Shown piece by piece: positions 1 to 64,000 of a stretch of DNA of 64,000 bases (its first letter is position 1; the number at the start of each line of letters is the position of its first letter). The notes under the pieces were generated by a model. The model had not been told where the DNA came from, made no database searches, and saw only the letters and a program-made list of their open reading frames with translations. Both the position numbers and the translations under genes were made by a program. This DNA comes from Rhodospirillaceae bacterium (GTDB lineage: Bacteria; Pseudomonadota; Alphaproteobacteria; Dongiales; Dongiaceae), in NCBI GenBank assembly GCA_008012315.1, contig SSEL01000007.1, positions 120,539 to 184,538 of the forward strand, read 5' to 3'.

Positions 1-203
1 CCGGCACGAATGGACATGGTGAACTTGTCCTGGCTCGCTAGGTAGTCGCACATGCCCATCAGGATCCTTCGCGCCTGTTGCTATGACGCGGTTTCGGCCG
101 GCGCATTCTCGGCAATCGCCCGTGACGCCGACCCAAAGAAAGCGGCCAACGTCGCCAAGATAATGGCGGGCAGCAAATATCTCTGAAGATACTTCTGTGT
201 CAT
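1..203 (-). pseudogene. DUF2092-like secreted protein, 5' part, interrupted by an in-frame TAG; runs off the left edge
   Basis: Minus-strand ATG at 203 gives MTQKYLQRYLLPAIILATLAAFFGSASRAIAENAPAETAS, TAG at 83-81, then QQARRILMGMCDYLASQDKFTMSIRA continues in the same frame to the edge. Confidence 0.5.
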
Positions 204-750
204 TTCACCACCCTTTGAATTTTGACCCTGAAGAAATCGTCTTCAGATTCCATACTGTCGGTATGCCAGTTTGATCGGCCGGAACAGATCGGCGGACGAC
301 TTGCGCGACGCGCCGTTCAGCGCTCTTCGGATCCTATTGCGTTCCTAAGCTCAAACGCCAAATCCGCAGGATGACTGGTATGCGACAAGGCGGTCCAATT
401 AGTTGGCCGGGTCGCCCTTTGCCGCCGAGTCAATGCGCGAGTGGTTCCGATAGCGCCGCCATCGACAAACGGGCAGGTGGCCCCCATGGCGGAATTCGGG
501 CGGTCGCAAGCGGTTTTCGCCGCTCGCCGCTCGGCGGCCGCGCCGCTCGCGTTGATCATAATTACTGCCACGGCCCTTATCGAAGCTTTGGTAGACGCTG
601 TTCATTGGATTGCACCGGCGTGTCAAATACCGCACGCGCTTTCGCAGCCGCTGACAGATACGCGGACATCATCTTGGGCAGTTTTACATGCTGCCTACAT
701 TGATCATAGTGCCTTAACAACCGGTTCCGGTCTATTTCGTAACGGGTCAC

Positions 751-769
751 TTACCGTAACGTGCCTCCA
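751..769 (+). promoter_or_regulatory. Candidate regulatory motif, copy 1 (TTACCGTAACGTGCCTCCA)
   Basis: Contains palindrome TTAC-C-GTAA; 15/19 identical by eye to 9664-9682; upstream of 844. Confidence 0.4.
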
Positions 770-843
770 ACAGCTTCCAGTTCACGGCATTCTTTCGACA
801 TTCCCAACGGCCGGTGCGGCTTCCTGGTACGGAAGAGGCGACT

Positions 844-1179
844 ATGTTCCTCAACTACTTTGCGCTGGCGATGCTGATCATCGGGATATCGCTTGTCGTT
901 TACACATTTATTTATATCCACGACATCCCTTATCAGATCGCCAAAAAACGCAACCATGAACAGGTGGAGGCCATTCATCTCGCCTGCTGGCTTAGCCTTT
1001 TCACGCTCCACGCGATCTGGCCGATCGTCTTCATTTGGGCCGTGATGAAGCCAAAACCTCTGTCAGTGAAGATTGAGGAAGATGAAAAGGGCCTGATTGA
1101 TCGACGTCTCCGCACGCTCGAGGCCGAGGTCGCCCAGGTGAGGGCAGCGTTGACACCACACCAGAAAGAAATCGCCTGA
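844..1179 (+). CDS. DUF3302-family inner membrane protein (YiaW-like)
   Basis: Two hydrophobic segments (MFLNYFALAMLIIGISLVVYTFIYIHDIPYQIA...), located directly before an HlyD-family protein as in yiaW-yiaV. Confidence 0.65.
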   Translation: MFLNYFALAMLIIGISLVVYTFIYIHDIPYQIAKKRNHEQVEAIHLACWLSLFTLHAIWPIVFIWAVMKPKPLSVKIEEDEKGLIDRRLRTLEAEVAQVRAALTPHQKEIA

Positions 1180-2480
1180 TGGTCGAGCTGATCATTGGAA
1201 CTTATGGTCTAATTTGCTGGCTGGTCTTTAAGAAATTCCGCCTAATCCCAGTGAACGCTTACACGGTCTGCAGCGCGATTATGATCGGGATCGCGATGAT
1301 CGGTATCCTGGGCCTGCTGCTTCTGAAGTACCAGCCAGCATCCTCCGATGGCCGATTGTATACGGTTACAACGCCCGTTGTTCCTCAGGTAAGCGGTCAA
1401 GTGATAGCCGTACCAGTTATCGCGAATGTCCCTCTTCGAGAGGGGGATGTGCTGTTCCAGATCGACCCGGCTCCCTACAAATATGAAGTTAACCGACTGG
1501 AAGCGAAGCTGGCGGCAGCCAATACGAACCTGAGCCAACTGGAAAAGCGGCTTCTGGCTGCCGAAGCCGCCAGAAGCCAAGCCCAAGCCGATGTGTTGGC
1601 CTCCGAATCGGAATATGACCGACAGGCTCAGCAGCAGCGGGACCAGGCTGAAGCAGGTATGGGGCAGGTCTCGTCGCAACTATCTTTGGCCCGTAAGGAT
1701 TACGTCCGTTACAAGGAGCTCGTCGAGAAAGGTACGATCTCGCGGCAGAAATTCGAGCAAGTCGCCGAGCAAGTCGAGCGGCTTGAAGCGCAATTGCGAG
1801 AGGCAAAAGCCACGCTGGCTCAGGCCGAAGAGGCCATTACGGGTGGCGGCGCAAGCCTTCAATCCGCGCGCGAGCGGCTCCGGCAGGCGCAAGCGCAGGA
1901 AGAAGAGGCCAGGCTCGAGCTCGAATCGCAAAGTGACGGGGTTAATCCCGATGTCCAACAGGTCGTCGCCGAATTAGGGTTGGCTCGCTGGCGGCTCGAA
2001 GAAACAACCGTCCGAGCGCCCGCGGATGGATATGTCACCCAGTTGGCGTTGCGACCGGGCCAGATGACGACCACGCTGCCGTTAGCACCGGTGATGGTCT
2101 TCGTTCATGACGAGCAACCGACGCTGGTCGCGACATTCCCCCAGAACGTGATCGTCGACTTGAAGCCTGGCCTTGAAGCTGAGATCGCCTTTAAAGCCTA
2201 TCCCGGCAAGATATTCAAGGGGCGGGTGAGCCATCTATTGGCGACCACCGCTGAAGGTCAATTTACAACCGGCGGCCAGCTTCGCACGGCCACAGCTGCG
2301 AGCGCACCGGGCCGAATACCGGTCGTATTTGATTACGGCCCCGATATCGCCGACTTAAAGCTACCGGGCGGCGCGCAGGCGACGACGGCGATCTACACCG
2401 AGCACGTTCACGTGCTTGCCATTATCCGCAAAATCATCCTCCGGATTAAAAGCTGGGAAAATTATCTGTTCCTGCCCTGA
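1179..2480 (+). CDS. HlyD-family membrane fusion / secretion protein (YiaV/EmrA-like)
   Basis: N-terminal TM, VTTPVVPQVSGQVIAVPV biotinyl-lipoyl-like half motifs, long coiled coil, RAPADGYVTQLALRPGQ; start overlaps the previous stop. Confidence 0.85.
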   Translation: MVELIIGTYGLICWLVFKKFRLIPVNAYTVCSAIMIGIAMIGILGLLLLKYQPASSDGRLYTVTTPVVPQVSGQVIAVPVIANVPLREGDVLFQIDPAPYKYEVNRLEAKLAAANTNLSQLEKRLLAAEAARSQAQADVLASESEYDRQAQQQRDQAEAGMGQVSSQLSLARKDYVRYKELVEKGTISRQKFEQVAEQVERLEAQLREAKATLAQAEEAITGGGASLQSARERLRQAQAQEEEARLELESQSDGVNPDVQQVVAELGLARWRLEETTVRAPADGYVTQLALRPGQMTTTLPLAPVMVFVHDEQPTLVATFPQNVIVDLKPGLEAEIAFKAYPGKIFKGRVSHLLATTAEGQFTTGGQLRTATAASAPGRIPVVFDYGPDIADLKLPGGAQATTAIYTEHVHVLAIIRKIILRIKSWENYLFLP

Positions 2481-2542
2481 TTAGGAAGCCCAAGCCACCA
2501 ACCGCAGAAAAAGCGGGCGTAGCGTGCAAAAGGAGAAAAGAG

Positions 2543-3253
2543 ATGTTTCGAATTCCGGTCGCCTTAGTGATGGCTCTGGTCCTCGCAGGATGCGCATCAA
2601 CAGATGCCGATATTACCAAATCGAATGGTGCCAACATGCGGCTCCCCTTTCCCTCCAAAATCCTGGTGTATGACTTCGCTATTTCACCATCGGAGGTATC
2701 GCCAGAGAGTGCCGCGGCAGGCCAATTGAACGGTGCTCAAGACGCGTCTAAAGAAAGCGCAGAACAGGAACGGTTAGAACGTGAGGTGGCCTCGATCGTC
2801 GCCGACGACGTCGCTCGTCGTCTGCGCGACCTAGGTCTACCGGCCACCCGCTGGCATGGTGCGCCGCCTGCCGGAACCAATCTTTATGCAATCGAAGGAC
2901 AGTTCGTTACGATCGATGAAGGCAGCGCGTTCAAGCGCATGATCATCGGGTTCGGATCAGGTGGCACCGAAGTCCGCGCACTCGTCCAAGCCTACTATAT
3001 TTCCAATGGCCAAAAAACTGTCGTGGGCGAAGCCGAGGTGAGCGCCGAGAGCTCTAAGAAGCCAGGATTGGCGGCGACCTTACCGATTAGCGCTGCGCTT
3101 TCTGCTCCCGCTGCCGCGTTCGGAATTCAGACCGGTATAGGGGTCGTCTCCGAAATCAATACTGACGTGCAAAAGGGCGCTGAAGAGACGGCGGAGGCAA
3201 TTGTCGAACTCCTCAAGCCTCGGATGGAGGCACAAGGATGGATCCACGGCTAG
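2543..3253 (+). CDS. DUF4410-like lipoprotein
   Basis: Lipobox LVLAGCAST; mid-region resembles DUF4410 (GFGSGGTEVRALVQAYYISNGQ). Confidence 0.6.
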   Translation: MFRIPVALVMALVLAGCASTDADITKSNGANMRLPFPSKILVYDFAISPSEVSPESAAAGQLNGAQDASKESAEQERLEREVASIVADDVARRLRDLGLPATRWHGAPPAGTNLYAIEGQFVTIDEGSAFKRMIIGFGSGGTEVRALVQAYYISNGQKTVVGEAEVSAESSKKPGLAATLPISAALSAPAAAFGIQTGIGVVSEINTDVQKGAEETAEAIVELLKPRMEAQGWIHG

Positions 3254-3266
3254 GGAGCCTCGCTGC

Positions 3267-3294
3267 ACCGTAACTTACCGTAACACGACCTCCC
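3267..3294 (+). promoter_or_regulatory. Candidate regulatory motif, copy 2 (ACCGTAACTTACCGTAACACGACCTCCC)
   Basis: Two CGTAAC units 10 bp apart including TTACCGTAA, ~80 bp upstream of arcD. Confidence 0.4.
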
Positions 3295-3365
3295 ATCGCC
3301 CGATTTGTGTGCTCTGCTGAACCTGAACGAGGCCGTCGCAAGCGATACGCCTTAAGGAGGTAGCT

Positions 3366-4850
3366 ATGACCACAGCCGATATCGTTACGACGCCAACAAC
3401 GAGCGATGCCGGTGCACAAGCCGGTCACAAGCTAACCCTCATGCCACTGATCGCCTTGGTCGTCGGCTCGATGATCGGCGGTGGCGTTTTTAATCTTCCC
3501 TCCGACATGTCCAGGGCCGCGTCTCCCGGAGCAGTCATGGTCGGCTGGGTCATTACGGGCATCGGCATGCTGATGCTGGCGTTCGTTTACCAGAATCTCG
3601 CAAATCGGAAGCCGGATCTGAATGTAGGTCCATACGCCTATGCGAAGGCAGGATTCGGCCCTTTCGTCGGGTTCAACAGTGCGTGGGGTTATTGGCTAAG
3701 TGCATTTCTCGGCAATGTTGCCTATGCCGTCGCGATCTTTTCTGCGCTGTCTCATTTTTTTCCGGTGTTCGGCGACGGCAATAATCTTGCCTCTATCGTC
3801 GGCGCTTCGCTCTGCCTGTGGTTGGTTCACGCCCTCGTCTTGAAGGGGATAAAGCAAGCTGCATTCGTAAATGTTGTGGCGACGGTCGCAAAGCTTGTGC
3901 CGCTATTCCTTTTCATCCTCCTGGCGATCATCGCCTTCAACTGGGATAAATTCACCTTCAACTTTTGGGGAACCACCGATTCAGAAGGTGCCGGTGGGCT
4001 TGGGCGCATTATAGACCAGGTTAAAAGCACCATGCTGGTAACCTTATGGGTGTTCATCGGCATTGAAGGTGCGAGCGTATATTCCGCACGGGCCGCGCGA
4101 CGGGCCGATGTCGGACGCGCGACGGTCATCGGCTTTATTGGGGCTCTCGGAATTTACGTCCTCGTTTCACTGCTCTCGACCGGCGTATTGGCCCAGTCCG
4201 AACTTGCGGATCTAAAAGTTTCCTCCATGGCCGGTGTGTTCGCGTCGTTGGTTGGCCCATGGGGCGCGGCGCTGATCAATATTGGCCTTATGGTCTCGGT
4301 GGGTGGCGCATTTCTGTCATGGAGCCTGCTCTGCGCTGAAATTCCCTATAGTTGTGGGAAGGATGGGACATTTCCTAAATGGTTTGCTCGAGAAAACCAC
4401 AACGGCTCGCCCGCTAATTCCCTGTGGGCGACAAATAGCCTCATCCAACTGTTTCTCGTCCTCAGCTTCTTCTCACAAAGCGCTTACCAGTTCTTCTACT
4501 TTATCGCATCCGTAGCCATCCTGCCGCCCTATGTTCTCTCGGGTGCGTACGCACTAAAGCTCGCTTTGGCGGGCGACAGCTATCGCGCCGGTGAAAAGCG
4601 CGGAAGGGATGTTCTGATAGGCACCTTGGCGACGATATACGGTTTGTGGCTCGTATATGCGGCTGGTCTGGAATATCTGCTGATGTGCGCCATCCTGTTC
4701 GCACCTGGCATCATTGTTTATGCCAAGGCGCGACGCGAGACAGGTCAACAGGTCTTCTCCGGACGAGAAATTGTTCTCGCCATTGTAATCGTCGTGCTGG
4801 CGTTAATAGCCGCCTGGTTGATATGGATCGGCCGAATTAGCCCATTGTGA
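3366..4850 (+). CDS. arcD: arginine:ornithine antiporter / basic amino acid APC permease
   Basis: APC-family motifs ([19 protein letters not shown]), 12-14 TM segments, GGAGG RBS, immediately upstream of arcA. Confidence 0.88.
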
Positions 4851-4903
4851 GCCTGGAGTTCTCTGCTCGAGATTGTTCATTGCATTCATCGTGGAGGCGA
4901 AAA

Positions 4904-6133
4904 ATGCGCGAGTTCGGCGTTCACTCGGAAGTCGGGAAACTGCGGACCGTGATGGTCTGCAAGCCTTCTCTTGCTCACCAGCGCCTCACTCCAGGCAACT
5001 GCCGTGATCTATTGTTTGATGACGTCATCTGGGTGCACGAGGCGGAGAAGGATCACTACGACTTTACCCTGAAAATGAAAGAACGAGGCGTAGAAGTCCT
5101 CGAGCTACACGACCTACTCGCCGAAACAATGGGGAATGGAGAAGCGCGTAAATTCATCCTCGACCGGCGTATCACACCGAACATGGTGGGGATTGCCGCG
5201 GTCGAATCGATGCGTCCCTGGCTGGACGAAATGCCCGCCGAGCAGCTTGCAATTCATCTGATCGGTGGGATCGCCATCTCGGATCTTCCCGAAGCCGCAT
5301 CAAAAACCATGATGAGAGAAGCATTCGGCGACGCGGAATTTATCGTGCCGCCGGTCCCAAACACATTATTCCAGCGTGACCCGTCTTGTTGGATCTATGG
5401 CGGCGTGACGGTCAATCCCATGTACTGGCCTGCCCGCAAACCGGAGACTCTCCTCCAACGTGCCGTCTACAAGTTCCACCCCCTCTTCGAAAGCGGGAAA
5501 TTCAAGATCTGGTGGGGCGATTCCGATGAGCCTACGGGCAATGCGACGATGGAAGGCGGTGATGTCATGCCGGTGGGCAATGGCATCGTGCTCATCGGGA
5601 TGGGGGAGCGGACGACGTACCAAGCAGTCGGCCAGGTCGCGCGGGAATTGTTCAAAAATGGTGCTGCCACACGGGTGATCGGCTGCCTTATGCCCAAGAG
5701 CCGCGCCGCCATGCATCTTGATACAGTCTTCAGCTTCTGTGACCGGGACCTGGTGACTGTGTTTCGTGAAGTCGTCGACGAGATCAACTGCTACAGTGTC
5801 TATCCCACTGACGACAGCGGGCGTTTCGAAGTGCGCGCGGAAACGAAGCCGATGTTGGAGGTGGTGCGTGAAGCACTTGGTCTTAAGGAACTTCGAACCG
5901 TAGGCACCGGTGGGAATGTCTACGAGGCAGAGCGCGAGCAATGGGACGATGGCAACAATGTCGTCGCTCTGGAGCCAGGTGTGGTCGTTGCCTACGACCG
6001 CAATACCTATACAAACACTCTGTTAAGAAAGAGCGGCGTGGAAGTCATCACGATTCGCGGCGCTGAGCTCGGTCGTGGAAGAGGCGGCGGGCACTGCATG
6101 ACCTGCCCGATCTGGCGCGATCCGGTTTCCTAA
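4904..6133 (+). CDS. arcA: arginine deiminase
   Basis: [30 protein letters not shown]..., [44 protein letters not shown] before ATG 4904. Confidence 0.95.
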
Positions 6134-6160
6134 TGCGAAAAGCCTCGAAGGAGATATGTC

Positions 6161-7165
6161 ATGAGCTTCAACTTACGTAACCGCTCGCTTCTGACGGTCC
6201 AGGACTACACACCGCGGGAGTTTCGCTATCTTCTTGATCTCGCCCGTGACCTTAAGCGCGCTAAGTATGCCAAGACCGAACAGCAGCATCTGCGCGGTAA
6301 AGAGATTTGTCTGATCTTCGAAAAAACCTCGACGCGCACCCGTTGCGCCTTCGAGGTAGCTTGCTATGACCAGGGGGCTAATGTCACCTATCTGGATCCC
6401 GCCGGATCGCAGATCGGCCACAAGGAGTCCTTTAAGGATACTGCACGTGTGCTCGGGCGGATGTTCGATGCCATTGAATACCGCGGTGCGGCTCAAGGCG
6501 GTGTCGAAACGCTCGCGAAATATGCCGGTGTGCCGGTCTATAACGGGCTAACCGATGAATATCACCCCACGCAGATGTTGGCGGATGTCATGACTATGCG
6601 CGAACATAGCGACAAGCCCATCAGCGAGATCAAGTATACCTATATCGGCGATACGCGATCCAATATGGGGCACTCGTTACTGATCGTTGGCTGCCTCATG
6701 GGCATGGATGTTCGGATTTGCGGGCCGAAATCCCTATGGCCGGCTGACGAATTCCGAAATATCGCGGAAGATCTCGCCAGTAAGTCCGGAGCAAAGCTTT
6801 CCATCACGGAAGACGCGAAGGCGGCCGTGCAGAGTGTCGACTTTGTCCACACCGATGTCTGGGTGTCGATGGGTGAGCCCAAAGAGGTATGGAAGGAACG
6901 CATTAAGCTGCTGACGCCATATCAGGTCAACGCTGAACTGATGTCCGCGAGCGGTAATCCGCAGGTCAAATTCATGCATTGCCTTCCGGCGTTCCACGAC
7001 ACGGAGACTACTCTGGGCAAACAGATTGCAAATGATTACGGGATGTCCAATGGCCTTGAAGTTACGAACGACGTGTTCGAATCCGAGGCCAACATCGCCT
7101 TCGAACAGGCTGAGAACCGCATGCATACGATCAAAGCACTGCTTGTCGCAACCTTGGGAGAATAA
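6161..7165 (+). CDS. arcB: ornithine carbamoyltransferase (catabolic type by context)
   Basis: [41 protein letters not shown]. Confidence 0.95.
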
Positions 7166-7168
7166 GCC

Positions 7169-8104
7169 ATGCGCATCGTGGTGGCCCTTGGTGGCAATGC
7201 GCTCCTCAAGCGCGGCGAGCCGATGACGGCGGAAGTACAGCGAGCGAATGTCCGCATAGCGGCCCAAGCCCTAGCGCCGATTGCCGAGGAGCATGAATTG
7301 GTAATTAGCCATGGTAACGGCCCGCAGGTTGGTCTGCTGGCGTTGCAAGGTGCAGCTTACAAGCCAGACGAAGCTTATCCGTTGGATGTGTTGGGCGCTG
7401 AAACGGAAGGAATGATTGGCTATATGATCGAACAGGAATTGGGCAACCTGCTCCCGTTCGAAGTGCCATTCGCCACGCTCCTGACGATGGTAGAAGTTGA
7501 CGGCGCCGATCCAGCTTTCGAGAATCCCACCAAGTTCGTCGGCCCCGTTTACGATAAGCTGGAAGCCGATCGCATCGGTACGGAGAAAGGCTGGACCTTC
7601 AAACAGGACGGCGCCAAATGGCGGCGCGTCGTGCCCTCGCCGATCCCGAAGCGCATCTTTGAGATCCGCCCGATCCGCTGGCTGCTCGATCACAAAACAA
7701 TCGTGATCTGTGCAGGCGGCGGCGGAATTCCCACCATGTACGAGGCCGGAAAAGACCGCCATCTGGTCGGAGTGGAGGCGGTAATAGACAAGGACCTCTG
7801 TTCGGAATTGTTGGCGCGCGACCTTCAGGCCGATCTTTTGATCATGGCGACCGATGCCAGTGCGGTTTTTGTCGGCTGGGGAAAGCCTGATGCAAAAGCC
7901 ATCCACAAAGCAAATCCGGCCGCCCTGGGACAATATGAGTTTCCTGCCGGTTCCATGGGGCCGAAAGTCGATGCGGCATGCCAGTTTGCCATGGCGACCA
8001 GTCGCACCGCAGCAATTGGCACTTTAGCCGACATACCCGACATCGTCCGTGGCAGGAAGGGAACGCTGATCAGTACGGAGTTCAGCGATCTGACATGGCA
8101 CTGA
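7169..8104 (+). CDS. arcC: carbamate kinase
   Basis: [49 protein letters not shown]. Confidence 0.95.
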
Positions 8105-8140
8105 TAATGGCGGCGCGAGCTGACCAGAAAAGGACCCGCT

Positions 8141-9619
8141 TTGGCGGAGAATCTGACTGAACCTGGGGACGCATATGCGAAACGCACACCCTCACTCCTG
8201 GATGCGCTGATCCCCGCATTCGCCCTGATAGGCTTTCTCTCGCTTTCCTACCTCCTCTTTCGCGATGCAGCTTCCTCGGGGCCGAACCAGGTGGCGTTAT
8301 TATTCTGCGGCATCATCGCTGCCGCCATCGCATACAAGAATGGCATGGCCTGGGACGGAATCCGTCAGGCTGTGATAGATGGCATCGCAAGCGGCCTTAC
8401 GGCCATCATGATCCTTCTGGCTGTTGGCGCTCTGATTGGTACATGGGCGCTCAGCGGGACCATCGTCGCCATGACATATTATGGCCTGCAGATTCTTAGT
8501 CCCCACTTTTTTTATGCCACCACGGCCATAATATGCGCCCTGATCGGGGTCAGTATTGGCAGCTCGTGGACGGTCGCAGGAACGATCGGGATCGGCCTGA
8601 TGTCGGTCGCGACAAGCATGAACCTCTCGCCGGAGATTACCGCTGGCGCCGTGATTTCGGGTGCATATTTTGGAGATAAAGCCTCGCCGTTATCCGACAC
8701 GGCAAACCTCGCGACGGCAACGGCTGGATCTGGCATATATGAGCATATTCGTGAGTCCTTATTTACATCGATTCCGGCGCTGCTGATCGCCGTCATTTTG
8801 TTTGGCATGCTCGGTGAACCTCGCGACTTCGACGCGTCGAAAATGCTTTCTGATATCGAAGCGAGCTTCCACGTCTCGCTCTGGTCATTTATCCCGCTGT
8901 TGATCGTACTGGGGCTTTCGATTGCCCGGTTCCCACCCTTTGTTACAATCTTTATTGGCGCATTGACCGGAGGTGTGCTTGCTCTGCTTCTCTATCCTGC
9001 CCGTGTGATCGCCTTTGCAAATGCGCCTGATCTGGCTGCTCCACTTGCTGCCATCAAAGGTCTCTGGATGGCTCTTGCCAATGGCTATGTCGCGAACAGC
9101 GGCAATGCCACCATCGACGTGATTCTCACCCGTGGTGGCATGTCGAGCATGATGAACACCGTATGGCTCATCATAGCGGCACTTGCATTCGGTGCCACAG
9201 TTGAGCATGCCGGATTGCTTAATCGTCTGGTTGATCCGATCATTCATGCAGCCAAGACCGTCGGAACTTTGGCGGCTTGCGTCGTAGGAACCTGCGTCGC
9301 GGCCAACATTGTAACATCGGACCAGTACATTGCCATCGCAATACCTGGACGCCTGTTCCGGCAGGAATTTCTGAAACGCGGCTTGGCGCCCGTGCTGCTA
9401 TCGCGCATCGTCGGCGATTCCGCCACGGTGACATCACCGCTTATTCCCTGGAACAGTTGTGGTGCTTATATGGCCGCGGCCTTGGCGGTACCGACGACCG
9501 GATTCGCGTTGTTTTGTTTTTTCAATCTATTGAATCCGATTGTGACCGTTCTGTTTGCAACGCTTGGGGTCCGGGTGCTCCGGTCTTCTCAACCGTCAGC
9601 TAAGCTTCCGGTCGTCTAA
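8141..9619 (+). CDS. nhaC: NhaC-family Na+/H+ antiporter
   Basis: Polytopic NhaC-type sequence (GSSWTVAGTIGIGLM, GAYFGDKASPLSDTANLA, VGDSATVTSPLIPWNSCGAY); likely TTG start. Confidence 0.85.
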   Translation: MAENLTEPGDAYAKRTPSLLDALIPAFALIGFLSLSYLLFRDAASSGPNQVALLFCGIIAAAIAYKNGMAWDGIRQAVIDGIASGLTAIMILLAVGALIGTWALSGTIVAMTYYGLQILSPHFFYATTAIICALIGVSIGSSWTVAGTIGIGLMSVATSMNLSPEITAGAVISGAYFGDKASPLSDTANLATATAGSGIYEHIRESLFTSIPALLIAVILFGMLGEPRDFDASKMLSDIEASFHVSLWSFIPLLIVLGLSIARFPPFVTIFIGALTGGVLALLLYPARVIAFANAPDLAAPLAAIKGLWMALANGYVANSGNATIDVILTRGGMSSMMNTVWLIIAALAFGATVEHAGLLNRLVDPIIHAAKTVGTLAACVVGTCVAANIVTSDQYIAIAIPGRLFRQEFLKRGLAPVLLSRIVGDSATVTSPLIPWNSCGAYMAAALAVPTTGFALFCFFNLLNPIVTVLFATLGVRVLRSSQPSAKLPVV

Positions 9620-9663
9620 ATGAACGAGCGGCTTAGGCGATTTTGTCATTAATGAGAGAACTG

Positions 9664-9682
9664 TAACCGTAACGTACTTCTA
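9664..9682 (+). promoter_or_regulatory. Candidate regulatory motif, copy 3 (TAACCGTAACGTACTTCTA)
   Basis: Same core as copy 1, downstream of nhaC and upstream of the 9812 ORF. Confidence 0.35.
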
Positions 9683-9811
9683 TGACTGCGTCTTCAAAGG
9701 CATCCTAGGAGGACCCTTCCGTCATAATGCCCATAGTTTGGCTGTTACACGCCGTGCGGAGAAAGATTTCCAGCGCCGCAAATGTACTTCTACGGATCAG
9801 GAGCTTAGGTC

Positions 9812-10078
9812 TTGTCAGAAGCGACCAAACATATCGGTCGAGTTTGCAAGCTTTTTCCCGACTGGGCCGAAGAAGTACTGCGTCTGGCTATGAAAAGCGA
9901 AGGTTTTCGCAGCGCTTGTGAGGACTATGGCATAGCGGTCCAAGCCTTGGAGCGTCTGGCGGCGGGAAATCTTGCCCAGGACGAAAGAAAGATAAACGAG
10001 TACCGCGTTCTCGTCAGGGAGCTGGAAAAGGAGCTGGAAGGTGAGCTGCTGACTTTTCGCCGAGGAGATCGATGCTGA
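9812..10078 (+). CDS. hypothetical protein (88 aa, alpha-helical)
   Basis: ORF with TTG start; no recognisable family. Confidence 0.45.
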   Translation: MSEATKHIGRVCKLFPDWAEEVLRLAMKSEGFRSACEDYGIAVQALERLAAGNLAQDERKINEYRVLVRELEKELEGELLTFRRGDRC

Positions 10079-10252
10079 TGATTGAGCTAGTAATAGCGAA
10101 AGTTTGGCCAGAACAGCGATCCTCAGCAATTGGCATCCGGACTTCAAAAGAAGGGTCGTGCAGCGGCTCTACATTATCCGCACTGGCGGCACCAGTCCGA
10201 CCCGAAAGCAGATTCAAAGAGGACTTGGCAGCATTCCACACGGGCGATCGGC

Positions 10253-10504
10253 ATGATGTCCAAAACCTCCGGAATCAACGACCTCAATCGATTGTATTTG
10301 TCTACCCTTGATGACGATGTGGAGTTTCGGTTTATCTCGCTTCCGCCAGAGTATGTGCGAACGACGGAGGAGGAGTTCAACCAAGCCGAGATGAATCGCC
10401 AGTATGATCTTGGTTATCGGCTGGGGATCGGGGGTGTTCCATGGAGAACGCTGCCACCCGGCTATTTTTTGTCGGACAAGAATAAGGTTATAGCCAAACA
10501 TTGA
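10253..10504 (+). CDS. hypothetical protein (~83 aa)
   Basis: ORF from internal ATG 10253 (MMSKTSGINDLNRLYLSTLDDDVEF...); no family recognised. Confidence 0.4.
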   Translation: MMSKTSGINDLNRLYLSTLDDDVEFRFISLPPEYVRTTEEEFNQAEMNRQYDLGYRLGIGGVPWRTLPPGYFLSDKNKVIAKH

Positions 10505-10524
10505 TCGCCCCAGGGAGAATGATC

Positions 10525-10953
10525 ATGACCGATCTGCTGCGACCACAGGATCTGACGAAGGTTCATCAGGAAGCTGAGTTGGCAAAGGCCAAGAAGGCGA
10601 TGGATTTTGCCAAACACGAGGAGGACGAAAAGCAGTCTTTGCGCGAAATATTCATGTCGCGAGAAATTCACCCTGAAGCAAAGACGCGGATCAATGCGGC
10701 TGTTCGACGCGCCGCCGAACAAGGTTTTCGGCAAGTCCTAGTGATCGAATTTCCGGCGACGTACTGCAATGACAACGGGCGCTGCATCAACAACCTGGAA
10801 TCCGATTGGCAACTATCCCTGGAAGGCTTCGCCAAGCGGGCCCATGACTACTTCCTAAAAGAATTGAAGCCACTCGGCTTCAAGATGACGGCGCAGGTCC
10901 TTGATTATCCCGGGGGTAAGCCAGGCCGCGTTGGAATGTTCTTGGGTTGGTAA
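10525..10953 (+). CDS. hypothetical protein (~142 aa)
   Basis: MTDLLRPQDLTKVHQEAELAKAKKAMDFAKHEE...; codon usage looks coding; no family recognised. Confidence 0.55.
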   Translation: MTDLLRPQDLTKVHQEAELAKAKKAMDFAKHEEDEKQSLREIFMSREIHPEAKTRINAAVRRAAEQGFRQVLVIEFPATYCNDNGRCINNLESDWQLSLEGFAKRAHDYFLKELKPLGFKMTAQVLDYPGGKPGRVGMFLGW

Positions 10954-11384
10954 TGACACTGGGAGGCTCGGCATCACGTCTTGACGCGCCAGGTTTCACA
11001 AATGCACACCCTAGTGCCAAGCTTTCGAGCAATGCTAACTGACGTGTGGCGGCCGGAGGAATGCCATCTCGGAAACCTATATGAAATATATATATTGTCT
11101 CCTTCCGGCTGGCTCGATGGCATGATAAGCTAGTTCTTAATGTGTAGTGGGGGCGAAGGAAATCAGCCGTCGGAACCACCCCCAATTATTTCCGCACTAC
11201 TGAGATGCGCGGCTCGAGGGATGACGGCACCCCGAACCGAGTTGTGTTGCAGCTGAACTCGAAAAAAAGGAAGCCCGGTGACGCTCAGTGTAGTGGTCAT
11301 CACGATCACACATTGTGGGCACTCTTACGGCGATCTCTGATGGCCGCGTAAGCTGCGAACTATAGGCTTTGATCGGAGGGGGAT

Positions 11385-12434
11385 ATGCTTCCAGATCGCG
11401 CCGTGGAAACAAAAGATTCTTCGGCACCGCCGACTCCGTCTTCTGCAGAAATCCGGCAGTATCTTGGCACCTTGCTTCGGCAGGGTACTTTCCAAACATC
11501 GGAACGAAATCGTCGTTTTCTGAGCTATGTGGTTGAAGAAACGCTCGAGGGTCGAGCGGACCGTATTAAGGCCTACAATATAGCTCTTGCCGCCTTTGAC
11601 CGCACCGAAGATTTCGACCCAATGACGGATCCAATCGTTCGGATAGAAGCAAGTCGCCTTCGCCGCTCCCTAGAGCATTACTATCTAACCGACGGTCAGG
11701 CCGACTGTATCAGGATCGCTATTCCTAAGGGATCCTATGCAGCCACTTTCGGCTATAAAGAAGGTGCCATCCCAGAAACGCCGCCGCCGCCTCAGACCTG
11801 CGTAAGTCCAACACCTAGTTCACCACGACTGGGCGGTATATCCGGATTTTCGTTGGGCTTATGTGCGCTCGCAGTGATGGTTTGCGTTATCATCGGCTAT
11901 AGCGGTCTAAAGTATGGTGTTGGCTCCCGCAGCGGCGCCTCACAAGACACACCGTCACTGGCCATCGCTTCATTTGAAGACAATAGCGGAGATCCGAAAT
12001 ACTCGTTCATCGCCCGTAGCCTCACTTATGACGTTGCGACAGCGCTCACTCAACTGCCAGGAGTGGCAATATTCGGCCTTGAGCCCAGCGAGAGCTACGC
12101 GCCCGCTCAATCACAGCGAAGACCGAACTATGTTCTGCGCGGCTCAGTCCATGTTGAAGAACATGATATGCGCGTCGCGGTCTTTTTGCTCGACGCAAAC
12201 ACAGGTCAGTTTTTGCAGTCATGGTATATAAAACAGAATATGAGCACAAACACCGTGATCGGTATGCAAGCGGCCATCGCGCAACAGATTTTGGCTTCGG
12301 TGAAAAACGATTGCGCGTCTCCACTGGGTAATCTTCGGACACAGGGGCGAACGGTGGTATTTGAATGTGAGAAGCCTGCCGTAGATGTTGCAAGGCAGAA
12401 TGCAAAGATTGGGCACGCCGGAAAGCGAAGCTAA
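11385..12434 (+). CDS. membrane-anchored adenylate-cyclase-associated / TolB-like N-terminal regulator, probably lacking the usual TPR C-terminus
   Basis: Resembles the N-terminal region of proteins annotated as adenylate cyclase in rhizobia (RNRRFLSYVVEETLEGRADRIKAYNIALAAFDRTEDFDPMTDPIVRIEASRLRRSL), a TM segment, then IASFEDNSGDPKYSFIARSLTYDVATALTQLPG. Confidence 0.6.
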   Translation: MLPDRAVETKDSSAPPTPSSAEIRQYLGTLLRQGTFQTSERNRRFLSYVVEETLEGRADRIKAYNIALAAFDRTEDFDPMTDPIVRIEASRLRRSLEHYYLTDGQADCIRIAIPKGSYAATFGYKEGAIPETPPPPQTCVSPTPSSPRLGGISGFSLGLCALAVMVCVIIGYSGLKYGVGSRSGASQDTPSLAIASFEDNSGDPKYSFIARSLTYDVATALTQLPGVAIFGLEPSESYAPAQSQRRPNYVLRGSVHVEEHDMRVAVFLLDANTGQFLQSWYIKQNMSTNTVIGMQAAIAQQILASVKNDCASPLGNLRTQGRTVVFECEKPAVDVARQNAKIGHAGKRS

Positions 12435-12837
12435 GGAACTCGGCTTATCACTATTGAACCCGCCTATATCAATTTCGAGCTATTTGCGCTGGATGAGTGA
12501 GTGGCATCGGATGTGGCGCGCGCTGCAAGAGCTGATGGGCGCCGGGCTCGAATCCGCCCAAAGGGATTGTCGATTCAGACTGAAGGGTGCGCGAACAACG
12601 AGTTAAACTCAGCGTGGACATAAGGTCACTCAGACGGAGGACTGATGTGCAATGACGATCGATTGAAGCTTTCCCTTGACGCAATCATTGAAAGTTTTGC
12701 AGATCTAGAATTTAAAATACAATTCGGTGAGGGACGTCCGAACATCGAAGCTCGGGATGATATCAAGATCACCGACGTCGCGCCAATCATGCGAACGGCC
12801 GGAGTCCGCAACGAAGGTGATCTCGTCCAACATCGAT

Positions 12838-13440
12838 GGAGCTGGCCGGGGTCCTCTACCGAGGTGGCCAGATCAAGGAGGTCGCCTGCCTGGCGCACGT
12901 CCGGCGCAAGTTTTTTGAGATACATGTGGCGCCAGGCTCCGCCATCTCCAAGGAGGCCTTGATGCGCATCGCCGAGCTTTATCAGGTCGAACAAGCGATA
13001 AGGCGAAAACCACCGGAACAGCGGCAGCGGATCAGGCAACAACATGCCGCACCGAAGCTCGATAACCTGGAGGCCTGGCTTCACGGGCAGCTTACCCGGG
13101 TCTCCGGCAAGAAAGCTGTGGCCGATGCTATCCACTATGGCTTCACGCGGCTATGTCGCCTGCGAATCTATCTGGAGGATGGGCGCCTCGCCATTGACAG
13201 CAACGCTGCGGAGCGGGTATGCGCGGCATAGCGGTCGGAAGGAAGAATTGGTTGTTCGCAGGGTCGAAAACCGGCGGCCAGGCCGCGGCGGTGGCCTATA
13301 CGCTCATTGAGACAGCCAAGCTCAACAAGATCGACCCGCAGGCTTGGCTGACCAATGTGCTCGGCCGTATCGCCGAACATAAGATCAACCGCATCGACGA
13401 ATTGCTGCCTTGGCATTACCAGTCGCATGTCGAGACATGA
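12838..13440 (+). pseudogene. IS66-family transposase C-terminal remnant, frameshifted
   Basis: ACLAHVRRKFFEIH...ISKEALMRIAELYQVEQAIRRKPPEQR...[10 protein letters not shown] then, after a 1-nt loss near 13216, [44 protein letters not shown]...[11 protein letters not shown]-terminal half absent. Confidence 0.85.
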
Positions 13441-14459
13441 GATTCGAAGGACGCTTACGGCGCATCGCCATGAGGTTCGTCTGGGCCGCCATCGCCCTTA
13501 CCTGGCTAGTTGTTCTCGGCTTGGTCGGCTGGGCTGGCTGCGCCCTCTATATCGACCTGCCCCCAGGCTGGCAACTGGCCTGCACGATCCTGTTTGCGGC
13601 GGTGATTGCCGTCAGTCTGGTTTGGGGCCGAACGCGACGCCGTCGGCTGTCGCTCTGTCTTTTGAGCTTTGCCGCCGTCCTCGTCTGGTGGCTGACACTC
13701 AGGCCAAGCAACGATCGGCCCTGGCAGTCGGATGTCGATCGCACCGCCTGGGTCGAGATCAATGGCAACCAAGTGACGATCCATAATGTGCGGAACTTCG
13801 GCTACCGTACGGAAACTGATTACACGCCCAATTGGGAAGTAAGAACCTATGATATGACGCAGATCAAGGCTGCCGATCTCTTCCTCACCTTCTGGGGCTC
13901 ACCTTGGATTGCCCATCCGATCATCAGCTTTCAGTTTGGCGACAACCAGCACGTCGCCTTCTCGATCGAGACGCGTAAGGTGATCGGCGACAGCTATTCC
14001 GCCTTCCGTGGCTTCTTTCGCCAGTATGAGCTGATCTATATCGTCGCGGATGAACGCGACGTCATTCGCTTGCGCACCAATTATCGCAGCGGCGAAGAGG
14101 TCTATCTCTATCGTACCGCCGTCTCTTCCGAGGCAACGCGGGCGATCTTCCTCGATTACCTGCGCAGCCTCAACGCCTTGCGTGACCAGCCACAGTTCTA
14201 CAACGCTGTCACGTCCAATTGCACAAGCAATATCCGCATCCATACCGGAGCGGCTTCCGGGACTTTGCCACCCTGGGACTGGCGCCTGCTGCTCAATGGC
14301 GAATCCGAAGAATACGCCTATCAGCATGGCCGCCTGGCGGGTAATCTGCCCTTCGATCAGTTGAAAGCCCAGGCCGATATTAATGAGGCGGCTCGCGCGG
14401 CCGACGAGTCGGCAGATTTCTCTGCTTTGATACGTCGAAATCGCTCGGGATTTCCTTAA
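13437..14459 (+). CDS. DUF4105 (Lnb N-terminal periplasmic domain) membrane protein; native start may be 13470
   Basis: Several TM segments then [48 protein letters not shown] and NCTSNIRIH, typical of DUF4105. Confidence 0.85.
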
Positions 14460-14484
14460 AACGTCCCACGCGCAGCAGTTCAAT

Positions 14485-15684
14485 CTATCGGAGGCTGCCT
14501 GCAGGCCCGGGCACCATCATTTCCTTGAAAAACCATGTGGGAATATCGCCTAAGTTGGTTGGCGTACGGCTCCATGGGTTCCCCCGTGCCCCGAGGGTGC
14601 GGCCCGCGTCGAAAGCTGCGCGCATCTGGGTTGGGTCGAAGGCGAGTGGGTCATTGCCGACATTCACGTTGTCCGGAATCTCAACCGTATTGAAGGAGTA
14701 GCCCAGCAGCCTCGTCCCGATATAAGACCTCGCCAGCGCCGTCTGCATGGATTGTTCCATCATCACGCTGATCGTTGTCGCCGCGATCTTGCCAAGGGCC
14801 CGGATCAAGGCCTCAGGCGGCTCCGTGACCTTGCCGTTATTGATCAGGTAGAGACTGCCCGGGCCGTATAGGGGAGGATTGGGTCTCCGCGTTCCGCCCA
14901 TCCCCGGAATGACCAGATTCGAACGGGCGGCCCCATCGACGAATAGATGCCCATCTATTTCCACCGGCGGAAAGACGATCGGGAACGACGCAGAAGCCAG
15001 CAAGACATCGCGATAGAGCTGCAGCTTCCCCGCCTTCGCAATCATCGTCATATTCCAGACCCAGGTCTGGCCATAATCAATGTTGGTGGTGCCAACGAAC
15101 AGCATTCGGTTCTGATCATAGGCCGCAGCCACGCGCTTCAAGGTGTCGGCTGTCACATACTTGGCAATCATAGCCCGCAAAGGGGCGGTGTCCTTAAGCG
15201 AGTCAGCGGATAACAGGCTGAAGATGCCTCTATCCTGGTAGATGTCGGCGCTGGTTACCTTCGTGTACATCTCTTCCAGCGTCGCATCATCGGCAGGCGT
15301 GCCGAGAAAGGCGTGGGTGGCCAGCAAGGCACCGGTGCTGACCCCGCCGACGACATCGAATTGCGGCCGCTTTCCGCTCTCGCGCCAGCCAATGAGGAAG
15401 CCGGCGCCGAAGGCACCGTTCTGGCCGCCCCCGGAGAGGGACAGAAGGTTCAACGCATGACCGCGCTTGCGCTCAAGGTAGCGTATAATATTGTCCCCAG
15501 GGACCACCGTCATCGCGGCGTACATGCTCGACGGCTGGCTTGGATTGAGCGGCTCGTAGCCATTGGGGAGGGTCGCATATTGCGGCGCATGCAGGGAGAG
15601 CGTTCGCTCCGGTGGCGACGAACATGCCGCTAGAAGAAGCAACGCGAGACAGGCCTGAAAACCCCGGAACCTCTTGCGCCCCAT
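14485..15684 (-). CDS. patatin-like phospholipase family lipoprotein
   Basis: Lipobox LLLLAACSS; LLSLSGGGQNGAFGAGFLIGW oxyanion loop; GGVSTGALLATHAFLG; catalytic DGAARSN. Confidence 0.85.
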   Translation of the reverse strand: MGRKRFRGFQACLALLLLAACSSPPERTLSLHAPQYATLPNGYEPLNPSQPSSMYAAMTVVPGDNIIRYLERKRGHALNLLSLSGGGQNGAFGAGFLIGWRESGKRPQFDVVGGVSTGALLATHAFLGTPADDATLEEMYTKVTSADIYQDRGIFSLLSADSLKDTAPLRAMIAKYVTADTLKRVAAAYDQNRMLFVGTTNIDYGQTWVWNMTMIAKAGKLQLYRDVLLASASFPIVFPPVEIDGHLFVDGAARSNLVIPGMGGTRRPNPPLYGPGSLYLINNGKVTEPPEALIRALGKIAATTISVMMEQSMQTALARSYIGTRLLGYSFNTVEIPDNVNVGNDPLAFDPTQMRAAFDAGRTLGARGNPWSRTPTNLGDIPTWFFKEMMVPGPAGSLR

Positions 15685-15879
15685 GTATCCACCAAGCCCG
15701 GAAGAAAAGCCGTAAGACGTCGAAAGGCCAGACCCCGGTTTTCGAGGCAACCGGTTTTTCCCGGTTTCTTCGCCAAACCACGCATGGCGCTTTATCCTGT
15801 CGCAATTCGTCACTTTTCGCAACTTCACCTTTGTCACAGGAGCAGGTGTTTACGGAGGAGGATGTGGTCCCATTGACGT

Positions 15880-18017
15880 GCCGGACACATTCGGCGGAGT
15901 TACCTGATCAGTACCCCGAAGAGCGGACCATGCCGGGGCTGACGGCGCAGCAGGCGCTGGAGAAGCTCACCTGGGAAGGCGCTGCCGAGCGCTATCCGGA
16001 GGGCGTGCCGAGTAGGATCCGAAAGATCCTGCAGCATGAGCTCGATCTCATCGAGCGGCTGCAATATGCGCCCTATTTCCTGACGGTGAATGCCGTCGTG
16101 CGCTACGCCAGGAGCCAGGACATGAGCGGCGGGAGAAGGTGATCCAGTGGATCTATGAGACCTATGGCCGGGACCGAGCCGCCCTGTGCTCTGTCGTCAG
16201 CCGCTACCGCGCCAAGGGCGCCTTGCGGGATGCCGGCAAGGCGCTGGGCCTGACCGAAGACCTCATCAAGATGCTGTCCTCCCAGGTCTGGGCCTTTGCC
16301 GATGACGGTGTCGAAGCAAAACATGTTGTCGGTCTCAACCTCAACCTTAAGGACCGGCGGCTGCGCCTGTGTCTTGACCTGGCGAAGCAGCTAATGGGCG
16401 CCCCGGCATCTCTCCCAGCATCCCGGTGGCTTCGTCCTGACCTAGGACCGGCTGGACGAGCTGGTACCGATCGAGCCCGCCGCCATGGAGGACCGCCAGG
16501 TCATCGAATGCGACAAGGACGATATTGATGTCCTCAGGTTCATGAAGATGGATGTATTGGGGCTTGGCATGCTCTCTTGCATGAAACGGGGCTTCGACCT
16601 GCTGGAAGCCCATAAGGGCATCAAGCTCGATCTCGCCACCATCCCGGCCGAGGACCCCCGGACCTATGCGATGATCCGCAAGGCCGACACGTTGGGGACC
16701 TTCCAGATCGAGAGCCGGGCGCAGATGTCGATGCTGCCACGGATCAAGCCCCGGACCTTCTATGATCTCGTCATCCAGGTCGCCATCGTTCGGCCCGGGC
16801 CCATTCAGGGTGACATGGTCCATCCTTATCTCCGGCGGCGGGAGGGGAAGGAGCCGATCGTCTATCCAAAGCCAGAGCTTGAGAAGGTGCTCGGTAAGAC
16901 GCTCAGTGTCCCGCTTTTCCAGGAGCAGGCGATGCGGGTCGCGATCGAATGCGCCGGCTTCACCGGCATGGTCGCCAATGGCTATAGCCCGGACTTTGCC
17001 GAACAGACCTTCAAGCAGCTGAATGGCTTCGGCTCCTACGGTTTCCCCGAAAGCCATGCCGCGTCTTTTGCCTTGATCGCCTATGCCTCGTCCTGGCTCA
17101 AATGCCATCACCCCGATGTCTTCTGCGCCCCCCTCCTCAATGCTCAGCCAATGGGCTTCTACGCGCCCGCACAGATCGTTCGCGACGCCCGCGAGCATGG
17201 TGTCGAGGTTCGGCCGATCTGCATCAATGAATCCCGTTGGGATTGCGCGCTGGAGCCGACAACCCCAGAACGTCGCTTTGCCGTGCGGCTGGGGCTTCGC
17301 TATGTCCGCGGTCTCTCCAACGATCATGCGGCTATGATCCTCGCCGTCCGGGGCGAGCGTGCTTTCACCTCGGTGGACGATGTCCGTCTCCGTGCCGTAG
17401 GCCCCGTCTCGGCTTTGGAGCGGATTGCGGAGGCGGATGGCTTTCAACCCTCGCTGAAGCTGCAGCGACGCCAGGCCCTCTGGGCCATCAAGGCGCTCCG
17501 GGATGACACGCTGCCGCTCTTCGCTGCAGCGACGGCCCGCGAGGACGAGGTCGTGCGCGAAGTGCAAGAGCCAACTGTCGAGCTGCGGCCGATGACGGCC
17601 GGGGGCGAGGTGGTCGAGGATTACAGGCATGCGGGCCTCACTCTGCGGGCGCATCCCGTGAGCTTCCTGCGCCAAGATCTTGCTAAGCGACGGATCGTCA
17701 CCTGCGTCAAGGCGATGGGCGCGAAGGACGGAATCTGGCTGGAAACGGCGGGCCTGGTCCTCGTTCGTCAGCGGCCGGGCTCGGCGAAAGGCGTCCTCTT
17801 CGTCACGATTGAAGACGAGACGGGGGCTGCGAACCTCATCCTCTGGCCGACGGTCTTCGAGAAATTCCGCCGCGTGGTCCTCACCGCCGGCATGATCGCT
17901 GTTAAAGGACCAGTCCAGCGCGAAGGCGAAGTCGTCCATCTCATCGTGCAGCGCGTCACGGATCTACGGGCGTTTTCTCCCGCAGGACAAGGCTGCCCTC
18001 GCTGCCCAAATCCTTAA
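15880..18017 (+). pseudogene. dnaE2: error-prone DNA polymerase DnaE2, multiply disrupted remnant
   Basis: Three ORF pieces (15612.., 16139.., 16485..18017) read as consecutive DnaE2 segments in different frames; PHP domain absent, internal deletions, in-frame TAG at 16443. Confidence 0.9.
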
Positions 18018-18140
18018 TCGGGTCTGGGACGCCGCTTGATGGTTGACCTGCAAGGAACCGAACCTGCGACTCAAGTCAGAACCGAACCGTCCAGTTCCGG
18101 TGTAGCGAATAGCTCGATTTGCGACATGACTATTTGGACT

Positions 18141-18515
18141 TCATAGCTTCTTCTGTCGAGCAACTGCTTTCAACAAGTCCGGAGCCAGCTCTCTTTGGGC
18201 TTCCGTCAGTTGTCCGACGAGATGGTTGAGCTCTGCAGCTGTGGTCGATGTCGCGATGGCGCCGCGATCGTAGCCGGTTCGTATTAGATCGGCGAGATCG
18301 ACGCCAAGAACACCGGCAATGCGCTCAAGAATTGGGATCGATGGAACAACCTGGCCACGTTCCAATTTTGACAAACCCTGTTTCGAAACGGAGGCATTTT
18401 TTGCCAGCTCGTCCTGGCTGAGGCCTTTTTCGTCTCGAAGACGACGAACCTCGGCACCTAATTTCCGAGGCTCGTATCCCTGATTTCTCGTTTGTTGGAT
18501 CGTGGATTTGGCCAT
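18141..18515 (-). CDS. XRE-family HTH transcriptional regulator
   Basis: LGAEVRRLRDEKGLSQDELAKNASVSKQGLSKLERGQVVPSIPILERIAGVLGV. Confidence 0.85.
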   Translation of the reverse strand: MAKSTIQQTRNQGYEPRKLGAEVRRLRDEKGLSQDELAKNASVSKQGLSKLERGQVVPSIPILERIAGVLGVDLADLIRTGYDRGAIATSTTAAELNHLVGQLTEAQRELAPDLLKAVARQKKL

Positions 18516-18606
18516 GAATGGCGAAATTTTCTCGTCGACTCCGTATTTCCAGGAAACTCGAGCCGTTATTACAGCAAATCAAGCCGTAATTTTGACTCCG
18601 ATCAAT

Positions 18607-19086
18607 TTACGATTCCGGCGAATCCATCTGCGACTGCAGGTAATTCTGCAGGCCGACCTTGTCGACCAGTTCGAGGTTGGTCTCCAGCCAATCGACATGC
18701 TCTTCCTCGGACTCCAGGATATCTTCCAGCAATTCGCGGGAGATGTAGTCCTGCACCTGTTCGCAATAGGCGATGCCGCTCTTGAGATCGGGCATGGCCT
18801 GCATTTCAAGCTTCAGGTCGCACTCCAACATTTCCTTCACATTTTCGCCGATCAGCAATTTGCCGAGATCCTGCAGATTCGGCACGCCTTCCAGAAACAG
18901 GATGCGCTCGATCAGCTTGTCCGCATGCTTCATCTCATCGATGGATTCTTCATATTCATGCTTCGCCATCTTGCCGAAACCCCAATGCTTCAGCATGCGA
19001 TAATGCAGGAAATACTGGTTGATCGCCGTCAGTTCGTTTTTGAGGACCTTGTTGAGGATCGCGATGACTTTTTTGTCGCCCTTCAT
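18607..19086 (-). CDS. bfr: bacterioferritin
   Basis: [67 protein letters not shown]. Confidence 0.95.
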
Positions 19087-19267
19087 GGCCGGTACTCCGA
19101 ATTGGTTGCATTTGACGGCGGAAATGACCCCGGGACACGCGCCTCCAGGAACAAGGGCACGGACTCTACTGCAAATTGCGCGGGAAATAAAGAAAACCAT
19201 CCAGCGGGCGGGGGTTTTTGCCGCTGGCGATGAGGCTGGATTTCTGCGTGAACCCGCAGTTCGCAAT

Positions 19268-19292
19268 CATGATAATGCGAATGAGTTGCAAT
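19268..19292 (+). promoter_or_regulatory. Candidate Fur-like box
   Basis: AATGCGAATGAGTTGCAAT, an imperfect inverted repeat, between divergent bfr and the imelysin-led iron cluster. Confidence 0.4.
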
Positions 19293-19426
19293 GTCTAGCC
19301 GGGTGGGTTAATCATCGGCTTGGACCGGCCGCCAGGCGGACTCGCGAATGATCCGGTCGCGAGGGATCGACCAGCGGCGCGCGGTGGGGGATATCCGTTC
19401 ATGTACAGCCTTCGGAGAATGGGGAA

Positions 19427-20725
19427 ATGATCTTGAAGAACAGTTTATTCGGTGCGGCCGCGTTGCTGCTGGCAAGCACGGCCATCATGGCGCCGGCCTT
19501 GGTGACTCCGGCAGAGGCCGCAGCACCCAAGGCCAAGGCGGTGCTGACGCATTACGCCGATCTCGCTTACGCCATGTATGAAGACAGCATCACCACGGCG
19601 CAAGCCCTCGACAAGGCGGTCGATGCCCTGATCGCCGACCCGAACGACAAGACCCTGGCGGCTGCCCGCGATGCCTGGAAAGCGTCGCGCCCGTCCTACC
19701 AGCAGACCGAAGCCTATCGTTTCGGCAATCCGGAAGTCGATGAGCTGGAAGGCACAGTCAATGCCTGGCCGCTCGATGAGGGACTGATCGATTACGTGGC
19801 CGACAATTATGGCGACAGCTCGGATTCGAATCCGCTCTACCGCGCCAATGTCATCGCCAATAAAGAAATCCAGATCGGCAAGGACAAGGTCGATGCCAGC
19901 GTCATCGACAAGAAGCTGATCCAGTCGCTGCAGGAAGCCGGCGGCGTCGAATCCAATGTGGCGATCGGCTACCACGCCATCGAATTCCTGCTCTGGGGCC
20001 AGGATCTGAATGGCACCGGTCCGGGTGCGGGCAATCGCCCGGCGACCGATTACGATCAGAAGAACTGCACCAACGGCAATTGCGATCGCCGTGCCGCCTA
20101 TCTGAAGGCCGCGACTGATCTGCTGGTCGATGACCTGACGGCGATGCGTGATCTCTGGGGCAAGGATGGCACCGCCCGCAAGCGTCTGCTCGGTGGCAAT
20201 GAGAAGGAAGGCCTGGCGATCATCCTGACCGGCCTCGGCAGCCTCTCCTACGGCGAATTGGGCGGCGAACGCACGAAGCTCGGCCTGATGCTGCATGATC
20301 CGGAAGAGGAGCACGATTGCTTCAGCGACAATACCTACAATTCGCATTTCTACGACCAGCAGGGCATGGTCAATGTCTATACCGGCACCTATACACGCAT
20401 CGACGGCAGCGTGATGAAGGGTCCCAGCCTGCATGAATACGCCAAGGCCAAGGCGGCGAAGGCTGATGCCCGCCTGACGGCGGATATGAAGGCGACGACC
20501 GCTGCGATGACGGCGATGAAGCAGACGGGCGACAGCGGCAAGATGGCCTATGACCAGATGATCGGTCCGGACAATCCGGAAGGCAACAAGATCGTCCAGC
20601 ATGTGGTCGATACGCTGGTCACCCAGACGCATGGTGTCGAAGGTGTCGTCTCGGCGCTCGGCCTGAAGATCAAGGTCGAAGGCTCGGACAGCCTGGATAA
20701 TCCCTCGGCGGTCAGCGCCGAGTAA
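19427..20725 (+). CDS. imelysin family protein (IrpA/EfeO-M75 type)
   Basis: Signal peptide; GYHAIEFLLWGQDLNGTGPGAGNRP (GxHxxE imelysin motif). Confidence 0.9.
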   Translation: MILKNSLFGAAALLLASTAIMAPALVTPAEAAAPKAKAVLTHYADLAYAMYEDSITTAQALDKAVDALIADPNDKTLAAARDAWKASRPSYQQTEAYRFGNPEVDELEGTVNAWPLDEGLIDYVADNYGDSSDSNPLYRANVIANKEIQIGKDKVDASVIDKKLIQSLQEAGGVESNVAIGYHAIEFLLWGQDLNGTGPGAGNRPATDYDQKNCTNGNCDRRAAYLKAATDLLVDDLTAMRDLWGKDGTARKRLLGGNEKEGLAIILTGLGSLSYGELGGERTKLGLMLHDPEEEHDCFSDNTYNSHFYDQQGMVNVYTGTYTRIDGSVMKGPSLHEYAKAKAAKADARLTADMKATTAAMTAMKQTGDSGKMAYDQMIGPDNPEGNKIVQHVVDTLVTQTHGVEGVVSALGLKIKVEGSDSLDNPSAVSAE

Positions 20726-20840
20726 ACAGCGCCTCGGCGCTGCACGAAGCGGTTTGATCGGGGCCGGGTCGGGGCGAATTGCTTCGGCCCGGCCCCTCAG
20801 CCGTTCTAATGATTGCTTCTTTAGGGTATTGATTGACCGC

Positions 20841-22373
20841 ATGACGAAGCCGCAGGACAACCGGAACGGGATGGGAAATGGCCGTATTCAGCGTCGAGAT
20901 GTGCTGGCGGGGCTGGCCGGCCTGGCCGTCACCGGCATGGCGGCGCCCTTTATCCTGAGAAACGGCCTCAGCGAGCCGGCCGATGCGGCGATGCCGTTCG
21001 TCTATCCCACCGCACCGCAACCGCCGGCCGATGCCTCCATCGTCGATGTCACGCTGACGCCGAAATTCCGTACGCGTCAGATGCTGCCGGCGCCGGCAGG
21101 GTTGAGCCAGATCGCCGGTTATGGCGACAAGCCGGAGATGACGGTGATCCGGCTGAAGCAGGGACAGTGGCTGCGCGCCAAGCTGGTCAATCAACTCAGT
21201 GAACATACCTCGGTTCACTGGCATGGCATCCGCCTGCCCAATGCGATGGACGGCGTTCCCTATATGACGCAGCCGCCGGTACAGCCGGGCGACAGCTTCA
21301 CCTATGCCTTTCAGCCGCCCGATACCGGCACCTTCTTCTTTCACCCTCATTGCAACACGGTGGAGCAATATGGCCGCGGTCTGGTCGGCGCGCTGATCAT
21401 CGAGGGTGACGAGACGCGGCCCAAAGATGCCGATGTGATCTGCGCCTATCGCGACTGGCGCCTGAAGCCCGATGGCAGTTTCGATGACCTGATGACGGAG
21501 AAGGGAGCCGCGACCGCCGGCACCTTCGGCCAGTACGCCACCATGAACGGGCAGCCTTTGCCGTTCCGCCAGGACGCGCCGGCCAATGGCGATGTCCGGC
21601 TGCGCGTACTCAATCTCGATGTGACGCGCATCCTGGAGATCGGCGTCGAGGGTGCCGAAGCCTGGGTGATCGCCACGGATGGCAATGCGACCGATCCGGT
21701 GAAACTCGACACCTGGAAGATCGGCCCGGCGATGCGTCTGGATCTGCTGCTGCGGATGCCGCGTCAAGCCGGTGCGACGGTTCAGGTGTTCAACTACTTC
21801 TCACCGCGGCCCGTCCTGCTGACAGAATTGACGGCCGGCAAGACGCAACTGGACAAGCCGGCTTTCGCGCCGGATCTGCTGAAGCCCGCGCATCTGCCGG
21901 AACCCAAGCTCGACGGCGCCGGGCAGTTGCCGATGCGGCTCAGCGCGGCCTCCTCGCAATCGGCGACCTCGGCGGAGCTCAAGCTGCCGGATGGCGAGGT
22001 CCTGCGGATCGCCGATGCGCTCTGCCTGACGCCGCATACGTTCTGGGCGATCAACGGCCAGGCTTGGCCGGCCCAGGGGCATGAGGTCCTGCCGCCGCCG
22101 CTCTACAAGCTGGCCAAGGGGCGCAGCTATGTTTTCGAAGTCGCCAATGTGACGCCGCGCGTCCATCCCATTCATCTGCACGGTCATACGTTCAAAGTGC
22201 TGGAGTCCGATCGCAACACCATCGTGCCGCATTTCGCCGATACGACCTTGGTCTATCCCAAGGAGCGGCTGCGCATTGCTTTCGTCGCCGACAATCCCGG
22301 CGACTGGATGGTGCATTGCCATATCATCGAGCACCAGGAGACCGGCATGATGGGTTTCTTCCGGGTGGCTTGA
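20841..22373 (+). CDS. multicopper oxidase, Tat-exported
   Basis: RRDVLAGLAG Tat-like signal; HWHGIRLPNAMDG, FFHPHCNTVEQYGRGL, HPIHLHGHTFKVL, HCHIIEHQETGMMGFFRV copper-site motifs. Confidence 0.92.
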   Translation: MTKPQDNRNGMGNGRIQRRDVLAGLAGLAVTGMAAPFILRNGLSEPADAAMPFVYPTAPQPPADASIVDVTLTPKFRTRQMLPAPAGLSQIAGYGDKPEMTVIRLKQGQWLRAKLVNQLSEHTSVHWHGIRLPNAMDGVPYMTQPPVQPGDSFTYAFQPPDTGTFFFHPHCNTVEQYGRGLVGALIIEGDETRPKDADVICAYRDWRLKPDGSFDDLMTEKGAATAGTFGQYATMNGQPLPFRQDAPANGDVRLRVLNLDVTRILEIGVEGAEAWVIATDGNATDPVKLDTWKIGPAMRLDLLLRMPRQAGATVQVFNYFSPRPVLLTELTAGKTQLDKPAFAPDLLKPAHLPEPKLDGAGQLPMRLSAASSQSATSAELKLPDGEVLRIADALCLTPHTFWAINGQAWPAQGHEVLPPPLYKLAKGRSYVFEVANVTPRVHPIHLHGHTFKVLESDRNTIVPHFADTTLVYPKERLRIAFVADNPGDWMVHCHIIEHQETGMMGFFRVA

Positions 22374-22374
22374 G

Positions 22375-23745
22375 ATGCGCCGTTTCGTCGCTTTCCTTCT
22401 CGGAACCTGTCTTGCCGGTACCTTTGTGACGCCGGCGGGTGCCGAGGAACAGGTCGCGCAACGCCAGGAGCAATCCCTGCGCCGCGCCGTGCAGCCGGAT
22501 GCGCAAATGCCGGATGGCAAGCGGATGGATTTCGATCTCGGCTTCGGCCTGTTCAAGCGCAATTGGGTTGCCGCGCCATCTTCGACCCAGGCTGTCGATG
22601 GGCTGGGGCCGCTCTATAACGCGCGCTCCTGCAATGTCTGCCATCCCGGCGGCGCACGGCCGAATGCGCTGCTCGACAAACATGGCGACCCTGTGCCGGG
22701 CCTCACCGTGCATCTGGGGCAGGCGGGTAAGGCGGGAGAGGCGGCACAACCCGATCCGGTCTATGGCGAACAGGTCCAGACGCAGGCGCTGCCCGGCCAG
22801 CAGCCGGAGGCGCGCCTTAGCCTTACCATGATCGATGGACCGGTGATTGCATTGGCCGGTGGCGAAAAGGTGCAGTTACAACGGCCGGAAATGCAGTTGT
22901 CGCAACTGGCTTTCGGTGACCTGGCGGCCGACAGCCATGCCGGCTTCCGCCTGGCGCCGGCCATTCATGGGCTCGGCCTGCTCGATCGCATTCCCGATGC
23001 CGAGATACTCGCCCAGGCGAAGCGCGCGAAAGCCGATGGCATTGCCGGGCGGGTCAATTGGGTGCCGGATGCCATCAGCGGCGAGAACCGGATCGGCCGT
23101 TTCGGCTGGAAAGCCGTGCAGCCGACGCTGGCGCAGCAGGATGCGCATGCCTTCAATGTCGATATCGGCATGTCGACGACGGTCTATCCAAGGCCGGCGG
23201 GTGATTGCTCGACCAGCCAGAAGGATTGCCTGGCCGCGCCCAACGGCAATTCGCCGCAATTCGGCAATGTCGAGATCGCCGAGCCGATGCGCCATCTGAT
23301 CGACAGCTTCGTTTCCTTCGCCATGCTGCCGCCGCAGCGCCAACGCGACATCGACAGGATTGTCGCCGGCGAGAAGCTGTTCATGGCGGCCGGCTGCCAT
23401 AGCTGTCATCGGCCGAGCTACGATCTGCCGGCGACCGCCGGATTGCCGGCGCGGCGCATCACCCCCTATACCGATCTGCTGCTGCATGACATGGGGCCCG
23501 GCCTTGCCGATGGCGTGGCTGAAGGCATGGCAAGCGGCAGTGAATGGCGCACACAGCCGCTCTGGCGTCTGGGCCATGCGGTTGCCGGGGATGCGCCGGC
23601 TGCTTTGCTGCATGACGGCCGGGCACGGAGCATTCTCGAAGCCGTGCTATGGCATGGCGGCGAAGCGGCGGCGGCGCAGCAACGCGTGGTCGCCATGTCG
23701 CCCGATGAACGTACAAGTTTGATCGCTTTTCTGCGATCTCTATGA
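22375..23745 (+). CDS. di-heme oxidoreductase / DUF1111 family cytochrome-like protein
   Basis: Two CxxCH motifs (ARSCNVCHPGG; AAGCHSCHRPSYDLPA) with DUF1111-type sequence. Confidence 0.88.
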   Translation: MRRFVAFLLGTCLAGTFVTPAGAEEQVAQRQEQSLRRAVQPDAQMPDGKRMDFDLGFGLFKRNWVAAPSSTQAVDGLGPLYNARSCNVCHPGGARPNALLDKHGDPVPGLTVHLGQAGKAGEAAQPDPVYGEQVQTQALPGQQPEARLSLTMIDGPVIALAGGEKVQLQRPEMQLSQLAFGDLAADSHAGFRLAPAIHGLGLLDRIPDAEILAQAKRAKADGIAGRVNWVPDAISGENRIGRFGWKAVQPTLAQQDAHAFNVDIGMSTTVYPRPAGDCSTSQKDCLAAPNGNSPQFGNVEIAEPMRHLIDSFVSFAMLPPQRQRDIDRIVAGEKLFMAAGCHSCHRPSYDLPATAGLPARRITPYTDLLLHDMGPGLADGVAEGMASGSEWRTQPLWRLGHAVAGDAPAALLHDGRARSILEAVLWHGGEAAAAQQRVVAMSPDERTSLIAFLRSL

Positions 23746-23779
23746 TTTCAGAAAGCATAATGCCGATGAGGACAAGAGC

Positions 23780-24883
23780 ATGAAACTGACCCGACGCCAT
23801 TCCCTGTTGAGTGTGATCGCAACGGCGTTGTGGCAATTGCTGCCCCATGGCGCACGTGCTGCCGATAAATATGCGGCCTTCAATGCGGCTTTCGCGACGG
23901 ATATCGCGATGCCGAGCCTCAAGGCTTTTGCGGCTGCCACCGAGGCGCAGGTCAAAGCCGCGACTACCTTCAAGGCAAAGCCGGACGGGGCAAGCCTTGA
24001 TGGCTTGCATAAGGCCTTTGGCGATGTCTCGGATGCCTGGATGAGGGCGCAATTGCTGCGCTTCGGGCCACTGTCGCAGGAGCAGCGGATGGACCGCGTC
24101 GAATATTGGCCGGAGCGCCGCAGTATCACCGACAAGCAGCTTGCCGGCCTGGTCGGTGCGGCCGATACCGCCAAGCTGGCGCCGGATGTCTTCGCCCGGG
24201 CCAGCGTGGCGGTACAGGGGCTGGGTGCGCTGGAACGTCTGATCCATGACGGCGACAACCCGCTGCAACGTTTTACCGACGGATCGCCGGCCGCCACCTA
24301 TCGCCTGGCGCTGGTGGCGGCGATTGCCGACAACCTGCATCGGATCGCGCATGAGGCGCTGGCCGATTGGCAGGCGCTGGAACCGAAACTGGCGAAGGGC
24401 GATCAGGCGGGATTGGCGGCGACACCGATGGAGGCGACCGGGCAGATCTATGCCGGTTTGCTGACCACCATGCAGATCGTCGGCGACCAGAAGATCGGCC
24501 TGCCCTTGGGCAAGAGCATCGATCTTGCCAAGCCGAAAATGGCGGAACAGCGGCGCGCCGGCCGGTCCTTGCAGAATATCGCGCTGAATTTGAAGGCCGT
24601 GCGCCATGCCGTGACCGGCAAAGACGCCGGCTCTTTCGCCAGCTTCCTCGGCGCGACGGATATCGAACCGCGCCTGTCGGCGGCATTCGACGAATGCGAC
24701 ATAGCGCTCGCGGATATCAAGCAGCCGCTGCCGGACGCGGTCGTCGATGACAAGGGTGGCCGCCGGAAGGTGGAGATGTTCTATGTGAAGCTCAACCTGG
24801 TGCGGGATATCCTGACCCAGGAGATGCCGGGCGCCATCGGCATCACGCTCGGCTTCAACGATCTCGACGGAGACGGCTCGTAA
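23780..24883 (+). CDS. imelysin family protein (second copy)
   Basis: MKLTRRHSLLSVIATALWQLLPHGARAADKYAAFNAAF...FGPLSQEQRMDRVEYWPERRS. Confidence 0.8.
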   Translation: MKLTRRHSLLSVIATALWQLLPHGARAADKYAAFNAAFATDIAMPSLKAFAAATEAQVKAATTFKAKPDGASLDGLHKAFGDVSDAWMRAQLLRFGPLSQEQRMDRVEYWPERRSITDKQLAGLVGAADTAKLAPDVFARASVAVQGLGALERLIHDGDNPLQRFTDGSPAATYRLALVAAIADNLHRIAHEALADWQALEPKLAKGDQAGLAATPMEATGQIYAGLLTTMQIVGDQKIGLPLGKSIDLAKPKMAEQRRAGRSLQNIALNLKAVRHAVTGKDAGSFASFLGATDIEPRLSAAFDECDIALADIKQPLPDAVVDDKGGRRKVEMFYVKLNLVRDILTQEMPGAIGITLGFNDLDGDGS

Positions 24884-24907
24884 CCATATCCGGGACGGAG
24901 AAAAGCG

Positions 24908-26035
24908 ATGAATCGTCGTCACTTTCTGTCAGGCAGCGTCCAGGCCTTGATGGCCGGCATCGGTACGGCCTTCGGTCGGAAGAAGGCGAAGGCGGCGGAT
25001 GATGCGCCCCGTTTCCTCAGCGCCTGCGGTGTCGCTGATAAAGGCGGCAAGCTCGCCTTCGCGGCGGCGGCGATCGACGGCGCTGGCGATGCGGTGCTGG
25101 AGTCCGCCTTGCAGATGCGGGCTCATGAAATCGCCTTGCATCCTGATGGCGCGCGTTTCCTCGCGGTCGGCCGTCAGCCCGGGCGTTATAGCTGCATGAT
25201 CGATCTCAGCGATGGCCGGAAGCTCTATGACCTGAGCATTGCCGACGATCATGAGTTCAACGGTCATGCCGTCTTTCCCGGTAAGGGTGCGCAGATCATC
25301 GCCACCGAAGAACATGTCGAAACCTCCGTCGGACGGCTTGGTTTCTACGATGCGGCGACGGGCGCCTGGCTGCAGGGCTGGCCCAGCCATGGCATCGAGC
25401 CGCATGAACTGATTCTCGATGAGAAGAACAATCGCCTGATCGTTGCCAATGGCGGCATCCTGCAGCGCCATGCCGTGGGCGAGGTCGATTCCAGCCTCGT
25501 CATCCTGGACCTGCGCGACGGCAAGCCGATTGCTGCGGGCCGGTTGCCGGAAGATCTCGCCTCGCTGTCGATGCGGCATATGGCACTGACCGCCAAAGGT
25601 GATGTCGTCTGCGGCATGCAGGACCAGGACGCACAAAGCGATCTCCGGCCCCTCGTCTGTCTGCTCGGCCCGGCCGGGAATATCCGCTTCCTCGATATTC
25701 CCCGCGATCTTGCCATGACCCTGCGTGGCTATGTCGGCAGTGTTGCGGTCGATGCCAGCGGCTGGGTCGCCTGCGCCACCTCGCCCAAGGGCAATGTCGC
25801 CATGTTCTGGGATCTGCGCCGCGAGGCGTGGCTGGGCCAGGTCACCGTCGCTGATGGCTGCGGCGTTGCTGGCAATGGCAAAGCCGGCGGCTTCGTGGTG
25901 ACGGGCGGGAAGGGCGATATCGTCGAGATTGCGACCTTGGATGCCGGTGGCCGGCCGATGCAGCCGAAAGCTCGGGCGCTCGCCAAGAATGCCCGCTGGC
26001 ACTGGGACAATCACCTGACCCGCATTCCGGCCTGA
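24908..26035 (+). CDS. DUF1513 domain-containing protein
   Basis: MNRRHFLSGSVQALMAGIGTAFG signal; beta-propeller-like repeats; RPGRYSCMIDLSDGRKL, FNGHAVFPGKG typical of DUF1513. Confidence 0.85.
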   Translation: MNRRHFLSGSVQALMAGIGTAFGRKKAKAADDAPRFLSACGVADKGGKLAFAAAAIDGAGDAVLESALQMRAHEIALHPDGARFLAVGRQPGRYSCMIDLSDGRKLYDLSIADDHEFNGHAVFPGKGAQIIATEEHVETSVGRLGFYDAATGAWLQGWPSHGIEPHELILDEKNNRLIVANGGILQRHAVGEVDSSLVILDLRDGKPIAAGRLPEDLASLSMRHMALTAKGDVVCGMQDQDAQSDLRPLVCLLGPAGNIRFLDIPRDLAMTLRGYVGSVAVDASGWVACATSPKGNVAMFWDLRREAWLGQVTVADGCGVAGNGKAGGFVVTGGKGDIVEIATLDAGGRPMQPKARALAKNARWHWDNHLTRIPA

Positions 26036-26040
26036 GCTTG

Positions 26041-26835
26041 TCAGGCTGCGGCACGGCTCTGGCGATAGAGCCGGATGCAGGTGGCGGCCAGCGTGATGAC
26101 GATGACCAGGGTGCCGACGGCGGCCACGGTCGGATCGATGTTGTCGCGGATGCCGTTCCAGATCGCCTTGGGCAAGGTCATGATCTTCTGGCTGCTGATG
26201 AAGAGCGTGACGACGATCTCGTCCCAGGAGGCGAGAAAGGCGAGCACCGCGCCGGAGAGAATACCGGGCCGGATCACCGGCACGATGATCAGCCACATCG
26301 CTTCCCAGGCATTGGCGCCGAGATTGCGCGCCGCCTGTTCCAGCCGTCCGTCGAAATTGCTGAGCGATGTCGTCACGGTGATGATGACATAGGGTATCGC
26401 CAGCACCGCATGGGCGATGATGACGCCCACGTAAGAATCGAGCAGCCCGAAAACCACCCAGGCCTTGTAGAAGGCGAGGGCGGAGACGATCGGCGGCACG
26501 ATCAACGGCATCAGCATCAGGTTGCGCAGGGAATCGCCGAAGCGGCTGGCGATGCGCCACAGGCCGATCGCGCCCAATGTCCCGGTGATGACCGCCAGGA
26601 TCGCCGCGAGAACGGCGATCAGCAGGCTTTGCCCGATGGCACCGAGCCAGAGCGGGTTGCTGAAGAGATTCTGGTAGTGCCGCAGCGACAGGCCTTCATC
26701 CGGCAGCGAGAGATAATGATGCGTGGTGAAGGAAACCGGGATGATGACGAAGCTGGGCAGCAGCAGGAACAGTGCGCCAGCCCAGCCCAGCAGCTTGGCG
26801 ACGGAGATCGAGGAACTGCGTCCAAAGTCGATCAT
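26041..26835 (-). CDS. ABC transporter permease (PotC/PotI-like)
   Basis: Permease signature EAARNLGANAWEAMWLIIVPVIRPGILSGAVLAFLASWDEIV-type region. Confidence 0.9.
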   Translation of the reverse strand: MIDFGRSSSISVAKLLGWAGALFLLLPSFVIIPVSFTTHHYLSLPDEGLSLRHYQNLFSNPLWLGAIGQSLLIAVLAAILAVITGTLGAIGLWRIASRFGDSLRNLMLMPLIVPPIVSALAFYKAWVVFGLLDSYVGVIIAHAVLAIPYVIITVTTSLSNFDGRLEQAARNLGANAWEAMWLIIVPVIRPGILSGAVLAFLASWDEIVVTLFISSQKIMTLPKAIWNGIRDNIDPTVAAVGTLVIVITLAATCIRLYRQSRAAA

Positions 26836-27719
26836 CAGCCGCCCCCCAGCATCTTGCGCATATCCATGCTGCGGGACAGCGCGCCGATCAGCAGCAGGAC
26901 GACCACCAGCAGCGCCGTCGCCAGGGCAGAAGCCAGCCCCCAGCGCAGGGTCTGTTGCATCTGCACGGTGATATATTCGGCGATCATCACGGTATTGCCG
27001 CCGCCCAGGATGATCGGCGTCACGAAGAAGCCGAGGGTCATGATGAAGACCAGGATCAAGGCGGCGAAGATGCCGGGCTTGGTCAGCGGCATGAAGATCT
27101 TGACGAAGCTTTGCACCGGCCCGGCGCCGAGGCCGCGCGAAGCGGCGATCAGGCTGGGATTGATGCCATCCATGCTGGCCAGCAGCGGCAGGACGGCGTA
27201 GGGCACCATGTAATGCACCATGCCGACCAGGACGCCGAATTCGTTATTGGTCATGGAGAGCGGCGTCGAGATGGCGCCGAAGCTCATCAGGAAACTGTTG
27301 ATGACTCCTTCGCTGCGCAGCAAGGTGACCCAGGCGAAGGCGCGGACCAGGACCGACATCCAGAACGGCACCAGGATCGCGAACATCAGCATGCTGCGCG
27401 TGCGCGGCGGTGCAATCGCCACGGTGAAGGCGATCATATAGCCGATCACGACGGAAAAGACGGTGGTGATCGTGCAGATCCGCAAGGTGGTGAGGACGAC
27501 GCGCTTGATCGCCCGGTTGTCGAACAGCTTGATGTAATTGTCCGGTCCGACCGCCGGATCGCTCAGGCTGATCCAGAAGACCTGGAACAGCGGCAGCAGG
27601 AAGAAGACGAGAAGGCAGAGCAGGACCGGCAGGACGAACAGCCAATAGACCTGGTCCTGCCGATTGCCGATGGGGAGCAGCTTGCGGCGAGATGTGCCGG
27701 CCGCGACCTCGGTTGCCAT
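26835..27719 (-). CDS. ABC transporter permease (PotB/PotH-like)
   Basis: SRGLGAGPVQSFVKIFMPLTKPGIFAALILVF; overlaps the next gene by 1 nt. Confidence 0.9.
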   Translation of the reverse strand: MATEVAAGTSRRKLLPIGNRQDQVYWLFVLPVLLCLLVFFLLPLFQVFWISLSDPAVGPDNYIKLFDNRAIKRVVLTTLRICTITTVFSVVIGYMIAFTVAIAPPRTRSMLMFAILVPFWMSVLVRAFAWVTLLRSEGVINSFLMSFGAISTPLSMTNNEFGVLVGMVHYMVPYAVLPLLASMDGINPSLIAASRGLGAGPVQSFVKIFMPLTKPGIFAALILVFIMTLGFFVTPIILGGGNTVMIAEYITVQMQQTLRWGLASALATALLVVVLLLIGALSRSMDMRKMLGGG

Positions 27720-27740
27720 AGCCCTGCCTTCTCGCGTTTC

Positions 27741-28877
27741 TCAGGAGGCGAAGAAGTCGAGATAATCGTTGAGGACGTCGTTGTAGTTCTTGCCGTACCA
27801 CTGCACGTCCATCGGGATCTGGATCTTCCAATTCGCCTCGTTACCCGGATCGATCTTGGCGAGATCGGCCGGGGCCATGGCGGAGCCGGCCGGATTGGCC
27901 GGGCCGTTGGACATCGATTTCAGGAGCTCGACCTGCAATTCCGGCTTCTGCATGAAGGCGATGAACTGCATCGTCTCCTTGACGTTCTTGGCGCCCTTCG
28001 GCACCACCCAGGAAGACGGGCAGGCGAGGCCCTGGTTGAAGCTCCATTTCACTTCGCCCTTGGTGTCGCGTTCCAGCAGAGTGGAGCGGGTATGCCAGAT
28101 GAGGCCCATGCTGACCTCGCCCTCGCGCAGGAAGCGTTGGCTGTCGGCGCCAGATTCCCACAGGATGATGTGGTCCTTGATCTCTTCCAGTTTCTTGAGC
28201 GCCCGGTCGACATCGAGCGGATAGAGCTTGTCCACCGGCACGCCATCGGCGACCAGAGCGGCTTCCAGGGCGCCCGACATGTATTTCCAGAAAGTGCGCT
28301 TGCCGGGGAATTTCTCCAGATCCCAGAAATCCGCCAGGGTGGTCGGGGCTTGCTTCAGCTTCGAGGAATTATAGGTGATGACGTAAGAATAGATGTAGCT
28401 GCAGCAGCCATATTGGAAGGCATGGCCCGGCCGCACCTTGTTGCGATCGACGATCGAATAATCGATCTCCTCCAGCAGGCCCTTGCTGCCGAGATTCTCG
28501 GACGTGAAGCCGTCGGCATCACAGACATTCCAGGTGACATTTTTCGATTCCACCATGGCCTTGATCTTGCCATCGGTCGGTCCGGTGCCGTCGATCGTCA
28601 CCTTCATGCCGGTTTCTTTCTCGAACGGCTTGGCGAAGGCGTTGTCGAAATTGGGGATGGCATCGCCGCCCCAGTTCACCAGGACCAGTTCGGTGGCGGC
28701 GATGGCACGGCCGGCACGTAGGATGAAAGGGGCCGCAGCGGCGGCGCCGGTCATCGCCAGGGCCTGGCGCCGCGTCACCAGACGGCGTGTCGGCATTTTA
28801 ATCGTGTTGCTCATTATTTCCTCCCATTGAGCGTTATTATTGCTTGTTTTCGGTGCGTGATCGGCTGGCTTACCCAC
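27741..28877 (-). CDS. ABC transporter substrate-binding protein (spermidine/putrescine-like), Tat/Sec signal; start likely ~28816
   Basis: MSNTIKMPTRRLVTRRQALAMTGAAAAAPFILRAG...ELVLVNWGGDAIPNFDNAFAKPFEKETGMKV. Confidence 0.88.
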   Translation of the reverse strand: MGKPADHAPKTSNNNAQWEEIMSNTIKMPTRRLVTRRQALAMTGAAAAAPFILRAGRAIAATELVLVNWGGDAIPNFDNAFAKPFEKETGMKVTIDGTGPTDGKIKAMVESKNVTWNVCDADGFTSENLGSKGLLEEIDYSIVDRNKVRPGHAFQYGCCSYIYSYVITYNSSKLKQAPTTLADFWDLEKFPGKRTFWKYMSGALEAALVADGVPVDKLYPLDVDRALKKLEEIKDHIILWESGADSQRFLREGEVSMGLIWHTRSTLLERDTKGEVKWSFNQGLACPSSWVVPKGAKNVKETMQFIAFMQKPELQVELLKSMSNGPANPAGSAMAPADLAKIDPGNEANWKIQIPMDVQWYGKNYNDVLNDYLDFFAS

Positions 28878-28902
28878 TCACCGGTTTATTGTTCGTGACG
28901 GA

Positions 28903-29997
28903 TTATTCTTCCGTCACCGTCACGCCATCTTGCGGCTGCCAGGCCAGCCAGGCCCGCTTGCCTTCCTGCAGGAAAGGCTGGCCTTCCGCCGCGGCGATCT
29001 CTGCCCGGATCGGTCCGATCCCCTCGACGGCGATCTCGAAACTCAAATGACCGCCCAGATAGCGCCAGGCGATGATACGGCCGGGCAGGCAATTGCGCCG
29101 GTCTGCCGTCGGTTGCGCCAGCAAGGCGATCTTTTCCGGCCGTAAGGCCACGGTGATCGCGCTGCCGATGGAGGGATGCTTCGCACCGTTCTGCAGGATC
29201 TCGCCGGCCGGCGTGGCGATGCGGGCGATCCCGCCATCGATCGATTGCACGGTGCCGGCGATGAAATCGCTTTCACCGAGGAAAGAGGCGACGAAGCGCG
29301 ATTGCGGTTGATCGTAGAGCTCGCTCGGCGTGCCGATCTGGGCGATGCGGCCCTGGCGGAAGATGACGATGCGGTCGGACATCGACAAAGCTTCTTCCTG
29401 GTCGTGTGTCACATAGATGAAGGTGGTGCCGAGTTCCTGGTGCAGCTTCTTGATTTCCATCTGCACATCGACCCGCAGCTTGCGGTCGAGCGCGCCCAAG
29501 GGCTCATCGAGCAGCAGCAGGCTGGGTTGGAAACTCATGGCGCGGGCCAGGGCCACGCGCTGCTGCTGGCCGCCGGAAAGCTGGCGCGGCAGACGGTCGG
29601 CGAGATGTGTCATCTGCACCCGGTCCAGCGCCGTCTTCACCGCCGCCTCGACCTCGCTTTTCGGGCGGCGGCGGATTTTCAACGGGAAGGCCACATTCTC
29701 GCGGACGCTGAGATGGGGGAATAGGGCATAACCCTGGAACACCATGCCGAAATTGCGCTGTTCCGGGGCAAGGTCGGTGATGTCGCGCCCGCCGAGGCCG
29801 ATGCGCCCCGCATCGGCGGCGACGAAGCCGGCAATCATCATCAACAAGGTGGTCTTGCCCGAGCCCGAGGGGCCGAGCAAGGTGAGGAATTCGCCCGGCC
29901 GGATGCGCAACGACACGTCATCGACAGCACGGAGGTTGCCATACTGCTTGACGAGGTTCTCGATACACAAATCGCCTTGTGTGTCATGCATCGTCAT
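28903..29997 (-). CDS. ABC transporter ATP-binding protein (PotA-like)
   Basis: Walker [10 protein letters not shown], signature [14 protein letters not shown], Walker [17 protein letters not shown]-like C-terminus. Confidence 0.93.
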
Positions 29998-30042
29998 GCA
30001 TGACCATGGGCCCAGTTCCCATGCCTATCCCCTGTCGGTTAA

Positions 30043-30088
30043 GCAGCCGAAGCCTTATTTTTGTTATTTAATTGCCGGCTTCGGCTGC
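30043..30088. terminator. Strong intergenic inverted repeat (12-bp stem, 22-nt A/T-rich loop), possible attenuator or terminator
   Basis: GCAGCCGAAGCC ... GGCTTCGGCTGC, between amidinotransferase and ABC ATPase. Confidence 0.45.
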
Positions 30089-30105
30089 GGTGATCTTGTC
30101 TTTGC

Positions 30106-30987
30106 TTACACGGGGTCGCGGCGCAGCGCCTGCGCCATGCAATGCACGCCGCCGCCGCCCTGAGTAAACATCGTCACATCCGGATCGTAAACCGTAAAGC
30201 CTAAAGCGCGCAGGCGGGCATTCAGGTCCTTGCTCTGTGCGGTCGACAGGATCTTGCTGTCGCCCAGCGCCATGACGTTGCAGCCCAGGGCCATCGTGTC
30301 CCTGTAATTGACCGGCACGATCTCGATCTTCTTCGACTTCAACCAGTCGATGATCGAGTCATCGGTCGTCTCTTCACAAACCGCCGCCAGCTTATGGCCC
30401 AACATGCAGACCATCAGGTCGATATGCACATAATGCTCGGCGATCGGCGCCAGGCGCACTTCCCAGCCTTCCTTTTCCAGCCAGCCCTGGATCTGGCGGG
30501 CTGCCGGCTCCTGGGTACGCTCACCGCAATAACCGATCAGCACGCAGCCGGGTTCGATGACGTCGAAATCGCCGCCTTCCATGGCCGAGGCCGTCACCCA
30601 GTTCCAGATGGGAATGCCGGTTTGCTGATAGAATTTCACCACCGGGGCATATTCGCCGCGCCGCCACCATTGATGCATCTGGGTGACGACGGCGCCCCAG
30701 GGGGTCATGAAGCTCGAATCCCGGGCAAAGACCTGATAAGGCAGGTTTTCATCGCCCGGCAGGTAATGGACCTTGGTGCCGGCATCTTCATAGGCCTGCA
30801 CCATTTCCCGATGCTGCTTCATCGCCAGTTGGCGGTCGAATTTCGCGCCGCTGGCCAGGGTCGCCTTGGAAATCGAGCTGGTCGGCAGCCAGCGGAAATT
30901 CTCCGGTGAGCAGAGCAGCACGTCGCGCAGTTTCCCGTATTCGGAATTAGCGCCCCAGGTGGTGGCGACGGCACTATCGGCAGCCAT
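30106..30987 (-). CDS. amidinotransferase / dimethylargininase-type guanidino-modifying enzyme
   Basis: NSEYGKLRDVLLCSPENFRW, FARDSSFMTPWGAVV, MEGGDFDVIEPGCVLIGY, HIDLMVCMLG, GGGGVHCMAQALRRDPV. Confidence 0.85.
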   Translation of the reverse strand: MAADSAVATTWGANSEYGKLRDVLLCSPENFRWLPTSSISKATLASGAKFDRQLAMKQHREMVQAYEDAGTKVHYLPGDENLPYQVFARDSSFMTPWGAVVTQMHQWWRRGEYAPVVKFYQQTGIPIWNWVTASAMEGGDFDVIEPGCVLIGYCGERTQEPAARQIQGWLEKEGWEVRLAPIAEHYVHIDLMVCMLGHKLAAVCEETTDDSIIDWLKSKKIEIVPVNYRDTMALGCNVMALGDSKILSTAQSKDLNARLRALGFTVYDPDVTMFTQGGGGVHCMAQALRRDPV

Positions 30988-31138
30988 GGTTTCCTCCCCA
31001 TTCGTTTGCCTGAACCGGCCGAAGGCCGGCAATTGTCTGCCAATGATGCTAGGAGAATACAAAATTGATCAAACTGGATAAATTCTATTCAATAATGTTT
31101 ATAAAATCTCACGAGCTGGGTGCGAAAGGTATCTGGAT

Positions 31139-32041
31139 ATGGCAAAGCGCCGAATTCCTCCCTTGAATGCGCTGCGTGCTTTCGAGGCAGCGGCCCGCCA
31201 CCTCAATTTCGGCAAGGCCGCTGACGAATTGAATGTCACCCGGGGTGCCATCAGCCATCAGGTCCGCGCTTTGGAGGAGTGGGTTGGGGTCGAACTCCTG
31301 CATCGTAACCAGAACCGGGTCGTGCTGACTGATGCCGGCCGGCACCTGCTGCCAGCCCTGGAACAGGCTTTCGACGGGATTGCGGAAAGTGTGGCCGATA
31401 TCCACCACCCCGACCTGAAGGGCCGCCTGGCCATCCACGCCCCGCCGACCTTCACTTCGCGCTGGCTGCTGCCGCGTTTGGCGGATTTCATCGACGCCTA
31501 TCCGCAGATCGATCTGTCGCTTCACTTCCTGCCGCCTTTTTCCAAGACACTGCCGACCGATTATGACGTCACCATCGAATATGGCGGCGGCCGCTGGGAG
31601 CATCGCTGGGTGCATCGACTGACGCCGGTCGATTTCTTTCCGCTCTGCAGTCCGCGTCTGCTGAATTCCAGCCAGTTTGCCATGCGGACGCCCAGCGACT
31701 TGCGGCACTTCACCTTGATCCACGAAGATGACGGCACCGCCTGGTCGCATTGGCTCTCGGCCGCCGGCGCCAGGCAGGTCGACGCCAGCAAGGGGCTCTA
31801 TGTCAGCAGCGCCAATCATGCTTTGGAGGCGGCGCTGCTCGGCCTGGGCGTGGCGCTCGGCGATCAGGTGATCATGAGCCAGGATATCGAGGAAGGGAAA
31901 CTTGTCCGCCCCTTTTCCTATACCTATCCCAGTCCGGCGCAATATTACGTCGTTTGCGAACGCGACCGGCTGCATATGCCGATTTTGCGAACTTTCGTGA
32001 AATGGCTGTTCGATGCCGTGGAAACACCGGTGGAGATCTAG
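31139..32041 (+). CDS. LysR-family transcriptional regulator, GcvA-like
   Basis: RRIPPLNALRAFEAAARHLNFGKAADELNVTRGAISHQVRALEEWVGVELLHR; divergent from the amidinotransferase. Confidence 0.92.
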   Translation: MAKRRIPPLNALRAFEAAARHLNFGKAADELNVTRGAISHQVRALEEWVGVELLHRNQNRVVLTDAGRHLLPALEQAFDGIAESVADIHHPDLKGRLAIHAPPTFTSRWLLPRLADFIDAYPQIDLSLHFLPPFSKTLPTDYDVTIEYGGGRWEHRWVHRLTPVDFFPLCSPRLLNSSQFAMRTPSDLRHFTLIHEDDGTAWSHWLSAAGARQVDASKGLYVSSANHALEAALLGLGVALGDQVIMSQDIEEGKLVRPFSYTYPSPAQYYVVCERDRLHMPILRTFVKWLFDAVETPVEI

Positions 32042-32189
32042 ATCTTAAGTGTAACCAAGGCGCAAACGATGCTGGCTTGACAGTCTGCTGGGCGCCACTC
32101 TTAACTATTGAAAATGACAGAAGGCCGGGGCAACCGGCACGGATTCCCGGCGGGGCGGTGATCCCGTCCGGCAACCAGGGAGAATCGTA

Positions 32190-32672
32190 ATGCCGACCGT
32201 TCGTATGACGGTAAACGGGCGTGCCGTTTCCGGTGAGATCGAAGCCCGCACACTGCTTGTCCATTTTCTCCGCAATCAACTTGGCCTGACCGGCACGCAT
32301 GTCGGTTGCGATACCAGCCAATGCGGTGCCTGCGTCGTTCATGTCGACGGGACCTCGATCAAATCCTGCACGCTGCTGGCGATACAGGCCGAGGGCGCCG
32401 AGGTCACGACCATCGAAGGATTGGCGACGGGCGATGAGTTGCATCCCATGCAGGCGGCCTTTCGCGAGCATCACGGCCTGCAATGCGGCTTCTGCACGCC
32501 CGGCATGGTGATGAGTGCGGTCGATCTGGTGAAGACCAATCCCGATCCCAGCGAGCAGCAGATCCGCGAAGGCCTCGAAGGGAATATCTGCCGCTGCACC
32601 GGTTACCATAACATCGTGAAAGCGGTGAAAGCCGGCGCAAAGGCGATGAATGCTGGGGCGATGAAAGGGTGA
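32190..32672 (+). CDS. coxS: (2Fe-2S)-binding small subunit of a CO-dehydrogenase/xanthine-dehydrogenase-type Mo hydroxylase
   Basis: [18 protein letters not shown] and [12 protein letters not shown] ... [12 protein letters not shown]. Confidence 0.9.
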
Positions 32673-32676
32673 GGCG

Positions 32677-35055
32677 ATGACGACAGAAACCGGCATCGGC
32701 GCAGCCGTCAAGCGCCGCGAGGATTTCCGCTTCCTGACCGGTCGGGGGACCTATACCGATGATATCAACCGGCCGCATCAGGCCTATGGCTATATCCTGC
32801 GATCGCCCTATGCGGCGGCGCAGATTACCGGCATCGATACCAGCAAGGCCAAGGCGGCGCCCGGCGTCATCGCCGTGCTGACCGGCGCCGATTACGACAA
32901 GGGCGGCTTGCCCTGCGGCTGGCAGATCCACAGCAAGGACGGCAGCCCGATGATCGAACCGGCGCATCCGCCGCTCTGCAAGGATCAGGTCCGCCATGTC
33001 GGCGATCAGGTCGCCTTGGTGGTGGCCGAAACCTATGCCGAGGCGAAGGATGCCGCCGAACTGATCGAGGTCGATTACAAGGAATTGCCGGCCATCATCT
33101 CGACCGCGAAAGCGAGCGAGGATGGCGCGCCGCAGGTCTGGCCGGAAGCCAAGAACAATATCTGTTTCGACTGGCATATCGGCGACAAGGCGGCGACCGA
33201 TGCGGCTTTCGCCAAGGCACATCACGTCACCAAGATCGATCTCGTCAATCAGCGCCTGATACCCAATGCGATGGAGCCGCGTTCGGCGGTTGGCGATTAC
33301 GATCGCGCCACCGGCGATTACACGCTCTATACGACCAGCCAGAATCCCCATGTCATCCGCCTGCTGATGGGCGCCTTCGTGCTGCAGATTCCGGAGCACA
33401 AATTGCGCGTCGTTGCGCCGGATGTGGGCGGCGGTTTCGGCTCGAAGATCTTCCATTACGCGGAAGAGGCCCTGGTCACCTGGGCGTCCGGCAAGGTCGG
33501 CCGCCCGATCAAATGGACGGCGGAACGCTCGGAGGCCTTCATCAGCGATGCCCAGGGCCGCGATCATGTGAGTCACGCCGAGCTGGCGATGGATAAGGAC
33601 GGCAAGTTCCTTGGCCTGCGGGTCAACACCATCGCCAATATGGGCGCCTATCTCTCGACCTTCGCGCCCTGTGTCCCGACCTATCTCCATGCGACTTTGC
33701 TGGCCGGCGTCTATACGACGCCAGCCATTTATGCCGAGGTCAAGGCGGTCTTCACCCATACCGTGCCGGTCGACGCCTATCGCGGCGCCGGGCGACCGGA
33801 AGCGACCTATCTGTTGGAACGGCTGGTCGCCAAGGCGGCGCGGGACATGCAGATGGATCAGGTCGAGATCCGCCGGCGCAATTTCATCCCGAAAGATGCC
33901 TTCCCCTATCAGACTCCGGTCGCATTGCAATATGACAGCGGCGATTATGAGGCGACGCTCGATCTCGCCCTGCAGATGTCGAAATGGGCCGATTTCGAGA
34001 ACCGCCGGGCGGAAGCCGCCAAGCGTGGCAAGCTGCGCGGCATCGGCATCTCCACTTATCTGGAGGCCTGCGGCATCGCCCCCTCGGCGGTGGTGGGATC
34101 GCTCGGCGCCCGCGCCGGCCTCTATGAGACAGGCTCGATCCGCGTCCATCCGACCGGCTCGGTGACGGTCTTCACCGGCAGCCACAGCCATGGTCAGGGG
34201 CATGAAACCACCTTCGCCCAGCTTGTCTCCGACGGGCTCGGCATTCCGCTGGAGAATGTCGAGGTGGTTCATGGCGATACCGCCAAGATTCCCTTCGGCA
34301 TGGGCACTTACGGTTCGCGTTCGCTGGCGGTGGGCGGTTCGGCCTTGGTCAAGGCGATGGACAAGATCATCGCCAAGGCGACCAAGATCGCAGCGCATCT
34401 GATGGAAGCCGCTGCGAGTGACGTGGAATTCAAGGACGGCAATTTCACCGTCAAGGGAACCGATAAGAGCATTCCCTTCGGCCAGGTCGCTTTGACGGCC
34501 TATGTGCCGCATAACTATCCGATCACCGAATTGGAGCCGGGGCTGGAAGAGACTGCCTTCTATGATCCGCTCAACTTCACTTATCCCGGCGGCACGCATA
34601 TTTGCGAAGTCGAGATCGATCCGGAGACCGGCATCACGCAGGTGGTGAACTTCACCGCCGTCGACGATGTCGGGCGTGTCATCAATCCGATGATCGTCGA
34701 AGGACAGGTGCATGGCGGGCTGGCGCAGGGCATCGGCCAGGCTTTGCTGGAGCGCTGTGTCTATGACGAGGATAGCGGCCAGCTCCTGACCGGCTCCTAC
34801 ATGGATTACACCATGCCCCGGGCCGATGACCTGCCGAGCTTCCAGGTCGCGACCCATGGCACCATGTGCACGCATAACCCGATCGGCGCGAAAGGTGTGG
34901 GCGAGGTCGGCGCCATCGGCTCGCCACCGGCGGTGATCAATGCGGTGATCGATGCTTTGGCGCCGCTCGGTATCGAGGATATGTCGATGCCGGCCACACC
35001 GCTGAAGGTCTGGCAGGCGATCCAATCGGCGCCGAAGAAAATGTCGGCCGCGTGA
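32677..35055 (+). CDS. molybdopterin-binding large subunit, form II CoxL type (AYRGAGR motif)
   Basis: [50 protein letters not shown]. Confidence 0.92.
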
Positions 35056-35067
35056 GGGGAGGGAGAG

Positions 35068-35859
35068 ATGCATAATTTCAACTATCATCGCCCCAACAAT
35101 GTCGCCGATGCGGTGACGGCCCTGGGCGGCGCCGGGGATGGCAAGATCATCGCCGGCGGCATGACCCTGGTGCCGACCTTGAAACAGCGTTTGGCGGCCC
35201 CGTCGGATCTCATCGATCTCAACGGCATCGCGGATCTCAAGGGTATCAAGGCTGAAAGTGACGGCATTACCATCGGCGCCATGACCAGGCACGCTGAGGT
35301 GGCGGCGTCTTCCTTGGTGAAGTCGGCAATCCCAGCCTTGGCGGAACTGGCCGAACTGATTGGCGACCGGCAGGTGCGCAATCGCGGCACGATCGGCGGG
35401 TCGCTCGCCAATAACGATCCGGCGGCGGATTATCCGGCGGCGATTCTCGGTCTTGGCGCCACGGTGCGGACCAATAAGCGCGAAATCGCTGCCGATGATT
35501 TTTTCCAGGGCCTGTTCGAAACGGCGCTGGAGGAAGGCGAAATCATCACTGCCGTGCATTTTCCCAAGCCGGAAAAGGCCGCCTACCGGAAATTCGCGCA
35601 GCCGGCCTCGCGCTTCGCCCTGATCGGCGTTTTCGTCGCCAAGACCAAGGGCGGCATCCGCGTGGCGGTGACCGGCGGCGGCAACGGCGTCTTCCGGGCG
35701 ACGGATATCGAAACCGCTCTCGCGGCCAATTTCACCCCGGCGGCGGCCAAAGGTGTGAAGCTCGATCCGGCAGATTTCAACGGCGATCTGCACGGCACAC
35801 CGGAATACCGGGCGGCACTGGTTTCCACCATGGCGGCCAGAGCAGTCGAGGCCTGCTGA
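35068..35859 (+). CDS. coxM: FAD-binding medium subunit of Mo hydroxylase
   Basis: [46 protein letters not shown]. Confidence 0.92.
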
Positions 35860-35878
35860 GACGGGCTTTCAGGAAATG

Positions 35879-35911
35879 GAAACGGCGGCAATCTTGCCGC
35901 CGTTTCTTTTT
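35879..35911. terminator. Rho-independent terminator between convergent coxM-like and msrB genes
   Basis: GAAACGGCGGCAA-TC-TTGCCGCCGTTTC followed by TTTT. Confidence 0.85.
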
Positions 35912-35933
35912 ATGCCGGTTCCTTTCGGCGCGG

Positions 35934-36320
35934 TTACTTCGGCTCGAATTTGAGCGCCGCACCGTTGATGCAATAGCGCAAGCCGGTCGGGCGCGGCCCA
36001 TCGGGAAAAACATGGCCGAGATGGCCGCCGCAATTCTCGCAATGAACTTCCGTTCGCACCATGGCATGGCTGCGATCTTCCGTTGTGGCGACCGCTTGGT
36101 CCTCGGCCGGCGCCCAGAAGCTCGGCCAGCCGCTGCCGCTGTCATATTTCGTATCCGACTGGAACAAGACCTTGCCGCAGCCGGCGCAGGTATAGGTGCC
36201 GCTGCGATATTCCTTGTTGAGAGGGCTGGAGCCGGGACGTTCGGTGCCATGCTGGCGCAGGATGTATTCCTGTTCCGGGGTCAGTTGCGCAGCCAAGCCA
36301 AAGCTCGCTTTCTCGATCAT
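35934..36320 (-). CDS. msrB: peptide-methionine (R)-S-oxide reductase
   Basis: [37 protein letters not shown]. Confidence 0.95.
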
Positions 36321-36567
36321 CGTGAGCCTCCGTCCTTACTCAATCCTGTTTGTGGGAAAAAGATGGGGGTGAGGACACGGCGCCGCAAGCGAGCACGCCG
36401 GCTTGATGCTTGATGATGCCGATACTTGAAAGGGGGGGAATTAAAGCCCACGCGGCAAACCGATAAGCATTTATATCAGTATTTATTCTTATGTTGTTCA
36501 ATTTAACGGTTTCGAAAGATAGATCACTCCATTCTTTCCTCTTTGTTAAAGACGATGGACACGAGCA

Positions 36568-38262
36568 ATGCTGAAACGACTGACGATCGCCAGAAAGCTT
36601 TCCCTGATACCCTTGGCTTTCTCGCTCATCCTGCTCGGTGTCACCATCTACGTCCTTTACGATATGCGGTCGGGGATGATCGAAGACCGCAAGTCGAAGC
36701 TGCGGGCCCTGATCGAAACGGCGCTCAGCACCGTCAACCATTACGGGGACATGGCGGCGGCGGGCACGATGAGCGTCGAGGATGCGCAACGCCAGGCCCT
36801 GGACGCTCTGCTGAATACAAATTTCGACGGCAAGAACTATTTCTTCGTCTTCGACCGCGACGGCATCCTGAAGATGCATCCGACGCGCAAGGATCAGATC
36901 GGCGGCAATATTCTGAAGACCGACAATGCCCAAACCACAGCCAATTTCACCGGCTATCTGAAGGCCGCGACCGAGCAGCCGGTGCTCCAGGGTTTCACGA
37001 CCTTCCCCGGCCGGCGTCCCGGCTCGACCGAGAACAATACGCCCAAGCTGTTCCTCAGCGCTTTCGACAAGCATTGGAACTGGGTGGTCTCAACCGGCAT
37101 CTTCATCGATGATGTGAATGAGCTTTTCATGAAGCGCGCCGGCCTCAGTGTCGGCTTTCTCCTGATCGGCTTGCTGATCGGCATCGCCCTCACCGCCATC
37201 CTCAGCCGCTCCATCACCAAGCCGCTCAATCGCACGGTCGACGCGCTGGCAGGCTTGCGGGAGGGGCGGTTCGATACCGCCGTGGAAGCCGATGACAGCA
37301 AGACGGAAATCGGCCGCCTAACCAGCGCCTTTCTGCATTTCCGCGAAACGATGAAAGAGAGCGAGGCGCTGCGCCAGCAACAGGCCGAGGCGGAGAAGCA
37401 TGCCGAGGCCGATCGCCGCGCCAGCTTCCTGAAATTCGCCGATGAATTCGAAGCTTCGGTCGGTTCGGCGGTCGATTCCCTTGCCAGGGATGTCGGCAAT
37501 ACCTCGGCCACGCTTGCGACCTTGTCGAAGAGCGCCCAGGTTTCGGCCGAGGGGACCCAGCGCGTCAACAATGCGGCGAATTCGGTTGCCGATAACGTGC
37601 AGACCGTTGCCGCCGCAGCTCAGCAGCTCGCCGGATCGATCGTCGAGATCGGCCGGCAAATTCATGTGGCCCGCGATGTCGTGCAGAATGCCCAGGCGCG
37701 CTCGACCCAGACCGAAACCCAGGTGGCGGCGCTGGCGGAGAAGGTCGAGGCCATCGGCTCGGTGATCGACATCATCAACGGGATCGCGAACCAGACCAAT
37801 CTGCTCGCGCTCAACGCCACCATCGAGGCGGCCCGGGCGGGCGAAGCCGGGAAGGGCTTCACGGTGGTTGCCTCCGAAGTGAAGGCGCTGGCCAACCAGA
37901 CCACCTCGGCGACCGATGACATCCGCCACAATATCGAGGCGGTGCGTGAGGCAACCCGGGAAGCCGTCTCGGCCGTCCGCGGCATCGCCAGCTCGATCGG
38001 CGAATTGGAATCGGCCACCAATTCCATTGCCGCCGCCATCGAGGAACAGAATGCGGCAACCTCCGAGATCAGCCGCAACACCAACATCACCGCCGATGAG
38101 ACCCAGTCGATCACCAAGGCGATCGCCGACGTGACCGCCTCGGTCAGCAGCACCGACCAATCTGCCCGCAGCGTCGACCAATCTTCCGCAGCCATGCGCC
38201 AGAAATCCGAGGTCATGCGGAATGAGATCCGGGCCTTCCTGGATCGTATCCGCACCGCCTGA
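36568..38262 (+). CDS. methyl-accepting chemotaxis protein with Cache-type sensor
   Basis: Two TM segments, [19 protein letters not shown] cache-like region, [48 protein letters not shown] hairpin tip. Confidence 0.93.
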
Positions 38263-38424
38263 CGGGCGGGAGACGCGCGGACAGGATGGGGACGGGTCCG
38301 GTCGCCGGCCCGGCCCGGGCGGCCTCGTCATCGCCGGCCGCTCGGCCGGTCCCGAAAGTTCCGGTTTACACATCCGGGCCGGTCGGCTAAAAAAACGCCG
38401 GAAAACCGTTGGTTTTTCAATCAT

Positions 38425-38501
38425 CGGGGCGTAGCTCAGTCCGGTAGAGTGCCTGCTTTGGGAGCAGGATGTCGCTGGTTCGAATCCAGTCGCCCCGACC
38501 A
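38425..38501 (+). tRNA. tRNA-Pro (anticodon TGG), CCA encoded
   Basis: CGGGGCG...CGCCCCGACCA acceptor; anticodon stem CCTGC-TTTGGGA-GCAGG; CTGGTTCGAATCCAG T-arm. Confidence 0.96.
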
Positions 38502-38578
38502 TCGGTCCGGTTTGGCAGTGCCGGGCCGGGATTACGGCCCAGGATGGGCGGGATTTGACGGGGACGGGAGAGTTCGGA

Positions 38579-38884
38579 ATGCAAGTCCGCATTTATCAGC
38601 CGGCGAAGACAGCGATGCAGTCGGGGCGTGCCCAGACCCGGCAGTGGATATTGGAATTTCCGCCCTCGGCACCCCGTTTTGCCGATCCGCTGATGGGCTG
38701 GACCGGATCGACCGATACCCAGCGCCAGGTGAAGCTCAAATTCGATACCAAGGAAGAAGCGATCGCCTATGCCGAGAAGCATGGCCTTGCTTACCTGGTG
38801 GAAGAGCCGCAACATCGCGCGCTGCAGCCGAAGGCCTATGCCGATAATTTCAAGTTCGACCGTATCGGCCGCTGGACCCACTGA
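38579..38884 (+). CDS. ETC complex I subunit, NDUFS4-like
   Basis: MQVRIYQPAKTAMQSGRAQTRQWILEFPPSAPRFADPLMGWTGSTDTQRQVKLKFDTKEEAIAYAEKHGLAY. Confidence 0.92.
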   Translation: MQVRIYQPAKTAMQSGRAQTRQWILEFPPSAPRFADPLMGWTGSTDTQRQVKLKFDTKEEAIAYAEKHGLAYLVEEPQHRALQPKAYADNFKFDRIGRWTH

Positions 38885-38936
38885 TCATATCGACTTGACC
38901 GTTACCGCCCGGCCGTTCGGCGGCCGAGCCTGAGCC

Positions 38937-39013
38937 GGCCCCGTAGCTCAGTTGGATAGAGCAATTGCCTTCTAAGCAATAGGTCGCTGGTTCGAATCCA
39001 GCCGGGGTCGCCA
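38937..39013 (+). tRNA. tRNA-Arg (anticodon TCT), CCA encoded
   Basis: GGCCCCG...CGGGGTCGCCA acceptor; anticodon loop CTTCTAA; CTGGTTCGAATCCAG T-arm. Confidence 0.95.
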
Positions 39014-39145
39014 AACCACCCGTTGAATAGTTTCCCAGGTTTCCGGTCGCTTCATGTCTCCTCGGCCTTGCCGTTTCAGTGACGGATCGGCGGGAACCTT
39101 TCGAAGCGGACAATGTTATTCGGGCGACTGGCAACGGAGGGGGCA

Positions 39146-39400
39146 ATGTTGGGCGTCTTGATCAGTGCGCTTTTCATCTATGTCGCGGTCCTCGGTTATT
39201 TCCTGCCCTATTTTCTCGCGGACCGGCGCCGTCATCCGAATGCGACAGCGATCTTTTTCCTGACGGCATTGCTCGGCTGGACCGGTCTCGGCTGGGGCAT
39301 TGCGCTGCTTTGGGCAATGACCGCGCGGGGTGAGGGAGGCCGCAAGCCACGGCCCGGCTTGCCGACGACGGCTATCCGTGCGGATACGCCCGCACCCTGA
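39146..39400 (+). CDS. superinfection immunity-like small membrane protein
   Basis: MLGVLISALFIYVAVLGYFLPYFLADRRRHPNATAIFFLTALLGWTGLGWGIALLWAM resembles the Imm_superinfect family. Confidence 0.65.
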   Translation: MLGVLISALFIYVAVLGYFLPYFLADRRRHPNATAIFFLTALLGWTGLGWGIALLWAMTARGEGGRKPRPGLPTTAIRADTPAP

Positions 39401-39473
39401 TCCGGCGCCCGATCGATGCGACTGTCCGCTAGGGCGGTCTGCGTGGCGACCTATTTTTTATTATAGCGATCTA

Positions 39474-39689
39474 CTACAGGGGCTTGCTGAAATAGCGTGC
39501 CAGCGTTTCCGTTTGCGGCCCGACTTTGGCAATAGCCCGGCGCAACTCTTCCAAAGAAATATCCCATTTCGTCGCCCAATACCTGAGATCGTCATCGGCA
39601 TAGACATTGACGGTGCGGCCTGTCGGTTGTGACGAGGTCGACCGTGTCGCGCTGCTCTGTGTGCGGGATGGGACATCTCTGCCAGACAT
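39474..39689 (-). CDS. DUF3606-like small protein
   Basis: NVYADDDLRYWATKWDISLEELRRAIAKVGPQTETLARYF. Confidence 0.65.
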   Translation of the reverse strand: MSGRDVPSRTQSSATRSTSSQPTGRTVNVYADDDLRYWATKWDISLEELRRAIAKVGPQTETLARYFSKPL

Positions 39690-40084
39690 GTAGGGTCCTT
39701 CTCGTAAAGCATCCCGATCCTGGGCGGAGTCTACAAAGAACGATGGAGATCGACGTCTATTCCCTCGACCTATGCTCACCCAGGGCGAAGAACTGCGCCA
39801 AGTGCTGCTGACCTCAACCTGTCGCCAATCCGGAATTCGCATTCATATGCTCCGCGTTCGCTCCATATGCGTTCGGTCTTCGATGATAACTATCGACATA
39901 GCATGAGTGTTCCCGCGGGCATGTTCCCCCGGCATCGTGCTCGTGTTCAGCGCGCCCACTGCCATGCAGCGTTGAACCTGGGACCATGCGAGTGAAGTGG
40001 TGACATTGAGATCGTCTGGTCGCTATCCGATGGATTTGATCGAGGCAGAGGGAACGTTTCGCCGAAACCCCGTGTTACTCAACT

Positions 40085-40567
40085 ATGTTATTGGGGATAA
40101 TATTCCTTTTGGGGCCGTTGAAGGTTTTGCCAGATCAGGAGTTAGACTTTGGGGATCGTATTTTGAATGCATCGCGTGCATCACCGGAGCCAGATAACGG
40201 CCGGGAGCCAACTCATATTTTGGTTGTCGAGGATGAAGTCATAACGCGCAGCGTTGCCGCGGAGTTCCTTCGTGAATCGGGTTTTGTCGTGATCGAAGCG
40301 GCATCGGGTGATGAGGCTTGGCACTATTTGACCTGCGGCGGGAAGGCCGATCTTGTCTTCACCGATCTGAAGATGCCCGGCGCCATTCAAGGGGAACAAC
40401 TGATCGATCACGTCCGGGCGAATTTTCCGGCGATGAAAATAATCGTGACGTCAGGCAACGGTGGTCCTCTTGCCGCTGTTACCTACAGTGAGTTCATGCA
40501 GAAGCCCTATGACCTTGACGAGGTCTTGGACCGCATCGTGAAATCGCTGGGAATTGATAAACCGTGA
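40085..40567 (+). CDS. single-domain response regulator (start uncertain)
   Basis: THILVVEDEVITRSVAAEFLRESGF...DLVFTDLKMPG...IIVTSGNGG...FMQKPYDLDEV. Confidence 0.85.
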   Translation: MLLGIIFLLGPLKVLPDQELDFGDRILNASRASPEPDNGREPTHILVVEDEVITRSVAAEFLRESGFVVIEAASGDEAWHYLTCGGKADLVFTDLKMPGAIQGEQLIDHVRANFPAMKIIVTSGNGGPLAAVTYSEFMQKPYDLDEVLDRIVKSLGIDKP

Positions 40568-40950
40568 AGCAATCCACCATCGCGCTCGTCGAAACCGATA
40601 TTCTTATCCGATATCCGCTCGCTCTCTATCTCCGGGAATGCGGCTACAGCGTTTTGGAAGCCTCGACGATTGAAGAGGCCCATCAACTGGCGACAACGGC
40701 GGATCTGGCGATCGACATCTTCCTGCTCGATATCGCCTCGCTCGGCGATGCCGGCTTTGCCTTGGCGCAAGAGCTGCGGCAATTGAATAAGGACTGGGAG
40801 ATTCTCACGATCGGCTCGGTGACGCGTGCCGTGAAGACAGCTGCCGATTTATGCGAGGAAGGTCCGGATCCGTCACGCGCAGCCGACCACGAGAGCGTTC
40901 TTGCATTGATCCAGAAACGCCTGACGATGCGTGACAAACGCTCTGCCTAG
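40564..40950 (+). CDS. degenerate (pseudo-)receiver domain protein
   Basis: TIALVETDILIRYPLALYLRECGYSVLEAS...DIFLLDIASLGDAG; phospho-Asp retained but KP motif missing; overlaps the previous gene by 4 nt. Confidence 0.7.
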   Translation: MKQSTIALVETDILIRYPLALYLRECGYSVLEASTIEEAHQLATTADLAIDIFLLDIASLGDAGFALAQELRQLNKDWEILTIGSVTRAVKTAADLCEEGPDPSRAADHESVLALIQKRLTMRDKRSA

Positions 40951-41154
40951 AATGCCCGTGGTCCACCGGCTGCGCGTCGTTCCGCTGCTTCTTCAAGCCT
41001 TGCAGCCGATCCAATACAATTAAAATCTTATTCGATAATCCTCACTATCATGTACGTGGGTGGGTTACCGTTGTCGTCAATTGTTCACACGGGCGATTGA
41101 GCGGAACAGGAGTTTGCACGCCGGGATCGCCTGGATCATCTGGGGGTTTGCGGC

Positions 41155-42099
41155 ATGTTGAGCTCGTGGCGGCTTTTTAAGCTGTATATATACGCATGGT
41201 GGGAAGGATATGACGCCGACGAATTGGCGGCATTCTATGAGAAGCAATCTCAACCGGCAGGTCCCATAGTCGAGGAAGAAGCGGAAAAGCAGATAACCAT
41301 TCCCCCTCTGGCGCCGTGGGAAACGGCGCGTATCCGCATCGTCCAATTGATCTGGGGGGCCGGCTGGGACAAGCCCGGCGGTCCGGAACATGTCTTGCGT
41401 TTGGTGAAGCCTTTCAGCCTCGATCCCAGCAAAAGCATCATGGAGTTCGGCGCCGGCCTCGGCGGCGGTGCGCGGGCAATCGCACATGATTGTGCGGTTT
41501 GGGTCACAGCCTTGGAAGGAGATGCGGAACTCACCAAGGGCGGAAAGAATCTATCCGTTCTGGCGGGGTTGGATCGCAAGGCGGAAATGCAGCTCCATGT
41601 GCCGGCCGATTTCCGGCCGGGCTCAAAACATTTCGACTGCATTCTCTCGGCGGAATCGCTCTTCGCCTATCCCGGCAAATACGACCTCCTCGCTCAGTTC
41701 CAGGAGACGTTGAAGGTCCAAGGCCAGATGAGTATCACGGATTTCGTGCTGGCGCCGGATGCCTCACCCGAGGATGAGCGCCTGCGCGGCATCGATGATC
41801 GACCGGTGGAGTTGTGGCGGGTGGATCAGTACGAATCCCGGTTTCGCGAACTCAATCTCGATCTTCGCATTACCGAAGACATCACCGAGCAATATCGCAA
41901 ACTGATTCTGGCGGGGCTGGCAAACTTCGCTCACGGGGATGAGCTCACCTTGGCAACGGCGCGCGCCTATCCGGCGGCTGTCGCAGCCGAGCTCGATAAG
42001 TGGACCGCCCGGTTGACCGCTTTGGATGCCGGTCTGCTGCAGGTCGTCCGGCTGTTCGTGATCAAGAAGGGTGGGGCAAAGCTGATGTCCGATTGGTAA
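41155..42099 (+). CDS. class I SAM-dependent methyltransferase
   Basis: SIMEFGAGLGGGARAIAHDCAVWVTALEGD; FDCILSAESLFAYPGKYDLLAQFQETLKVQGQMSITDF. Confidence 0.8.
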   Translation: MLSSWRLFKLYIYAWWEGYDADELAAFYEKQSQPAGPIVEEEAEKQITIPPLAPWETARIRIVQLIWGAGWDKPGGPEHVLRLVKPFSLDPSKSIMEFGAGLGGGARAIAHDCAVWVTALEGDAELTKGGKNLSVLAGLDRKAEMQLHVPADFRPGSKHFDCILSAESLFAYPGKYDLLAQFQETLKVQGQMSITDFVLAPDASPEDERLRGIDDRPVELWRVDQYESRFRELNLDLRITEDITEQYRKLILAGLANFAHGDELTLATARAYPAAVAAELDKWTARLTALDAGLLQVVRLFVIKKGGAKLMSDW

Positions 42100-42210
42100 G
42101 GTGGTGGCGTATCCGGGAACAGGCGTCCGGCGATGCGGTTTACTTGACGAGAGCATATTCCATCAGAGTGTGTTCCATCAGGGTCCAGCAGGACATGACG
42201 GAGGATCACG

Positions 42211-42414
42211 ATGCCGGGATTCAGCTGGGAAATCTTTTTTGCCATTGGCGCATTACTACTCATCGGCGGTCTCATCTGGGGTGTCTCGCGGTCTAAGACC
42301 CGGAATCGCGCCAACGACGAGATCACGCAGGAAGCGACCCGCGCTCAATATGAGCAACCTGAGAAATATGAACAGGAAATTCGGCCGGAGCTGGTGCGCA
42401 AGCTGAAGCGCTGA
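42211..42414 (+). CDS. small single-TM hypothetical protein
   Basis: MPGFSWEIFFAIGALLLIGGLIWGVSRSKTRNRANDE...; RBS-like GGAGGA upstream. Confidence 0.55.
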   Translation: MPGFSWEIFFAIGALLLIGGLIWGVSRSKTRNRANDEITQEATRAQYEQPEKYEQEIRPELVRKLKR

Positions 42415-42602
42415 GCAGCTCCGATCACGTGTCCCCTACGTAGCCTGTATTGCTACGATCGTCTGTGCCACAGCCGATTTTTTCAATCTTTAGCAGATAG
42501 CTGCCATCCGTCCTGGTTCCCATCCATTGGGGGAATGAGCGGGGATGCCGGCTTCCGGTGCCGCCGAAAATACAGGATGACTAAATGCCGTGCTGCTCAA
42601 TC

Positions 42603-42648
42603 CTTGTGCAGCACTTGTACAGTCCTCGTGCAGCAACCTTGTGCAGCG
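42603..42648 (+). repeat. Four phased direct repeats of CTTGTGCAGCA (11/11/13-bp spacing)
   Basis: CTTGTGCAGCA CTTGTACAGTC CTCGTGCAGCA-AC-CTTGTGCAGCG, read directly. Confidence 0.8.
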
Positions 42649-42924
42649 GTGGAAGCGTATCCGGCTGTAAAAATGGCAGTTTCTTGATAAAATACACTTA
42701 AGAAAACGTTAAATCGTTCGTCAATTGCTATTCTCTCATCATTCCGCGCAAGCATTTGCGGAATGGTGGCTTGACTAGCTCGTCAGAACGGTTACTAGGC
42801 ACAATGCGGAGGCTGTTGACACAAGTCGTCAGACAGGTGTCCCACGACCGGAGGGACCGGATCGCGAGGCAGGTTCTGCAAGCGACCGCACAGCGTACTG
42901 TGCTTTAGGAAGGGGGAACTACCC

Positions 42925-44064
42925 ATGGCTGTTCATCAGTCAAAATTCATTTCACGCCGCACCTTGTTGAAGGCGACGGGCTTCGTCGGTGCTGCCACGA
43001 TCGGCGCGCCGTGGATCGTGCGCGACGCCTTTTCGTCTTCCGGCGAGCTCAATTTCATGGGCTGGGCCGGTTACGATTTCAAGGCGTCCTTCGACGCGTT
43101 CAACAAGAAGACCGGCATCAAGGTGAACTTCACCGAACAGCCGGACCAGGACGCCATGGTCGCCCAAGCCAAGGCCGGCGGTGCCACCGGCGCTTTCGAC
43201 ATTTCGGAGCCGACGACCGACCGCGTGACCAACTGGGTCGAGCGCGACTTCCTGCAGCCCTGGGATGAAGCCAAGATCAATGCCGACGGTGTCGATCCCG
43301 GCATCATGAACGGCTCGGCGATGCAGCAGGTGCGCATCAACGGCAAGCTCTATTCCTCGCCCAGCGTCTGGGGTAGCGAAGCCATCACCTTCAACACCGA
43401 CGAAGTGAAGCTCACCTATCCGGAAATCAATCTCGGCGACCTGTGGCGCGAAGAATTCGCCGGCAAGGTCACCGTGCGTCCGCATTCCGGCCTGGTCGCC
43501 ATCGGCCGCTGGCTGGAAGCTCAGGGCGAACTGCCGAAGCCGTATCTCGATTCCTACAAGGACGAGGCGGTGATGACCGAGAACTATGAGGTCATCGTCA
43601 AGAAGGCGATCGCGCTGAAGCCGAATGTCGGCCAGTGGTGGAAGGACGAGAACTCCGCCCAGGCCGCCTTCCGCACCAATGGCTGCGCCATCGGCAATTG
43701 CTGGGACAGCTCCGCCCAGATCCTGCAGAAGGAAGGCCTGCCGATCGCCTATCTGTCGCCGAGCGAAGGTGCATCGGGCTGGCTGCAGAACTTCGTGCTC
43801 TTCAAGGGCGCGAAGAACGTCGAACAGGCGGAAGCCTGGTGCGCCTGGGTCAACTCGGTCGAAGGCTCGCTGCTTTGGGCCGCCGCCATCGGCGCCAGCC
43901 CCTCGGCCAAGGGGGCGGCGGATGCTGCGCCGGAAGCCCAGAAGAACTTCCTGAAAGCGGCCTATCCGGACGATGCGCTCAGCCGCATGTGGTGGCAGCC
44001 GACCCAGCCCAGCTGGTTCGTGTCCAAGCGGAATGAATACGCCGATAAATTCCAGGCCGGCTGA
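42925..44064 (+). CDS. ABC transporter substrate-binding protein (PotD/PotF-like), Tat-type signal
   Basis: SRRTLLKATGFVGAATIGAPWIVRDAFSSSGELNFMGWAGYDFKASFDAFNKKTGIKVNF. Confidence 0.88.
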   Translation: MAVHQSKFISRRTLLKATGFVGAATIGAPWIVRDAFSSSGELNFMGWAGYDFKASFDAFNKKTGIKVNFTEQPDQDAMVAQAKAGGATGAFDISEPTTDRVTNWVERDFLQPWDEAKINADGVDPGIMNGSAMQQVRINGKLYSSPSVWGSEAITFNTDEVKLTYPEINLGDLWREEFAGKVTVRPHSGLVAIGRWLEAQGELPKPYLDSYKDEAVMTENYEVIVKKAIALKPNVGQWWKDENSAQAAFRTNGCAIGNCWDSSAQILQKEGLPIAYLSPSEGASGWLQNFVLFKGAKNVEQAEAWCAWVNSVEGSLLWAAAIGASPSAKGAADAAPEAQKNFLKAAYPDDALSRMWWQPTQPSWFVSKRNEYADKFQAG

Positions 44065-44080
44065 TCCGGTTTGCGAAACC

Positions 44081-44115
44081 CTGGCTCGCCGGTATCCGCC
44101 GGCGAGCCAGTTTTT
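44081..44115 (+). terminator. Rho-independent terminator / intra-operon attenuator
   Basis: CTGGCTCGCCGG-TATCCG-CCGGCGAGCCAG-TTTTT, perfect 12-bp stem. Confidence 0.9.
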
Positions 44116-44287
44116 CTGACGAAAAAAGGTGTCGCAGTCGTGAATTTATTTGTCGGATAAGCTCATGATTGCAACGCAACATTGATATTAGAACACCCGC
44201 GCACGGCCGGTGGCTCGTTCACCGTTCGGCTTTCCTTTGCAGCTGTCGGGCTGCAACTCTTACCAGGGGGCGGATTACCGCATTGCT

Positions 44288-45403
44288 ATGAGCCAGGACA
44301 TTCAACTCGATCGTGTGACCATGCGATTCGGCGACTTTGTGGCAGTCAAGGACGTCTCGCTGACGATCCACGCCGGCGAGTTCTTCAGCTTTCTGGGCCC
44401 GTCGGGATGTGGCAAGACGACGATCCTGCGGATGGTGAGCGGGTTCAACGAGCCGAGCGAGGGGGTGATTCGCATCGGCGGCCAGGATATGGCCGGAATC
44501 GGCCCGAATAAGCGCCCGACCGCACTGATTTTCCAGAACCTGGCTTTGTTCCCGCTGATGACCGTGTGGGAGAACATCGCTTTCGGCCTTGAAGTGCGCG
44601 GCGTGCCCAAGGCGAAGCGACGCAAGCGGGCGGAAGAGCTGCTGGACCTGATCGCCCTTTCGGGCGCGGCGGAGAAGCGGGTCAGCGAGCTCTCCGGCGG
44701 CCAACGCCAGCGTGTGGCGATCGCGCGCGCTTTGGCGGTGGAACCGAAGGTGATGCTGCTCGATGAGCCGCTCTCGGCGCTCGATCTGAAATTGCGCCAG
44801 CATATGCGCGCCGAGTTGCGTGCGATCCAGCGGCGCACCGGCGTTACCTTCATCTATATCACTCATGACCAGGGCGAGGCCCTGACGATGTCGGACCGGG
44901 TGGCGGTGATGTCGCAGGGTGTCATCCAGCAGATCTCGAAATCTGCGGAGATCTATAACGATCCGGCGACCCCTTTCGTGGCCACCTTCGTCGGCGAGAA
45001 CAATGTCTTCCGTGGGCAGGTCAAGGCTGTCGATGGCGACTGGGCGACCATCGAAACCGGTCACGGCCAGTTGCGCGGCCGCAACCGCAACGGTGTCAAG
45101 GTCGGCGAGACGGCCTTGCTTTTTGCCCGGCCGGAACGTCTCAACCTGGTCAATGGCGATGCGGGGGCGGAGATGAACCGGCTCGACCTCACGCTCGGCC
45201 ATGTCGATTTCGAAGGCAGCTTCGCCAACCTCTTCCTGCGCAGCGGCGACAGCCAGGCCGGCGAACAGGCCGGCCGCGGCGTGATCATGCAGATGTCCAA
45301 TGACGGCGGTCTGCCGCGCCTGGTCCCCGGTGAGAAATTGCCGGTCGGTTTTGCCGCCGAGGATGCGGTGATCCTGGCGGACGGGCCCCTGGCGGCGCAT
45401 TGA
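44288..45403 (+). CDS. ABC transporter ATP-binding protein (PotA-like)
   Basis: MSQDIQLDRVTMRFGDFVAVKDVSLTIHAGEFFSFLGPSGCGKTTILRM; LSGGQRQRVAIARA; MLLDEPLSALD. Confidence 0.93.
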   Translation: MSQDIQLDRVTMRFGDFVAVKDVSLTIHAGEFFSFLGPSGCGKTTILRMVSGFNEPSEGVIRIGGQDMAGIGPNKRPTALIFQNLALFPLMTVWENIAFGLEVRGVPKAKRRKRAEELLDLIALSGAAEKRVSELSGGQRQRVAIARALAVEPKVMLLDEPLSALDLKLRQHMRAELRAIQRRTGVTFIYITHDQGEALTMSDRVAVMSQGVIQQISKSAEIYNDPATPFVATFVGENNVFRGQVKAVDGDWATIETGHGQLRGRNRNGVKVGETALLFARPERLNLVNGDAGAEMNRLDLTLGHVDFEGSFANLFLRSGDSQAGEQAGRGVIMQMSNDGGLPRLVPGEKLPVGFAAEDAVILADGPLAAH

Positions 45404-45413
45404 GGGGGCGGCG

Positions 45414-46298
45414 ATGAAAGACCTGGTGAAACGCTACGGGTTGATGCTGACCAGCTATATGGTGGTCGCCAGCCTGGTCTGGATCGTCCTGCTCGTGATC
45501 CTGCCTTATTTCATGATGGTCAACTATTCCTTCCGCCCCAATCTGGTGGCGGCGGATATCGGCGGGCCGCTAGACCATTACACGATCGACAATTACATCA
45601 CCCTGTTCCAGAACCAGGTACACTTCCATGTGTTCCTGAACACCATCTGGGGCGGCGCATTGGTAACCTTCATCTGCCTCTGCGTCTGTTATCCGATCGC
45701 CTATCATCTGGCCAAGGTGGCGACGCCGCAGCGCGCTGCTTTTCTGTTGCTGCTGCTGGTCATCCCGTTCTGGATCAATGAAATCCTGCGCACCTTCGCC
45801 TGGTTCATCATCCTGGCGTATCAGGGGCCACTGAACGCGTTTTTGAAATTCTTCCATATCATCGACAAGCCGATCCGTTACCTTTCGGGCAATGGCGCGG
45901 TGATGGTCGGCATGGTCTATGCCTTCATCCTCTTCATGGTGTTTCCGATCTATAACGCCATGGAAAGCCTGGATAAGAACCAGGTGGAAGCGGCCCGCGA
46001 CCTGGGCGCGCCGACCTGGCGGATCCATTGGCGCGTGGTGATACCGCATGCCAAGCCCGGTATCGCCGTCGGCTGCATCATGACCTTCATGCTCGCGGTC
46101 AGTTCCTATGCCGTCCCCTCGATTTTGGGCTCGACCAATTCGCGCTGGTTTACCGAAATCATCTATCAGTGGTTCTTCGAGGGCCAGAACTGGCCGCAGG
46201 GTTCGGCCTATGCCTTCATCCTGCTGCTGCTCTGCATCATCTTCATCCTGGTGATGATGCGGGTCTTCAAGGTCGGCCTGACCGACATCGCGAAGTAA
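45414..46298 (+). CDS. ABC transporter permease (PotB-like)
   Basis: EAARDLGAPTWRIHWRVVIPHAKPGIAVGCIMTFMLAVSSYAVPSILG. Confidence 0.92.
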   Translation: MKDLVKRYGLMLTSYMVVASLVWIVLLVILPYFMMVNYSFRPNLVAADIGGPLDHYTIDNYITLFQNQVHFHVFLNTIWGGALVTFICLCVCYPIAYHLAKVATPQRAAFLLLLLVIPFWINEILRTFAWFIILAYQGPLNAFLKFFHIIDKPIRYLSGNGAVMVGMVYAFILFMVFPIYNAMESLDKNQVEAARDLGAPTWRIHWRVVIPHAKPGIAVGCIMTFMLAVSSYAVPSILGSTNSRWFTEIIYQWFFEGQNWPQGSAYAFILLLLCIIFILVMMRVFKVGLTDIAK

Positions 46299-46308
46299 GG
46301 GGGAAGCG

Positions 46309-47157
46309 ATGCATCGCCGTTCCGGTTCCGAAATCCTGCTGAACATCTATCTATGGGTGTTCCTGTTCTATTTGTTCCTGCCGTTGATCGTCATGGGCGC
46401 GGCAACCTTCAATAGCAGCCGCTTCCCGACGGTCACGCCGTGGCTCGGCACTACGCTGAAATGGTTCGGGGAGTTGGCTGCGGACGACCGCATGTGGGAC
46501 GGTCTCATCAGCTCCCTGGGTGTCGGCATTGCCGTGGTGGTGATCTCGGTGCCGGTGGGGCTGGGGGCTGCCCTGTTGCTGACCGGTCTCAAGGGTAAGT
46601 CACGGACCTTCGTCTATGGCGTCATGGTCTCGCCGCTGCTGACGCCGGGCGTCATCATCGGCATCTCCACTTTGGTCTTCTGGGACCGGCTGGGGGTCGG
46701 GCCGGGCCTGCATCTGGCGACACTTGGCCAATGCAGCTTCATCATCGCCTATGTGATGCTGATGGTGCTGGCGCGGCTGCAGCGTTTCGATGCGACGCTT
46801 GAGGAAGCCGGGCTCGATCTCGGCGCCAGCCATGCCCAGGTGTTCCGCCGCGTCCTGTTGCCCTATCTCAAGCCGTCTCTGATCGCGGCGGCGGTACTGG
46901 CTTTCTTCCAGTCCTTCGAGAACTACAACACGACGCTTTTCACCCGCGGCCTCGACACCACCCTGACGGTCTATATCGCCTCCAAGGTGCGTACCGGCCT
47001 CACCCCGGCGGTCAATGCGCTGGCGCTTATCCTGATCTCGATCACCATTCTCGGCGCGATCGGCTATGAAATCCTTCGCCGCCGCGAACAGGCCCGCGAC
47101 CTCGCCGCCAAACGCCGGGCGGCCGAAACCGAACGGCGCGAGACGCAGCTCGCCTGA
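46309..47157 (+). CDS. ABC transporter permease (PotC-like)
   Basis: EEAGLDLGASHAQVFRRVLLPYLKPSLIAAAVLAFFQSFENYNTTLF. Confidence 0.92.
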   Translation: MHRRSGSEILLNIYLWVFLFYLFLPLIVMGAATFNSSRFPTVTPWLGTTLKWFGELAADDRMWDGLISSLGVGIAVVVISVPVGLGAALLLTGLKGKSRTFVYGVMVSPLLTPGVIIGISTLVFWDRLGVGPGLHLATLGQCSFIIAYVMLMVLARLQRFDATLEEAGLDLGASHAQVFRRVLLPYLKPSLIAAAVLAFFQSFENYNTTLFTRGLDTTLTVYIASKVRTGLTPAVNALALILISITILGAIGYEILRRREQARDLAAKRRAAETERRETQLA

Positions 47158-47161
47158 CGAT

Positions 47162-47209
47162 ATGCCGGCCCCGGTCTCCTCGTTCGGGGAGCATCGGGAC
47201 CGGCATTTC
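47162..47209 (+). terminator. Candidate terminator hairpin after the second polyamine-type ABC operon
   Basis: ATGCCGG...CCGGCAT outer stem with inner GC pairs, followed by TTTC. Confidence 0.5.
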
Positions 47210-47299
47210 ATTGCCTGACGTCAAGGGGGGCTGAAGCGGGACGGGATTCCCGCTTGACGCCGATACACCTAATACACTTCTATATGCGGGAATCCGTGA

Positions 47300-47320
47300 T
47301 AACACACGTGCCGTGTGTTA
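47300..47320. promoter_or_regulatory. Perfect 9-bp inverted repeat, 3-nt spacer, upstream of sulfate-binding protein gene
   Basis: TAACACACG-TGC-CGTGTGTTA, 41 bp before ATG 47361; TTGACG and TATA-like elements just upstream. Confidence 0.6.
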
Positions 47321-47360
47321 AATGACATCTCGTCATTCATTCACCTATGGAGTTCCTTTC

Positions 47361-48371
47361 ATGAAGCGTCTCTTTCTCGGTCTGGTCGGGGCCGCCGGCC
47401 TGGCCGCGGCCTCCCTGGCGCAGGCGCCTGCCGCCAAGGCCGATACCTCGCTGCTGAATGCCTCTTTCGATGTGGGCCGCGAGCTTTATGCCGATATCAA
47501 CCCTGCTTTCAAAACCTATTGGAAAGGCAAGGCCGGCGAGGACGTTTCGATCGAGCAATCCCATGCCGGCACCTCCAAGCAGGCCCGGTCGATCCTGGAA
47601 GGCATGCAGGCCGATGTGGTGACCTTCAACCAAGCCCCCGATATCGACATGCTGGTGGCTGGCGGCGCGGTACAGGCGGGTTGGGAACAGAAATTCCCCG
47701 CCAATGCCTCGCCTTACTATTCCTTTCCGGCCTTCCTGGTGCGTGCGGGCAACCCGAAGCACATCAAGGATTGGAGCGATCTGGCGCGTGACGACGTGCA
47801 GGTGGTCTTCCCCAATCCGAAGACCTCGGGCAATGCGCGTTATACCTATCTTGCCGCCTATGCCGATGCGCTGCAGAAGAATGGCGGCGACCAGGCCAAG
47901 GCCCAGGAATTCGTCAAGAAGGTCTTCTCCCATGTGCCAGTCTTCGATACCGGCGGCCGTGGCGCGACCACGACCTTCGTCGAACGCGAAACCGGCGACG
48001 TGCTGATCACTTTCGAAGCCGAAACCCGCGGCATCGCCAAGCAATACGGCACCGACAAATATGAAGTGGTGGTGCCGCAGACCAGCCTGAAGGCCGATTT
48101 CCCGGTCGCCGTGGTCGACAAGGTGGTCGATGCCAAGGGCACCCGCAAGACGGCCGAGGCCTATCTCAATTTCCTCTACCAGCCGGAATGCCAGGACATC
48201 ATCGCCCAGCATTTCTACCGGGTGAATGATGAGGCCGTGGCGAAGAAATATGCCGACCAGTTCCCCGCCGTGAAGCTGCTGACTGTCGATGACGTCTTCG
48301 GTGGCTGGGCCAAGGTGAACAAAGAGCATTTCGCCAAGGGCGGCATTCTCGACACGCTGTTCGTTCAATAA
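47361..48371 (+). CDS. sbp: sulfate ABC transporter substrate-binding protein
   Basis: LLNASFDVGRELYADINPAFKTYW, IEQSHAGTSKQARSILEGMQADVVTFNQAPDID, VVFPNPKTSGNARYTYLAAYADAL. Confidence 0.95.
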   Translation: MKRLFLGLVGAAGLAAASLAQAPAAKADTSLLNASFDVGRELYADINPAFKTYWKGKAGEDVSIEQSHAGTSKQARSILEGMQADVVTFNQAPDIDMLVAGGAVQAGWEQKFPANASPYYSFPAFLVRAGNPKHIKDWSDLARDDVQVVFPNPKTSGNARYTYLAAYADALQKNGGDQAKAQEFVKKVFSHVPVFDTGGRGATTTFVERETGDVLITFEAETRGIAKQYGTDKYEVVVPQTSLKADFPVAVVDKVVDAKGTRKTAEAYLNFLYQPECQDIIAQHFYRVNDEAVAKKYADQFPAVKLLTVDDVFGGWAKVNKEHFAKGGILDTLFVQ

Positions 48372-48403
48372 GGCCCTAATTAACGAGGTATTGGCGCACG
48401 ATC

Positions 48404-49273
48404 ATGGCTTTGGTAGATGCCAGTCTCGGCAAATCGGCCAGGATATGGGGCCGCCGGCGTCGTGTCCTGCCGGGTTTCACCCTGACGCTCGGCTGCACGC
48501 TGCTCTATCTTGCCGTGATCGTGCTGCTGCCGCTGGCGGCGCTGATCCTGAAATCCGCCAGCGTCCCCTTCGATGAATTCCTCGGCAACATCATCTCTGC
48601 CCGGGCGCTCGCGACCTATCGCCTGACCTTGGGGACGGCGCTCGGCGCGACGATATTCAACGGGCTGTTCGGCCTGATGCTGGCCTGGGTGCTGGTGCGC
48701 TATGACTTCCCCGGCCGCCGGCTGCTCGACGCCATCGTCGATCTGCCTTTCGCCTTGCCGACCGCCGTGGCCGGCATCGCCCTGACCGAGCTGTTTGCGA
48801 AGAACGGCTGGCTGGGCGAGCCGCTGGCGAAGCTCGGCATCAGCGTCGCCTATACGCCGCTCGGCATCGCCATCGCCATGGCCTTCACCAGCCTGCCTTT
48901 CGTGGTCCGCACCGTGCAGCCGGTGCTGGAAGACCTGGATGAAGAGGTGGAGGAGGCGGCTCACTCGCTGGGCGCCAGCGATGGCGCGATTCTCTGGCGC
49001 GTCATCCTGCCCTCGATCTTCCCGGCCTTCCTGGCGGGCTGCAGCCTCGCTTTCGCCCGCAGCCTGGGCGAATTCGGCGCCGTGATCTTCATTGCCGGCA
49101 ACCGGCCGATGCAGACCGAAATCACTGCGCTGCTGACCTTCATCCGCCTGGAGGAATACGATTACGGCGGTGCGGCGGCGCTTTCCGTCGCCATTCTTTT
49201 CGCCGCTTTCGTGCTTCTCCTCGTCACCAATATCGTTCAGGCCAGGGCGCTCCGTTATGCTGACCGGCGTTGA
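48404..49273 (+). CDS. cysT: sulfate ABC transporter permease CysT/CysU
   Basis: DLPFALPTAVAGIALTELFAKNGWLG, SLGEFGAVIFIAGNRPMQTEI. Confidence 0.95.
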   Translation: MALVDASLGKSARIWGRRRRVLPGFTLTLGCTLLYLAVIVLLPLAALILKSASVPFDEFLGNIISARALATYRLTLGTALGATIFNGLFGLMLAWVLVRYDFPGRRLLDAIVDLPFALPTAVAGIALTELFAKNGWLGEPLAKLGISVAYTPLGIAIAMAFTSLPFVVRTVQPVLEDLDEEVEEAAHSLGASDGAILWRVILPSIFPAFLAGCSLAFARSLGEFGAVIFIAGNRPMQTEITALLTFIRLEEYDYGGAAALSVAILFAAFVLLLVTNIVQARALRYADRR

Positions 49274-50141
49274 CAGTCTAAGCCCCGACCGTGCGGTTGC
49301 GTCGCCCCGCCGTCATGTGCGGGCCGGCGACGGCAAATGGCTGCGCCGCAGCCTGATCATCATCGTCGTCCTGCTATCGGCACTGGTGCTGCTGGCGCCG
49401 ATCGTGGTTATCTTCATTCAGGCCTTTTCCGCCGGCATCGCCGTCTATGCCAGCAAGATCGTCGCCTCGGAAACCTTGCATGCGATCTTGCTGACTGTGT
49501 TGACTGCCCTTGTGGTGGTGCCGCTCAATGCAATTTTCGGCATCATGGCGGCCTGGTCGATCACCAAGTTCAATTTTCCCGGCCGCAAGCTGCTGATCAC
49601 GCTGATCGAGATTCCCTTCTCGGTGTCGCCGGTCGTGGCCGGTGTCTGCTATCTCTTCCTGTATGGTGCGCGCGGCCTGCTCGGTCCCTGGCTGGAAGCC
49701 CATGACATCCGCCTGATGTTCTCGGTGCCGGCGATCTTCCTGGTCAGCCTCTTCGTCACCTGTCCCTTCGTCGCCCGCGAGCTCATTCCACTGATGCAGA
49801 CCCAGGGCAGCGATGAAGAAGAAGCCGCGACGACTCTTGGCGCCAACGGCTTGCAGATGTTCCTGAAGGTAACGTTGCCCAATATCAAATGGGCGCTGCT
49901 TTACGGCGTCATCCTCTGCAACGCCCGGGTCATGGGCGAGTTCGGTGCGGTTTCCGTGGTTTCCGGCAGCATCCGTGGCCAGACCAATACCTTACCGTTG
50001 CAAATCGAGCTGCTTTACAACGATTACGATGCGGTGGGCGCCTTTGCGGCAGCCTCCACGCTGACCTTCCTGGCGGTGGCCACCCTGGTCATCAAGACCA
50101 TCATCGAACGCCGGACCGGCCAGCGCGGCCTCGGTCACTGA
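49257..50141 (+). CDS. cysW: sulfate ABC transporter permease CysW
   Basis: IPFSVSPVVAGVCYLFLYGARGLLGPWL, CNARVMGEFGAVSVVSGSIRGQTNTLPLQIELLYNDYDAVGAFAAAS. Confidence 0.95.
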   Translation: MLTGVDSLSPDRAVASPRRHVRAGDGKWLRRSLIIIVVLLSALVLLAPIVVIFIQAFSAGIAVYASKIVASETLHAILLTVLTALVVVPLNAIFGIMAAWSITKFNFPGRKLLITLIEIPFSVSPVVAGVCYLFLYGARGLLGPWLEAHDIRLMFSVPAIFLVSLFVTCPFVARELIPLMQTQGSDEEEAATTLGANGLQMFLKVTLPNIKWALLYGVILCNARVMGEFGAVSVVSGSIRGQTNTLPLQIELLYNDYDAVGAFAAASTLTFLAVATLVIKTIIERRTGQRGLGH

Positions 50142-50330
50142 GAGATGAATGACTGAACTGCCAGGATATTAACTCCGACCTTGCCATAAGGCGGCGGAGA
50201 TTGCAGAGTCCTGCCGGGGTCAATTGCGCGGGTTGAACCGCGCTCCAGTCAGATTCAGGGATTTCCGCGAGACAGGCGACCGGCCGAAAGGCTGCTTTGC
50301 CTGGCGCCGGACGGCAAAACGGAGGCAGAC

Positions 50331-51560
50331 ATGGCCGGCAAATTCATTCAAATCGCAGCTCATGACGGCGGCACGTTTCGTGGCTATCTGGCTTTGCCGC
50401 GCGGCGGCAAGGGACCGGGCATCGTGCTCTGCCAGGAAATCTTTGGCATCAATGCCTATGTCCGCGAGGTTGCCGATTACTATGCCGAGGAAGGCTATGT
50501 GGTGCTGGCGCCCGATCTCTTCTGGCGCATGGAGAAGGACGTCGATCTCGGCTACACGCCGGAAGACTGGCAGAAGGCTTTCGGCTTCTTCCAGAATTTC
50601 GATATCGATCTCGGCATCAAGGATATCGCCAGCAGCGTGAAGGCCCTGCGCGCCATGCCCGACGTCGCCGGCAAGGTCGGTGCGCTCGGTTTCTGCCTGG
50701 GCGGCAAGCTGGCTTATCTCGCCGCCGCGCGGGCCGGTGTCGATTGTGCCGTCGGCTATTACGGCGTCGGCATCGAAGGCGCGCTGGATGAGAAGATCAA
50801 TGTGCCGCTGGTGCTGCATATCGCCGGCGAGGATCAGTTTGTCCCCAAGGCGGCGCAGGAGCAGATTCGCCAGCATTTCAAGAACCAGCCCCAGGTCGAG
50901 ATCTATACCTATCCCGGCACGGACCATGCCTTTGCCCGGACCGGCGGCGATCATTACGACAAGCCGGCGGCGATGATGGCGCATTCGCGCTCGATCGCCC
51001 TGTTCCGCAAGGTGATGGGACCGCATTACGATCTCTCGGCCCTGTGGGACAAGCATTGCGAATATGAATTCGGCATTCGCGATGTCGATGCCACCATGGG
51101 CACGATGGTGGCGGAGCCCTATGTCAACCACATCCCGACCATGACCGGTGGGGTCGGCTACAAGCATCTGAAGCGCTTCTACAAGCATCACTTCGTCAAC
51201 AGCAATCCCAAGGACACGAAGCTCATTCCGATCTCACGCACCATCGGCGCCGACCGGGTGGTCGACGAGATGCTGTTCTGCTTCACCCATGACTGCGAGA
51301 TCGACTGGATGCTGCCGGGCGTGAAGCCGACCGGGAAATATGTCGAGATTCCATTGATCGCGATCATCTCGTTCCGTGGCGACAAGCTCTATAACGAGCA
51401 TATCTATTGGGACCAGGCCTCGGTCCTGGTGCAGATCGGCCTGCTCGATTCCAAGAGCTTGCCGGTCGCCGGTATCGAACAGGCAAAGAAGCTGCTCGAT
51501 GAAAAGCAACCGTCGAACACCTTGATGAAGAAATGGAAGGAGAGTGAGGGCAAGGACTGA
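50331..51560 (+). CDS. dienelactone hydrolase fused to a SnoaL/NTF2-like C-terminal domain
   Basis: GFCLGGK nucleophile, GEDQFVP, GTDHAFAR triad; C-terminus GGVGYKHLKRFYKHHFVNSNPKDTKLIPISRTIGADRVVDEMLFCFTHDCEIDWMLPG. Confidence 0.88.
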   Translation: MAGKFIQIAAHDGGTFRGYLALPRGGKGPGIVLCQEIFGINAYVREVADYYAEEGYVVLAPDLFWRMEKDVDLGYTPEDWQKAFGFFQNFDIDLGIKDIASSVKALRAMPDVAGKVGALGFCLGGKLAYLAAARAGVDCAVGYYGVGIEGALDEKINVPLVLHIAGEDQFVPKAAQEQIRQHFKNQPQVEIYTYPGTDHAFARTGGDHYDKPAAMMAHSRSIALFRKVMGPHYDLSALWDKHCEYEFGIRDVDATMGTMVAEPYVNHIPTMTGGVGYKHLKRFYKHHFVNSNPKDTKLIPISRTIGADRVVDEMLFCFTHDCEIDWMLPGVKPTGKYVEIPLIAIISFRGDKLYNEHIYWDQASVLVQIGLLDSKSLPVAGIEQAKKLLDEKQPSNTLMKKWKESEGKD

Positions 51561-51609
51561 GCCCGTCGGCTGGGGCCGGCCCGTCACGCATGTCATTCCA
51601 GGAGGGAAA

Positions 51610-53115
51610 ATGAAGATCATCAGTAATCCGATCCGACAGAAACTGGCGGCGGGCGATTGTGTCAGCTGCCATTGGCTGGTGCTGGGGTCGCCGTCGGTGG
51701 CGGAAGTCATGGCCCAGGGGCAGCCCGATGCGATGGTCTTCGATCTCCAACACGGCCTGTGGACGCGGGAGACATTGGAACATGGCATCGGTGTCGTCCG
51801 CGGATTGACGACGCCGCTTTGCCGGGTGGCGGAGAATTCCCCCCATGCCATCGGCAGCGCGCTGGATGCCGGCGCCATGGGCGTCATCGTGCCTTTCGTC
51901 GAGACGGCCGACCAGGCGGAAGCCGCCGTCGTCGCGGCGAAATACCCGCCGCGCGGCATGCGCTCCTTCGGCAATGTGCGGCCGATCTTCGATGCCGCGT
52001 CTTATGTCAACGAGGCCAATGCCAATACCTTCGTCGCGGTGATGATCGAGACCGCCAAAGGCGTGGAGAACGCCGCGGAGATCGCCGCCACGCCGGGCAT
52101 CGACATGATCTTCATCGGTCCGTTTGATCTGTCCCTGTCGCTCGGCACTTTCCCGGATTTCGGGCCGAAGCATCAGGATGCGATCCTGCGGGTCAAGGCG
52201 GCGGCGGAAACGGCCGGCAAGAATGCCGGCATTTTCACCGCGCATGGCATGATGGCGGCGGATCGCCGGACACAGGGTTTCCAGATGGTCGTGCTGGCCA
52301 ACGACCAGGACCTGCTGCAGGGCCCGTCGAAAGCGCAGGTGAGCCGCTTTGCCGCCCGTGACGGCGAGGATCTGGTCGATGGCCGCGTCGCTCTGGTGAG
52401 CGGCGCCAATCGCGGCATCGGCAGCGAGATCGTCCGTGTTCTGCTGGGCGCCGGCGCCCGGAAGATTTACTGCGCGGCACGCGATGTTACGGCCTTGCGG
52501 CCGCTCATCGAGGAAGCGCCGGACCGCTTGCAGGCGCTTGAGCTCGACATCACCGACGAGGCGCAGATCGCTGCTGCGGCGAAAGCCTGCGGCGATGTCG
52601 ACCTGCTGGTGAACAATGCCGGCATCAATCACAACACGCCGCTCTTCGCCATTGCCGACACGGCCAATGCCCGGCGCGAGATGGAGGTGAATTATTTCGG
52701 CACGCTCAATATGTGCCGCGCCTTCATCCCGGTCCTGAAGACGAATGGCGGCGGCGCCATCGTCAACATGATCTCGATCCTGGCCCATGCCAATCTGCCG
52801 CTGATGGGATCGCTCTGCGCCTCCAAGGCGGCGCTGCTCAGCCTCACCCAGGCCTTGCGGGCAGAGCTGAAAGCGCAAGGCACGCATGTGATGGCGGTGC
52901 TGCCTGGCGCGGTCAATACCGACATGACCAAGGGTTTCGATATTCCGAAGATTGCGGCGGCCTATGTCGCGAGCGCCTTGCTAGACGGGCTGTCGCTGCG
53001 CCAGGAAGAGGTCTATCCCGGCGATATGGCGACCAGCATCGTTTACGGGATGCTCAACAATCCGAAGGAAACGGAATGGGGCCTGGGCAGCTATCTGCCG
53101 CCGAACGCGCCCTAA
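51610..53115 (+). CDS. bifunctional fusion: HpcH/HpaI aldolase domain + short-chain dehydrogenase/reductase domain
   Basis: One uninterrupted ORF with GGAGG RBS: aldolase (DAMVFDLQHGLWTRETL, GVIVPFVETADQAEA, MIETAKGVENAAEIAATPGIDMIFIGPFDLSLSLG), then SDR from ~52381 (GRVALVSGANRGIG, DLLVNNAGIN, CASKAALLSLTQALRAE). Confidence 0.9.
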   Translation: MKIISNPIRQKLAAGDCVSCHWLVLGSPSVAEVMAQGQPDAMVFDLQHGLWTRETLEHGIGVVRGLTTPLCRVAENSPHAIGSALDAGAMGVIVPFVETADQAEAAVVAAKYPPRGMRSFGNVRPIFDAASYVNEANANTFVAVMIETAKGVENAAEIAATPGIDMIFIGPFDLSLSLGTFPDFGPKHQDAILRVKAAAETAGKNAGIFTAHGMMAADRRTQGFQMVVLANDQDLLQGPSKAQVSRFAARDGEDLVDGRVALVSGANRGIGSEIVRVLLGAGARKIYCAARDVTALRPLIEEAPDRLQALELDITDEAQIAAAAKACGDVDLLVNNAGINHNTPLFAIADTANARREMEVNYFGTLNMCRAFIPVLKTNGGGAIVNMISILAHANLPLMGSLCASKAALLSLTQALRAELKAQGTHVMAVLPGAVNTDMTKGFDIPKIAAAYVASALLDGLSLRQEEVYPGDMATSIVYGMLNNPKETEWGLGSYLPPNAP

Positions 53116-53126
53116 TTCAGCAAGCC

Positions 53127-53804
53127 CTAATTCAACAATAGGCCAGCGAGTTCGCCGAGGCTGCTCAACACGGTGGCCCGGCGATCCAGCCCATATTCCA
53201 TCGGCTGGCCGCTCCGGTTGACCCAGAAGGTCCGAAACCCGAACTGCGCGGCGCCGGCCGCGTCCCAGGCATTGGACGAAACGAAGGCGCAGGCGCGCGC
53301 ATCGCTCAGCTTGAAGCGATCGAGTGCGTGCTGGTAGACGCGCGCATCGGGTTTGTAGATGCCGACCTCGGCAACGGAAATCGCCGCATCCAACAGATCG
53401 CCGAGCCCGGCGGCGGCCGTGAGATCGGCGAGCAAGTCAGGATCGCCGTTTGACAGCAGCGCTCTTGGCATGCCGGCGGCCTTCAACTGCTGGAGGAGGG
53501 GCGGAACCTCGGGATAGGCCGTGAGCCGCCGATAGGCCGCCAGCAGGCCGTCCCGCTGTTGCTTGTCCTGGTCGAGACCATAGGTCGCCAAGGCGACATC
53601 CAGTGCCTCGCCGGTCAGCTCCCAAAAGCTGCGATATTGCCCGCGCAGGCTCAGCGTCCAGGTATATTCAAGCTGCTTCTGTCGCCACAATTGCGAGACG
53701 TCATGGGCGATCGGACCCAGACGTGCCTTCATCGCGGCGGCTGGCGCGTGGATATCGAACAGCGTTCCGTAAGCATCGAAGAAGATCGTCTGAACGCCAG
53801 CCAT
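53127..53804 (-). CDS. haloacid dehalogenase type II (HAD superfamily)
   Basis: TIFFDAYGTLFDIHAPA, ALLSNGDPDLLADL, KPDARVYQHALDRF, ACAFVSSNAWDAAGAAQFGFRTFWVNRSG. Confidence 0.93.
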   Translation of the reverse strand: MAGVQTIFFDAYGTLFDIHAPAAAMKARLGPIAHDVSQLWRQKQLEYTWTLSLRGQYRSFWELTGEALDVALATYGLDQDKQQRDGLLAAYRRLTAYPEVPPLLQQLKAAGMPRALLSNGDPDLLADLTAAAGLGDLLDAAISVAEVGIYKPDARVYQHALDRFKLSDARACAFVSSNAWDAAGAAQFGFRTFWVNRSGQPMEYGLDRRATVLSSLGELAGLLLN

Positions 53805-53811
53805 TGTCCCC

Positions 53812-54054
53812 TCAGGTGAAGGCATTGAAGGTAATGATGGTCTGGGTGTCCTTGACATTCGGCAAGGTCTGGATCTGGCCGGTGACGAAGTGGCCGACAT
53901 CCATCTCGGTCGGCAGATTGCATTTCACCAGCAGATCGTAGACGCCCGAAATGGAATAGACCTCGCCCACCTGCTCGACCGTATCGAGGGCATTGGCAGC
54001 CACCTCATAGGCCGTGCCCGGCTCGCATTTCACCAGAATGAAGATCGGCCGCAT
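53812..54054 (-). CDS. stand-alone Lrp/AsnC ligand-binding (RAM) domain protein
   Basis: RPIFILVKCEPGTAYEVAANALDTVEQVGEVYSISGVYDLLVKCNL; no HTH. Confidence 0.88.
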   Translation of the reverse strand: MRPIFILVKCEPGTAYEVAANALDTVEQVGEVYSISGVYDLLVKCNLPTEMDVGHFVTGQIQTLPNVKDTQTIITFNAFT

Positions 54055-54165
54055 CTTGCTTGCGTCCTCTAACCGTTACGCCTTGCCGGTCATGTTGCCC
54101 CGATAAGGCGGTAAAAGCCAGAACAAGATATATCGCTGATCGGCGCCGGACTCTGCTCAGATACC

Positions 54166-54348
54166 TTACTTCATTGCATAGACGTAATACATGATCCCGC
54201 CGATCACGACGATCGCGGCGATCCACAGCCAAATCGACAGCATCGCGAAGCCGCTCATTTTCGGCTTGGCAGGCGCCGCCTGTTTCTTTCCCGTCGTGCG
54301 ACCGGCGACAATATCGAGCGCCTTCTGCTCGTCCTCGCGGCGACCCAT
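54166..54348 (-). CDS. small single-TM hypothetical protein
   Basis: 60 aa with a C-terminal TM segment; GGGGAAAATG-like upstream context. Confidence 0.5.
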   Translation of the reverse strand: MGRREDEQKALDIVAGRTTGKKQAAPAKPKMSGFAMLSIWLWIAAIVVIGGIMYYVYAMK

Positions 54349-54429
54349 TCATTTTCCCCTTGGATAAAACCCCGGCACATTATGCCACAAGTCGTGGCCA
54401 TCATGCGATTGTTGCAAAATCGAGAAAAT

Positions 54430-55566
54430 TCATCGCAAAGGCTTTGGATCGGCAGCGGCCGACTTGATCAGCGCGATGACATTGTCGCCCACCGACAAAT
54501 TCAGGTCCTGCAGCGACTTCCGCGTGATTCGCGCCCAGATCGGGCTGCCGATATCCACTTGCACATCGACGAAGGAGTCGTCGCTTGCGACAATTTGACT
54601 GACCCTGCCGGGCAATTGGTTCAGGATGCTGATCCCATTTATCGGTTGCCGGGCCAAGGCGACGTCGCTGGCGAGGATTCGCAGGTTGAGATGCTCGCCA
54701 ATGGCATGGGGTAAACGGCCAACGCGAATCGTCCCCTGGCCGGTCGTTTCGCGCCCCGTCGTCCCGTGCCCCGTCCCACTGGAAAAACCCAGCCGGCTGA
54801 GCCCGCTGCCATCATCCTGCGCCAGCACGGTGGCATTGATCACGGCCCCTGCTTCGGCATTGTTCGTCAGGTTCGGCAGATCGAGGCGGCCGAGCACGCT
54901 TTCCACATCGCCATAGGCCGCCAGTTTGCCCTCGACGATCAGCGCCACCCGGTCGGCCAGGCGCAGGATTTCGTCCGGATCATGGCTGACATAAACGATC
55001 GGAATGGAGAGTTCCGCGTGCAGCCTTTCGATAAAGGGCAGGATCTCCGATTTCCGCTGCACATCGACGGCGGCCAGCGGCTCGTCCATCAGCATCAGGC
55101 GCGGATTGGCGAGCAAGGCGCGGCCGATGGCGACGCGCTGTTTCTCACCGCCACTGAGGGCGACGATGCGGCGGTCGAGCAAGGCGCCGATGCCAAGCAG
55201 CTCGACAATCTGATCGAAGCCGATATCGCTTTCGTCCTTGCCATAGCGCTGATGGGTCAGGCGCCGGCCATAGAGCAGGTTGCCACGCACGCCGAGATGG
55301 GGAAACAGGCGCGGCTCCTGGAAGACATAGCCGAGGCGACGTTGTTCCGGCGGGATATCGATACCGGCCCGGCGATCGAACATCGTCTGGCCATCGACGC
55401 GGATGACCCCGTCATCCGGCCGGTTGAGGCCGGCGAGCCAATTGAGGATCGAGGTCTTGCCGGCGCCGGACGGCCCGAACAAAGCGAGGATGCCTTTCGT
55501 CTCCACCTTGAGGTCGATCTTCAGCTCGGTCTTGCCGAGGCGCTGCGTGGCATCGATTTCAATCAT
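54430..55566 (-). CDS. modC: molybdate ABC transporter ATP-binding protein
   Basis: LFGPSGAGKTSILNWLAGL, LSGGEKQRVAIGRALLANPRLMLMDEPLAAVD, C-terminal MOP-like domain. Confidence 0.93.
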   Translation of the reverse strand: MIEIDATQRLGKTELKIDLKVETKGILALFGPSGAGKTSILNWLAGLNRPDDGVIRVDGQTMFDRRAGIDIPPEQRRLGYVFQEPRLFPHLGVRGNLLYGRRLTHQRYGKDESDIGFDQIVELLGIGALLDRRIVALSGGEKQRVAIGRALLANPRLMLMDEPLAAVDVQRKSEILPFIERLHAELSIPIVYVSHDPDEILRLADRVALIVEGKLAAYGDVESVLGRLDLPNLTNNAEAGAVINATVLAQDDGSGLSRLGFSSGTGHGTTGRETTGQGTIRVGRLPHAIGEHLNLRILASDVALARQPINGISILNQLPGRVSQIVASDDSFVDVQVDIGSPIWARITRKSLQDLNLSVGDNVIALIKSAAADPKPLR

Positions 55567-55578
55567 CGATCATCTTCC

Positions 55579-56274
55579 TCACCGCATGTCCTGGCCGCGC
55601 CGGATCAGCCAGAGATTGACGCGATGCGCCAGGATCAGGGCGGCAAAGGCGATGATGATCGAGATGATGGTCAACCGCATGGCACCGGCCTCGCCATCCG
55701 GCATCTGGATCAGGGTCTCGATGGCCAAAGGCAAGGTCTGGGTCTCGCCGGGGATATTGGAAACGAAGGTGATGGTGGCGCCGAATTCGCTGAGCGACCG
55801 GGCAAAGCCGAGGATGGTGCCGGCGATGATCCCCGGCATGGCGAGCGGCAGGGTGATGCTGAGAAAGACCCACCAGCGGGCGGCGCCCAGGCAGCGCGCT
55901 GCCGCCTCGAGGCGATGATCGGCGGCATCGAAGGAAACCCGGATGGCCCGCACGAAAAGCGGCAGGGCCATCACGGCCGAGGCGAGCGCCGCGCCTTTCC
56001 AGGTGAAGATGACCGTGATGCCGAGATATTTCAGCAACAGGCTGCCCAGAATGCCCTTGCTGCCGAACATCAGGAGCAGGCCGTAGCCGACGACGACCGG
56101 CGGCAGCACCAGCGGCAGATGCACCACGCAATCCAGCATCGTCTTGCCGGGGAATTGCTTGCGCGACAGCAGCCAGGCCAGGAAGATGGCGATCGGCAGG
56201 GTGACCAGCGTGCTCCAGAAGGCGACTTTCAGGCTGAGCAGCGTCGCCGTCAGTTCAACGTCGCTCAGCTCCAT
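55579..56274 (-). CDS. modB: molybdate ABC transporter permease
   Basis: DCVVHLPLVLPPVVVGYGLLLMFGSKG, GFARSLSEFGATITFVSNIPGETQTLPLAI. Confidence 0.94.
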   Translation of the reverse strand: MELSDVELTATLLSLKVAFWSTLVTLPIAIFLAWLLSRKQFPGKTMLDCVVHLPLVLPPVVVGYGLLLMFGSKGILGSLLLKYLGITVIFTWKGAALASAVMALPLFVRAIRVSFDAADHRLEAAARCLGAARWWVFLSITLPLAMPGIIAGTILGFARSLSEFGATITFVSNIPGETQTLPLAIETLIQMPDGEAGAMRLTIISIIIAFAALILAHRVNLWLIRRGQDMR

Positions 56275-56275
56275 C

Positions 56276-56689
56276 TCAAGATCCGTACAATGTCTTGGGA
56301 TCGATCAGAACCTCGGCGATGGTTTGCGTCTTGCCGTTGCGCAAGGCCGTGTAGAAGCAACTGCGCCGGCCGGTGTGACAGGCGACGCCGATCTGGTCGA
56401 CCAGCAGCAGCAGGCAGTCGCGATCGCAATCGACCCGCAATTCAACCAGGCTTTGAACCTGGCCGGAGCTTTCGCCCTTGCGCCAAAGCGATTTGCGCGA
56501 GCGCGACCAGTAGCAGACCCGGCCGCTCCGCAAGGTTTCGCGAAGGCTCTCCGGCGACATCCAGGCCATCATCAAGACCTCGCCGGTATCGTGCTGCTGG
56601 GCGATGGCGGGGATCAGGCCGTCCGGCGTCAGGGCCAGCCCGGCAATGAGTTGCTCGATATCGGGTGTCAGAACGATCTCGGTCGTCAT
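56276..56689 (-). CDS. hisI: phosphoribosyl-AMP cyclohydrolase
   Basis: [72 protein letters not shown]. Confidence 0.95.
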
Positions 56690-56692
56690 GCC

Positions 56693-57871
56693 TCAATCTC
56701 CGCGCAAACGGGCAAAGCCGGCATCGAGATCGGCGATCAGGTCGTCGGGATCCTCCAGGCCGGCATGAAGGCGCAGGGTTGGCCCGGCCTCCGACCAGGC
56801 CTTGACGCTGCGCGCATGCGAAAGATGCGACGGGATCATCAGGCTTTCATAGCCGCCCCAGCTGAAGCCCATGCCGAACAACTGCATGCCGTCCAGCATG
56901 GCAGCGACGCGCTCTTCCGCGAAAGGTTTCAGCACCATGCCGAACAGGCCGCTGGAGCCGGTGAAATCACGCTTCCAGACCGCATGTCCAGGATGATCCG
57001 GCATGGCCGGATGCAGGACGCGGTCGACCTCGGGCCGCTGCTTCAGCCAATTGGCCAGCGTCAGCGCGGTCTGCTGGTGCTGCGACAGCCGCACCGCCAT
57101 GGTGCGCAGGCCGCGCAAGGCAAGATAGCAGTCGTCCGGCGAGACCGCGAAGCCCATGCCGTGAACGCTGGCCTTCACCTGCTTGTAATGCGCGTCCTTC
57201 ATGGTGATGATGCCCATCATCACATCGGAATGGCCGACGATATATTTCGTCGCTGCATGGATCGAAAGATCGACACCGTGCCGGAACGGCTTGAAATAGA
57301 GCGGCGTCGCCCAGGTATTGTCGAGCAGGACGAGACAGCCTTTCGCATGTGCGGCTTTTGCGATTGCTGGAATATCCTGGATCTCGAATGTATGCGAGCC
57401 GGGGCTTTCGAGAAAGACAACCCGGGTATTGTCCTGGATGAGATCGGCAATGCCCGCACCGATCATCGGGTCATAGTAGGTCGTGCTGATGCCGAATTTC
57501 GCCAATTGCTGATCGCAGAAGGTGCGGGTCGGCTCATAGACGCTGTCGACCATCAGCAGGTGATCGCCGGCTTTCAGGCAGGCAAGCAGGGCGCCCGCCA
57601 CGGCGCCGAGGCCGGAAGGCAGAATGACGGCCCGGTCAGCCTCTTCGAGCTCGGCCACGGCGGATTCCAGCGCGAAGGTCGTCGGGGTGCCGTAGCGGCC
57701 GTAATAAACCGTGTCGAATTTCTGCCGGCCACGCTCACGCATTTCACGCACCGTCGGGTAAAGTACGGTGGAAGCACGGTAAATCGGCGGGTTAACCACA
57801 CCGCGATTGACCTCTGGGTCATTGCCGGCATGGGTGAGGATGGTACGGTCTTTACGCGGCGCTTTCGCCAT
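56693..57871 (-). CDS. metC: cystathionine beta-lyase-type PLP enzyme
   Basis: YGRYGTPTTFALESAVAELEEADRAVILPSGLGAV, DNTWATPLYFKPFRHGVDLSIHAATKYIVGHSDVMMG. Confidence 0.9.
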   Translation of the reverse strand: MAKAPRKDRTILTHAGNDPEVNRGVVNPPIYRASTVLYPTVREMRERGRQKFDTVYYGRYGTPTTFALESAVAELEEADRAVILPSGLGAVAGALLACLKAGDHLLMVDSVYEPTRTFCDQQLAKFGISTTYYDPMIGAGIADLIQDNTRVVFLESPGSHTFEIQDIPAIAKAAHAKGCLVLLDNTWATPLYFKPFRHGVDLSIHAATKYIVGHSDVMMGIITMKDAHYKQVKASVHGMGFAVSPDDCYLALRGLRTMAVRLSQHQQTALTLANWLKQRPEVDRVLHPAMPDHPGHAVWKRDFTGSSGLFGMVLKPFAEERVAAMLDGMQLFGMGFSWGGYESLMIPSHLSHARSVKAWSEAGPTLRLHAGLEDPDDLIADLDAGFARLRGD

Positions 57872-58022
57872 GGTGGATATCTTCCCGGTTGTCCGAGATT
57901 ACTTGTAGCACTCGGAGTCTTTATGTAAAAGTCTGAGGTATCCGCCTGTTCCGGCTGGCAAAAACTAGCCATTGAAAGGCAAATGCTGGCGGATCAAAAA
58001 TACAGAAAAATACAGGGAAGGA

Positions 58023-59120
58023 ATGAACATGCGACGAATGAAAACAATTTTGGCATATACGGTCGGCGGCGCCTTGCTGACCGGCTTGGCCGTGACGGGC
58101 GCCGATAACGGCTCGATGCTGCCGATCTCCTTCATCGCCAAGGCTCAAGCGCTGGCTGCGGGCGGGCCGACGCTTGGGAACGTCAAGAAATACGGCAAAT
58201 TGCGATGCGGCGTGAATACCGGCCTGGCGGGCTTCGGTGCGCCGAACGACAAAGGCGAATGGGCTGGTCTCGACATCGATATGTGCAAGGCGGTCGCCGC
58301 CGCGATCTTCGGCGATGTGACCAAGGTCGAATACAAGCCGCTCAATGCCGAACAGCGTTTCACTGCCCTGCAATCGGGCGAAGTCGATATGGTGTCGCGT
58401 AATTCGACCTGGACGATGTCGCGCGATACGCAGCTCGGCCTCGATTTCCCGGCGGTCAATTATTACGACGGCCAGGGCTTCATGGTGCGCAAGGAAGCTG
58501 GCGTGAAGAGCGCGCTGGAACTGAAGGGTGCCACGGTTTGCGTGCAGGAAGGCACCACCACCGAGAAGAATCTCGGCGATTATGACAAGACCAACAACAT
58601 CGGCATGAATCCGCCGGCCAAGTTCAAGGACAGCGACCAGGCGCGCGGCGCCTATGACGAAGGCCGTTGCGATGCCTATACGACGGATGCGTCGGGTCTC
58701 GCGGCCGAGCGCACGGCGTTGAAGAATCCCGACGACAACATCATTCTGCCGGAAATCATCTCCAAAGAACCGCTTGGCCCCGCCGTGCGCAACGGCGACA
58801 GCCAATGGGGGGATATCGTCCGCTGGTCCTTCTATGCGATGCTGATCGCCGAGGAGAAGGGCATCACCCAGGCCAATGTCGATGAGATCAAGTCCAGCTC
58901 CCAGGATCCGGAAGTGCGCCGCATGCTGGGTGTCGAGGACAAGATGGGCGAGGGCATGGGCGTCAGCAACGACTGGGCCTATAACATCATCAAGCAGGTC
59001 GGCAATTACAGCGAATCCTTCGAACGTAATGTCGGCAAGAATTCGCCGTTGAAGCTGGAGCGTGGTCTGAACGCGCTCTGGACCAAGGGTGGTCTGCAAT
59101 ACGCACCGCCGATCCGCTAA
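58023..59120 (+). CDS. aapJ: general L-amino acid ABC transporter substrate-binding protein
   Basis: LGNVKKYGKLRCGVNTGLAGFGAPNDKGEWAGLDIDMCKAVAAAIFGD. Confidence 0.92.
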   Translation: MNMRRMKTILAYTVGGALLTGLAVTGADNGSMLPISFIAKAQALAAGGPTLGNVKKYGKLRCGVNTGLAGFGAPNDKGEWAGLDIDMCKAVAAAIFGDVTKVEYKPLNAEQRFTALQSGEVDMVSRNSTWTMSRDTQLGLDFPAVNYYDGQGFMVRKEAGVKSALELKGATVCVQEGTTTEKNLGDYDKTNNIGMNPPAKFKDSDQARGAYDEGRCDAYTTDASGLAAERTALKNPDDNIILPEIISKEPLGPAVRNGDSQWGDIVRWSFYAMLIAEEKGITQANVDEIKSSSQDPEVRRMLGVEDKMGEGMGVSNDWAYNIIKQVGNYSESFERNVGKNSPLKLERGLNALWTKGGLQYAPPIR

Positions 59121-59135
59121 CGGCGCGATCGACAA

Positions 59136-59170
59136 GCCAACGCCCGGCGCATCCGCGACCGGGCGTTGGC
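59136..59170 (+). terminator. Strong intra-operon hairpin after aapJ (no T-tract)
   Basis: GCCAACGCCCGG-(11 nt)-CCGGGCGTTGGC, perfect 12-bp stem. Confidence 0.6.
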
Positions 59171-59216
59171 GCCTATGGTGTTTCGTTGAACGTCCGTCTC
59201 AGCGGTGGAGGGGACC

Positions 59217-60425
59217 ATGGCAGATATTGCCAAACCGGGCCGGCATGATCGTCAGGCGGCGACTGCCTGGTGGCGCGATGAGCGTATCCGCGGACTGATC
59301 GCCCAGGCGATCACCTTGCTGATCGTGGTCGGCGCGATCGTCTTTCTCATTCATAACATGATCGTGAACCGGGAGGCGCAGGGCCGGCCGTTCAGCTATA
59401 GTTTCATGGACAACATCGCCGGGTTCCCTCTGTCGATGTCGTTGATCCCGGTAGACCTCAATTCGACCATCACGCGGATCATGGTCGCCGGCATGCTCAA
59501 CACCATGGTGGCGGGCGTTGCCTCGATCATCCTGGCGACGATCGTCGGCTTCCTGATCGGCGTCATGCGTTTGTCGCCCAACTATCTCATCTCCCGCCTC
59601 GCCGCCGTCTACATCGAAGTCTTCCGTAATATTCCGCTGCTGGTTCAACTCTGCTTCTGGTATTTCGGCGTTCTGAAACTGGTGCCGAACCAAAAAAACA
59701 GTCTCAATCTTCTCGACGCGTTCTTCCTGAATGTGCGCGGCTTCTATCTGCCGCGCCCGCTGCCGCAAACTGGCTTCGGCTGGATCATCGCCGCGCTGGC
59801 CGTCGGAATCGTCGGTGCGCTCCTGCTGAGGCGCTGGTCGCGGCAACGCCAGATGGCGACCGGTGAGCGTTTCCCGGTTCTCTGGACCGGCATTGCGCTG
59901 GTGGTCGGCTTGCCGGTGCTCGCCTGGCTCGCCGTCGCGATGATCTACGGTACCCCGCTCAACTGGGAATATCCGGTTCTCAAAGGGTTCAATTTCCAGG
60001 GCGGCATCGTTCTCCTGCCCGAGCTGACTGCCCTGGTGATCGGTCTCAGCATCTATACCGCCGCCTATATCGGCGAGATCGTGCGCGGCGGCATCCAGGC
60101 GGTCAGCCACGGCCAGACCGAAGCCGCGCTGGCATTGGGATTGCGGCGCAGCTGGACGCTCCGGCTGGTGATCATTCCCCAGGCCCTGCGTGTCATCGTG
60201 CCGCCCTTGACCAGCCAGTATCTCAATATCCTCAAGAACTCGACCCTGGCGGTCTTCGTCGGCTATCCAGATTTCGTCTCGGTCTTCACCGGCACCGTGC
60301 TCAACCAGACCGGCCGCGAAGTCGAAGTCGTCATCATCACCATGATCTTCTATCTGGCGATCAGCCTGACGATCTCGCTCTTCATGAACTGGTACAACAA
60401 GCACATCGCGCTGGTGGAAAGGTGA
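59217..60425 (+). CDS. aapQ: general L-amino acid ABC transporter permease
   Basis: RLAAVYIEVFRNIPLLVQLCFWYFGVL, GGIQAVSHGQTEAALALGLRRSWTLRLVIIPQALRVIVPPLTSQYLNILKNSTLAV. Confidence 0.93.
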   Translation: MADIAKPGRHDRQAATAWWRDERIRGLIAQAITLLIVVGAIVFLIHNMIVNREAQGRPFSYSFMDNIAGFPLSMSLIPVDLNSTITRIMVAGMLNTMVAGVASIILATIVGFLIGVMRLSPNYLISRLAAVYIEVFRNIPLLVQLCFWYFGVLKLVPNQKNSLNLLDAFFLNVRGFYLPRPLPQTGFGWIIAALAVGIVGALLLRRWSRQRQMATGERFPVLWTGIALVVGLPVLAWLAVAMIYGTPLNWEYPVLKGFNFQGGIVLLPELTALVIGLSIYTAAYIGEIVRGGIQAVSHGQTEAALALGLRRSWTLRLVIIPQALRVIVPPLTSQYLNILKNSTLAVFVGYPDFVSVFTGTVLNQTGREVEVVIITMIFYLAISLTISLFMNWYNKHIALVER

Positions 60426-60435
60426 GGGCCCGGCC

Positions 60436-61593
60436 ATGATGGACACCTCGAATGTGCCGACCGGCCCCCGCGAAAACCCGGAACTGGAGGAAATTTCGCC
60501 GCCCATGACGGTGGTGGGACCGGTCGCCTGGCTGCGCGCCAATCTCTTTTCCAGCCCCTTCAACACCCTGCTCACCATCCTGGCGGTGCTGTTCCTGGCC
60601 TGGGTGGTGCCGCCTTTCATCCGCTGGGCCTTCATCGACGCGACCTGGACGTTTCCCCAGGAAGTGATCGAGGGCGTGCGTGGCCCCAACCGCGGCGACT
60701 GTACGGCCAGCGGCGCCTGCTGGATCTTCATCCAGGCCCGGATCGGCCAGTTCCTCTTCGGCTTCTATCCGGCTGATGAGCGCTGGCGCGTGGTGCTGGT
60801 CTTCATCCTCACTTTCGGCGCGGTCACCGGCATGCTGATCGAGCGGATTCCGTTCAAGAAGCAGAATGCGATCTTCCTGTTCCTGATCCTGCCGATCCTG
60901 TCCTTCTGGCTGCTGCTCGGCGGCCTCGGCCTCGAAGTGGTGTCGACACGGCTCTGGGGCGGCTTCATGCTGACCCTGGTGATCGCCTGTGTCGGCATCG
61001 TCCTTGCCCTGCCGCTCGGCATCCTGCTGGCGCTCGGGCGACGATCCGACTTGCCGGTGGTGCATCTGCTCTCGGTGATGCTGATCGAATTCGTGCGCGG
61101 CGTGCCGCTCATCACCGTGCTCTTCATGGCCAATGTGATGCTGCCGCTATTCCTGCCGCCGGGCACCACGATCGATCCGCTGCTGCGTATCCTGGTCGGC
61201 TTCACCGTCTTCACCGCCGCCTATCTGGCGGAGGTGGTGCGCGGCGGCTTGCAGGCGATTGGACGCGGCCAGTATGAGGGGGCCGCGTCGCTCGGTCTCG
61301 GCTACTGGTCGATGATGCGTTTGATCATCCTGCCGCAGGCCTTGCGGATCTCCATCCCGGCCATCGTCAACACGATCAACGGCGCTTTCATGGACACGAC
61401 GCTGGTCGCCGTGGTCGGTCTCTATGACTTCCTGAACATCGTCCGAACCGGATCGCGCGATGCCAACTGGATCGGCACGGAAATCGACGGCTTCGTCTTC
61501 TGTGCCGCCATCTACTGGATCTGCTGCTACGGCATGTCGCGCTACAGCATCTCGCTGGAACGCAAACTCGATACCGGCCATAAGAAACGCTAA
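60436..61593 (+). CDS. aapM: general L-amino acid ABC transporter permease
   Basis: [59 protein letters not shown]. Confidence 0.93.
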
Positions 61594-61607
61594 TCGCGGA
61601 GGCGACT

Positions 61608-62393
61608 ATGAGTGCATCTGCAACCGCCCAGGCTCTGCCGACCGAAGTCCAATCCACCGATGTCATGATCTCCATGACGGATGTGCATAAATGGTACGGC
61701 CAGTTCCATGTGTTGAAGAATATCAATCTCTCGGTTCATAAAGGCGAACGGATCGTCGTCTGCGGTCCCTCGGGTTCCGGCAAATCCACCATGATCCGCT
61801 GCGTCAACCGGCTGGAGGAGCATCAGCGTGGCAAGATCGCGGTCGACGGCATCGAGTTGACGCGCGATCTCAAGAATATCGAATTGGTGCGCCGCGAAGT
61901 CGGCATGGTGTTCCAGCACTTCAACCTGTTCCCCCATCTGACGGTCCTGGAAAACCTCACCTTGGCGCCCGTCTGGGTGCGCAAGCTGCCGAAGAAGGAA
62001 GCGGAAGACGCGGCGATGCATTATTTGGATCGCGTGCGGATTCCGGAACAGGCCAGCAAATATCCCGGCCAGCTTTCCGGCGGCCAGCAGCAGCGCGTCG
62101 CTATCGCCCGCTCTCTCTGCATGAATCCGAAGGTCATGCTGTTCGACGAGCCGACTTCCGCGCTCGATCCCGAAATGATCAAGGAAGTGCTGGATGTGAT
62201 GATCGAACTGGCGCGCAGCGGCATGACGATGATCTGCGTCACCCATGAAATGGGCTTCGCGCGTACCGTCGCCAACCGCGTTCTGTTCATGGATCGCGGC
62301 GAGATAATCGAGCAGAACGAGCCGGAAGCCTTCTTCAACAACCCGCAATCGGAGCGGACGAAGCTGTTCCTCAGTCAGATCCTGCATCACTGA
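61608..62393 (+). CDS. aapP: general L-amino acid ABC transporter ATP-binding protein
   Basis: [85 protein letters not shown]. Confidence 0.95.
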
Positions 62394-63561
62394 TCGCGGC
62401 AGCTTCGCCACCATCTGCCACGGCGGCTGCTTCCGGTTTCGCTCGGAAGCGGCCGATCGACAGGCCATCGATCGGCGTGTCGCTGCGGCCATCGACGATC
62501 AGCTCGCTGAGCACGGCGCCCACGGCAGGGCCAAGCTGGAAGCCGTGGCCGCAGAAGCCGAAGGCATGGAACAGGCCGGGATGGGTCTCGCTGGGACCGA
62601 CGATCGGCGAGCCATCCGTCGTATAGCCATCGACGCCGGTCCAGCTGCGGATCACCGGCAGATGCGCGATCATCGGCACCAGCCGTATCGCCATGGCGGT
62701 TGCCTGGCGCGTGACTTCCGGCAGTGGACGACTGCGGGTAAAGGCTTCATTGGCACGGCCTTCGCCACCGCCGAACAGGATATTGCCACGCAGGGTCTGG
62801 CGCAGATAGAGATCGCCACCGATCACGCCGAGGACCGGCTTGATCCGATAGGGCGCCGGCTCCGTCACCAGGACCTGAGGCACTTCCGGCCGCAAGGTGA
62901 CGGGTTCGTCGAACCAGCCGGAAATAGTCGCTGCCCAGGCGCCGGCCGCATTCACCAAAACCGGGGCGGCGAAATGCCGGCCGTCATTGATGCGGAGATG
63001 AAAATGGCTGTTCGCATACCAGGCTTCGGCCACCTCGGCGAAGTCGTGCAGCACCGCGCCGGCCACCTGCGCGGCCGCAGCGAAAGCCGGCGCGACCAAG
63101 CGCGGATTGGCATGGCCATCTTCTGCGCAAAAGGTCGCGGCGATCACCGTATCGCCGATCCAGGGATGCGCCTGCTTCAACGCGGCTTTGTCGAGGAAAT
63201 CGATGGCGAGGCCCAGCTCGCCGGCGGCGGTGCGATGGGCTTCCAGGACCTCGATATCCTCGGGCTTGCGTGCCAGGCGCAGATGGCCGGTCTGGATGAA
63301 CTCGCCATCGATGCCGATCAGTTCAGAGAGATTGCTCCAGATTTGCCGCGCGCGGCGCGACAGGGGAATTTCCGCCACGGCGCGGCCATGTTGCCGGACG
63401 CCGCCGAAATTGATGCCGCTCGCCCGGATGCCGGGCTGGTCGCGCTCCAGCAGGATGACGGACTTGCCACGTTTGGCGAGATGCAAAGCGGTCGCGCAGC
63501 CGACGATGCCGCCGCCGATCACCAGCACATCCGCCTTGATCTCGTTGCGCCCGCCGATCAT
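62371..63561 (-). CDS. FAD-dependent amine/opine-type oxidoreductase (DAO family)
   Basis: [42 protein letters not shown]-terminal [12 protein letters not shown] and [15 protein letters not shown]. Confidence 0.88.
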
Positions 63562-64000
63562 TCGGCGGCCTCGCCGCTCGTGTTGCTCGCCAGAGCCGAA
63601 ACCGGAATCGGCTTCACCGGCGCCTGGCTACGCAGGCGGCCGACGCTGTCGATGCTGACACCCAGTTGCTCGGCCATGATCTCCGCTGCTGCCGCGCCAC
63701 AGAGCCGGCCCTGGCAACGGCCCATGCCGAGGCGGCAATAGGCCTTGGCGCGGTTGAGGTCGCGCGCGCCGAGCTGGCCGCAGACGCCACGAAAATCACC
63801 CGCGGTGACGGCCTCGCATCGGCACAATATGACTTCGTCGCCGATATCCGCGGCACAGTCCTCGGGAAAGGGGAAAGCGAGTTCCAGCGCCTGCCGGTAG
63901 CGCTGCCAGCGTTGTAGCTGGCGCAGGGCCGCATTGGGGTCGAAACCCTCGAAACCGAGGCCGCGATCCGACAGGACAGCGGCGGCGGCAAGCTTGCCGC
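63558..64000 (-). CDS. opine/amino acid oxidase partner with BFD-like [2Fe-2S] C-terminal domain (partial, continues beyond the window)
   Basis: Frame open to the edge; ...EVILCRCEAVTAGDFRGVCGQLGARDLNRAKAYCRLGMGRCQGRLCG; 4-nt overlap with the oxidase gene. Confidence 0.85.
   Translation of the reverse strand, partial: GKLAAAAVLSDRGLGFEGFDPNAALRQLQRWQRYRQALELAFPFPEDCAADIGDEVILCRCEAVTAGDFRGVCGQLGARDLNRAKAYCRLGMGRCQGRLCGAAAAEIMAEQLGVSIDSVGRLRSQAPVKPIPVSALASNTSGEAAE

Follow-up and report, generated by a model that had tools for sequence, protein, structure and literature searches.

A rare aldolase-SDR fusion in Dongiaceae with leucine at the position of the catalytic tyrosine

In the textbooks, catalysis in the very large superfamily of SDR enzymes depends on a tyrosine. 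What, then, does an SDR do that carries leucine in its place and is joined to an aldolase in a single protein? A gene of the family Dongiaceae, located on a stretch of 64,000 nucleotides (hereafter the window), raises this question. The answer we prefer, and to which we give about even chances, is a bifunctional catabolic aldolase-reductase, co-transcribed and working with an enzyme of the dienelactone hydrolase (DLH) type.

Two complete domains in one open frame

The original prediction for this locus described a full class II pyruvate-aldolase-type domain, joined without a stop to a complete SDR domain. This was borne out. Pfam places HpcH_HpaI at residues 22-234 (2.8e-32) and adh_short at residues 259-442 (6e-42) of a 501 aa protein, whose frame is unbroken from the ATG at 51610 to the stop codon ending at 53115 (Table 1). 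A longer alternative of 523 aa, with a GTG start at 51544, runs into the upstream gene, and an AGGAGG precedes the ATG, which makes the latter the likelier start. The junction between the halves, about seven residues long, contains neither a methionine nor a ribosome site, and therefore the SDR half is not easily produced alone. A frameshift or assembly artefact was rejected, because the same fused frame is present in 13 further genomes. Homologues split by a frameshift into two separate genes were looked for, and none was found; in four fusion matches a TAA falls upstream of the ATG, not between the domains. The structure model of the whole fusion was poor (pLDDT 73, pTM 0.55), and thus we leave the orientation of the domains unclaimed.

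Table 1. Positions in the window of the fusion gene, its parts and its DLH neighbour, with the loci of a second fusion type
Feature	Position	Strand	Remark
DLH-family gene, 409 aa (DLH + conserved C-terminal ~170 aa)	50331..51560	+	49 bp upstream of fusion
Shine-Dalgarno AGGAGG	51600..51605	+	for fusion gene; from sequence
Aldolase-SDR fusion gene, 501 aa	51610..53115	+	domains and 13 orthologous fusions
HpcH/HpaI class II aldolase half	51610..52356	+	residues 1-249; Pfam 22-234
Aldolase His48 (general-base position)	51751..51753	+	14/14 fusions
Aldolase Arg72	51823..51825	+	14/14 fusions
Aldolase metal ligand Glu147	52048..52050	+	14/14 fusions
Aldolase metal ligand Asp173	52126..52128	+	14/14 fusions
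Short junction between halves	52357..52377	+	no Met or Shine-Dalgarno for separate SDR start
SDR half	52378..53112	+	NCBIfam NF006118; fold as 5U4S
SGANRGIG cofactor motif	52399..52422	+	Arg268 = BcSDR Arg15 (NADP phosphate contact)
Asn340 = BcSDR Asn83 (benzoate contact)	52627..52629	+	Asn in 37/38 of clade, rare outside
SDR tetrad Asn361	52690..52692	+	column comparison
SDR tetrad Ser389	52774..52776	+	column comparison
Leu402 (CTC), catalytic Tyr position	52813..52815	+	sequence, codons, alignment
SDR tetrad Lys406 (AAG)	52825..52827	+	column comparison
ABC ATPase-SDR loci			L013, L022, L025-L028, L030, L036, L104-L106, L108, L110, L111, L113

Judged from its sequence, the aldolase half is a complete HpcH/HpaI class II aldolase, for which cleavage activity is predicted. 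The window protein scores 112.2 bits against PF03328 (curated cut-off 25), and D45, H48, R72, D86, E147 and D173 are intact in all 14 fusions. The profiles of the named equivalogs (GarL, HpaI and 2-keto-3-deoxy-L-rhamnonate aldolase) all gave scores below cut-off, with GarL (129 bits, cut-off 407) and HpaI (123 bits, cut-off 369) far under threshold. A tree of 19 aldolases unites all fusions with the stand-alone aldolase of one genome (G017; support 100/100), leaving the monophyly of the fusions open on the aldolase side. The closest stand-alone aldolase (locus L124) adjoins a tautomerase fused to a SnoaL/DUF4440 domain (L124:10557-11126, reverse strand), and an aminotransferase-like gene comes after it.

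The fusion is genuine, and this combination of domains is rare. Within the window's family (GTDB), 11 of 17 genomes carry it, Dongia deserti and Dongia mobilis among them. A 387-genome sample of the class added three Alphaproteobacteria from other families (G050, G262 and G101), for a total of 14 fusions, the window and 13 other alphaproteobacterial genomes. A 399-genome sample of the phylum, searched at E 1e-90, had the fusion in no genome outside the window's family. All 14 group together in the SDR tree with moderate support (87/77), where the fusion apparently represents one event.

Leucine at the tyrosine position

The SDR half has the Rossmann fold, the NNAG motif and the TGxxxGxG-type motif (here SGANRGIG) of classical SDRs. 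The Asn-Ser-Tyr-Lys tetrad is incomplete: Asn361, Ser389 and Lys406 are present, and the Tyr is Leu402, at a spacing of 13 from Ser389. Motifs, alignment and fold thus agree with what had been predicted for this half. Its score against NF006118 is 296.4 bits, above the curated cut-off of 279. When modelled alone with a 46-row alignment, it reached a pLDDT of 95.7 and a pTM of 0.93, and its best match among solved structures was 5U4S (E 5.8e-29, TM 0.90/0.95), the next one outside that entry being at 1.2e-18.

The 5U4S protein is BcSDR of Burkholderia cenocepacia J2315, in which Leu144 replaces the Tyr, a replacement conserved in Burkholderiales (PMC11614110). NADP+ and, unexpectedly, benzoate occupy its site, and an ordered water takes the place of the missing Tyr; the paper raises neither a fusion nor an operon or adjacent gene (PMC11614110). 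Leu402 falls on Leu144 in both the alignment and the fold comparison. Since the latter is already published, the Leu-for-Tyr exchange is a known subtype trait, neither new nor peculiar to the fusion. The remaining residues of the BcSDR type are also present in the window protein, with Asn340, Ser389, Lys406 (as LxxxK) and Arg268 corresponding to BcSDR Asn83, Ser131, Lys148 and Arg15. Both NADP-contacting Arg residues and the benzoate-contacting Asn are kept, and from these conserved contacts the SDR half would be expected to bind NADP and an aromatic acid.

All Leu SDRs lie within one clade of 38 rows (83/91), which has 23 Leu and 15 Tyr members. Ser389, Arg268, Asn361 and Lys406 are kept in every one of the 23. 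For the aldolase fusions, conservation of the Leu, which the original prediction had singled out for checking, holds in part: eight of the 14 have Leu, and in the other six, which come from Dongia mobilis and its relatives, exactly this position is Tyr. A restored Tyr elsewhere had been named as evidence against the prediction; no compensating one was seen in a column comparison of the Leu, Tyr and outer groups. A single Leu clade was rejected (p-AU 2.9e-5). In a two-state model that uses branch lengths only, assumes outgroup rooting and leaves the fork at the clade base open, Leu is ancestral at the aldolase-fusion node (P about 0.99 or more). The simplest history is that the Dongia mobilis genus had a Leu ancestor and regained Tyr. 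The Tyr fusions of this genus (L006-L011) read GANGGIG, not GANRGIG, so that Arg268 has become Gly and the Arg contacting the NADP phosphate is lost. This hints at an altered cofactor preference, possibly a switch to NAD.

Does the Leu mark a decaying catalytic site, in a fused SDR that is on its way out? That a supposedly essential residue is gone would fit this explanation. However, the Leu is kept through five codons (CTC, CTG, CTA, CTT and TTG) across Alpha-, Beta- and Gammaproteobacteria, and in our sample Tyr is replaced by Leu alone, never by Phe or His. In addition, strong purifying selection acts on both halves: in pairwise comparisons inside the Leu genus g4, the SDR half has a dN/dS of 0.10-0.20, close to that of the aldolase half. 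The two halves are also equally conserved. Codon diversity and low dN/dS led us to reject a degenerate SDR, and decay, already largely refuted, is extremely improbable. A sequencing error as the source of the Leu was also rejected, given the five codons within the SDR clade and the fused frame in 13 other genomes.

Another possibility is that the clade has evolved a stable catalysis without Tyr, based on a Lys-bound water and acting on the same substrate as the Tyr relatives. Leu and Tyr would then have switched several times, even in fused orthologues, and would be interchangeable here. We put this idea forward as a tentative one, with the chances somewhat against it.

Neighbouring genes and a second fusion partner

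The DLH-family protein encoded upstream of the fusion has its Glu, Cys, Asp and His intact. Its C-terminal part (residues 240-409) is 72-83% identical across distant loci and has no Pfam match. The gap of 49 bp suggests that DLH and fusion are co-transcribed. A DLH homologue (53-76% identity) occurs at 29 of 38 clade loci and at 0 of 75 loci of outer relatives; of these 75, 42 are flanked by 4.5 kb or more on each side. Seven of the nine clade loci without DLH have truncated flanks; the other two, in the fusion genomes L116 and L117, genuinely lack it, with no DLH within about 9 kb. DLH is also found without a Leu-clade SDR, in pCAR1 and in Skermanella. On the carbazole plasmid pCAR1 (L138, 13117-18647), the same DLH type has a Rieske dioxygenase cluster and an SDR as neighbours; assignment of this SDR to the Leu type was rejected, as it is of the ordinary kind, with Tyr (YPASK).

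Stand-alone relatives occur in catabolic surroundings. Caballeronia Sq4a has a Leu SDR, closely orthologous to BcSDR, between an amidohydrolase and DLH, in a run with 3-hydroxyanthranilate 3,4-dioxygenase, RidA, 2-keto-4-pentenoate hydratase and acetaldehyde dehydrogenase, which we take to resemble an nba-type meta pathway. In Caballeronia SBC2, a ring-hydroxylating dioxygenase is encoded close to a Leu SDR-DLH pair. In Dongia, ABC importer genes come after the fusion, and in the window no aromatic-catabolism genes are evident near it. A HAD (haloacid-dehalogenase-like) gene (53127-53900, reverse strand) converges on the fusion and, as read from the sequence, ends 11 bp past its stop. Upstream of DLH are a sulfate-type ABC binding protein and permeases (47322-50141), and downstream an ABC ATPase and permease (54430-56274), molybdate-like by eye; neither group is conserved beside the fusion among the relatives examined.

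The Tyr and Leu forms have the Asn340 contact and the DLH neighbour in common, hence the pathway tolerates either residue. This would also fit an SDR half that performs a non-redox or internal-redox step on the same acid, such as isomerisation, dehydration, epimerisation or a retro-reaction, with NADP bound and Tyr unneeded. We consider such a step improbable, as no new acid/base residue specific to the Leu group is present in all its members; the best candidate, Asp472, is found in 15 of 23 and is Ala in BcSDR.

The same clade has a second fusion partner. Leu SDRs are placed C-terminal to a DppF/OppF-like (Dpp-type) ABC ATPase, in one frame, in Arenicellales, Thioglobus, Acidiferrobacteraceae, Rhodobacteraceae and Hyphomicrobiales. 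These fusions occur in at least 15 genomes, with 11 Leu and four Tyr among 15 distinct rows. The two fully annotated loci are dipeptide-type operons with a binding protein, two permeases and the fused ATPase-SDR, and one of them has a second ATPase. In most rows the SDR boundary has an ATG, preceded by a purine-rich sequence that resembles a Shine-Dalgarno, so that these genes may yield a free SDR as well as the fusion. Grouping all fused SDRs into one clade was unsupported, yet not rejected (p-AU 0.11).

One SDR clade fused to two unrelated partners, with the catalytic Tyr missing and the cofactor and ligand contacts kept, brings to mind a pseudo-oxidoreductase. The Leu SDR would then be a scaffold or a sensor of ligand and NADP(H), which tunes its fused partner, the aldolase here and the ABC ATPase elsewhere. 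Against this speak the invariant active-site Ser and Lys of the Leu members, the occurrence of Tyr in both fusion types and the lone SDR-DLH pairs in catabolic operons, as well as the start codon kept at the SDR boundary of the ABC-SDR genes, from which a free SDR may also come. We regard the sensor or scaffold role as unlikely.

A proposed aldolase-reductase and its known relatives

The original prediction had left the choice between an aldol-cleavage/redox bifunctional enzyme and a structural, channelling SDR module. The former remains plausible. A purely structural or channelling role is less likely, because the SDR half has a low dN/dS and retains the Asn, Ser and Lys, both NADP-contacting Arg residues and the benzoate-contacting Asn. 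HpcH/HpaI aldolases end meta-type aromatic pathways by cleaving 4-hydroxy-2-oxo acids. In the aldolase-reductase that we favour, DLH would open a lactone or an ester, formed by an intermediate of the ring-cleavage or sugar-acid type. From a 4-hydroxy-2-oxo acid, the aldolase half would release an aldehyde together with pyruvate or a related 2-oxo acid, and the fused SDR half, with NADP(H), would reduce or oxidise this aldehyde or a related carbonyl close to its point of release. The fusion itself may serve coupling or channelling. Without the Tyr hydroxyl, the proton relay of the Leu form would need a substitute, which could most simply be a water held by Lys406 together with Ser389, as suggested by the ordered water of BcSDR exactly at the site of the Tyr oxygen; Asn340 and Ser389 would position the substrate. 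Leu would be the ancestral state of the fusion, with one Dongia lineage later regaining Tyr. The data establish the fusion, its residues, the phylogeny, the gene linkage and the purifying selection; substrates, reaction direction, channelling and the role of the water are what we infer here. The spread of the fusion, the kept residues, the 5U4S ligands, the low dN/dS, the DLH linkage, the Caballeronia clusters, the Leu ancestry at the fusion node and the rejection of a single Leu clade count in favour of an aldolase-reductase. The missing aromatic genes near the window fusion, the two fusion genomes without DLH and the DLH genes elsewhere without this SDR count against it, as does the near loss of activity that is usual when the Tyr of an ordinary SDR is mutated.

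Literature searches on the aldolase-SDR fusion found nothing relevant. Within reach of our searches, the fusion, the second fusion partner, the DLH link and the toggling between Leu and Tyr in one orthologous enzyme look undescribed. The Leu and Tyr fusions form a natural series of orthologues with the same partner domain, neighbouring hydrolase and substrate-contact Asn, and a relative with a solved structure. The question left by the BcSDR paper, how such an enzyme can function without its Tyr, thus becomes directly testable. Furthermore, the fused aldolase and the linked hydrolase narrow the search for a substrate, which the lone BcSDR did not. If catalysis without Tyr were true, a residue treated as indispensable throughout a huge superfamily would be interchangeable here.

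Among known proteins, BcSDR is the top match of the SDR half by sequence (45% identity) and fold, with the same Leu, but it is a stand-alone protein of 237 aa, whereas the window SDR is fused to an aldolase. The family NF006118 (PRK08264.1-4) takes in both Tyr and Leu members and is silent on fusions. The aldolase half is like HpaI, GarL and SwHKA (6R62) in its whole fold and catalytic residues; these are stand-alone, while the window aldolase is fused and neither a GarL nor an HpaI equivalog. The neighbouring protein shares the DLH domain with Glu36, Cys, Asp and His of the Pseudomonas dienelactone hydrolase (1DIN), and differs from it by the additional conserved C-terminal part. DmpFG and BphIJ are aldolase-aldehyde dehydrogenase complexes at the end of meta-cleavage pathways. 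As in the fusion, an aldolase is coupled to a dehydrogenase, although the complexes are non-covalent and belong to other aldolase and dehydrogenase families. By analogy only, the fused reductase could be a covalent counterpart of DmpFG-type channelling.
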